DNA of 34,885 nucleotides from Haloferax larsenii JCM 13917. GTDB lineage: Archaea > Halobacteriota > Halobacteria > Halobacteriales > Haloferacaceae. The stretch covers positions 244,039 through 278,923 of the forward strand of contig NZ_AOLI01000006.1 of assembly GCF_000336955.1 (NCBI RefSeq), in the 5' to 3' direction. The notes beneath the pieces are model-generated. The model was not told where the DNA came from and made no database searches. It was given only the letters and a program-made list of their open reading frames with translations. A program made the position numbers and the translations under genes. Positions 1-34,885 of the stretch are shown piece by piece (positions within the stretch are counted from its first letter, which is position 1; the number at the start of each line of letters is the position of its first letter).

Positions 1-610
1 AGCGGTCTCTCGGTAGATTAATCTCTCGGACGGATTCGTCGAAATTTCTCCTTTCGATAACGAATCGATAGATATTGCTCGATAAATTCGCGCACCACAA
101 TCTGATTTCGCCCCTCTCATCTTCGGCGTGAACAAACTCTCGAACAATTATCGACCCGCTTACTTCGAGAGCGAGTTCGTGACGAACGCGACTTGCGGGA
201 CATCGAGAATCATTTCTAAAGGTATCCTCTGCAATTCACGAAAGTTGGACGAGCGTGAAATTTATATTCTCAGACCACTAGTATACGTACTGGAGCGCGA
301 CTCGCGCGTCGGGTGTTATTTTGGCCCGGGACAGGGAGTCCACGAGTCACCCAGCCGGAGGCGCGCTCAGGAGTCACGTATACAGCGGCCACGAGTCCTC
401 ACGAGGACACTGGTTCGCTGTGGTGGTGGTACGGTGGCTCTCGAACCTTCCAGACGACCACTTCACTATTGGTGGGGCGGTCAGTTGCCATCCAGCATTG
501 GTGTTGCAGCCAACGGCGTCCCCTCGCTTCGGTCCTCAGTCGCGGTCTGATTGTCCTCGCGTGCGATGCCCTCCTCGAAGCGCCCCGGTGGATGGGTTTC
601 CGGGGCGTAA
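1..610. other. gene-poor AT-richer leading region
   Basis: No reading frame here has the acidic composition and third-position GC bias of the other genes in the window. The first 300 bases are visibly richer in A and T than the rest. A TATA-like run lies at 259-270 and a second TTATTTTGG-like run at about 315-323, but no convincing ORF follows either. A 6-bp perfect hairpin (GTCCTC, AC, GAGGAC) is at 395-408. It could be the upstream regulatory region of a gene beyond the left edge, a small non-coding RNA locus, or decayed sequence; I cannot tell which. Confidence 0.5.
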
Positions 611-621
611 CTACTTTATAT
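611..621 (+). promoter_or_regulatory. TATA-like box of winged-helix gene
   Basis: ACTTTATATGC lies about 30 bases upstream of the ATG at 646. That is the spacing expected of a haloarchaeal promoter giving a leaderless or nearly leaderless mRNA, and it supports the chosen start. Confidence 0.6.
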
Positions 622-645
622 GCACTCTCGGAGAAATGAATCACG

Positions 646-990
646 ATGGACGGACCCGTGTCGAGCGACGACCTACTCGACATTCTCGGTGACACCGAAG
701 GGAGGGCACTTCTCACTGCGCTCCGGCGCGAACCACAGTCAGCGAAAGAACTCGCATCGACCACCGACCTGTCGCTTCCGACCGTCTACCGCCGACTCGA
801 CAAACTGACCACGCGCGGACTCGTCGACTCGACGACCGAGGTCGAAGCAGATGGAACACATTACCGACGGTACGAGTGTTCGTTCGACGAGGCAGTCATC
901 ACACTGACGACAGACGGTTTTTCGACCGAACTCTCGCTCGATGGTGAGGCCATCGATTCGGGAGACGCAGACGGGCGACCTACCGAGTAA
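646..990 (+). CDS. winged-helix (ArsR-like) transcriptional regulator
   Basis: A 114-residue acidic protein. Residues about 8-60 form a winged helix: DDLLDILGDTEGRALL is the first helix, SAKELASTTDLSLPTVYRRLDKL the helix-turn-helix with recognition helix, and TRGLVDST the turn into the wing. This pattern belongs to the ArsR-type HTH regulators that are abundant in haloarchaea. The C-terminal half (TEVEADGTHYRRYECSFDEAVITL) would form the wing and a dimerisation strand. There are no clustered cysteines, so a metal sensor of the classic ArsR kind is unlikely. The ATG is supported by a TATA-like box at 611-621. The ligand and targets are unknown. A palindrome lies 47 bases past its stop, before the next promoter, and is a possible target site (inference). 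Confidence 0.75.
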   Translation: MDGPVSSDDLLDILGDTEGRALLTALRREPQSAKELASTTDLSLPTVYRRLDKLTTRGLVDSTTEVEADGTHYRRYECSFDEAVITLTTDGFSTELSLDGEAIDSGDADGRPTE

Positions 991-1037
991 GTGGGAAATC
1001 GGTAGGAGTGAACAAGTCTAACGCGGTCGCTGACGGG

Positions 1038-1050
1038 TTTGTTCAACAAA
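1038..1050. repeat. 13-bp palindrome, operator-like
   Basis: TTTGTT C AACAAA is a perfect 6-bp inverted repeat with one central base. It lies between the regulator stop at 990 and the next TATA box near 1100. The symmetric form and its place upstream of a promoter suggest a dimeric protein site; nothing in the sequence proves it. Confidence 0.35.
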
Positions 1051-1095
1051 TTGAAGCAAATTTGGCCGATTCTCAGTTCGAGAAATTCCACCTCT

Positions 1096-1106
1096 ACATT
1101 TATACC
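1096..1106 (+). promoter_or_regulatory. TATA box of leaderless mini-ORF transcript
   Basis: ACATTTATACC is centred 27 bases upstream of the ATG at 1129, but 92 bases upstream of the next gene's ATG at 1194. The spacing points to transcription starting at the mini-ORF start codon. Confidence 0.6.
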
Positions 1107-1128
1107 GGTAACTGACTATCAGGAATCC

Positions 1129-1197
1129 ATGAATAGTCCAGGCGCGCGCTCCGGGCAGGGAGACGCGCAGCGTCAGGGCACGGGGGTTGAGTTATGA
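1129..1197 (+). CDS. short leaderless upstream ORF (22 aa)
   Basis: ATG at 1129 opens a 22-codon frame that ends in TGA at 1195-1197. This stop overlaps the ATG of the following gene as ATGA (1194-1197), the same coupling overlap seen in the transporter and dap operons of this window. The peptide begins MNSPGARSGQGD, is hydrophilic and rich in G and Q, and resembles no family I know. A TATA box lies exactly 27 bases upstream, so the mRNA should begin at this ATG. It may be a genuine microprotein or a leader peptide whose translation delivers ribosomes to the 140-residue gene. A chance ORF remains possible. Confidence 0.45.
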   Translation: MNSPGARSGQGDAQRQGTGVEL

Positions 1198-1616
1198 TAA
1201 TCGATCCGGCGCGGATGGCATCCGTGAACGGACCGGGACCAGACAGCGACGTCGCGATGGATGCAATCAACGAGACAGCACAAGGGGATGTCTCGTTGGT
1301 CGCCATCTATGGTGCGACGTCGTTCAATCTCTTCCACGTGGGAGAGTCCGTTCGTCGGTCGTTCGGGAGTAAAGCCGAACTCATCGACCATCTGAGTGAC
1401 CTCGCCGAAGAGACACGGCGAGAGTTCATGGAGCGCGGCCTGTTCTCCGGACTCAGTCCGGTGCAAAACAGTGTCGAGTACCAGTTCGACGAGAAAGACG
1501 GCCACGGAGTCCTCCAAGTGTACTGTGGCGGCCGCGGAATGTTACTGTTCGTGGACCCAGACGAGGACGTCGAACCCCTCGTTCGGACGGCGTCTCAGTT
1601 GCTCGGCGGAATGTAA
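1194..1616 (+). CDS. uncharacterised haloarchaeal protein (140 aa)
   Basis: I cannot assign a function. The protein is soluble and acidic, with no signal peptide or membrane segment. The middle region has alternating hydrophobic residues (VSLVAIYGATSFNLFHVGESVRRSFGS, then a helix ELIDHLSDLAEETRREFMERG) and the C-terminal part has strands HGVLQVYCGGRGMLLFV followed by a helix. This suggests a compact alpha/beta fold, similar in style to the many haloarchaea-only families of unknown function. The ATG at 1194 is chosen because it overlaps the stop of the mini-ORF at 1129-1197; Met at 1218 or 1257 could be used instead. A strong hairpin follows its stop at 1624-1640. Confidence 0.6.
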   Translation: MIIDPARMASVNGPGPDSDVAMDAINETAQGDVSLVAIYGATSFNLFHVGESVRRSFGSKAELIDHLSDLAEETRREFMERGLFSGLSPVQNSVEYQFDEKDGHGVLQVYCGGRGMLLFVDPDEDVEPLVRTASQLLGGM

Positions 1617-1623
1617 CTCCACT

Positions 1624-1640
1624 GGGACCGTTTCGGTCCC
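1624..1640 (+). terminator. 3' hairpin after the 140-aa gene
   Basis: GGGACCG TTT CGGTCCC is a perfect 7-bp stem with a 3-nt loop starting 8 bases after the stop at 1616. There is no T-run directly after it, so it may be an RNA-stabilising or processing element rather than a true terminator. Confidence 0.4.
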
Positions 1641-1666
1641 AAACCCAAGTTATCCTCCTGAGAGTA

Positions 1667-1714
1667 ACAACTCTCACGTCGGCCGTTTAGTGACAACTCT
1701 CACGTCGGCCGTTT
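1667..1714. repeat. 22-bp direct repeat, two copies
   Basis: ACAACTCTCACGTCGGCCGT followed by TT occurs at 1667-1688 and again, identical, at 1693-1714, giving a 26-bp period. The region is non-coding, between the hairpin at 1624-1640 and the hpt promoter. It may be a recent tandem duplication or paired binding sites. Confidence 0.7.
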
Positions 1715-1830
1715 TGTGAGCGGCGTACCGCCGGTTTGAGTGGCTACGACGGCGTATCTCACCGTCGAGGCGTGCGTGAGTCGATACCGTCCATCGTGGG
1801 TCAGCCTCTCCGTGAGACCGCGAACCGCCA

Positions 1831-1840
1831 CATTTTATGC
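1831..1840 (+). promoter_or_regulatory. TATA box of hpt
   Basis: CATTTTATGC is centred about 27 bases upstream of the ATG at 1862, which predicts a leaderless mRNA and argues against longer N-terminal extensions in this frame. Confidence 0.6.
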
Positions 1841-1861
1841 CGAACACCGGGAACGGGCGTC

Positions 1862-2428
1862 ATGGACCAGTTGCGTCAGTCCCTTCTCGACGCGCCGATC
1901 ATCGAAAAAGGCGATTACGAGTACTTCGTGCATCCCATCAGCGACGGGGTTCCGATGCTCAAGCCCGGGCTCCTCCGTGAAATCGTCATCAAGATCATCC
2001 GCAAGGCCAACCTCGAAGACGTCGACAAAATCGTCACGCCCGCAGCGATGGGGATTCACATCTCCACCGCCGTGTCGCTCATGACCGACATTCCGCTCGT
2101 CGTCATCCGAAAGCGCGAGTACGGTCTCGACGGTGAGGTCTCGCTCCACCAGCAGACCGGGTACTCCGAGGGCGACATGTTCATCAACGACGTCAACGAG
2201 GGCGACCGCGTCCTCGTCCTCGACGACGTGCTCTCGACGGGTGGCACGATGAAGGCCGTCCTCGACGCGCTCGACCACATCGGTGCGGACGTCGTCGACA
2301 CCGTGGCAATCATCAAGAAGGCCGGGCCGAACGAACTCGACGACTCCGGCCACCACGTCAAGACGCTCATCAACGTCACCGTCGAAGACGGCGAAGTCGT
2401 CATCGTCGACCAACACGGCGACGACTGA
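1862..2428 (+). CDS. hpt: hypoxanthine/guanine phosphoribosyltransferase family protein
   Basis: A 188-residue purine salvage enzyme of the type I phosphoribosyltransferase fold. It would transfer the phosphoribosyl group of PRPP to hypoxanthine and guanine, or to adenine if it has APRT-like specificity. The PRPP loop is clear: [13 protein letters not shown] at about residues 117-129. Upstream, [17 protein letters not shown] and [12 protein letters not shown] fit the archaeal HPRT/APRT-like group. The open frame continues upstream to 1736, but the TATA box at 1831-1840 lies inside that extension, so ATG 1862 is preferred. It appears monocistronic, with a short T-run after the stop. Haloarchaea carry more than one HGPRTase-like paralogue, so the exact base used is uncertain. 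Confidence 0.85.
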
Positions 2429-2435
2429 AGCGCGG

Positions 2436-2444
2436 ACTTTTTCC
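2436..2444 (+). terminator. oligo-T terminator after hpt
   Basis: ACTTTTTCC follows the hpt stop by about 10 bases, and a second T-rich stretch (CACTTTGTATTT) comes next. Short T-runs without a stem are typical archaeal termination signals. Confidence 0.4.
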
Positions 2445-2598
2445 TCACTTTGTATTTACGGAATATAGATACATCGCCGATTGAGACATCGTCGTCTCGG
2501 TTGAATCGAGTTTATCACTTCTTTGGCCTCAATTAAATAGTTCATTCGTTTTCGAAGACAGCTTCGGGGTGTCGGTGTCATACCATAAATAATCGAAG

Positions 2599-2608
2599 GT
2601 TATTTACA
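2599..2608 (+). promoter_or_regulatory. TATA box of the ABC importer operon
   Basis: GTTATTTACA is centred about 27 bases upstream of ATG 2630. The whole 2445-2629 spacer is AT-rich with no ORF of note. The position selects ATG 2630 over the TTG at 2612 as the start of the binding-protein gene. Confidence 0.65.
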
Positions 2609-2629
2609 TTATTGACTGTCAGTGACGAT

Positions 2630-4501
2630 ATGGCATCACGTAACAATGTCAATCTAGATAGACGGTCACTCCTTCGGACGCTTGGTGCGGGTGGAATTGT
2701 CGGTCTTGCAGGATGTACTGGTGGGAACGACGACACCACGACCACCGCTGGCGACGGCGGTGGCGGTGGTGGCGGCGATTCGACCGCGACGCCCGCCGAG
2801 GACCTCGGTGACACCTTGGTCGGACCCGACGGCGAACAGGTCTCGCTGAGCATGGTCTACAGCACGGGCAGCGAGACGACCAAGACCATCGCCCAGTTCA
2901 TGAAACAGGAGTACGGGAAGATGGGAATCGGTGTCGAGTTGACGGGTGTTCCGTTCAACACGATGCTGTCGAAGTACGCCCAGAACACGTACAAACCCGA
3001 AGACGGCGAGGAACGCTCTTCGTTCAACGCCGGCCCGCGCGACGAGGCCACGAGCCAAGAGCAGTGGGACCTCATGCTCGGCATCGGCTTCAACTCCTAT
3101 CCCCGAACGCCGACCTCGATTCGACCCTTCTGGACGAGCGAGAAGAAGCGAAAACAGTCTACGGTCAACTTCTACGGCTATCGCCCGAGCGAGGACATCG
3201 CGGGCATGCTCGACGAAGCATCCCAGGAGACTGACGAGGCAAAGCGTCAGGAACTCCTCGCCAATGTCTTCGGCGTCCTCAGCCACGACCAACCGGTGAA
3301 CTTCTACGAGTTCTCCGTGGACCTCAACGGCTTCCAGAAGGACGTGCAGGGTATCAAACCCGGTCAAAGCATCGGATACAATTACCAGCAGTACTTCCGT
3401 GGCGAATCCGGTGGCTCGGCGACGATGTCCGGCGGCTACAGTTACGGTGCGGGTACGGACGCCAAGACGCTCAACCCGATTCGCATCAACGACGAGTCGT
3501 CTTCGGACCGTCTCGGGCTCACGCTCGACGGAGCGTACTCGTTCGACAACAACAACGAAGTCGTCTACCGATGGGTCGAGTCCATCGACACCGACGACAA
3601 GCAGAACTACGAGTTCACCCTCCGCGACAACCTCCAGTGGGGTGGCGACTACGGCCAGATGACCGCCGACGACTGGGTGTACTACATCAAGGAAGTCCAT
3701 CAGGCCGAGGACAACTGGGCGGGCGACGTGAACCAGTCCAAATGGTTCCGTGGCGAAGAGCCAATCCCGGTCGAGAAGACGGGGAAACTGAGCTTCGAAA
3801 TCCAGCTCCCCGAAGTCGACCCGGCGTTCATCAAGAAACCCATCATGTGGGGTGCGATGTGCCTGCCGAAGGGTCTCGTCGAGGAGTACCGCGACATGGA
3901 CGACGGCGGCAACAAACTCAACCAATCGACGGCGATTCAGGAGATTACTTACTCCGGCAACCTCGGACCGTACACCTTCGAGCGCTGGGACCGAGAGTCC
4001 GTGTTCGTCGCCAAGCGCAACGAGGACTACTACCTCCGCGACGTCGAGGGCTACGACGGCACGCCAAACTTCGAGGAGTACAAGTACCAAGTGTTCGGCG
4101 AGCAGTCGACTCGACTGTCGGCGTTCGAGACTGGCGAAATCGACCAGTTGATGCTCCCCTCCTCGAAGGCGAAGAAGTTCGAAGACCTCTCGTCGACGAA
4201 GGTCATCCAGACGCCCAACGCGTTCTGTTCGATTCTCGCGTACAACCAGCGCGCCAACGGCTGGGACCAACTGCGCACCCGCGAAGTCCGCAAGGCGCTC
4301 TCGCTGGGTGTGAACAAGAAGACCATCGTCGAGAACATCGACCGTGGCTACGCCAAGGTCGCGCACACGCACCAGCCTGAATACTCCGACTGGTTCGACG
4401 ACTCGAAGGTCGAAAAGACCGGCATCGGCGAGAACTACGGCGCTGCGCAAGCCAAACAGATGCTCGCCGACAACCTGTCGGGCGACTACAAATTCGAGTG
4501 A
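2630..4501 (+). CDS. ABC importer substrate-binding lipoprotein, circularly permuted (family 5)
   Basis: A 623-residue extracellular solute-binding lipoprotein of the peptide/nickel (SBP_bac_5) family. It has a twin-arginine signal (RR at 11-12), a lipobox LAGC with the lipidated Cys29, and a Thr/Gly/Asp-rich linker (30-62). The order of the body is unusual. Residues about 65-255 match what is normally the C-terminal third of DppA/OppA (PDGEQVSLSMVYS, a lobe with Q-Y-G-K-M-G-I-G-V-E-L, then ETDEAKRQELL and FQKDVQGIKPG). Residues 268-623 match the normal N-terminal two thirds (AGTDAKTLNP, YEFTLRDNLQW, MTADDWVYY, GPYTFERW, VRKALSLGVNKKTIVENI, AKQMLADN). The protein ends just where the first block would normally continue. 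It is the first gene of the operon; the likely ligand is a peptide, by family only. Confidence 0.88.
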   Translation: MASRNNVNLDRRSLLRTLGAGGIVGLAGCTGGNDDTTTTAGDGGGGGGGDSTATPAEDLGDTLVGPDGEQVSLSMVYSTGSETTKTIAQFMKQEYGKMGIGVELTGVPFNTMLSKYAQNTYKPEDGEERSSFNAGPRDEATSQEQWDLMLGIGFNSYPRTPTSIRPFWTSEKKRKQSTVNFYGYRPSEDIAGMLDEASQETDEAKRQELLANVFGVLSHDQPVNFYEFSVDLNGFQKDVQGIKPGQSIGYNYQQYFRGESGGSATMSGGYSYGAGTDAKTLNPIRINDESSSDRLGLTLDGAYSFDNNNEVVYRWVESIDTDDKQNYEFTLRDNLQWGGDYGQMTADDWVYYIKEVHQAEDNWAGDVNQSKWFRGEEPIPVEKTGKLSFEIQLPEVDPAFIKKPIMWGAMCLPKGLVEEYRDMDDGGNKLNQSTAIQEITYSGNLGPYTFERWDRESVFVAKRNEDYYLRDVEGYDGTPNFEEYKYQVFGEQSTRLSAFETGEIDQLMLPSSKAKKFEDLSSTKVIQTPNAFCSILAYNQRANGWDQLRTREVRKALSLGVNKKTIVENIDRGYAKVAHTHQPEYSDWFDDSKVEKTGIGENYGAAQAKQMLADNLSGDYKFE

Positions 4502-4505
4502 ATCT

Positions 4506-4510
4506 GGAGG
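4506..4510 (+). promoter_or_regulatory. Shine-Dalgarno of first permease
   Basis: GGAGG sits 7 bases before ATG 4518, in the 16-base gap after the binding-protein stop. It decides the start of the permease gene within a frame that is open far upstream. Confidence 0.6.
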
Positions 4511-4517
4511 GTCCCCG

Positions 4518-5492
4518 ATGAGCATGCATTGGTACGTCGCTCGCCGCGTCGCGTGGGCAGTGATTGCGACGTATCTCATCTTGAGTATCACCTTTGGCCT
4601 CCTTGCCGTCGCTCCCGGTGACGGCCAGACGGCCTTCGCGTTCAAAGCCGCGACCCAAGGTGGCGACGTGGACGAGGCACAGGAGACGTTCGACGAGATT
4701 ACCGGCCGCGACGAACCGCTGTTGACCCGGTACAAGAACTACATGGTGAACATGGCGACGCTCAACTGGGGGTGGTCGTTCACGCGGAACCAACCGGTGT
4801 TAGACGCCATCGCCCAGGCGTACCCCTACTCGTTGATGTACGCCGTTCCAGCGACGCTTATCTCCATCATCGCCGGGTACGCAATCGGGCTGTATTCGGC
4901 GACTCACCAGTACACGCTGACCGACTACTTCGGGACGTTCACAGCCTTCTTCGGCATCAGCATCCCGAACTTCTGGTTCGGTATCATGTTGATACTGGTG
5001 TTCGCCGTGGACTTGGGGTGGTTACCCAGTTACTACCAAACAGGACGGGGTGTCTGGACGGTTGCGAACGCCAAGCAACTCATCTTGCCAATCATCGTCC
5101 TCTCGACTGGAGCCATCGCCGGCAACATGCGCTACTCCCGCGCTGAGGCGCTGGAGTACGTCCACGCCGACTTCGTGAAGACGGCGCGGGCGAAGGGCGC
5201 AGACGACTGGCGCGTCCTCGTCCGGCACATCTTCAGACCGGCGCTCGTGCCGCTCATGACCATCTTGGTCGCCGACATCCTCGGCCTGCTGTTCGCCGGG
5301 GCGTACATCACGGAGGTGGTCTTCCAGATTCCCGGTCTCGGGCTGTTGAGTTACAAAGCGATTATCCAACAGGACACGGCGCTCGTCATGGCGACGACGC
5401 TCATCCCGGTGTTCATCGCAATCATCGGGAATCTCGTCCAAGACATCGCCTACACCGTGTTGGACCCGCGAATCAGCTACGGTGACCGATAA
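4518..5492 (+). CDS. dppB: ABC importer permease, DppB type
   Basis: A 324-residue inner-membrane permease of the peptide/nickel transporter family. It has a first membrane helix at about 10-33 (VAWAVIATYLILSITFGLL), a long extracytoplasmic loop, and five further helices. The EAA loop that contacts the ATPases is EALEYVHADFVKTARAKGAD. The C-terminal motif IPGLGLLSYKAI...D is typical of DppB. Start ATG 4518 follows a GGAGG; Met at 4524 is a second option. Its stop overlaps the next start by one base (TAATG, 5490-5494). With the DppC-type partner it should form the translocation pore for the ligand delivered by the upstream lipoprotein. Confidence 0.9.
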   Translation: MSMHWYVARRVAWAVIATYLILSITFGLLAVAPGDGQTAFAFKAATQGGDVDEAQETFDEITGRDEPLLTRYKNYMVNMATLNWGWSFTRNQPVLDAIAQAYPYSLMYAVPATLISIIAGYAIGLYSATHQYTLTDYFGTFTAFFGISIPNFWFGIMLILVFAVDLGWLPSYYQTGRGVWTVANAKQLILPIIVLSTGAIAGNMRYSRAEALEYVHADFVKTARAKGADDWRVLVRHIFRPALVPLMTILVADILGLLFAGAYITEVVFQIPGLGLLSYKAIIQQDTALVMATTLIPVFIAIIGNLVQDIAYTVLDPRISYGDR

Positions 5493-6649
5493 TGGCGGCC
5501 GATACGCGCTCCGAGACGGCCGCAACCGAGCGATTCGAGGATGTTGACTGGGACGACGTCGGCGGACTCGGCTTCCCCCGGCGGACGCTGGCACTCGGTG
5601 TCTCTTCGTTGGCGTACCTCGTCGCAGTCGTCTACGACGTGTTCCTTACCGAGGATGCACTCGTCTCGGGGACGAACTGGCTGTTCCTCCTCACGCTCCT
5701 CGCGGGCGTGTTCTTCGTGGCGTGGCCGCTCGCCGAAAACCGCCGTCTGACGGCGTACTACTGGCGGCGATTCAAGAAGAACCGCGCTGCGGTCATCAGC
5801 GCCATCTACCTGCTCGTGGTGTTCGTCCTCGGGACGTTCGGGCCGATGCTCATCGCGAAACCCGAGTTGAACGTCCTCGCGGCGTATCAACCGCCGGTGT
5901 TCCTCAGCGTCGACTCCAGCGTCCCCACGAGTTGTGTCGGACAGGCCGCAGACGGACTGTGTCACGGAACGTGGAAGTACCCACTCGGGACGACCAGCGA
6001 CGGGAAAGGCATCGCCAGACTCGTCGTCTTCGGCATGCGCGTGAGCATGCAAGTCGGTCTCATCACCATGCTCATCGTCATCAGCATCGGGACCGTCGTC
6101 GGCACGTCGGCGGCGTACTTCTCCGGTCTCGTCGACGAACTGCTGATGCGCTACGTCGACATCCAGCAGACGTTCCCGACGTTCTTCCTGTTCCTCATCG
6201 TGACCTACCTGTTCAAGCCGAGTCTGTTCTTACTCATCACGATTTTCGGCTTCCTCGGGTGGGGTGGTATCGCCCGACTGGTTCGCTCCGAAGCGCTCCA
6301 GCGACGCGAAGAATCGTACATTCAGGCCGCCGAAAACGCCGGGGCCTCGGACGGATGGATAATCCGCCGACACCTGATGCCGAACGTGTCGAACACGGTC
6401 ATCACGGCCGCGACGCTTCTCATCCCGTCCTTTATCCTGTTCGAAGCGACGTTCGCGTTCCTCGGACTGACCGACCCCTCGACGCCGTCGTGGGGGCAGG
6501 TCATCTCCTCAGGCCGCGGCGACCTCGACAGCGCGTGGTGGATTGCGACCATCCCCGGCGTGTTCCTGTTTTTCACCGTGCTGGCGTTCAACTTCGTCGG
6601 CGACGCGTTGCGTGACGCGCTCGACCCACGCTCGGAGGGAGATGCATGA
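5492..6649 (+). CDS. dppC: ABC importer permease, DppC type, N-terminally extended
   Basis: A 385-residue permease, longer than usual DppC proteins (about 300). The extra N-terminal part has two additional membrane segments (about 32-50 and 63-81) before the normal first segment that follows [13 protein letters not shown] second oddity is the extracytoplasmic loop after that helix, which is lengthened and holds two cysteines ([15 protein letters not shown]) just before [12 protein letters not shown], the counterpart of the usual HPLGTD-GRD motif. They could form a disulphide outside the cell (inference). The EAA loop is [20 protein letters not shown]. It overlaps dppB by one base and the next gene by four (ATGA). 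Confidence 0.9.
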
Positions 6650-7725
6650 CTGACCCACTTCTGTCTATCCGCGACCTGCACGTCCAGTTCAACACCGACG
6701 AAGGCACTGTTCGCGCCGTCGACGGCGTCTCCTTCGACGTCGCGCGCGGCGAGACGGTGTGTGTCGTCGGTGAGTCCGGGTCGGGGAAGACGGTCGCCTG
6801 CGAGTCCATCACGAAACTCATCCCGATGCCGCCGGGAGAAATCGCCGGCGGCGAGATTCTGTTCGACGGCGAAGACCTCACCGAGACGTCCGAAAAGCGC
6901 CTCGAAGACATTCGTGGCGGCCGAATCGCCCACGTCTTCCAGAATCCGCAGAGCGCGCTCAACCCGGTCTACCCGGTCGGGGCGCAAATCGTCGAAGCGA
7001 TTCGTCTCCACAGAGACGTGTCGAAAGAGGCAGCGCGCGACCGCGCTATCGACCTCCTCGACCGCGTCGGCATCCCGGAGGCGACCGCCCGCATCGACGA
7101 CTACCCCCACGAGTTCTCCGGCGGCATGAAACAGCGCGTGGTCATCGCCATGGCGCTGGCTGCCGACCCGGACCTCCTCATCGCCGACGAACCGACGACG
7201 GCGCTCGACGTGACGATTCAAGCGCAGATTCTCCGACTCCTCCGCGACCTGCAAGACGAGTTCGGAATGAGTATCGTCTTCGTCACCCACGACCTCGGCG
7301 TCGTCGCCGAAATCGCGGACCGAGTCGTCGTCATGTACTCGGGGAAGGTGATGGAGACCGGCCCCGTCTACGACGTGTTCGAACAGCCGTCGCACCCGTA
7401 CACGAAAGCTCTACTCGGGTGTCTCCCCGGACAGGGGAAGTCGATGGAACCCATCGGCGGCACGCTCCCCGACCCGAAGAACCCGCCCGCGGGGTGCCGA
7501 TTCCATCCGCGGTGTCCGCACGCGACTGCCGACTGTCGCACGGGCGACCATCCGGAACCGCTCGACGTGGGGACCGACCACGAAGCCGCCTGTGTGTACT
7601 ACGGTCCGGGATACGATGCCTCGGTCATCCAGAGCGACGCTGTCTCGGAGTCGACTGCGACCGATGGGGGTTCCGAGGGCGGAACGCCCGCAGACGCGAG
7701 CGAATCCGGAGGTGACGACCGATGA
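6646..7725 (+). CDS. dppD: ABC importer ATP-binding protein, DppD type
   Basis: A 359-residue cytoplasmic ATPase. All nucleotide-binding motifs are present: Walker A GESGSGKT (42-49), Q-loop Q99, signature FSGGM (157-161), Walker B LLIADE (177-182) and switch His215. The C-terminal oligopeptide-transporter extension has the usual four-cysteine cluster (C284, C290, C297, C316) seen in DppD/OppD proteins. A low-complexity acidic and serine-rich tail follows. Start and stop both overlap neighbours by ATGA, so the operon is translationally coupled. It should pair with the next ATPase as a heterodimer. Confidence 0.92.
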
Positions 7726-9026
7726 GTTCTGACCCACTGCTGTCGGTTCGCGGACTCAAGAAGCACTACCCGATTACAGAGGGCGTCCTCAAGAAGGAAG
7801 TCGGCCGGGTGAAAGCGGTCGACGGCATCTCCTTCGACGTCGAATCTGGCGAGACGCTCGGACTGGTCGGCGAGTCCGGCTGTGGCAAGTCCACGGCCGC
7901 GACGTCGCTCCTTCGGTTAGAGGACCCGACAGACGGCGATATCGTCTTCGACGGCGAGGACATCACCGAGTTCGACGACACGCGACTGAAGTCCTTCCGC
8001 CGACGGGCGCAGATGATGTTCCAAGACCCGTCGTCGAGTTTCGACCCGCGGATGAGCGTCGGCGAGTCGGTCGCCGAACCGCTCGAAATCCACGGGATGC
8101 GCGACCGAAGTCGTCGCCGTCGCATCGTCGAGAACCTGCTCGAACGCGTCGGACTATCGGCGTCGGACTTCGACCGCTACCCACACGAGTTCTCCGGCGG
8201 GCAGAAACAGCGCATCGCCCTCGCGCGGGCGCTGGTCCTCAATCCGGACATCATCGTCGCCGACGAGCCGGTCTCCGCGCTGGACGTGTCCATCCAGGCC
8301 GAGATTATCTCGCTGATGCGCGACTTGCAAGACGAGTTCGACCTCGCTATCGTGTTCATCAGCCACGACCTCGGTGTAGTCCGCGAGGTGTGCGACCGCG
8401 TGGCCGTGATGTACCTCGGCGAAATCGTCGAGGTTGCGGACACGGAGACGCTGTTCACCGACCCGCAACATCCCTACACGCGCGCACTCCTCTCGTCGAT
8501 TCCGACGCCGGACCCGACCCGCCGCAACGAGCAGATAGAACTCACCGGCGACGTGCCGAGTCCGTCGAATCCGCCGTCTGGCTGCCGGTTCCACACGCGC
8601 TGTCCCGAGGTCATCCCACCCGCGGAGTTCGACCTCGACCAAGACGAGTGGCGGCACGTCCTCGACCTGCGACTCCGCGTCGATAGCGGTCTCGATGTCG
8701 AAGACGTGCGTTCGTTCCTCGTCGCCGAGGGGGTCGCAAACGACACGGAGGCCGTTCCCGACGACGCCGTCAAGCGCGAACTCCGACGCGAGTTCGACAT
8801 CCCCGAGACGCTCTCGGACGCGGCGGCAGAAACAGTCCTTTCGGAAGGCCTCGACGCACTCGTCTCCGGCGACCACGACCACGCGAGACGGACACTCGAC
8901 GAAGCGTTTAGCACCGTGTGCGAACGGGACGCCCCCGCCCTCGAAACGTCGGAGCGAGGGTCGACCGCCGCTTGTCACCTCGTCGATGAGAGCGTGACTG
9001 TCGAATCGCCCGTAAGCGACGACTAA
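7722..9026 (+). CDS. dppF: ABC importer ATP-binding protein, DppF type, with inserted domain
   Basis: A 434-residue ATPase, about 100 longer than usual. Walker A GESGCGKST (50-58), Q101, signature FSGGQ (157-161), Walker B IIVADE (177-182) and His215 are intact. The C-terminal four-cysteine cluster is split: C288 and C294 come in GCRFHTRCP, then about 105 acidic, helical residues (295-399) intervene before C400 and C418 (TVCERDAPAL, AACHLV). The inserted part (DQDEWRHVLDLRLRVDSG, VKRELRREFDIPETL, VLSEGLDALVSGDHDHARRTLDEAF) resembles similar insertions I associate with haloarchaeal DppF proteins. This is the last gene of the operon and overlaps dppD by ATGA. Confidence 0.9.
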   Translation: MSSDPLLSVRGLKKHYPITEGVLKKEVGRVKAVDGISFDVESGETLGLVGESGCGKSTAATSLLRLEDPTDGDIVFDGEDITEFDDTRLKSFRRRAQMMFQDPSSSFDPRMSVGESVAEPLEIHGMRDRSRRRRIVENLLERVGLSASDFDRYPHEFSGGQKQRIALARALVLNPDIIVADEPVSALDVSIQAEIISLMRDLQDEFDLAIVFISHDLGVVREVCDRVAVMYLGEIVEVADTETLFTDPQHPYTRALLSSIPTPDPTRRNEQIELTGDVPSPSNPPSGCRFHTRCPEVIPPAEFDLDQDEWRHVLDLRLRVDSGLDVEDVRSFLVAEGVANDTEAVPDDAVKRELRREFDIPETLSDAAAETVLSEGLDALVSGDHDHARRTLDEAFSTVCERDAPALETSERGSTAACHLVDESVTVESPVSDD

Positions 9027-9081
9027 GCAACGCACTGCGACGATTCGACGAGAACCCACAGCGGGTTTCCGCCTCCCGGCC

Positions 9082-9092
9082 GCCTTTTTATC
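9082..9092 (+). promoter_or_regulatory. TATA box of the DJ-1/PfpI gene
   Basis: GCCTTTTTATC is centred about 27 bases before ATG 9114, implying a separate leaderless transcript rather than read-through from the transporter operon. Confidence 0.6.
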
Positions 9093-9113
9093 CCCAGTCC
9101 GTACCTCGCGTCG

Positions 9114-9797
9114 ATGACGTCAGCACTCTTTATCGTAAGCGAGCATGGCTACTGGGGCGAGGAATGTATCGAACCGCTGACGACGCTGACCGACGCGGGC
9201 GTCGATATCACTGTTGCAACACCGACGGGCGACGTTCCGGTCGTCGACGAGCGCTCTGTCGACCCCGATGCTGTCGGTGAGGAACTCGCCGAGCACGTCG
9301 TGGAGGTCCACGAAACCGACGAGCGACTGCAGAACCCCGAGCGACTCGCGGCGGTCGACGCCCGCGAATACGATGCGGTCGTGTTCCCCGGCGGCCACGG
9401 AACCGCGTGGGACGTCAATCAGGACCGACACGCTCGACAGGCGCTCCTGCAGGCTGTCGCGGGCGACGAGAGTAAGGCTCTCGTCGTCTGCCACGCGGTC
9501 GGCATCCTCGCGTTCACCCGCGAAGCCGACGGCTCGTACCTCGTCGACGGCCGCGACGTGACCGGCTTCCCGAACGAGTGGGAGGAAGACATCGTCGACG
9601 ACGCCGACCTGCTGCCGGACGGTCGGAAGCTCCCGTACTGGGTCGAAGACGAGGTGAAGGCCGTCGGCGGCAACTGGGACGCTGAACTCGACAGTGAGAC
9701 CAGTGTCACCATCGACGGCGACCTGATTACGGCCCGTGGTCCGGGGTCGTCGGCGGCAGGGGCACAGACGCTGCTGGACGAGCTGGACCTCGAATAG
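9114..9797 (+). CDS. DJ-1/PfpI family protein (class I glutamine amidotransferase-like)
   Basis: A 227-residue cytoplasmic protein. The nucleophile elbow is KALVVCHAVGIL with the conserved cysteine, and the upstream acidic residue that polarises it is in the GYWGEECIEPL segment. PGGHGTAWD and the C-terminal ITARGPGSSA are also typical of the Hsp31/YajL-like branch, whose members act as chaperones, deglycases or glyoxalases. The segment DVTGFPNEWEEDIVDDADLLP is characteristic of the Hsp31-like ThiJ/PfpI group. The actual substrate cannot be read from sequence. Start ATG has a well-placed TATA box. It is convergent with the zinc-ribbon regulator, with only 25 bases between their stops. Confidence 0.85.
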   Translation: MTSALFIVSEHGYWGEECIEPLTTLTDAGVDITVATPTGDVPVVDERSVDPDAVGEELAEHVVEVHETDERLQNPERLAAVDAREYDAVVFPGGHGTAWDVNQDRHARQALLQAVAGDESKALVVCHAVGILAFTREADGSYLVDGRDVTGFPNEWEEDIVDDADLLPDGRKLPYWVEDEVKAVGGNWDAELDSETSVTIDGDLITARGPGSSAAGAQTLLDELDLE

Positions 9798-9822
9798 AAA
9801 CAGAGCGTGGCGACAGTAGTCG

Positions 9823-10122
9823 CTACTCGATTTTGAACACGGCTTCTTCGATTCCCTCGCTTCGGCACTCGGGACACCGCGAGGGGTAGTTCACCGGGTC
9901 GTCGAAGGCGCTGAAGCCGCAGTCTCGGCACTCCGGCGGGGCGACGAGGAACTGTTCGTCGTCGTCGCCGTGAATCGACCGTGCGACGTGCTGGAGATGG
10001 CCGTACACCGAGGAGGCGGGAACGCCAACCGTCGTCGAAAGCTCGGAGGCTGTCGCGGGGTCAGAACGGAGCGCGTCGGCGATACGCTGTCGAGTCGTCG
10101 CAGAAGACTCCCGGTCGGTCAT
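9823..10122 (-). CDS. HTH and zinc-ribbon transcriptional regulator
   Basis: A 99-residue archaeal regulator. Residues 8-48 form a winged-helix HTH (RQRIADALRSDP, TASELSTTVGVPASSVYGHLQHVARSI). Residues about 64-85 form a zinc ribbon with the pairs CRDC and CPEC. Proteins with an HTH fused to a zinc ribbon are a known archaeal family of predicted regulators without settled function. The frame is open further upstream, but ATG 10122 is chosen because a TATA-like GGATTTTCC lies 27 bases upstream, inside a perfect palindrome (10141-10157). That layout suggests autoregulation. It is divergent from the nucleotidyltransferase at 10237. Confidence 0.75.
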   Translation of the reverse strand: MTDRESSATTRQRIADALRSDPATASELSTTVGVPASSVYGHLQHVARSIHGDDDEQFLVAPPECRDCGFSAFDDPVNYPSRCPECRSEGIEEAVFKIE

Positions 10123-10140
10123 ATCGACTCCTTGGGAGGC

Positions 10141-10157
10141 GAAGGGAAAATCCCTTC
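10141..10157. promoter_or_regulatory. palindrome enclosing the TATA box of the zinc-ribbon gene
   Basis: GAAGGGA AAA TCCCTTC is a perfect 7-bp inverted repeat with a 3-base centre. Its centre lies 27 bases from ATG 10122 on the minus strand, exactly where TBP should bind. A dimer bound here would block the promoter. Confidence 0.5.
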
Positions 10158-10236
10158 TGCCCAATCGGACTGCGAATTGTCAGTAGAATAGAGAGGATGC
10201 AAAAAGGCCTTGAACTCGTGGCGGGACCTCAAGGGT

Positions 10237-11211
10237 ATGAAAGCAGTCGTCCTTGCAGGTGGGTACGCGACGCGTCTGTGGCCGATTACCAAACATCGCC
10301 CGAAGATGTTCTTGCCGGTGGGTGAAGGCACCGTCATCGACACAATCTTCGAGGACCTCGAAGCCGACGACCGCGTCTCGGAGGTATTCGTGAGTACGAA
10401 CGAGCGCTTCGCCGGTGCGTTCGAGGAGTATCTCGCCGACTCCCCGTTCGAAAAGCCGACGCTCTCTGTCGAAGATACGAGTGCCGAAGACGAGAAGTTC
10501 GGTGTCGTCGGCGCGCTCGCCCAACTCATCGACCGCGAGGAAGTCGACGAAGACCTCGTCGTCATCGCCGGCGACAACCTCATCAGCTTCGACGTCGGCG
10601 ACTTCGTCGACTTCTTCTACGAGAAGGAAGCGCCGTGTCTGGCCGCCTACGACGTTGGAAGCCGCGAACGCGCGAAATCCTACGGGCTGGTCCAACTCGA
10701 CGGCGACCGCGTCATCGACTTCCAGGAGAAACCCGATGACCCGAAGAGTACGCTCGTCTCGATTGCCTGCTATGCGCTCCCGGCGGACGACCTCCCGAAG
10801 TTCGACGAGTACCTCGCGGGAGACAACAACCCCGACGAACCCGGGTGGTTCATGCAGTGGCTCCAGAAAAACGGCGACCTCTTCGCCTACACCTTCGACG
10901 ACGCGTGGTTCGACATCGGAACGCCCCAGAGCTATCTCGACGCGGTCGCCTGGTATCTCGACGGCGAGAACTTCGTTCACGAGAGTGCGACCGTCGAAAA
11001 CTCGACGCTCGGCACGAACGTCCACGTGATGGCCGGCGCGGTCGTCGAGGACTCCCACCTCGAAGAGTCGGTCGTCTTCCCCGGTGCGACGATTCGAAAC
11101 GCCGAACTCAAGGGCTCTATCGTCGACGAAGAGACTCGAATCGAGAACCTCGACCTCTCGAACGCGCTCATCGGCGCGCACTCGCAGTTGACGAACGGGT
11201 ACAAAGAGTAA
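10237..11211 (+). CDS. sugar-phosphate nucleotidyltransferase with left-handed beta-helix
   Basis: A 324-residue enzyme of the GlmU/RmlA type. The N-terminal signature VVLAGGYATRLWPITKHRPKMFLPV gives the NTP-binding glycine loop (about 5-10) and the catalytic lysine. The segment VVIAGDNLISFD carries the metal-binding Asp, and FDIGTPQSYLDA closes the transferase domain. The last 70 residues (ATVENSTLGTNVHVMAGAVVEDS and on) are hexapeptide repeats of a left-handed beta-helix. It would activate a sugar 1-phosphate with UTP or dTTP, probably for S-layer glycans or polysaccharide. The AglF-like group is a candidate, but specificity cannot be read. ATG 10237 is chosen because it starts exactly at MKAVVLAGG; an AAAAAGG stretch 30 bases upstream may be its promoter. 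Confidence 0.85.
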   Translation: MKAVVLAGGYATRLWPITKHRPKMFLPVGEGTVIDTIFEDLEADDRVSEVFVSTNERFAGAFEEYLADSPFEKPTLSVEDTSAEDEKFGVVGALAQLIDREEVDEDLVVIAGDNLISFDVGDFVDFFYEKEAPCLAAYDVGSRERAKSYGLVQLDGDRVIDFQEKPDDPKSTLVSIACYALPADDLPKFDEYLAGDNNPDEPGWFMQWLQKNGDLFAYTFDDAWFDIGTPQSYLDAVAWYLDGENFVHESATVENSTLGTNVHVMAGAVVEDSHLEESVVFPGATIRNAELKGSIVDEETRIENLDLSNALIGAHSQLTNGYKE

Positions 11212-11299
11212 CTCGTTGTATCGGTTCGGTTTCTCTCCTTCTCGGTCGTGAGTTACGACGTTTCCTGAGTATCGACCGAGACGCCCCCGGACGACCGGT

Positions 11300-12010
11300 T
11301 TATCCGAGGTAAGCGTCGGTAATGTCGAGGTGGCCGCGCGTCCGTTCCCACACCGTCTCGTATTCGAGTTCGATTGGGCGGTCCATATGCGGCCCGTCGG
11401 TGACGAACGTCTCGAATTCGCCGCCTTCGCCCAAAATGTGGACGCCGTAGTCGTCGTTGAGTTCGGCGAGTTCGGCGAGCGCGTCCGCGTCGAGAGTTCG
11501 GCCGAGCCACGACTCGTCGAGGCCGTGCGCCGCGACCTGAATCAGCGTGATTTCGAAGCCGGCGTCGAGCATCGCGTGGCCGAGGTCCCACGGGTCTTCC
11601 TGCCACAGCGGGGCAAACAGGTCGATTTCGAGGCGGTCGCACATTCCCTGTATCCGGTTCGTCTGGAACTCGCTCTCGATAGCGCCCGCGGTGACGCCCG
11701 CGACGTCGAGTTCCGACTGGAGGTCCGAGACGGCCGCTTCGAGGGGTTCGAGTTCCGCGTCGCCCTGTGCGCCGGAGTCCTCGGCGGCGGCCGCATCGAG
11801 GTCGCCGGGATGGACGTTCACTTGCTCGATGCCGATGCTCTCGGCCGCGAGGGCGGTGAGGTCCGTCGCGGGGACGTGGTACATATACGAGTCGTCGCTT
11901 GGGTGGACGGTCAGGAGACGGGAGACGTTCAGTCCCTCTTCGAGCGCGCGGTAAAGCGCCCACGAGGAGTCCTTCCCGCCGGAGAAGAGGCTGACCCACT
12001 CGGATGCCAT
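11300..12010 (-). CDS. dph6: diphthine--ammonia ligase
   Basis: A 236-residue adenine-nucleotide alpha-hydrolase enzyme that makes the last step of diphthamide on elongation factor 2: ATP-dependent amidation of diphthine. The PP-loop is SGGKDSS at 10-16. The other family marks are present: GAIESEFQTNRI, LFAPLWQEDPWDLGHAML, and ILGEGGEFETFV near the C-terminus, which is strongly diagnostic of the Dph6/MJ0570 family. Length is normal. It is convergent with the nucleotidyltransferase and lies 51 bases downstream of the next minus-strand gene, with which it may be co-transcribed. Confidence 0.9.
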   Translation of the reverse strand: MASEWVSLFSGGKDSSWALYRALEEGLNVSRLLTVHPSDDSYMYHVPATDLTALAAESIGIEQVNVHPGDLDAAAAEDSGAQGDAELEPLEAAVSDLQSELDVAGVTAGAIESEFQTNRIQGMCDRLEIDLFAPLWQEDPWDLGHAMLDAGFEITLIQVAAHGLDESWLGRTLDADALAELAELNDDYGVHILGEGGEFETFVTDGPHMDRPIELEYETVWERTRGHLDITDAYLG

Positions 12011-12061
12011 GGGGGCGATAGCGGGTTGGGGGAGATAGGCGCTACGGTGTGGAGTTTCGGC

Positions 12062-12727
12062 TTACTCGGGGACGCGCGGCGCAATCGCGATATATCGTTC
12101 GCTGTCGGGGTCTCGGAACATCACCGGGCGAGGAGCGTGGTCGGGGTGAACGCGGACGTTCGACAACTCCTCGGTAGGGTCGTATCCGAAGATACGCTTG
12201 ACGTGCGCGACGAGTTCACCCGCTATCGCGGAGGTGTCACCGGCGTCGTTCTCGTAGCAGTACACCGGGTCGTCGTAGGTGTCTTCGTCGAGCGTCACAC
12301 CCGTGGGTTCGGCCGTGATTTCCTCGCTGAACGGAAACTGCGAGTCGGCATCTTGGTCGAACTCGAAGCGAGCAACGTTCTTGTCGTCGAGGAGGTAGCC
12401 CTTCGACCAGTCCACGTCGGAGAGGCCGACGACATCTGACTGCACACTGGCGTCGTCGTCGGCGACCGCTTCAGCCCCGTCTTCGACGAGCGAGTGGTCG
12501 ATACCGAACAGACGGACGAACAGCATTCCCTGTCGTTCGTGGTCTTCCATCGGCCGGTCGCCGATGACCTGCTGGAGGCCAATCGTCTCGGACTGCTCTT
12601 CTTCGGAGTCCGCGACGACGATTTCGACGACGCGACCGGCGTACTTGACGCCGAGGTTGACGCGGCCTTGGCTGTCTGCTTTCAACGTCTCGTGCTTCTC
12701 GGGGTTTCGAATCGTTGTTTCAATCAT
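12062..12727 (-). CDS. uncharacterised protein with AbrB-like N-terminus
   Basis: A 221-residue, strongly acidic haloarchaeal protein. The first 45 residues (ADSQGRVNLGVKYAGRVVEI, then VVADSEEE) have the pattern polar-GR-V-hydrophobic-G-YAG-V-hydrophobic seen in haloarchaeal swapped-hairpin AbrB-like proteins. I am not certain of homology. The rest is unknown: it contains VDWSKGYLLDDKNVARFEFD, a YCYENDAGDTSAIAGELVAHVKRIFGYDP helix region, and ends RPVMFRDPDSERYIAIAPRVPE. No membrane segment is seen. Start ATG 12725-12727; an AT-rich box (ACAATAACAA on the minus strand) lies at the right distance upstream. Could be a DNA-binding regulator; low certainty. Confidence 0.6.
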   Translation of the reverse strand: MIETTIRNPEKHETLKADSQGRVNLGVKYAGRVVEIVVADSEEEQSETIGLQQVIGDRPMEDHERQGMLFVRLFGIDHSLVEDGAEAVADDDASVQSDVVGLSDVDWSKGYLLDDKNVARFEFDQDADSQFPFSEEITAEPTGVTLDEDTYDDPVYCYENDAGDTSAIAGELVAHVKRIFGYDPTEELSNVRVHPDHAPRPVMFRDPDSERYIAIAPRVPE

Positions 12728-12891
12728 TGGGCTTTCTCACCAACAATTGGTTGTTATTGTCTACTGTCACTAAAAAGTTCCTGCTAGAACCAACCTAGCC
12801 CAATAATAGGGTTTCCCAACCAAGTGGAGCCAAATGGTGCCAGTGGGGACGATTCGCCTCACAGTGGGTGCTAAAGGAACGTGGGGCAGCG
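12728..12891. other. AT-rich intergenic spacer with AACCAA repeats
   Basis: This spacer carries the promoter of the gene at 12062-12727 and the 3' end of the gene at 12892-13554. CCAACAATTGGTTG-like and AACCAA elements occur three times between 12738 and 12822, and CCCAATAATAGGG is near-palindromic. No ORF or terminator is evident. Confidence 0.4.
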
Positions 12892-13554
12892 TCAGTCGAT
12901 TCGACCAGCCCAGTAGCAGAGTCCAACCCCAGTGAAAAAGAGGGCCATTCGGACCATGAACAGCGCGCCGTTCATGTTCTCACGGTCTGTGGCCACATAG
13001 TCTCGGTAGTACGAGCCGTCGTACGAGACGACGGCGTCGGTACGTTTCCAGACTTCAGTCCCGATGAGCGGACGACCCGTTCGAACGGTCCCTTCTCGAA
13101 CGATTCGTTGCACACCTCGCGGGAGCGCGCTCGCTGGAGTAGACGCCAGTTCGAGCGCCGTGGCATTCGAGACTGGAGTGAGTGCAACACGAACCGTGCC
13201 GTTGTCGTAGTGTGTGGCGTTCGGTCGGTAGAACGCGTGGTCGTTGTTCGGAAACACGACGAGCGTCTTCTCCCTATCGAACGCGTTCGCACCCTCGTAG
13301 GCCGGGTTCGAGACGACTCGTGGACCGCCGTCCCGGACGGTTGGCGCAAGTGTACAGGACCCAGCGCACACAGCGGTCTTTTCGGGCCAGCCTAACCACC
13401 CGTCGAGTCCCGCAGTGGTTGGTTCGACGGGTTCGGCGGTGTACTCGTAGGTCCAAAAGACGGAGCCGAGCGGTGCGAAGATAGCCGCGAAGAGGACCGC
13501 AGCACCGAGCGAGAGGACAATGAGACGTCGTTGTGGAGGGTCAAGCGAGGGCAC
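12892..13554 (-). CDS. uncharacterised membrane protein with large external domain
   Basis: A 220-residue protein with two membrane helices: one near the N-terminus (LIVLSLGAAVLFAAIFAPLG, about 13-32) and one at the C-terminus (MVRMALFFTGVGLCYWAG, just before the end). The 150 residues between them are probably outside the cell. They include an AVCAGSCTLAP pair of cysteines and several N-x-S/T sequons (RPNATHY, DNGT, SNAT). No family is recognised. The start is a GTG at 13554: a clear TATA box (AGATATAC on the minus strand) is centred about 29 bases upstream, and everything further upstream overlaps the CysD-like gene antisense. Expressed separately from the tandem pair behind it. Confidence 0.6.
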   Translation of the reverse strand: MPSLDPPQRRLIVLSLGAAVLFAAIFAPLGSVFWTYEYTAEPVEPTTAGLDGWLGWPEKTAVCAGSCTLAPTVRDGGPRVVSNPAYEGANAFDREKTLVVFPNNDHAFYRPNATHYDNGTVRVALTPVSNATALELASTPASALPRGVQRIVREGTVRTGRPLIGTEVWKRTDAVVSYDGSYYRDYVATDRENMNGALFMVRMALFFTGVGLCYWAGRID

Positions 13555-13576
13555 GAGTGTGCCTCGTGAGTGTTCT

Positions 13577-13590
13577 AATGTATATCTTTC
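13577..13590 (-). promoter_or_regulatory. TATA box of the membrane-protein gene
   Basis: GAAAGATATACAT (minus strand) lies 25-36 bases upstream of GTG 13554 and touches the stop codon of the preceding CysD-like gene. It fixes the non-ATG start. Confidence 0.6.
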
Positions 13591-14543
13591 TACATGTATC
13601 CCAAGTCCCGAAGCCGTCCCATCAGGTCCTCTTTGTCCTGCGCTCTGCCCTCGCGTTCCTTGCTCGCACCGAGGTCCTGCACCCATGCCGGGCGGTCCTC
13701 GGTCTTCGCCGACCCGGATTCGGTTCCGAGCGAGCGGTAGCCCTCGAAGTACTTCGGCGAGACGGGGAGGTCCGAGGGAGTGATGCCCTCGGGGAGGTCG
13801 TCGGACGTTTCGGGGACGTGGCCCACGGGGTAGCCATCGACCGAGTCGGGGACGATGTAGTTCCAGAACGCCGCCCACACGTCCGCCTCCTCGAACTGGA
13901 GAATCGAGTGCACGCGGTCGTGTGGGGGGTACTTCTCGGACTCGTGGCGGGGGCTGAAGAACGTCTCGTCGGCGCGGGCTTCCTGTTCGTCCCAGCGGAC
14001 GCCCGAGAAGATGCCGTCGAACTCGTGGTCCGAAATCACGTCGTTGAGGGCGACGGTCTTCAGGAGGTGGTTGCCCTCGAAGGTGTCGGCGTCGAGGACG
14101 AGCGTGTCACCCTCGTAGCCGAGGCGGTCGAGTTCGCGTCGGGTCTCCTCGCTCAGGTCCGACAGCGCGAGTTCGTCGCCCGGTTCGGCACCGAGGCGGG
14201 CGATATCCTCGTTGCGGGCGACGACGAGGTCGAGGTCCCACTTCTCGGTCCACTCGTGGACGAACGCCTCTGTCTCGTCGAAGTGCTCGAAGTGGTCGAT
14301 GAAGACGACCGGCGGGACGGGCACGCCCATGTCGGCGGCAACTTCGCGGACGACGTAGAGGACGACAGTCGAATCCTTCCCGCCAGTCCACATGACGGCG
14401 GGGTTCTCGTACTGTTCGAGCGCCGTCGCGGTGACTTCGGCCGCCTTTTCGAGTTTGTCTTCGAGGGTCGGATAGTCGGACGCGGTCTGTTCTCGGCCCG
14501 CGCTGTAATCGAGGTCGAGATACTCCGGGAAGGCAACAACCAT
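13590..14543 (-). CDS. CysD-like ATP-pyrophosphatase, paralogue 1
   Basis: A 317-residue member of the CysD/PAPS-reductase superfamily. The PP-loop is TGGKDST (53-59). Later motifs GVRWDEQEARADETFFSPRH and the end REGRAQDKEDLMGRLRDLGYM match sulfate adenylyltransferase subunit 2 (CysD) rather than the reductases. There is no cysteine anywhere in the protein, so it cannot be an APS or PAPS reductase, which need a catalytic cysteine. No CysN-type GTPase is in the window. The likely chemistry is adenylation or pyrophosphate transfer in sulfur metabolism, or modification of another substrate. It is a tandem paralogue of the gene at 14676, with its own TATA box at 14563-14577. Confidence 0.75.
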   Translation of the reverse strand: MVVAFPEYLDLDYSAGREQTASDYPTLEDKLEKAAEVTATALEQYENPAVMWTGGKDSTVVLYVVREVAADMGVPVPPVVFIDHFEHFDETEAFVHEWTEKWDLDLVVARNEDIARLGAEPGDELALSDLSEETRRELDRLGYEGDTLVLDADTFEGNHLLKTVALNDVISDHEFDGIFSGVRWDEQEARADETFFSPRHESEKYPPHDRVHSILQFEEADVWAAFWNYIVPDSVDGYPVGHVPETSDDLPEGITPSDLPVSPKYFEGYRSLGTESGSAKTEDRPAWVQDLGASKEREGRAQDKEDLMGRLRDLGYM

Positions 14544-14562
14544 GACTCACTCATCGGGTGGA

Positions 14563-14577
14563 ACGGATATCTATGTT
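14563..14577 (-). promoter_or_regulatory. TATA box of CysD-like paralogue 1
   Basis: AACATAGATATCCG (minus strand) is centred about 27 bases before ATG 14543. Each paralogue therefore has its own promoter; the 132-base gap between them holds no other feature. Confidence 0.55.
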
Positions 14578-14675
14578 TTCGCGCTAACGAGTCGGTAAGC
14601 GGCCATTATCGACCGTTAGGCAAGAAAAAACGACCGCCGAAAGAAACCTCGTCGTCGAAGAATGGTCGCCGCGTG

Positions 14676-15647
14676 TTACATGTAGCCGAGGTCGCGCAGG
14701 CGCTCCATCAGGTCCTCTTTGTCCTGGGCGCGGCCCGCGCGCTCGGTCGTGTTCGCCATGTCCTGTTTCCACGCCGGTTCTTCGGCGGACTTGTCCGTCG
14801 AAACTTCACTACCGAGGCTGCGGAAGCCGGCGAAGTACTTCGGCGAGACCGGGATGTCTTCCTGTTCGACGCCCTCGGGGAGGTCGGTGTCGCTCTCGGG
14901 GACGTAGCCGTCGTCGGGGTAGTTCTCGACGGTGTCCGGGACCGCGAAGTACCAGAAGGCGTCCCAGACGGCGCTCTCTTCGAACTGGAGGATGGGTTGG
15001 ATGCGGTCGTGCGGCGGGTAGATGTCGGGGTCGTGGCGGGGGCTGAAGAACGTCTCGTCGGCGCGGGCTTCCTGTTCGTCCCAGCGGACGCCGGAGATGA
15101 CGCCGTCGATGTCGTACTCTTCGAGCGTGTCGTTGAGCGCGACGGTCTTCAGGAGGTGGTTGCCGACGTAGGTGTCGAGGAGGAACGGGAAGGTGTCCTC
15201 GTCGTACTCCAGGATGTTGCGGATGTGGTGCTGGTTGTGCTCGGAGAGTTCCGAGACGTCGATGTCGTCGCCGGGTTCGAGACCGTGTTCGTCGACGTAC
15301 TCGCCGACGTCCTCGTTACGCGCCCAGATGACGTCGAGGTCCCACTCCTCGGCCCAGTGCTCGACGAAGTCCATAATTTCGTCGAAGTGCTGGTAGTGGT
15401 CGATGAAGACCGCCGGAGGGACTTCGAGGTCGTACTTCTCTGCGACTTCCTTGATGAAGTAGAGCGTGAGCGTCGAGTCCTTCCCACCAGTCCACATGAC
15501 GGCGGGGTTTTCGTACTGTTCGAGGCCCTGTTTCGTGACTTCGATGGCCTTTTCGATTTTGTCCTCGATACTCGGGTAGTCGTCCGGCGTCTCCCCCTCA
15601 CCGTCGGTGTAGTCGACGTCGAGGTAGTCTGGGAAGGCTTGCGACAT
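14676..15647 (-). CDS. CysD-like ATP-pyrophosphatase, paralogue 2
   Basis: A 323-residue close paralogue of the protein at 13590-14543, sharing the PP-loop TGGKDST (53-59), NHLLKTVALND, GVRWDEQEARADETFFSPRH, PVSPKYF and the GRAQDKEDLMERLRDLGYM end. The middle (about 115-160), where a lid or substrate loop would lie, differs most. It too has no cysteine. Family knowledge gives ATP sulfurylase small-subunit chemistry (sulfate + ATP to APS), but CysD normally needs CysN, which is not seen here. The start ATG is 5 bases from a palindrome (15652-15671) that overlaps the promoter. The pair is probably a duplication that has diverged. Confidence 0.75.
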   Translation of the reverse strand: MSQAFPDYLDVDYTDGEGETPDDYPSIEDKIEKAIEVTKQGLEQYENPAVMWTGGKDSTLTLYFIKEVAEKYDLEVPPAVFIDHYQHFDEIMDFVEHWAEEWDLDVIWARNEDVGEYVDEHGLEPGDDIDVSELSEHNQHHIRNILEYDEDTFPFLLDTYVGNHLLKTVALNDTLEEYDIDGVISGVRWDEQEARADETFFSPRHDPDIYPPHDRIQPILQFEESAVWDAFWYFAVPDTVENYPDDGYVPESDTDLPEGVEQEDIPVSPKYFAGFRSLGSEVSTDKSAEEPAWKQDMANTTERAGRAQDKEDLMERLRDLGYM

Positions 15648-15651
15648 GACT

Positions 15652-15671
15652 CGTAATTACATATAATTACG
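15652..15671. promoter_or_regulatory. palindromic operator-like site at CysD-like promoter
   Basis: CGTAATTA CATA TAATTACG is a perfect 8-bp inverted repeat with a 4-base spacer. It lies between the TATA-like TTTATGG (about 15677-15683, minus strand) and the start codon at 15647. A dimeric repressor bound here would cover the transcription start. Confidence 0.6.
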
Positions 15672-15697
15672 CGCCATAAATTCCTTTTGTCTGCGGA

Positions 15698-15717
15698 GGT
15701 AGCCGTCGTGTGCTACC
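15698..15717 (-). terminator. hairpin upstream of paralogue 2, between its promoter and the 15786 gene
   Basis: GGTAGC ... GCTACC is a 6-bp stem with an 8-base loop, 69 bases past the stop of the gene at 15786-16349. No strong T-run follows on the minus strand, so a role as RNA 3' end is tentative. Confidence 0.3.
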
Positions 15718-15785
15718 ACAAAACAAGGGTCTGGCCGCACACTCAGTTCGTCGTCGTTGGATACGAGACGAGAGACCGAGCGAGG

Positions 15786-16349
15786 TCAGGAGATGAACTT
15801 GTTGTCGCGCCAGTTGACACCGCTGTCACCGGACGAGTTCTGCTGTGGGTTCTCGACGACTTCGACCGAGGCAGCACGCTTCTCGCCCTCGACGATGCGC
15901 GTGGCTTGCAGGTCGCCGTCGTCTTCCGTAATCGCGGTTAGCGTCCCCTTCTCGGACAACAGGGCAATCTCCCGAAGAACGAGGAACATGGGGTACTGAA
16001 GCGCGGTGTTCTGCAGTACGGTTTCGAGGTCGCCTTTGAAACAGGCGAACTCGACGAGTTCGGACGGAATCTCCTCTTCTTCTTCACCCCAGGCTGGCGC
16101 ACCCGCACGGGGTGGCTCCTCCTCGTACACGCGGTTCTCGGTCACGCTCGCTTTCAGTTGGGCCGTCGGCGTGTACTTGCTGAGGTTGTCGTCGGCGGAG
16201 ACGGCCTTGATGATGAGAGTGTTGTTGCGGCGCGTGATGTCCACGTCCTCAACCTCCGGTGGGAGGTCGGGGTCGTTCTCGAAGTAATCCATTACCTCTT
16301 CGAGTGGCAGTTCCAGCGTCGAATGAAGTCGATATACGCGGCCTGACAT
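15786..16349 (-). CDS. uncharacterised haloarchaeal protein (187 aa)
   Basis: No function is recognised. The N-terminal 80 residues have a clear alpha/beta pattern (MSGRVYRLHSTLELPLEEVM, then VEDVDITRRNNTLIIKAVS) ending in YTPTAQLKASVTENRVYEEE. An acidic proline-rich linker follows. The C-terminal part (ELVEFACFKGDLETVLQNTALQYPMFLVLREIALLSEKGTLTAI) is helical, and the last 30 residues look disordered. The protein is soluble and acidic. It appears to belong to a haloarchaea-restricted family. Start ATG 16349 is chosen over an ATG 14 codons upstream because the family-like sequence begins at MSGRVYRLH; no good TATA box is visible. Confidence 0.6.
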   Translation of the reverse strand: MSGRVYRLHSTLELPLEEVMDYFENDPDLPPEVEDVDITRRNNTLIIKAVSADDNLSKYTPTAQLKASVTENRVYEEEPPRAGAPAWGEEEEEIPSELVEFACFKGDLETVLQNTALQYPMFLVLREIALLSEKGTLTAITEDDGDLQATRIVEGEKRAASVEVVENPQQNSSGDSGVNWRDNKFIS

Positions 16350-16493
16350 TGTTGGCTTCGGTATCGACGATGAGCCACGGTGCGGGCACACGCGGTTTCG
16401 ATACCTGTGTTGTCTTACGCAGCGAAGGCTTATATTGCCTCCCCTTTCGATTTGATGGCGATTCGTTGGAACAATCCCCCCGCAGTCGGGCGA

Positions 16494-16838
16494 TTAGTTG
16501 GCGTCAGTGAGTGTCGATTCGAGTTCGCCGCGCTCGTCGAGTTCTTCGAGAATGTCGCTCCCGCCAATGAACTCGCCGTCGACGAACGTTTGGGGGATGG
16601 TCTCCCAGCCACTCCGTTCGTCGAGTGCCTCACGGAAGTGCGGCAGCGCCGGGAGGACGTCGATTGTCTCGAATTCGTCGACGTACGTCGAGATGAGTTC
16701 GAGCGCCTTCGCGGAGTAGCCACACTGGGGCATCAGGCGGTTCCCCTTCATGAACAGGACGACGTGGTTGTTCTCGATGGCTTCCTCGACGCGCGCGTCG
16801 ACCTCGTCTGGGTCGAAACTCTCCGGTTGGAACGTCAT
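16494..16838 (-). CDS. monothiol glutaredoxin
   Basis: A 114-residue thioredoxin-fold protein of the monothiol (Grx4/GrxD-like) class. The active site is CGYS with Cys39, preceded by the glutathione/cluster-contacting lysine in FMKGNRLMPQ. The cis-proline comes in WETIPQTFVDGEFIGGSDI, which also holds the conserved GG-D. Proteins of this class bind or carry [2Fe-2S] clusters; in haloarchaea the low-molecular-weight thiol is gamma-glutamylcysteine, so that rather than glutathione would be the ligand (inference). Classic members have CGFS, so Phe to Tyr is a mild variation. Start ATG 16838; CATTTGT at about 16862-16868 could be its TATA box. Confidence 0.88.
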   Translation of the reverse strand: MTFQPESFDPDEVDARVEEAIENNHVVLFMKGNRLMPQCGYSAKALELISTYVDEFETIDVLPALPHFREALDERSGWETIPQTFVDGEFIGGSDILEELDERGELESTLTDAN

Positions 16839-16869
16839 GGCACCACGTAGCGGCCGCGACGACAAATGG

Positions 16870-17004
16870 GTTGCGTCGTGGACTGCGTTACGTCACAGAA
16901 ATCGTCGCATCACAGAAGGTGTCGTGTCACGGACTGCGTCGCGTCACGGAATGGTCGTGTCACGGAAGACGTTGCGTCACCGAATACGTCGCGTCGCCGG
17001 CGAC
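16870..17004. repeat. 17-bp tandem repeat array, 8 copies
   Basis: Eight imperfect units of 17 bases (one of 16) run head to tail: 16870, 16887, 16904, 16921, 16938, 16954, 16971 and 16988. The consensus is GTYGYGTCACGGAANNC. The array starts in the putative promoter of the glutaredoxin gene and stops at base 17004, just before the gfcR stop codon (17006-17008). No spacers of constant length separate the units, so this is a minisatellite and not a CRISPR. Confidence 0.8.
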
Positions 17005-17005
17005 G

Positions 17006-17638
17006 TTACTGCTCGCCGACGCGAACGACGTTGATAAGCGAGTGAACGGGGACGCCGTCGATTTCCTCGACGCCTTGTTTGTCGACGATGACGACGCAGG
17101 CGAGCGGGACGCCGCCCTCGGCACGGATGGCCTCGATGGTCTCTTTGAGCGTCGTGCCGCTGGTCACGGTGTCGTCGACGATGAAACACTCGCGGCCTTC
17201 GACCGGCGCGAAGTTCCGAGAGAAGCCACCGCTGATGTCGTCGATGTCGCCTTCGTCCCACTGGTGTTTCGCGGGGGAGTACGACCCGAGGGAGGTCTCC
17301 AGTTCGCGGGAGACGACAGTCGCGAGGGGGACGCCCGCTTTCTCGATACCGACCGTGACCTCGGCAGGGCCGTCGGACTCGGTCAGCAGGTCGGCGAGCG
17401 CGCGCCCGACGTACGTGAGGCGAGCGCCACCGCTTCCGATGGCGTTCCAGTCGACGTGGATGTCGTGTGGGCCGTCGGGCTCTTCGACCGGTTCGGGTTC
17501 GGTCGCGGTACCGCTCCGCTCGACCAACCAGCTCGCCGTCTCGCGCGAGACGTTGAGTTCGTCTGCAATCTCTCCTTTCGAGAGACCTCGGTCCGCCAGC
17601 TCGGCAGCGCTGGCGATGAGGTCGTCGACGTTCTTCAT
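17006..17638 (-). CDS. gfcR: sugar-catabolism regulator GfcR (HTH + phosphoribosyltransferase-like)
   Basis: A 210-residue fusion. Residues about 2-45 form an HTH (DDLIASAAELADRGLSKGEIADELNVSRETASWLV). The rest is an orotate phosphoribosyltransferase-like domain with the PRPP loop CFIVDDTVTSGTT. This architecture is the haloarchaeal GfcR (PyrE-like) family; in Haloferax volcanii the family member is known as a transcriptional activator of glucose and fructose catabolism and is not a pyrimidine enzyme. The ATG overlaps the TGA of gdh (ATGA at 17635-17638), so the two are one operon, which fits the role. Its signal ligand is unknown here. The 3' end borders the 17-bp tandem array. Confidence 0.88.
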   Translation of the reverse strand: MKNVDDLIASAAELADRGLSKGEIADELNVSRETASWLVERSGTATEPEPVEEPDGPHDIHVDWNAIGSGGARLTYVGRALADLLTESDGPAEVTVGIEKAGVPLATVVSRELETSLGSYSPAKHQWDEGDIDDISGGFSRNFAPVEGRECFIVDDTVTSGTTLKETIEAIRAEGGVPLACVVIVDKQGVEEIDGVPVHSLINVVRVGEQ

Positions 17639-18708
17639 ACAGTGCCGAATTCGATGGCCGTTTTTATAGTGGTGTCGTCGTCGTCGAACGCTTCCTCGAA
17701 CTCCGAAACCGGGTAGACGCCAGTGACGAGGTCGTCGAGGAACCACCGTGGAAGCTTCGTGAACGTGACTGTCGCGGCCTCGAAGTGGCGAACGTGGGAG
17801 TTGACGCTCCCGACGAGTGCCTTGTTGTGCAGCACCATCTCACGGTGGAACGCCCCGGCGTCGACTTCGAACGACCAGTCGTTCGGGACGCCGAGGAGGG
17901 CAGCCACGCCGTTCGGAGCCAACGCCTGCACCGACTGAATCGGGTGCTTCGGGAAGCCCGTCGCCTCGTAGATGAAGTCCATGTGCTCGTGTGTCTCCGG
18001 AATCTCGTCGACCGGCGTCTCCCGCGAATCGACGTACGTCCCGCCGAGTTTTTCGATGATGTCGATGGTCGGGTCGGGTCGGTCACGGCGGCCCAGACAG
18101 TAGAGCGACTCGTAGGCCTTGTCGTCAGCCTTCAGCATCGCGAGCGTCAGCAGACCGAGACTGCCGTTTCCGAGAACCAGCGCCGAGGAGGGGTCCCAGT
18201 CGAACGCCGACCGGGTCGCGTAGGCGTGTTCGAGCGCCTTTTCGGTGATAGAGAGAGGTTCGATGAGAAAGCCGAGTTCTGCTTGCGACCGAGGGATACG
18301 AACCAGGTACTTCGCGGGGCTGGTGAAGTATTCGGACATGTATCCGTGCGCGCCGACGATGCCGCGCTCGACGTACGCGCCGTCGGGGGCCATGTCGGGT
18401 TGGTCCTTCTCGAAGTACTCGTTCGTCCCCGACGCAGGCGGGCGGCGAACCGTCGGCACGACGATGTCGCCTTCTTCTAACTCGGAGTCGTTGGGGTCGA
18501 CGACGACACCGACTGCTTCGTGACCGATGACGAGGTGGTCTTCCCCCTCAGGAAACCCCCCATGCCCCCCGGCGATGACCTCGTGGTCGGTTCCGTCCAC
18601 TCCGACGCGGAGCGTCCGAACGAGTGCCTCCCCTGCCTCGGGTTCCGGTCGCGGTTTCTCGATGACGACCGGTTTTTCTTTCCCGCGCTTGACGGCGATA
18701 GCCTTCAT
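17635..18708 (-). CDS. gdh: glucose 1-dehydrogenase
   Basis: A 357-residue, zinc-dependent, NAD(P)+-linked medium-chain dehydrogenase. It oxidises glucose to gluconolactone, the first step of the semi-phosphorylative Entner-Doudoroff route of haloarchaea. The catalytic zinc ligands known from the Haloferax mediterranei enzyme are all at matching positions: D38, H63, E64 and E150. The nucleotide-binding Rossmann motif is VLGNGSLGLL (GxGxxG). Length matches Haloferax GlcDH. A TATA-like CTTTTGGT (minus strand) 25-32 bases upstream of the ATG at 18708 supports the start over the GTG further up. The stop overlaps gfcR. Confidence 0.93.
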   Translation of the reverse strand: MKAIAVKRGKEKPVVIEKPRPEPEAGEALVRTLRVGVDGTDHEVIAGGHGGFPEGEDHLVIGHEAVGVVVDPNDSELEEGDIVVPTVRRPPASGTNEYFEKDQPDMAPDGAYVERGIVGAHGYMSEYFTSPAKYLVRIPRSQAELGFLIEPLSITEKALEHAYATRSAFDWDPSSALVLGNGSLGLLTLAMLKADDKAYESLYCLGRRDRPDPTIDIIEKLGGTYVDSRETPVDEIPETHEHMDFIYEATGFPKHPIQSVQALAPNGVAALLGVPNDWSFEVDAGAFHREMVLHNKALVGSVNSHVRHFEAATVTFTKLPRWFLDDLVTGVYPVSEFEEAFDDDDTTIKTAIEFGTV

Positions 18709-18730
18709 ATGAGGACAAACGCACCACCCC

Positions 18731-18742
18731 ACCAAAAGACTT
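18731..18742 (-). promoter_or_regulatory. TATA box of gdh-gfcR operon
   Basis: AGTCTTTTGGTG (minus strand) is centred about 28 bases from ATG 18708. An AT-rich tract (18738-18770) directly upstream is the best candidate for an activator or BRE site. Confidence 0.5.
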
Positions 18743-18975
18743 ATTCTATGCTGAGTAAATAATTGATAGTACGGTGGACGCCCCGCGTCGTCCTACCAGC
18801 CCATGACGCGCCGCCTCGTGCGGACCAACTGTCCAGCCCAACCGTGTCGGCGTTCACCGAATCCCGTGCCAGTACCGCTACCGGCTGACGACCGTGCCCA
18901 GTTGGCCGGCATCCGCGGTACGTTTCTGAAGAACAAGCTACTTCGCGAGAGCGCTCGTTCGCACCGGAACATCGC

Positions 18976-18982
18976 AAAAAAA
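18976..18982 (-). terminator. oligo-T terminator of purB
   Basis: Seven consecutive T on the minus strand begin 12 bases past the purB stop codon. This is a typical archaeal terminator. The remaining spacer to gdh (18771-18970) shows no gene. Confidence 0.6.
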
Positions 18983-18993
18983 GAGGTGCTCAG

Positions 18994-20385
18994 TTAGTTA
19001 TCGACGTCGTCGACGAGTTCGTCGGCGAGTCCGACGTAGGTCGCAGGCGTGAGCGCCAGCAGTTCCTCGCGGGTCTCTTCGCTTACGTCGAGGTCGGCAA
19101 ACAGGTCGTGGAAGTCAGAGAGCGTCACTTCGCGTCCGCGAGTGAGTTCCTTCACCCGCTCGTAGGCTTGCGTGTCGCCCTCGCGTCGGAGAATCGTCTG
19201 CACCGCCTCGCCGATGATGGCGGGCGTGTCGTCCAGTTCTTCGCGCATGACGTGTTCGTTCGGGACGACCTTGCCGAGTCCGGCCAGCGTCTTCTTGTAG
19301 CCGATAAGCGAGTGAGCGAACGCGGCTCCGATGTTGCGCTTGACGGTCGAATCCGAGAGGTCGCGCTGAAGGCGCGAGGTAGTCACGTAGTCCGCGAGGA
19401 ACGTGAGGTCCGAGTTCGCCTTCGAGAGGTTACCCTCGGAGTTCTCGAAGTCGATGGGGTTGACCTTGTGGGGCATCGTCGACGAGCCAGTTTCGCCCTC
19501 GACGGCTTCCTGTCCGAGATAGCGGTCCGAGACGTAGAGCCACGCGTCGCGGTCGAGGTCGAGAATGACGTTGTTGACGCCGCGGAAGGCGTCGAACAGC
19601 GCCGCGAGGTCGTCACAGGGGTTGACCTGCGTCGCCAGCGCGGTGTGTTCGAAGCCGAGCGACGAGACGAACTCGCGGGAGAAGGCGCGCCAATCGACAT
19701 CCGGGTACGCGGCGACGTGGGCCGCATAAGTCCCCGAGGCACCGGCGAGTTTGCCCGAGATTGCATCGTTCGCGGCTTCGATGCGGGCGAGTGCGCGACC
19801 AACACGAGAGGCGTAGACGGCCATCTCCTTGCCGAACGTCGTCGGCGTGGCGGGCTGGCCGTGGGTGCGCGCGAGCATCGGGACGTCGCGGTACTCCTGT
19901 GCGAGTGCGACGAGTTCGTCGCGAACCTCGCGGAGTTCGGGCACGAGGACTTCTTCGACGGCTCCCTTGACCATCAGCCGGTGCGAGAGGTTGTTCACGT
20001 CCTCGGAGGTCAGCCCGAAGTGAATCCACGGGTGGACCGACTCCGGCGTCTCGGTGCGGATGAAGTACTCGACGGCCTTCACGTCGTGATTCGTCGCCGA
20101 GAACCCTTCTGCGCCCTCGACTTCGAGGCGCTTTACCAGGTCGGCGTCGTCGGCGTCGAACTCCTCGTAGAGCGCTCTGAGCTCTGCGCGCTCGGCGTCC
20201 GAGAACGAAAGCGGCGTCTCGTCGAGGTCCGAAAGCGCGAGCAGATATTCGACTTCAACGTGCACACGAGCACGCATGAGCGCGGCCTCGCTCACGTGCG
20301 GTGCCAGCGGTGCTGTTCGGGAGGCGTAGCGCCCGTCGAGCGGCGACACCGCATACAGCGGGTCGTTCCGGTCGGCGTCGGTCAT
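18994..20385 (-). CDS. purB: adenylosuccinate lyase
   Basis: A 463-residue enzyme of the fumarase/aspartase superfamily. It cleaves SAICAR to AICAR in IMP synthesis and adenylosuccinate to AMP. Clear marks are SPLDGRYASRTAPL at the N-terminus, ATNHDVKAVEYFIR (family HDV motif), HFGLTSEDVNNL, MLARTHGQPATPTTFGKEMA and the flexible signature loop SSTMPHKVNPIDFENSEGNL with the catalytic serine region. The length and order are normal. A TATA-like GTTTAAC (minus strand, 20410-20416) about 27 bases upstream of ATG 20385 fixes the start. The gene is divergent from purNH, also a purine gene, across a 190-base shared regulatory region. Confidence 0.95.
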   Translation of the reverse strand: MTDADRNDPLYAVSPLDGRYASRTAPLAPHVSEAALMRARVHVEVEYLLALSDLDETPLSFSDAERAELRALYEEFDADDADLVKRLEVEGAEGFSATNHDVKAVEYFIRTETPESVHPWIHFGLTSEDVNNLSHRLMVKGAVEEVLVPELREVRDELVALAQEYRDVPMLARTHGQPATPTTFGKEMAVYASRVGRALARIEAANDAISGKLAGASGTYAAHVAAYPDVDWRAFSREFVSSLGFEHTALATQVNPCDDLAALFDAFRGVNNVILDLDRDAWLYVSDRYLGQEAVEGETGSSTMPHKVNPIDFENSEGNLSKANSDLTFLADYVTTSRLQRDLSDSTVKRNIGAAFAHSLIGYKKTLAGLGKVVPNEHVMREELDDTPAIIGEAVQTILRREGDTQAYERVKELTRGREVTLSDFHDLFADLDVSEETREELLALTPATYVGLADELVDDVDN

Positions 20386-20575
20386 GGCTGACCTGACTCG
20401 GGGCGGGGGGTTAAACGGTGGTGGTTCGGCTCCGCGCCGGAACACGAATGTAGGCATGGGCGTGAATATTTGTCGCCTGTTTCGTCCGAAGTCTTCGAGG
20501 ACATATACACAAACGAGGATATATTCGCCCGCTCGGACCGCAACCACTTTGAGGACTGCGACACGCCTCTTTCAC
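20386..20575. promoter_or_regulatory. divergent purB/purNH promoter region
   Basis: Holds the purB TATA box (20408-20418, minus) and a weaker plus-strand box (ACTTTGAGG, about 20546-20554) 27 bases before ATG 20576. Between them two similar 12-base elements CGAGGAYATAT occur at 20496 and 20514, an 18-base period. They could be a shared purine control site. Confidence 0.45.
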
Positions 20576-22153
20576 ATGCTCACCATCGCCGGACTCGCCA
20601 GCAACCGTGGACGAAACCTCCGCAACATCGCCGACCGCGCTCCGGGCGGGGCCGACCTCGGCGTCGTCGTCTCGAACCGCGCCGAGGCACCCATCCTCGA
20701 CTGGGCGGCCGAACACGATGTCCCGACAGAAGTCGTCGAGCGCGGCGACGACGAGTCCCGCGAATCACACGAACAGCGCATCCTCGACGCGCTCGCAGAC
20801 TACGACTTCGACATCGTCTGTCTGGACGGCTACATGCGCGTTCTCACCGCGACGTTCCTCGACGAGGCTCCGACGACGCTCAACGTCCACCCCTCGCTGC
20901 TCCCCGCGTTCCCGGGAATGAACGCCCACGAGCAGGTTCTCGACGCGGGTGTCAAGACAACCGGCTGTACGGTCCACGTCGTCGACGAGGAAGTCGACGG
21001 CGGCCCAATCGTCACACAAGAGTCCGTCCCCGTCTACGGCGACGACGACGAAGACGACCTGAAGCACCGCGTTCTCTACGAGGCCGAGTTCAAGGCCTAC
21101 CCGCGCGCAGTCCGCTGGTTCGCTGAGGGTCGCGTGACGGTCGAAGGTGACTCGGTCACCGTCGAGGGCGACGTGGACGCCGGGCTTCCCGAGCGCCGCG
21201 TCACCTCCGAGGACCGCTACGACACGCTCCGGTACGGCGAGAACCCGCATCAGGACGCCGCCGTCTACGTGGACGAGACGTGCGACGAGGCCTCGGTCGT
21301 CGGCGCACCCCAGCTCAACGAGGGTGCGAAGGGTCTGTCGTACAACAACTACAACGACGCCGACGGCGCGCTCAATCTCATCAAGGAGTTCGACGAGCCT
21401 GCCGCGGCGGTCATCAAGCACACCAACCCCGCCGGCTGTGCCACCGCGGACACCCTCGCGGAAGCCTACGCCGACGCACTCGCCACGGACCCGATGAGCG
21501 CCTTCGGCGGCATCGTCGCCCTCAACCGTGAGTGCGACGCCGAGACGGCCGAACTCATCATCGACTCGTTCAAGGAAGTCGTCGTCGCGCCCGGCTACAC
21601 CGACGACGCACTCGACGTGCTGACCGAGAAGAAGAACCTCCGTGTGCTCGATGTCGGCGAACTCGGCGAGCGCACCGAGACCTACACGGAAAAGGCGCTC
21701 GTCGGCGGGCGACTCGTTCAAGAGCGCGACATGTGGACACCGACGCTCGACGACCTCGAAATCGTCACCGAGAAAGAGCCGACCGACGAGCAGTTAGAGA
21801 CGATGCTGTTCGCGTGGAAGGTCTTGAAGCACGTGAAGTCCAACGGCATCCTCTTCGCCAAGGGCACCGAGACGGTCGGTGTCGGTATGGGGCAGGTCTC
21901 CCGCGTCGACGCTGTCGAACTCGCGTCGATGAAGGCCGAGGAACACGCCGAGGGCAAGGACGCGCAGGGTGCCATCATGGCCTCCGACGCGTTCTTCCCG
22001 TTCCCGGACGGCGTGGAGAAGGCGGCCGACGCGGGTATCGAGGCGGTCATCCAGCCCGGTGGGTCGGTGAACGACGACGACGTTATCGAAGCCTGCAACG
22101 AGCGCGGGATTGCGATGGTGTTTACGGAGCAGAGGTGCTTCCGTCACGACTGA
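20576..22153 (+). CDS. purNH: bifunctional GAR formyltransferase / AICAR formyltransferase (PurN-PurH fusion)
   Basis: A 525-residue fusion. Residues 1-190 are PurN: nucleotide-binding SNRGRNL, the catalytic pair in LNVHPSLLPAFPG (N and H), and the third catalytic residue in EEVDGGPIV. Residues about 215-525 are the AICAR transformylase half of PurH: LRYGENPHQDAAVY, LNEGAKGLSYNNYNDADGALNLI, VIKHTNPAGCA, DPMSAFGGIVALNREC, SNGILFAKGTETVGVGMGQVSRVDA and AMVFTEQRCFRH. The MGS-like IMP cyclohydrolase domain of ordinary PurH is absent. Archaea use PurO for that step. Both reactions use 10-formyltetrahydrofolate, so this fusion unites the two folate-dependent steps of purine synthesis. Stop codon lies inside an inverted repeat. 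Confidence 0.93.
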   Translation: MLTIAGLASNRGRNLRNIADRAPGGADLGVVVSNRAEAPILDWAAEHDVPTEVVERGDDESRESHEQRILDALADYDFDIVCLDGYMRVLTATFLDEAPTTLNVHPSLLPAFPGMNAHEQVLDAGVKTTGCTVHVVDEEVDGGPIVTQESVPVYGDDDEDDLKHRVLYEAEFKAYPRAVRWFAEGRVTVEGDSVTVEGDVDAGLPERRVTSEDRYDTLRYGENPHQDAAVYVDETCDEASVVGAPQLNEGAKGLSYNNYNDADGALNLIKEFDEPAAAVIKHTNPAGCATADTLAEAYADALATDPMSAFGGIVALNRECDAETAELIIDSFKEVVVAPGYTDDALDVLTEKKNLRVLDVGELGERTETYTEKALVGGRLVQERDMWTPTLDDLEIVTEKEPTDEQLETMLFAWKVLKHVKSNGILFAKGTETVGVGMGQVSRVDAVELASMKAEEHAEGKDAQGAIMASDAFFPFPDGVEKAADAGIEAVIQPGGSVNDDDVIEACNERGIAMVFTEQRCFRHD

Positions 22154-22221
22154 GCGGAGCGAAGGAGTGACGGAAGTCAGTGAGACTCGCTGCGCTCGTC
22201 TCACGCGATTTCCGTCACGAC
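22138..22221. repeat. nested inverted repeats spanning the purNH stop
   Basis: CTTCCGTCAC (22138-22147, coding) pairs with GTGACGGAAG (22167-22176). Next GTGAGAC (22180-22186) pairs with GTCTCAC (22198-22204), and TTCCGTCACGAC recurs at 22210-22221. The result is two consecutive hairpins plus a second copy of the gene's end. The elements resemble REP-type intergenic palindromes and probably act in 3' end formation. Confidence 0.6.
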
Positions 22222-22415
22222 ACCACCACTGACCAACCTCGTTTTCGATACCCGACACCACGACCACCCACGAGCGCCGCGGAAATCGAACTGTAGTACT
22301 TGCGAAATTGGCGCAGCCAGGCCTCATTCAACGCGTATTCGACCCGCCGGCGCACAGAATGTCAAAATCAAATGCAATTCGAGAGATTGATAATGCGGCC
22401 ATCTGACAGTGTACC
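22222..22415. other. intergenic spacer upstream of GGGP synthase
   Basis: No gene is seen. The right part (22360-22400) is AT-rich and holds GATTGATAATGC about 27 bases upstream of ATG 22416, the likely promoter of the next gene. Confidence 0.45.
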
Positions 22416-23186
22416 ATGGTGTCATTTGACTGGGGGACCGTGACCCACATTACGAAAGTCGATCCAGCGAAGGAATTTCCGGACGACGCGAGCGTGCTCG
22501 GCGACACTGACGCCGTCATCGTCGGTGGGTCGGATGGAGTGACCGAGGAGAACTGCCTCGCTGCAATCGACCGAATTCGGGCAGCGTTCCCGAACCTGCC
22601 GCTGTTTCAAGAGCCGAACAGTTCGGACCACGTCTCCAAGGAGACTATCGAGGCCGTCGACTACCTCCTCGTGCCGGCAGTCTACAACGGCGATAAGGGA
22701 AATTTCGTGGGCAAGCACGTCGAGTTCTTCACCGAAATCGGAGCCAAACCAGACGAGATGATTGGGTCGAGCGTTCCACTCGTCGGCGGGCTCGTCGCGT
22801 CGAAAGGGCGCGAGGTCGTCGCAGAACTCGCAGAGAAGGTTGTTGGGGAGGGGTACGTCATTCAGAATCTCGATTCGAAAGCGGCGGCGGAGACGAACGT
22901 CGAGACGACTTTCACGCCGGAGGAAGTCGCGGGCGCTGCGCTGGCGACCGAGTCGTTCTATCAGTTCCCGGTGTTCTACATCGAGTACTCCGGAACCTAT
23001 GGCGGCCCCGAGGACGTTGCGGCCGCGGCGCAGTATCTCGACGACACGGCGCTGGTCTACGGCGGCGGAATCGAGCGTCGCCAGCAGGTCGACGAAATTC
23101 TCGACGCCGGTGCCGACGCCGTCATCGTGGGCGACTGCTTCCACGAGGACACAGAACGGTACCGCCAGACGATACCCGCGCAATAG
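22416..23186 (+). CDS. geranylgeranylglyceryl phosphate synthase family protein
   Basis: A 256-residue TIM-barrel enzyme of the PcrB/GGGPS family. It catalyses the first committed step of archaeal ether-lipid synthesis: joining geranylgeranyl diphosphate to sn-glycerol 1-phosphate. Family marks are ITKVDPAKEFPDD, TDAVIVGGSDGVTEENC, LPLFQEPNSSDHV, VPLVGGLVASKGREVV, the diagnostic YIEYSGTYGG, LVYGGGIERR and ADAVIVGDCF. The length is normal and the enzyme is soluble or membrane-associated. Haloarchaea can carry two paralogues, so I cannot say whether this is the main one. It is followed after 93 bases by a stress-protein gene with its own start. Confidence 0.88.
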   Translation: MVSFDWGTVTHITKVDPAKEFPDDASVLGDTDAVIVGGSDGVTEENCLAAIDRIRAAFPNLPLFQEPNSSDHVSKETIEAVDYLLVPAVYNGDKGNFVGKHVEFFTEIGAKPDEMIGSSVPLVGGLVASKGREVVAELAEKVVGEGYVIQNLDSKAAAETNVETTFTPEEVAGAALATESFYQFPVFYIEYSGTYGGPEDVAAAAQYLDDTALVYGGGIERRQQVDEILDAGADAVIVGDCFHEDTERYRQTIPAQ

Positions 23187-23279
23187 ACGGAGGTCGGTAT
23201 CCGCTGGTCGACGAAAGGCTCTCCTCGTCGGTGAAAACGAACGCGACACTTCAAGTGGCGGCGAGTAGAATTCCGGGGT

Positions 23280-23708
23280 ATGTACGAGGATATCTTGGTT
23301 CCGACCGACGGGAGTCCGGGGACGATGAAGGCAGTCGACCACGCGCTCGAACTCGCCGGGCCGGACTCGACGGTTCACGTCCTCTCGGTCGTCGACCAGC
23401 GGGTCTATCTCGCCGCGGGCGGTGACCAACAGGACGCAGTCATCCAGTCGCTTCGAGACGATGCTATCGAAGCGGTCGAAACGTGCGCCGAAGCCTGCGA
23501 AGGTGAGTGCGAGACGAAGACTGGCGTCCGCGAAGGCGTTCCGCACCGTGTCATCCTCGAATATGCAGACGAACACGACATCGACGTGGTCGTGATGGGA
23601 ACCCACGGACGGACCGGCCGCGACAAACTCACCGCGCTCGGCAGCGTCACAGAGCGCGTCGTCGAGAACGCCCACCGGCCAGTCCTCGTCGTTCACATCG
23701 ACGAGTGA
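23280..23708 (+). CDS. universal stress protein (UspA family)
   Basis: A 142-residue single-domain UspA protein. It begins MYEDILVPTDGSPG and ends with the ATP-binding signature VVMGTHGRTGRDKLTALGSVTERVV, the G-2X-G-9X-G(S/T) motif of nucleotide-binding Usps. The C-terminal strand RPVLVVHI is typical. It contains two cysteines in a AETCAEACEGECE-like stretch (three Cys close together), which is a little unusual and might bind metal or form disulphides. Haloarchaeal genomes have dozens of such proteins and no specific partner is evident here. The gene is transcribed with its neighbours but separated by over 90 bases on the 5' side. Confidence 0.9.
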   Translation: MYEDILVPTDGSPGTMKAVDHALELAGPDSTVHVLSVVDQRVYLAAGGDQQDAVIQSLRDDAIEAVETCAEACEGECETKTGVREGVPHRVILEYADEHDIDVVVMGTHGRTGRDKLTALGSVTERVVENAHRPVLVVHIDE

Positions 23709-23727
23709 CCGCGCCCGGTGTGGAGCG

Positions 23728-23737
23728 TTAGGCCTAA
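23728..23737. promoter_or_regulatory. 10-bp palindrome at the folCP promoter
   Basis: TTAGGCCTAA is a perfect palindrome centred about 29 bases upstream of ATG 23762, the place of a TATA box. It may serve as an operator or simply be chance. Confidence 0.3.
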
Positions 23738-23761
23738 GCCCGCCCTACGGGATTTTCGCGT

Positions 23762-26218
23762 ATGGAGTACCACGAGGCGGTGAACTTCCTTTTCGACCTC
23801 CGGCGCTTCCAAATCAAGCCGGGGACCGAGTCGATACAGCGGCTACTTTCTCACCTCGGCGACCCCCACGAGGACGTTTCGTTCGTGCAGATTGCGGGGT
23901 CGAACGGAAAGGGGAGCACCGCCCGGATGCTCGAATCGACGCTCCGCGAGAGCGGTCGCAGCGTCGGCCTGTACACGTCGCCGCACTTCGACGACGTGCG
24001 CGAACGCGTTCGCGTCGACGGTCGAAAGATATCGAAATCGGCCCTCTCGGACTTTGTCGAGGAGGCGAAACCGTATCTCGTCGAGCAAGCCGCAAACGGA
24101 ACGCCCCTCACGTTCTTCGAGACGATGACCGCGCTCGGAATCTGGTACTTCGCTCGCGCCGACGTGGACGTGGCCGTCCTCGAAGTCGGCATGGGCGGCG
24201 AACTCGACGCGACGAGCGTCGTCGACCCCATCGCGAGTACGGTCACGAACGTCTCGCTCGAACACACCGCCATCCTCGGCGACACCGTCGAGGAGATTGC
24301 GAAGACGAAGGCTGCAGTCGCCCCGGCGGGCGCACCGCTCGTGACCGGTGCGACAGGTGACGCACTGGACGTCATCCGCGACGAAGTCGGCGACGTCGTG
24401 ACCGTCCACCCGAAAGGCGAAGACGCCGAAAGCGACGTTCGCGTCGAGTACGGCGGCCGCGTCAACCACCAAGAAGCGGCCGTCGAAATCGAGACAGACG
24501 ACGACACGCTGGACGTGAGAGTTCCGCTCTTAGGCTCGTACCAAGCCCAAAATGCCGGTATCGCCGTGACCGTCGCTCGGCAGGTCGCACCCGACATCAC
24601 CGCCGAGGCGATTCGCCGCGGCCTACGAAACGCCCACTGGCCCGGTCGCTTCGAAGTCATGGGGGCCGACCCCCTCGTCGTTCTCGACGGCGCGCACAAC
24701 CCGGCCGCGTGCAGGGAACTCGCGACCGTCCTCGACGAGTTCGACTACGACGACCTGCACCTCGTCTACGGCGCGATGCACGACAAGGACCACCGCGGGA
24801 TGATTTCCGAACTCCCCGATATCGACTCGGTCGTCACTTGCGAGGCCGATATCTCTCGCGCCGAAGACGCCGATATCCTCGCGTCGGTCTTCGAATCTGC
24901 CGGGGTCGAATCGGTCTCGACTCGGGGTGCTGTGGCGTCTGCGCTCGACGCAGCACGCTCCCGCGCCGACGAAGACGACCTCGTCCTCGTGGTCGGCTCG
25001 CTGTACTGCGTCGCCGAGGCGCGGACGACGTGGACACGAGCGATAATCCCGAAGCGACACCGGACGCTCGACGACTCCCGCGAGACGCTCGAACGCGCCA
25101 ACGTCACCTCGGGCGGCATCAAACACATGCGTGGCAAGGGCGTCCACCGCGTCGTCCACACCCGCGTTCAGCGCCGACAGGCCCAGTACCTCAAAGAGGG
25201 CTTCCTCGCCGAGGGCGGCGAGTGCGCAACCTCCGGTCACGACTCGGGCGGCGAACTCATCGATATCGTCCTGATGGGGACGATGAGCCAGTTCCTCCGC
25301 GTGACCGAGAAACTGCACGACCAGCAGTACGCGCTCCCTCAACTGGCCGAGGAGATTCGAGCGCAACTCGGCATTCGCGTCTCGTCGGACGACCACGGCT
25401 ACCCGTGGGAAGACGGCACCTCTGTCATGGGCATCCTGAACGTCACGCCGGACAGTTTCCACGACGGCGGCGACTTCTACGACATCGACGACGCCGTCGA
25501 ACAGGCGCAGGCGATGGTGGACGCGGGGGTCGATATTATCGACGTTGGCGGCGAGAGCACCCGCCCTGGTGCCGACGAGGTGCCGGTGGACGAGGAAATC
25601 CGCCGCGTGACCCCAGTCATCGAAGCCATCTCGGACCTCGACGCACTCGTCTCCGTGGACACCCGGAAGGCCGCCGTCGCCGAGGCGGCTCTCGACGCCG
25701 GTGCGGACATCCTCAACGACGTGACCGGTCTCGAAGACCCCGAGATGCGGTTCCTCGCGGCCGAACGCGACGTGCCGGTTATCGTCATGCACAGCATCGA
25801 TGCGCCGGTGATTCCCGACAAAGACGTGGACTACGACGACGTGGTCGAAGACGTCATCGACGAACTCACAGAGCGCATCCTGCTCGCCGAGAAGGCGGGG
25901 ATTCCGCGCCGCAACATCATCGTCGACCCCGGACTCGGCTTCGGGAAGTCGGCGTCGGAGAGCTTCGAACTCCTCGGCCGAATAGACGAGTTCCGCGCCC
26001 TCGGCTGCCCGATTCTCGTCGGCCACTCCCACAAGTCGATGTTCACGCTCGTCGGCGAGGAGACCGGCGACAACCTCGCGGCGACCATCGCCGGGACGGC
26101 CATCGCCGCGGACCGCGGGGCCGACATCGTCCGCGTCCACGACGTGCCGGAGAACGTCGCGGCCGTGAACGTCGCGCTCGCGTCGCGGGACGTGAGTCGG
26201 TTCGAAGACGAAAGATAG
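23762..26218 (+). CDS. folCP: dihydrofolate synthase / dihydropteroate synthase fusion (FolC-FolP)
   Basis: An 818-residue three-part protein. Residues 1-430 are a Mur-ligase-like FolC: ATP loop AGSNGKGST (45-53), SPHFDDVRERVRVDG, VLEVGMGGELDAT, NVSLEHTAILG and VVLDGAHNPAA. Residues about 550-818 are dihydropteroate synthase: MGILNVTPDSFHDGG (from 556), DIIDVGGESTRPGA, VDTRKAAVAEAAL, IIVDPGLGFGKS and VGHSHKS. The middle part (about 444-545; RQAQYLKEGFLAEGGECATSG, VLMGTMSQFLRVTEKLHDQQYALPQLAEEI) resembles the N-terminal module of long bacterial DHPS proteins. The fusion joins consecutive steps: pterin + pABA to dihydropteroate, then glutamylation. Such fusions are known in haloarchaea. Confidence 0.93.
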   Translation: MEYHEAVNFLFDLRRFQIKPGTESIQRLLSHLGDPHEDVSFVQIAGSNGKGSTARMLESTLRESGRSVGLYTSPHFDDVRERVRVDGRKISKSALSDFVEEAKPYLVEQAANGTPLTFFETMTALGIWYFARADVDVAVLEVGMGGELDATSVVDPIASTVTNVSLEHTAILGDTVEEIAKTKAAVAPAGAPLVTGATGDALDVIRDEVGDVVTVHPKGEDAESDVRVEYGGRVNHQEAAVEIETDDDTLDVRVPLLGSYQAQNAGIAVTVARQVAPDITAEAIRRGLRNAHWPGRFEVMGADPLVVLDGAHNPAACRELATVLDEFDYDDLHLVYGAMHDKDHRGMISELPDIDSVVTCEADISRAEDADILASVFESAGVESVSTRGAVASALDAARSRADEDDLVLVVGSLYCVAEARTTWTRAIIPKRHRTLDDSRETLERANVTSGGIKHMRGKGVHRVVHTRVQRRQAQYLKEGFLAEGGECATSGHDSGGELIDIVLMGTMSQFLRVTEKLHDQQYALPQLAEEIRAQLGIRVSSDDHGYPWEDGTSVMGILNVTPDSFHDGGDFYDIDDAVEQAQAMVDAGVDIIDVGGESTRPGADEVPVDEEIRRVTPVIEAISDLDALVSVDTRKAAVAEAALDAGADILNDVTGLEDPEMRFLAAERDVPVIVMHSIDAPVIPDKDVDYDDVVEDVIDELTERILLAEKAGIPRRNIIVDPGLGFGKSASESFELLGRIDEFRALGCPILVGHSHKSMFTLVGEETGDNLAATIAGTAIAADRGADIVRVHDVPENVAAVNVALASRDVSRFEDER

Positions 26219-26220
26219 AC

Positions 26221-26232
26221 AAAGATTTGATA
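26221..26232 (+). promoter_or_regulatory. TATA box of the 61-aa membrane protein
   Basis: AAAGATTTGATA is centred about 27 bases upstream of ATG 26254, right after the folCP stop at 26218, so the small gene has its own promoter. Confidence 0.5.
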
Positions 26233-26253
26233 CGTCTCCGGCGTATCACGGAT

Positions 26254-26439
26254 ATGGTCCTCTCCCCGCAGCTTCCCGGACTTCTCGCAATCGCCGTTCC
26301 GTTCGTGCTGGCCCTCGTTCTCGTCGGCGGGCTCGCAGTGAAGTCGATTCTCGCCCGCGTGTCGGGACACGAAGACGACCTCGAACAGCGCGTCGAGGAG
26401 TTAGAATCGCGGGTCGAGGAGTTGTCGGACGAGGAGTGA
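26254..26439 (+). CDS. small membrane protein with coiled-coil tail
   Basis: A 61-residue protein: one membrane helix at about 9-31 (LLAIAVPFVLALVLVGGLAV) followed by a heptad-repeat helix (EDDLEQRVEELESRVEELSDEE) that should form a cytoplasmic coiled coil. It lacks a recognisable family name; similar helix-plus-coil proteins in other genomes are often membrane-shape or envelope components, but I make no claim. The start has an independent TATA box at 26221-26232. The gene lies 35 bases downstream of folCP and 51 bases before the NRDE gene, and all are on the plus strand. Very short, so its coding status rests on composition and promoter spacing. Confidence 0.6.
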   Translation: MVLSPQLPGLLAIAVPFVLALVLVGGLAVKSILARVSGHEDDLEQRVEELESRVEELSDEE

Positions 26440-26457
26440 CCGCCCCCAACGAGACAC

Positions 26458-26467
26458 GCATTTTTGC
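26458..26467 (+). promoter_or_regulatory. TATA box of the NRDE gene
   Basis: GCATTTTTGC is centred about 28 bases upstream of GTG 26491, supporting a leaderless mRNA with a GTG start. Confidence 0.55.
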
Positions 26468-26490
26468 ACCACGGGACCCTACTCACTCCC

Positions 26491-27243
26491 GTGTGCACAC
26501 TCATCCTCGCGTGGCAGGTGTTCGAAGAGACTCCAGTCGTCGTCGCCGCCAACCGCGACGAACTCCTCGACAGGCCCGCCGAGCCGCCACAGCACTGGGC
26601 CGACGGTGAGGGACCTGCGATAGTCGCTCCCCGAGACACCGAAGCGGGCGGCACGTGGGTCGGCTACAACGACGACGGTGTCTTCGTCGGCATCACCAAC
26701 CGCTGGGTCGACGTCGAAGGCGGCGGTGAACGCTCTCGCGGCCATCTCGTCCGCGACGCGCTACGCCATGAGTCGGCCGAGTCCGCCGCCCGATTCGTCG
26801 AGCACGCCATCGACAACCACACCTACGACGGATTCAATCTCGTCGTCGCCGACGAGAACGCCGCGTTCCTCTTCGAGTGGGACGGCAGCGTGTCGGTTCG
26901 GAACCTCGACCCCGGCGTCCACGTCGTCGTCAACGTCGGCACACCGGATTCGTGGTTCGTTCCTGAGAAGCGACCCGAAGTGGGCGAACAGCAGGCCGAC
27001 AACGCCCGACGCGTCTGGGAAGTACTCCAACCGGAACCGGGCGAGGAGATGGCGGCGTGGCGCGAGCGAGCGCGGTCGGTCCTCGGCGACCACGACTACG
27101 GCGTCTGTGTCCACGACCCCGAGGAGCGATTCGGCACGCGTTCGTCGTCGGTCATCACGCTCGGCGACGGCGAGCGGTCGTACGAATTCGCCGACGGGCC
27201 GCCGTGTGAGACCGCCTTCGAACCGGTCGAACGTCACCGTTAA
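26491..27243 (+). CDS. NRDE/TANGO2 family protein
   Basis: A 250-residue protein of the TANGO2 (DUF833) family. It begins with a GTG start followed directly by TGC, giving M-C-T-L-I-L; removal of the initiator Met would expose Cys2 as the N-terminal nucleophile, the feature of Ntn hydrolases to which this family is thought to belong. The eponymous motif AANRDELLDRPA is at about 20-31, and GGTWVGYNDDGVFVGITNRW and GHLVRDAL follow as in the family. Function is not settled; the eukaryotic relative affects secretion and metabolism. Choosing the GTG rather than an in-frame codon further up is justified by the Cys2 and the TATA box at 26458-26467. Confidence 0.85.
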   Translation: MCTLILAWQVFEETPVVVAANRDELLDRPAEPPQHWADGEGPAIVAPRDTEAGGTWVGYNDDGVFVGITNRWVDVEGGGERSRGHLVRDALRHESAESAARFVEHAIDNHTYDGFNLVVADENAAFLFEWDGSVSVRNLDPGVHVVVNVGTPDSWFVPEKRPEVGEQQADNARRVWEVLQPEPGEEMAAWRERARSVLGDHDYGVCVHDPEERFGTRSSSVITLGDGERSYEFADGPPCETAFEPVERHR

Positions 27244-27268
27244 ACCACTCGCCCCACGTGTAGATTGT

Positions 27269-27622
27269 ATGAGCGTGAGCGAAGCCGAAGCCGACCTCTC
27301 TTCTGACGAGCGCGCGGGACTGGAACTCATCCGCGAGTCTGGCGGCATCCACCAGAGCGACTTCTGGAAAGAACTCGACATCTCCTCCCGCAAAGGGAGT
27401 CGTATCGCCGAAGTCCTGGAGTCGCTCGACCTCATCAAGCGAACCTCGACCGTCTACAACGGGCACAACACCTACTATCTCGAACCCGCCGCCCGCGACC
27501 TCGCCTTCTCGATGCTGATGGCCGGAGACATGCTCTCGCCGTTTATCGGCGAAGAGGAAATCAACGCCAACAGCAACGCCTTCTCGCAGTGGCTGATGAA
27601 CCTCGCCTACGAAGAGTACTGA
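27269..27622 (+). CDS. winged-helix DNA-binding protein
   Basis: A 117-residue protein. Residues about 15-65 are a winged helix (GLELIRESGGIHQSDFWKELDISSRKGSRIAEVLESLDLIKRTST) of the MarR/Lrp-like kind common in archaea, followed by a wing (YNGHNTYYLEPA) and a C-terminal helix region (LAFSMLMAGDMLSPFIGEEEINANSNAFSQWLMNLAYEEY) that could be a dimer interface. No ligand-binding pocket is evident. The start ATG 27269 is supported by GTTAAAC about 27 bases upstream. It is convergent with psmA, and a hairpin lies between them. Target genes are unknown. Confidence 0.75.
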   Translation: MSVSEAEADLSSDERAGLELIRESGGIHQSDFWKELDISSRKGSRIAEVLESLDLIKRTSTVYNGHNTYYLEPAARDLAFSMLMAGDMLSPFIGEEEINANSNAFSQWLMNLAYEEY

Positions 27623-27680
27623 GACGCTTCGTCCGAGCGCACGACACACCGTCTGCTACGATTTTCGACTGACGCCGTCC

Positions 27681-27696
27681 CCCGTCGAGCGACGGG
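27681..27696. terminator. hairpin between convergent genes
   Basis: CCCGTCG AG CGACGGG is a perfect 7-bp stem with a two-base centre, between the stop at 27622 (plus gene) and the psmA stop at 27807 (minus). It may form the 3' end of both transcripts. No T-run is adjacent. Confidence 0.35.
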
Positions 27697-27806
27697 TCTG
27701 TGTCGCCCCGCAACGCCCAATCGAGGCTGGTGGTGACGGAACTCCGGCGAGATGCGTCGTAACTGGTCGAGTAGTACAGAAGAAAGAACGAACCGCGGGA
27801 TGCGGT

Positions 27807-28583
27807 CTATTCTTCGGCCGGTTCGTCGTCGTCGTCGCCGTCGTCTTCCTCGGTCGCCAGCAGGTCGTTGGCGACGAGGTGTTCCTCGATGTCGTCGTTC
27901 GAGAGTTCGACGAAGCGCTCGGACTCGGCCGAGACGGTCGCGACGTCGATGCCGTCGGGGCGGATGCCACCTTCGCTGGCGGAGGCGACGGCCTCCAGTG
28001 CCAGTGCGACACCCTCGTCGAGGGTCAGCTCGTCGGAGTAGTTCTCTTCGAGGTACTCCTGGAGGTCACCGCGGTCGGCACCGATGGAGACGGCCTTCCA
28101 CTCGTAGGGCGTCCCCGAGGGGTCCGTCTCGTAGAGGCGCGGCGTGCCGTTTTCGACGCCGCCGATGAGGAGGGCGACACCGAACGGACGGGCACCACCG
28201 ACCTGCGTGTACTGCTGGATGTGGTCGGTGACTTCCTTGGTCAGCGTCTCGATACCGATTGGCTCGCCGTAGCGCAGGCGGTTGACCTGCGACTGACGAC
28301 GGGCGAAATCGATAAGCTGGCGGGCGTCGGCGACGTGGCCGGCGCTCGCGATACCGATGTGGTCGTCTGCTTTGTGAATCTTTTCGACACTCGTCGGCTC
28401 CATCAGCGGCGAGCGAGAACGCTTGTCAGCCGCGAGGACGACACCCTCGGGCGTTCGCACGCCGATACTCGCGGTGCCGCGCTTTACGGCCTCGCGAGCG
28501 TACTCGACCTGATAGAGTCGACCGTCCGGCGAGAAGATAGTAATCCCGCGGTCGTACGCCTGTTGTTGCGCTTGTCCCTGCAT
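27807..28583 (-). CDS. psmA: 20S proteasome alpha subunit
   Basis: A 258-residue alpha-type subunit. It starts MQGQAQQQAYDRGITIFSPDGRLYQVEYAREAVKRGT, the N-terminal helix H0 and signature that gate the outer ring. It lacks the N-terminal threonine nucleophile of beta subunits. Alpha subunits assemble the outer rings and regulate entry into the protein-degrading chamber. The C-terminal tail is extremely acidic (EEDDGDDDDEPAEE), a haloarchaeal trait. It resembles Haloferax PsmA (alpha1), with a slightly longer tail. It is the last gene of a four-gene operon, 6 bases after rnp2. Confidence 0.95.
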   Translation of the reverse strand: MQGQAQQQAYDRGITIFSPDGRLYQVEYAREAVKRGTASIGVRTPEGVVLAADKRSRSPLMEPTSVEKIHKADDHIGIASAGHVADARQLIDFARRQSQVNRLRYGEPIGIETLTKEVTDHIQQYTQVGGARPFGVALLIGGVENGTPRLYETDPSGTPYEWKAVSIGADRGDLQEYLEENYSDELTLDEGVALALEAVASASEGGIRPDGIDVATVSAESERFVELSNDDIEEHLVANDLLATEEDDGDDDDEPAEE

Positions 28584-28589
28584 GGAATA

Positions 28590-29069
28590 TCACTCGAGAT
28601 CGAGTTGCGTCGCGCCCGTGAACCCGTCCGGGCCGCTTACGTCCAAGAGTGAGTCGCGGACAGTTGCGGTCCGGGATTCGTTCTCGAACACGACGTCTCT
28701 CTGCTCAGAAAATCCGGCCCGGCCGTGTAAATACCTTTCCGAACAGGCACGCACCGTACCGGAGACGCCTCGCACTCTGACGCCCACTGGGTCGCCGCCG
28801 ATGTCGTCGATGCAAGCGAGCGCGGCTCTCGCCTCGTCGACGTGGCCGCGACGAGCGCGAACGATAGTCTCGGCGACACACTCGTCGGAGTCGAATCCGA
28901 GAACCGTCAGGTCGGCGTCGGCGCTCCCGGCGTCGCCGAAGAGGTTCTGTGCGGCGTACCACAGCTCTCGCTGGAACGAGCCGCGGTTGAGGCTCGCGTC
29001 CGGCCACGTCTCGACTTCGACCGCGAGATATCGCCAGCGCGGTCGCAGATGTTTGGGCAGGTGTTTCAT
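28590..29069 (-). CDS. rnp2: ribonuclease P protein component 2 (Pop5-like)
   Basis: A 159-residue protein of the archaeal RNase P complex. Rnp2 (Pop5) has a ferredoxin-like fold, binds the catalytic RNA domain with Rnp3, and supports cleavage of pre-tRNA 5' leaders. Typical are the N-terminal MKHLPKHLRPRWRYLAVEV, the central LWYAAQNLFGDAGSADADLTVLGFD and VRARRGHVDEARAALACID, followed by VGVRVRGVSGTVRACSERYL. The last 40 residues form an extra tail without clear matches. Its pairing with rnp3 upstream and psmA downstream is the conserved archaeal gene order. Start ATG 29069 lies 25 bases after the methyltransferase stop. Confidence 0.9.
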   Translation of the reverse strand: MKHLPKHLRPRWRYLAVEVETWPDASLNRGSFQRELWYAAQNLFGDAGSADADLTVLGFDSDECVAETIVRARRGHVDEARAALACIDDIGGDPVGVRVRGVSGTVRACSERYLHGRAGFSEQRDVVFENESRTATVRDSLLDVSGPDGFTGATQLDLE

Positions 29070-29094
29070 TGGGTGTGTTCAGGTGCTCGTATCG

Positions 29095-29721
29095 CTACTC
29101 GTCCACTGGTGGGGCGCGTTCCGCGACGAGGACGCCGACCTGCTCGTGGACGGCTTCGACGGCCGTGAGGACGAATCCGGCGTCGGTGAGCGCGTCGGCG
29201 AGATATCCCACGGTCGAGGGGTCGTCGACTTCGGGCGAGTAGAACGGTTCGTCGGGGTTCGGTTCGCCGAAGAACATCACGTCACCGAGGACGAATCGCT
29301 CCGGTTCGAGGTCGGCGATGACCTCGATAGCCTCGCGCTTTTCCTCGTCCGAGAGGTGGTGCATAGCGAAGTTCGAGACGACGATGTCGATATCCTCGTC
29401 GTCGTCCACGTTCGGGTCGCGGAACCGGCCTTCGCCGAACTCGACGTTCTCGATGCCGACCTCGGCTGCTTTCGTCCGCGCTTGTTCGAGCATCCCCTCG
29501 CTGATGTCGCGGCCGACGACCCGCTTCGCATCGGGTGCGAGTGCGAGCGCGATAGCGCCCGTTCCGGTCCCGAGGTCGAGTACGGTGTCGTCATCGGAGG
29601 GGTCGGCGTAGTGGACGACGAGCGAGACGCACGCGCGGTACGCTTCGCTGTCTTGGGAGTCGTCGTAGTCGGAGGCGATGTCCGAAAAGCGGTCGGCGTG
29701 TTCCTCAAGTGTCTTCTTCAT
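29095..29721 (-). CDS. class I SAM-dependent methyltransferase
   Basis: A 208-residue methyltransferase. The SAM-binding motif I is VLDLGTGTGAIALAL, motif II with the acidic residue is around VVGRDISEGMLEQARTKA, and DIVVSNFAMHHLSDEEKREAIEVIADLEPERFVLGDVMF matches the methyltransferase type 11/12 fold. No RNA- or protein-binding domain reveals the substrate. It sits between rnp3 and rnp2. That conserved position suggests a role in RNA or ribosome-related modification, but this is inference. ATG 29721 is chosen over an upstream GTG at 29739 since MKKTLEEHADRFSDIASDYD is a natural start; either overlaps the rnp3 end by 17-35 bases. Confidence 0.85.
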   Translation of the reverse strand: MKKTLEEHADRFSDIASDYDDSQDSEAYRACVSLVVHYADPSDDDTVLDLGTGTGAIALALAPDAKRVVGRDISEGMLEQARTKAAEVGIENVEFGEGRFRDPNVDDDEDIDIVVSNFAMHHLSDEEKREAIEVIADLEPERFVLGDVMFFGEPNPDEPFYSPEVDDPSTVGYLADALTDAGFVLTAVEAVHEQVGVLVAERAPPVDE

Positions 29722-30400
29722 ATCGGCCACGTTCGACACCCGGGGCTATGAACGACTCGGACATCAGTTCGCGATTGCGCTCGGCGAGTCGGCCCCACTC
29801 ACGCAGTCCATCGAGAACCTGCTCGCGGTCGAAACCGATGACGTCTCCCAGCCCAGCTAACTCACGGGGGGCGCGAAGCTGGAGGTGCGAACTCGGCCGC
29901 GCAGAGACCACGTACGGTGTGTCGTAGTACTCCACGAGTTCCCGAAGCTTTCGGAGCTTCGAGAGTGCGCGAACCCGCGTGCCGCCGTCGGACCGCAACA
30001 CCGGGGCGAGGTCGAATTCGACGCGAACGCCGTTGTCGCGGGCGGCCTTCGCGAGAACGTGATTGAAGTTCCCGTCGTCGGCCATCGGTTGTGTGAGCAC
30101 GTCGACGCGCGGCTGTTCGACGGCGAACCGGTTCAGCCCGTTCGTACCGCCGCGAACGAGGACCAGTTCTCGTTGCGGTCGGTAGTTTCCGACCGCGCCG
30201 CTTGCGTGTTCGGGGTCGGGAGCGACGATTTCGATGCCCTCAACGATGTCTACGTCGAGTTCGTCTCGAAGGCGGTCGTAGTCAGGCGTTGCGTCCACAC
30301 CCCGGACGACGATGCCATCGTAGTCGTAGCGACGGGCAGCGCTCGCGACGCGACTGGCCGTGCTCTCGCCGTCCGGGTGGGCGTAGACCGCCTCGTACAT
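29705..30400 (-). CDS. rnp3: ribonuclease P protein component 3 (Rpp30-like)
   Basis: A 231-residue TIM-barrel-like PHP-fold protein of RNase P (Rpp30/Rnp3), the partner of Rnp2. Family marks are the start MYEAVYAHPDG, IVEGIEIVAPDPE, LVLVRGGTNGLNRFAVEQPRVDVLTQPMADDGNFNHVLAKAARDNGVRVEFDLAPVL and PYVVSARPSSHLQLRAPREL. It is the first gene of the operon rnp3, methyltransferase, rnp2, psmA, with a TATA box at 30421-30432 upstream. The end overlaps the methyltransferase start. Length is normal. Confidence 0.93.
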   Translation of the reverse strand: MYEAVYAHPDGESTASRVASAARRYDYDGIVVRGVDATPDYDRLRDELDVDIVEGIEIVAPDPEHASGAVGNYRPQRELVLVRGGTNGLNRFAVEQPRVDVLTQPMADDGNFNHVLAKAARDNGVRVEFDLAPVLRSDGGTRVRALSKLRKLRELVEYYDTPYVVSARPSSHLQLRAPRELAGLGDVIGFDREQVLDGLREWGRLAERNRELMSESFIAPGVERGRYEEDT

Positions 30401-30420
30401 AGGCGACCGAACGAGGTGGT

Positions 30421-30432
30421 GGAAAAAGGGCG
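30421..30432 (-). promoter_or_regulatory. TATA box of the rnp3-psmA operon
   Basis: AACGCCCTTTTTCC (minus strand) contains a T-rich box centred 27 bases upstream of ATG 30400. Confidence 0.5.
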
Positions 30433-30504
30433 TTGCGTTCCTGTCGCCGGGACGGGTCTGCTGAACAGCACGTCCGAGGACGCTCGCTGCGCGGCCGCAC
30501 CCGC

Positions 30505-31074
30505 TCAGTCGCGCGTCGTTCGGATGGTAACCGCCAGCGCGAGTATGGACCCAACAGCCGCGAGGACTCCGAATCCAGGAATTTCGAAGCCAGACGATGA
30601 AGTCCTCGTCGTGGTCGTGGTCGTCGTCTCAGTCGAGGGCTCCGTCGAAGGCCGGTCCGTCGACGTCGTCGGTGGCGATAGCGTCGACCCGTCGGGCATG
30701 TTGTTGGTGACGAGTACTCCTTCTATCGCGTGAATTTCGGATTCATTGTGTCTTATTGATATTTCTACGGGGCCGCCACGAAGTGGGGCCAACTCGTCGA
30801 GGTCGAACGACACCACGAAGGTACCGTTTTCACCGACGCGGATGGCCTTCGAGACGAGAAACGGATGTGTGTCTCCGATAGACTTGACACGAATGCCGAC
30901 GACGGTTCCTTCTTCAAACGGTGTCGTCCCGTGTATCTGCTGGTCAGCCGCCGCATCGAGGACGAGTTCGTCACCAGAGTATTCGATGACGGTCCCGTTC
31001 GCTGCCGTCGCGGCACCGGCAGTCACGAGAAAGAGGAGGACAAAGACGACAGTAAACTGTCGTAGCGGGTGCAT
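30505..31074 (-). CDS. small secreted PGF-CTERM surface protein
   Basis: A 189-residue exported protein. Residues 1-25 are a Sec signal (MHPLRQFTVVFVLLFLVTAG then AATAANG). The core (about 26-120) has the strand pattern of the BGTF-type surface domain, e.g. LVLDAAADQQIHGTTPFEEG and TFVVSFDLDELAPLRGGPVEISI. Then comes a Thr/Ser/Pro-rich linker (TTSTDRPSTEPSTETTTT), expected to be O-glycosylated, and a PGF motif in EIPGFGVLAAVGSILALAVT with a hydrophobic stretch and basic end. That tail is the archaeosortase A sorting signal, so the mature protein would be lipid-anchored. Sequons N-G-T occur twice and N-E-S once. ATG 31074 is fixed by a TATA box at 31094-31105. Confidence 0.75.
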   Translation of the reverse strand: MHPLRQFTVVFVLLFLVTAGAATAANGTVIEYSGDELVLDAAADQQIHGTTPFEEGTVVGIRVKSIGDTHPFLVSKAIRVGENGTFVVSFDLDELAPLRGGPVEISIRHNESEIHAIEGVLVTNNMPDGSTLSPPTTSTDRPSTEPSTETTTTTTTRTSSSGFEIPGFGVLAAVGSILALAVTIRTTRD

Positions 31075-31093
31075 CGGACAAATTATTTCCGCC

Positions 31094-31105
31094 AACAAAC
31101 AAGTA
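31094..31105 (-). promoter_or_regulatory. TATA box of the PGF-CTERM protein gene
   Basis: TACTTGTTTGTT (minus strand) is centred 26 bases upstream of ATG 31074. It lies in the 50 bases between this gene and the dapE stop. Confidence 0.5.
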
Positions 31106-31124
31106 CGTTTTGATTCCCCGACAC

Positions 31125-32216
31125 TTAGCGGACGAGTGAGGCGACAGCTTCGGTGAGCGCCGCCGCGGCGTTCCGAACGTCGGCGGTCCGCACGTACTCG
31201 CGTTCTGCGTGTGCGACCGCACCCTCTTCGTCTGCGAGAACGCCTGGGCCGAAGACGACGACCGGTGCCGGCGAGAAGTAGGAGGCTTCAGTCGCCGCGG
31301 TAAACGGTCGAATCGCCCCGTTTCCACCAGCATTCTTCGACGCGTCGGCGACCGTCGCCACGAGTTCGTGGTCGGGGTCGGTCGCGAACGCTTCGAGGAA
31401 GGGTGTCGGACGCTCGGTAAGGGAGAACTCGACGTCGACGTCGTCAGGTACGGCGGCTTCGAGCGCGGCTTCGAGCGTCGAGCGAAAGTCGTCTGCCGTC
31501 TCGGGCGGGACGCTCCGACGGTCGACAACCAGTTCGCACTCCGCCGGGACTTGATTGGAGTTGGCTCCGCCGTCGACCAGCGTCGGCGTCAACGTCGCCG
31601 CACCGAGGTCCGGGTGGGCGTCCCTGTCGTCGTCGAACGACCGAATCACGTCGAGCACGGACCCGAGTGCGTCGATTGCGTTGACGCCGGAATCCGGCTC
31701 TGCCGCGTGGGCCGCGACGCCGCGGAGCGTGATTGTCCCTTCGAAGCGACCCTTGGCCGCCGTGCACACGTCGAGGTCCGTCGGCTCGCCGACGATGTAC
31801 AGGTCGCCGTCGAGGTCGAGGGCGTCAGCGCCGGTCGAAAGCACCTCCTCGTCGGGCGTGACCGCGAGCGTGACCCGAGTCTCCGGACCGGGGTCGGCAG
31901 CGAAAAACGCCGCGAGCAACGCTGCAAGCGGTCCCTTCGCGTCGCAGGACCCGCGGCCGTGGATGACGCCGTCCTCGCGTTTGTAGGGCACGTGCGGTGA
32001 GACAGTGTCGATGTGCGTGTTGAGAACGAGATGTCGCTCCGGGTCGGTTGCGCCCTTCGACGCGAGGGTGTTGCCCGCATCGTCCACAGTGGCTTCGACG
32101 CCGTTGGCTTCGAGCGTCTCGACGAGGAACGCCCGCATCTCGCTCACGTCGTCGTTCGACGCGATGGGAACGGCTTGTTCGAGGAACGCGACGGGGTCGA
32201 ACCCCTCGCCGCTCAT
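31125..32216 (-). CDS. dapE: succinyl-diaminopimelate desuccinylase
   Basis: A 363-residue M20-family metallopeptidase. The first metal-binding stretch is LNTHIDTV, the second is GRGSCDAKGPLAALLAAF, and the catalytic glutamate sits in TPDEEVLSTG. Later DGGANSNQVPAECELVVDRR is the typical M20 dimerisation/active region, and the C-terminal metal histidine is in GAVAHAEREYV. By sequence alone it could be ArgE, LysK or DapE. Placement directly after dapF, lysA and dapD points to DapE, hydrolysing N-succinyl-LL-diaminopimelate. The ATG overlaps the dapF stop (ATGA, 32213-32216). It ends the operon. Confidence 0.88.
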   Translation of the reverse strand: MSGEGFDPVAFLEQAVPIASNDDVSEMRAFLVETLEANGVEATVDDAGNTLASKGATDPERHLVLNTHIDTVSPHVPYKREDGVIHGRGSCDAKGPLAALLAAFFAADPGPETRVTLAVTPDEEVLSTGADALDLDGDLYIVGEPTDLDVCTAAKGRFEGTITLRGVAAHAAEPDSGVNAIDALGSVLDVIRSFDDDRDAHPDLGAATLTPTLVDGGANSNQVPAECELVVDRRSVPPETADDFRSTLEAALEAAVPDDVDVEFSLTERPTPFLEAFATDPDHELVATVADASKNAGGNGAIRPFTAATEASYFSPAPVVVFGPGVLADEEGAVAHAEREYVRTADVRNAAAALTEAVASLVR

Positions 32217-33079
32217 CGCTGGCGGAAGACGACGTCCGCCTCGCCGTCGCCCTCGTGGACGGCCGGGCCGCCCAGCAGTGCGGTCCCTTCGTCGGGGACC
32301 GTTACGGAGAGTTCGCCACCCGGGGGCGACACCGACACCGGGGCGTCGCCCTCGACGAGTCCGAGGCGCTTGGCGACGGCGACGACCGCGACAGCGCCGG
32401 TTCCGCAGGACTGCGTTTCACCTTCGACACCGCGTTCGAAGGTCCGTTGCCGGAAGCCACCGTCGCCGTCCGGGGACGCGATGGTGACGTTCGCTCCCTC
32501 GGGGAACAGCGGTGCGTGCCGAATCGACGGGGCGACCGATTCGAGGTCGACGTCGTCAACGTCGTCGACGATTGCGACCGCGTGCGGAACGCCGGTGTTG
32601 ACGGCCGTGACCGTCAGGTCGCCGACCTCGGCCTCGACGAGTTCCTCGCCGCTGTCGAGCGGGACATCTCGCGGCGCGAACGACGGGACACCCATCTCGA
32701 CGGAGACGTAGTCGTCTTCGACGGTTGCGCGCCGAGTTCCGGCGGGCGTGTCTATCATGACCTCGGTCGTCTCGGCGCGCTCGGCGGCCCACGCGGCAGC
32801 GACGCGAGCGCCGTTGCCGCACATCGCGGCGACGGAGCCGTCTGGCTGGACGAGAGTCATCACGACCCGCGGCGGGTCGTAGCGGTCTTCGAGGGCGAGA
32901 AACAGGACGCCGTCAGCGCCGCGGCGGTCGCTCTCGGTGAGCGAGACGCCTGCCTCTCGGTCACAGTGCGTTCGTGCGAATTCTGGTCGGTCGGGTACCG
33001 GGTCTTCGGCGTCGACGACGACGAAGTCGTTTCCGGTGCCGTGGAACTTTTCGAATGGGACGGTGTTGAGTGCGCTCAT
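32213..33079 (-). CDS. dapF: diaminopimelate epimerase
   Basis: A 288-residue PLP-independent epimerase converting LL- to meso-diaminopimelate. Both active-site cysteines are present: MCGNGARVAA in the first half and QSCGTGAVAV in the second. The N-terminal signature FEKFHGTGNDFVVVDAED is typical. Length is usual. Starts 16 bases after lysA and overlaps dapE by four bases. All residues needed for catalysis appear intact. Confidence 0.94.
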   Translation of the reverse strand: MSALNTVPFEKFHGTGNDFVVVDAEDPVPDRPEFARTHCDREAGVSLTESDRRGADGVLFLALEDRYDPPRVVMTLVQPDGSVAAMCGNGARVAAAWAAERAETTEVMIDTPAGTRRATVEDDYVSVEMGVPSFAPRDVPLDSGEELVEAEVGDLTVTAVNTGVPHAVAIVDDVDDVDLESVAPSIRHAPLFPEGANVTIASPDGDGGFRQRTFERGVEGETQSCGTGAVAVVAVAKRLGLVEGDAPVSVSPPGGELSVTVPDEGTALLGGPAVHEGDGEADVVFRQR

Positions 33080-33095
33080 AGTTGTGTGTGCTTGG

Positions 33096-34343
33096 TCAGT
33101 TGGGGATGGTTTCTGAAGCGGTGCGTTCGAGGAGGGTCACGTCGTCGAGCGTTTCGCGGCGGCGGGCGACGCGGGTGTCGCTGCCGTCGAGGACGACTTC
33201 TGCGGGTCGCGGGCGGGAGTTGTAGGTACTCGCCATCTCGTAGCCGTACGCCCCCGCGTTTCCGATTGCGAGGACGTCGCCGCGCTCGGACCGGGCGAGC
33301 GAGCGGCCGTCTGCGAACACGTCGCTCGTCTCGCAGACGGGGCCGGAGACGATGGTCGGAACCGCCCCGGCGTCGGGCCGAGAGAGGTTCGAAATCGCGT
33401 GGTACGCGTCGTACATCGCCGGTCGGAGCAAAGTCGTCATACCAGCGTCGATGCCGACGACGGTCGTCTCGGGCGTCTCCTTCACGGTGTTGACCCGCGA
33501 GAGAAGCACGCCGGCGTCGGCGACGACGTACCGGCCGGGTTCGATGGCCAGTTGGGCGTCGGTCTCACCGAGTGCTTCGCGGGTCGCGTCGGCGACGGCA
33601 TCGAGGTCGAGTGGCGGTTCGTCGTCGTGGTAGGGGACGCCGAAGCCGCCGCCCACGTCCACGAATTCGAGGTCTCCGACCTCGCGGGCGAGGTCGCCCA
33701 TGCGGCGGACCAGTTCGCGGTGCGCCGAGAGGTCGTCGCCCGAGATACCGCTTCCCGCGTGGGCGTGGACGCCGACGAGGTCGAACTCGTCGCGCACGTC
33801 GTCGGCGATGTCCGGCACGCGGTCGATTGGGATGCCGAACTTCGCGTGGCCGCCGGTCGTGACCTTCTCGTGGTGGCCCGCGCCGACGCCGGGGTTCGCG
33901 CGAAGGCAGAGTCGCCCGTCGAAGCCGCGTTCTCGGAGACGGTCGATAGTGTCCGCCGCGCCGACCGTGACGGTCATCTCGGGGTTTTCTTCCCAGCGCG
34001 AGATGACGTGGTCGAGGTCGGCCGCTGGCGGGTTGACCGCGGTGTATCGGATGCGGTCGCCGGGGAATCCGGCGTCGAGGGCGCGTTCGACCTCGCCCGC
34101 AGCGGCGCATTCGGCGTCGATGCCGGTCTCACGGACGGCTTCGAGGACGGCGCGCCCGGTGTGCGCCTTGACGGCGTAGCTAACGTGGGCGTCGGGGAAC
34201 GCCGAGTGGAGACGAGAACAGTTCTCGCGGACGCGCTGGAGGTCCGTCACGTACAGCGGCGAGCCGAACTCGTCGGCGAGCGACAGGAGGTGCTCGCGGT
34301 CCCAGTCGGCCAGTCGCCGAACGGCCGGACCTCCACCGCTCAT
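33096..34343 (-). CDS. lysA: diaminopimelate decarboxylase
   Basis: A 415-residue PLP-dependent, fold type III decarboxylase making L-lysine from meso-diaminopimelate. The PLP lysine is in HVSYAVKAHTGRAVL, the His/Gly-rich phosphate-binding region is around VGVHAHAGSGISG, and FVDVGGGFGVPY, EPGRYVVADAGVLLSRV, and SGPVCETSDVFADGR (the active-site Cys from the dimer partner) are all present. The end GNAGAYGYEMASTYNSRPRPAEVVLDG is typical. Its ATG overlaps the dapD stop (ATGA, 34340-34343), so translation is coupled. Confidence 0.95.
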   Translation of the reverse strand: MSGGGPAVRRLADWDREHLLSLADEFGSPLYVTDLQRVRENCSRLHSAFPDAHVSYAVKAHTGRAVLEAVRETGIDAECAAAGEVERALDAGFPGDRIRYTAVNPPAADLDHVISRWEENPEMTVTVGAADTIDRLRERGFDGRLCLRANPGVGAGHHEKVTTGGHAKFGIPIDRVPDIADDVRDEFDLVGVHAHAGSGISGDDLSAHRELVRRMGDLAREVGDLEFVDVGGGFGVPYHDDEPPLDLDAVADATREALGETDAQLAIEPGRYVVADAGVLLSRVNTVKETPETTVVGIDAGMTTLLRPAMYDAYHAISNLSRPDAGAVPTIVSGPVCETSDVFADGRSLARSERGDVLAIGNAGAYGYEMASTYNSRPRPAEVVLDGSDTRVARRRETLDDVTLLERTASETIPN

Positions 34344-34855
34344 TCGCGGAGTGCCTCCTCCCGACGGGTGGCGTCGAGGGTGTCGTCTTCGATGTCGAGG
34401 GCGACGACCGCGGGCTTGTACGCGCCACCGGCGAACAGGTCGTGGTCGCCGAGCGAGGACTCCACGAAGCGGGTGAACGCCCGGCGGTTCGCGGGCAAGT
34501 GACCGTAGTAAATCTCCTCGTCGACGAGGTCGTAGACGGGGATACGCGGCGTCAGAAGCGTGTTCTCGCCGACGATGGAGTTCTCGCCGACGACGAAGCC
34601 CGAGGTGACGCGACAGCCAGCGCCGAGTGCGGCCCCGTCTTCGACGACGACCGGGGCGTCCTCGACGGGTTCGAGCACGCCGCCGATGAGCGTGTTCGCG
34701 CCAAGCTTGACGTCCGCGCCGATTTGGGCACAGGAGCCGACGGTGTCACAGGAGTCGACGAGCGTGCCGTCGCCGACGTATGCCCCGATGTTGACGAACG
34801 AGGGACTCATCATGATGCAGTCGGAGCCGAGGTGCGCCCCGCGGCGGATGACAGT
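34340..34855 (-). CDS. dapD: tetrahydrodipicolinate N-succinyltransferase, 5'-truncated
   Basis: The C-terminal part (171 genuine codons) of a DapD enzyme, which succinylates tetrahydrodipicolinate, the first step of the succinylase branch of lysine synthesis. The visible region is a left-handed beta-helix of hexapeptide repeats: GAHLGSDCIMMSPSFVNIGAYVG, GTLVDSCDTVGSCAQIGADVKLGANTLIGG. It ends in an acidic helix. The N-terminus is cut off by the contig end. The frame seems to open with a Met at 34870, but the first five residues (MYKRQ) come from adapter bases, so the true gene sequence begins with the Thr codon at 34855. It is the most upstream visible gene of the dapD-lysA-dapF-dapE cluster. 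Confidence 0.92.
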   Translation of the reverse strand, partial: TVIRRGAHLGSDCIMMSPSFVNIGAYVGDGTLVDSCDTVGSCAQIGADVKLGANTLIGGVLEPVEDAPVVVEDGAALGAGCRVTSGFVVGENSIVGENTLLTPRIPVYDLVDEEIYYGHLPANRRAFTRFVESSLGDHDLFAGGAYKPAVVALDIEDDTLDATRREEALRE

Positions 34856-34885
34856 CTGTCTCTTATACACATCTCTGATGGCGCG
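34856..34885. other. sequencing adapter (transposase mosaic end + adapter) at contig edge
   Basis: Bases 34856-34874 are CTGTCTCTTATACACATCT, the 19-bp Tn5 mosaic end used in transposase library kits. They are followed by CTGATGGCGCG, which reads in reverse as the 3' end of the 454-type primer A. This is library sequence left in the assembly, not haloarchaeal DNA. Confidence 0.95.

Follow-up and report, generated by a model that had tools for sequence, protein, structure and literature searches.

Few transport receptors have been studied as much as the solute-binding proteins (SBPs) of family 5. Representatives of this family (cluster C) include AppA (1xoc), DppA (1dpp), OppA (1ola) and CtaP (5isu). 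In the structure of the DppABCDF complex, the scoop motif of DppB is positioned between the two lobes of DppA (PMC12136057). Natural permutation of an SBP is already known from cluster B, in the form of Treponema pallidum Tp0684 (MglB-2), a circularly permuted glucose-binding lipoprotein for which a 'cluster Bc' has been proposed and whose authors put forward the idea of tether relocation for tethered SBPs (PMC4990184). Tp0684 is the only natural permuted SBP that we found in the literature searched. A permuted family-5 class, by contrast, is unreported in the open-access full-text literature (subscription papers and preprints were outside the scope of this search) and is absent from the Pfam and NCBIfam models. 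One mention of PF00496, in a published table of domain versatility, was unrelated to permutation.

Here we analyse an SBP gene of Haloferax larsenii JCM 13917 that lies in a window of 34,885 nucleotides, by which we mean the whole stretch of DNA under study (Table 1). Although there are no wet-lab data and the fold is predicted, we consider it very probable that the best explanation of this gene is a circularly permuted, lipid-anchored receptor of an Opp/Dpp-type importer, with the ordinary fold and an arrangement that has arisen repeatedly. The protein is homologous to AppA, DppA, OppA and CtaP over both of its blocks, its predicted fold matches theirs, and its operon likewise encodes Opp/Dpp-type permeases and oligo_HPY ATPases, but it carries its C-terminal third first and, by inference, has its termini on lobe 2. 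Tp0684 resembles it as a tethered ABC SBP that has undergone circular permutation in nature and keeps the two-lobed fold, and differs in being a type I, cluster B sugar receptor that is broken at another place (PMC4990184). The permuted part of Tp0684 is, moreover, poorly conserved and may derive from another gene (PMC4990184), whereas both blocks of the window protein trace to one gene. The subfamily also has native-order relatives, with 32-51% identity over block B, that are encoded at the equivalent operon position in Halomarina oriensis, Natrialba (two loci), Halobellus and Halorubrum alkaliphilum; unlike the window protein, they give a single colinear profile match.

Table 1. Features of the permuted SBP gene and its neighbours, in window coordinates
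Feature	Position	Strand	Extent and basis
Hypoxanthine/guanine phosphoribosyltransferase (HPT), upstream neighbour	1862..2428	+	NF040646 above cut-off; synteny
Circularly permuted SBP_bac_5 solute-binding lipoprotein gene	2630..4501	+	623 aa; ORF, Pfam and native-only profile matches
Tat-type signal (DRRSLL) and lipobox LAGC (Cys30)	2630..2719	+	Residues 1-30; sequence; native-profile positions 3-52 match
Flexible Gly/Asp/Thr tether	2720..2806	+	Residues 31-59; sequence
Block A, native C-terminal third	2807..3391	+	Residues 60-254; native-profile 381-538; structure, 1xoc 350..514
New junction FRGESGGSA	3392..3418	+	Residues 255-263; sequence; dN/dS <0.25 across junction
Block B, native N-terminal two-thirds	3419..4498	+	Residues 264-623; native-profile 45-378; structure, 1xoc 17..356
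Permease 1 (BPD_transp_1, OppB-like)	4518..5492	+
Permease 2 (OppC_N + BPD_transp_1)	5492..6649	+
ATPase 1 (ABC_tran + oligo_HPY, OppD/DppD-like)	6646..7725	+
ATPase 2 (ABC_tran + oligo_HPY, OppF/DppF-like)	7722..9026	+

Reversed order of two complementary blocks

A sequence-only reading of this DNA had proposed that the domain order of the protein is reversed by a circular permutation, with the cut placed within a loop and the 623-residue frame left intact. The frame contains no internal stop, and both the RR of the Tat-type signal (residues 11-12) and the lipobox (residues 27-30) can be read directly from the sequence. Blocks A and B correspond to the C-terminal third and the N-terminal two-thirds, respectively, of SBP_bac_5 family-5 proteins, and the junction between them connects the old C-terminus to the old mature N-terminus. 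Antisense to the gene there is a 689-residue open frame (window positions 2666-4735, minus strand), which is probably a high-GC artefact.

The whole protein scores 148.7 bits against the Pfam profile SBP_bac_5 (PF00496), above the gathering cut-off of 32.4 bits, and the main stretch of the match (residues 311-614) covers profile positions 2-275 of 368. When the protein's own genome was searched with this profile, positions 288-366 were found at genome coordinates 246878-247186 (25.4 bits), upstream of positions 2-276 at 247598-248512 (128.7 bits) and within the same open reading frame. Both ends of the profile are present, the C-terminal part only weakly. Each of the remaining five SBP_bac_5 genes of the genome gives one colinear match (2-366). 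The canonical order, in which the N-terminal part of the profile precedes the C-terminal part, does not hold for the window protein, and the single colinear match that would have refuted a permutation is absent from this search.

We made a second profile exclusively from native-order SBPs, both haloarchaeal and bacterial. Ordinary members match it in one stretch (for example, 4-541), whereas the window protein matches it in its signal (3-52), then at 381-538 and then at 45-378. The last two segments are complementary, with no loss and no repeat. In a sequence search of the PDB, residues 270-597 match the starts of chains, and residues 72-109 and 189-256 match their ends; residue 349 (GDGILDKDGKKFSFTL) of Bacillus subtilis AppA (1xoc) is the counterpart, in the alignment, of the exact new N-terminus, GDTLVGPDGEQVSLSM. 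Profiles, predicted structure and the AppA alignment all support a circular permutation that was cut within a loop, and the block limits first proposed (about 65-255, then to the stop) are correct to within a few residues. By homology and fold, but not by chain order, the window protein is a member of SBP_bac_5.

The surrounding genes make up an Opp/Dpp-type importer operon, consisting of an SBP, two BPD_transp_1 permeases (one with OppC_N) and two oligo_HPY ATPases, and this set is conserved in relatives. The slot is identical in native and permuted lineages, in the order HPT, SBP, permease, permease, ATPase, ATPase. The earlier description of a peptide-type importer holds for the operon type, which the domains of the neighbouring genes support, but a peptide substrate is not established. 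The protein stays below the NCBIfam equivalog cut-offs for DppA, OppA, NikA and Opp4A alike (the best was Opp4A, with 59.9 bits against 650), and the names DppA or OppA should therefore not be used. An HPT gene immediately before the SBP operon was also seen in Halegenticoccus, Halobellus, Haloplanus, Natronorubrum and one further genome (G185); it may hint at purine-type substrates, but is no more than a hint.

Predicted fold and inferred position of the lipid anchor

AlphaFold2 prediction for the mature protein (564 residues, 116-row alignment) gave a confident model (pLDDT 95.9, pTM 0.90). Sequential structure alignment placed model residues 204-564 on AppA 17-356 (Z 23.8) and on DppA 1-344 (Z 21.7), and block A folded alone (pLDDT 80) matched AppA 350-514 (Z 9.5) and CtaP 348-517 (Z 10.0). 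The whole model and the block A model cover complementary halves of 1xoc and 5isu in swapped order. Sequential aligners cannot superpose both blocks together, and the complementarity rests on separate alignments rather than on a joint superposition. The comparison of a predicted structure with DppA-like folds, which had been suggested as a check, thus agrees with the permutation, and the window protein is predicted, in the absence of a solved structure, to have the two-lobed cluster C fold of AppA, DppA and OppA. The structure matches listed were all to family-5 cluster C proteins. No cluster B (Tp0684-like) match was among them, which proves nothing by itself. Among the best 60 of 117 PDB chains found with a permuted-order profile there was no permuted family-5 SBP, and block B was at the chain start in all.

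Because model residues 204-564 correspond to DppA 1-344 and block A to the remainder of the fold, the new termini can be placed at about residue 344 of DppA, a position within its second lobe. On the basis of the model, the lipid anchor should consequently be on lobe 2. The proposal that the permutation moves the anchor to a different lobe is a fair inference from this position of the termini, although placement of the anchor itself has not been shown.

In the arrangement that we propose, the signal peptide and lipobox were kept in place, block A came to be first and block B second, a short linker came to connect the old C-terminus with the old mature N-terminus, and the chain was opened in a lobe-2 loop. 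The most likely fold is the usual two-lobed one of family 5. By inference, the protein would bind its ligand between the lobes, deliver it to the permeases and, together with the permeases and ATPases of its operon, go through the same Venus-flytrap cycle as native SBPs. The main physical change would be that both termini, and hence the lipid tether, are on lobe 2 rather than lobe 1, the position of the tether in the complex again being inferred.

Conservation and repeated origin of the permuted order

The permuted gene is found in 7 of 15 Haloferax genomes at 84-100% identity, and two of the carriers are H. mucosum and H. marinum. Close homologs, whether native or permuted, are absent from the remaining eight genomes. 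Chance is excluded because full-length colinear orthologs of the permuted protein occur in six other Haloferax genomes (84-96%). Values of dN/dS for the mature protein are 0.07-0.15 in all pairs tested and remain below 0.25 for block A, block B and the junction, from which we judge the gene to be under purifying selection in all its parts.

The source is a draft genome of 36 contigs, which leaves room for the suspicion that the reversed order is an artefact of assembly or annotation, or that the gene is a decaying pseudogene. However, seven Haloferax assemblies, some with few contigs, share both the order and the operon slot, many further distinct proteins have the same order, and every part of the stop-free frame appears to be under purifying selection. 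An assembly error can therefore be ruled out and the dN/dS values reject a pseudogene, so that we give these readings practically no credence; the assembly rearrangement that might have undone the original claim is not borne out. It is also conceivable that two halves from different neighbouring SBP genes were fused in a new order, since tandem SBP genes exist, for example at Dehalococcoidia loci. Yet the two blocks, treed one at a time, give congruent results, with each permuted clade joining the same native relatives, and the profile segments are exactly complementary. We therefore rejected a chimera of two paralogs, which we regard as very improbable.

Among 170 genomes of the family to which Haloferax belongs, permuted members of the subfamily occur in Haloferax, Halegenticoccus, one further genus (G174) and 19 Halorubrum genomes, whereas other Halorubrum species have the subfamily SBP in native order. 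A 105-member tree of the subfamily requires the permuted state to have changed three times, and starred branches force each of these changes. A single origin within the subfamily is rejected by AU tests, both when Haloferax/Halegenticoccus and the L040/G174 group are constrained to one clade (p = 0.0012) and when all permuted rows are (p = 2.4e-6). The Halorubrum event, moreover, cut at a different site (profile 358/366 versus 378/381).

Extending the search to 392 genomes of the order with a junction-spanning profile revealed full-length permuted matches in at least about 90 genomes, and the native-only profile verified all permuted matches that were fetched. They include an old, widespread permuted family (L021-like). 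A separate recent event is represented by L291-L294; their nearest relatives (L295-L310, at 49-52%) without exception have the native order. In total, 136 distinct permuted family-5 proteins were confirmed, mainly haloarchaeal, before four from Alphaproteobacteria were added. A search of haloarchaeal genomes for the same order, proposed in the sequence-only reading, thus found many permuted members and takes the matter beyond that reading: the permutation is recurrent and widespread, not unique to the window protein.

Nor is it restricted to haloarchaea, a possibility that we rejected. Permuted members were verified in three other archaeal genomes of the phylum and in five of Bacillota, and they are present in the alphaproteobacteria Nitratireductor (WP_113156578.1), Roseomonas (WP_207415789.1), Ketogulonicigenium (WP_013385786.1) and Microvirga. 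One permuted protein of an archaeon outside the haloarchaea (L333 in G636) lacks a lipobox and ends in a PGF-CTERM-like tail (TPGFGVIAVIAGVMAATYLLRRRR), which would put its anchor at the new C-terminus. Just upstream of the permuted SBP in Roseomonas and Ketogulonicigenium there is a gene for an M28 family peptidase.

An 87-row tree requires 8 changes, of which 6 are forced by starred branches; the corresponding numbers for an earlier tree of 111 rows are 7 and 5. These larger trees are 'quick' ones with SH-aLRT support and have long branches, and the starred branches give 5-6 as a lower bound, 7-8 being supported by parsimony only. The trees thus require at least 5-6 independent origins of the permutation among archaeal and bacterial family-5 SBPs. 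Of the 136 proteins, 109 have an early segment that stops at profile positions 375-389, and 95 have a late segment that begins at 380-389. This clustering indicates that the break is largely restricted to one loop, and the same rearrangement appears to have been repeated at nearly the same place.

The likely route, which is inferred, is tandem duplication of the mature coding part in situ followed by trimming at both ends, and it is the simplest one because the 5' signal stayed in place. No duplication intermediate, remnant or duplicated-block ORF was found around 12 permuted loci, although remnants could have been lost. In Dehalococcoidia/Chloroflexi, tandem pairs of native-order SBP genes lie about 1.8 kb apart, an arrangement from which a permutation could arise.

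Possible reasons for the recurring break

The repeated use of one loop could reflect no more than tolerance, in that the termini are close together, one loop of lobe 2 can be opened, and duplication-and-trimming events were fixed by drift without functional gain. This would fit the narrow stretch within which the breaks fall in anchored and unanchored proteins alike, the short and variable junction linker, and the operon slot that native and permuted orthologs share in sister lineages. However, a minimum of 5-6 origins, of which one is old and extends over two domains, suggests more than rare drift, and other loops expected to tolerate opening are unused. We regard drift at a tolerant loop as an even call.

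Alternatively, relocation of the tether may have been selected, if an anchor on lobe 2 improves docking to the permeases or spares lobe 1 strain. Almost all permuted archaeal proteins have a lipobox-like motif ahead of block A (a simple motif picks it up in 122 of 136 overall, and a divergent version is present in several others), the break recurs within the same lobe-2 region, and the PGF-CTERM-like tail of L333 would likewise anchor lobe 2. The authors of the Tp0684 study had the same idea for tethered SBPs (PMC4990184). On the other hand, the four alphaproteobacterial proteins have the same break, lack a lipobox and resemble soluble periplasmic proteins, so that relocation of the lipid anchor cannot be the sole reason for the order; in addition, most anchored haloarchaeal SBPs are native (five of the six in the window genome). 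Selection on the tether is therefore an explanation that we entertain only tentatively, and the data do not decide between it and a tolerated loop. Equally doubtful is the broader proposition that family-5 SBPs have converged repeatedly, under functional selection, on permutation at a single loop of lobe 2. At least six independent events would then have produced an unnamed structural class in two domains, switched the anchor and the folding order between lobes, and altered permease docking.

Permuted family-5 proteins are at present annotated merely as 'ABC transporter substrate-binding protein', and order-blind annotation mis-scores them, since each resembles half a family member. In sister Halorubrum species, and likewise in Haloferax versus Halobellus, one operon slot holds a native ortholog in one lineage and a permuted ortholog in the other, and a direct test of the place of the tether and of folding order in ABC import is therefore possible. 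The recurrent rearrangement constitutes a natural experiment on SBP folding, attachment and function, and the recurring break point a natural guide for the engineering of permuted SBP biosensors.

Two further arrangements were seen in Halorubrum. A second, different permuted SBP_bac_5 protein (666 residues) is encoded within about 3 kb of the subfamily SBP operon, on the opposite strand (L149:6359-8356 and L168:780-2777). At L168:4000-5187 (G135), a native-order SBP that is open for only 396 residues, with 33 block A positions left, adjoins an intact permuted SBP; a frameshift or decay is possible.
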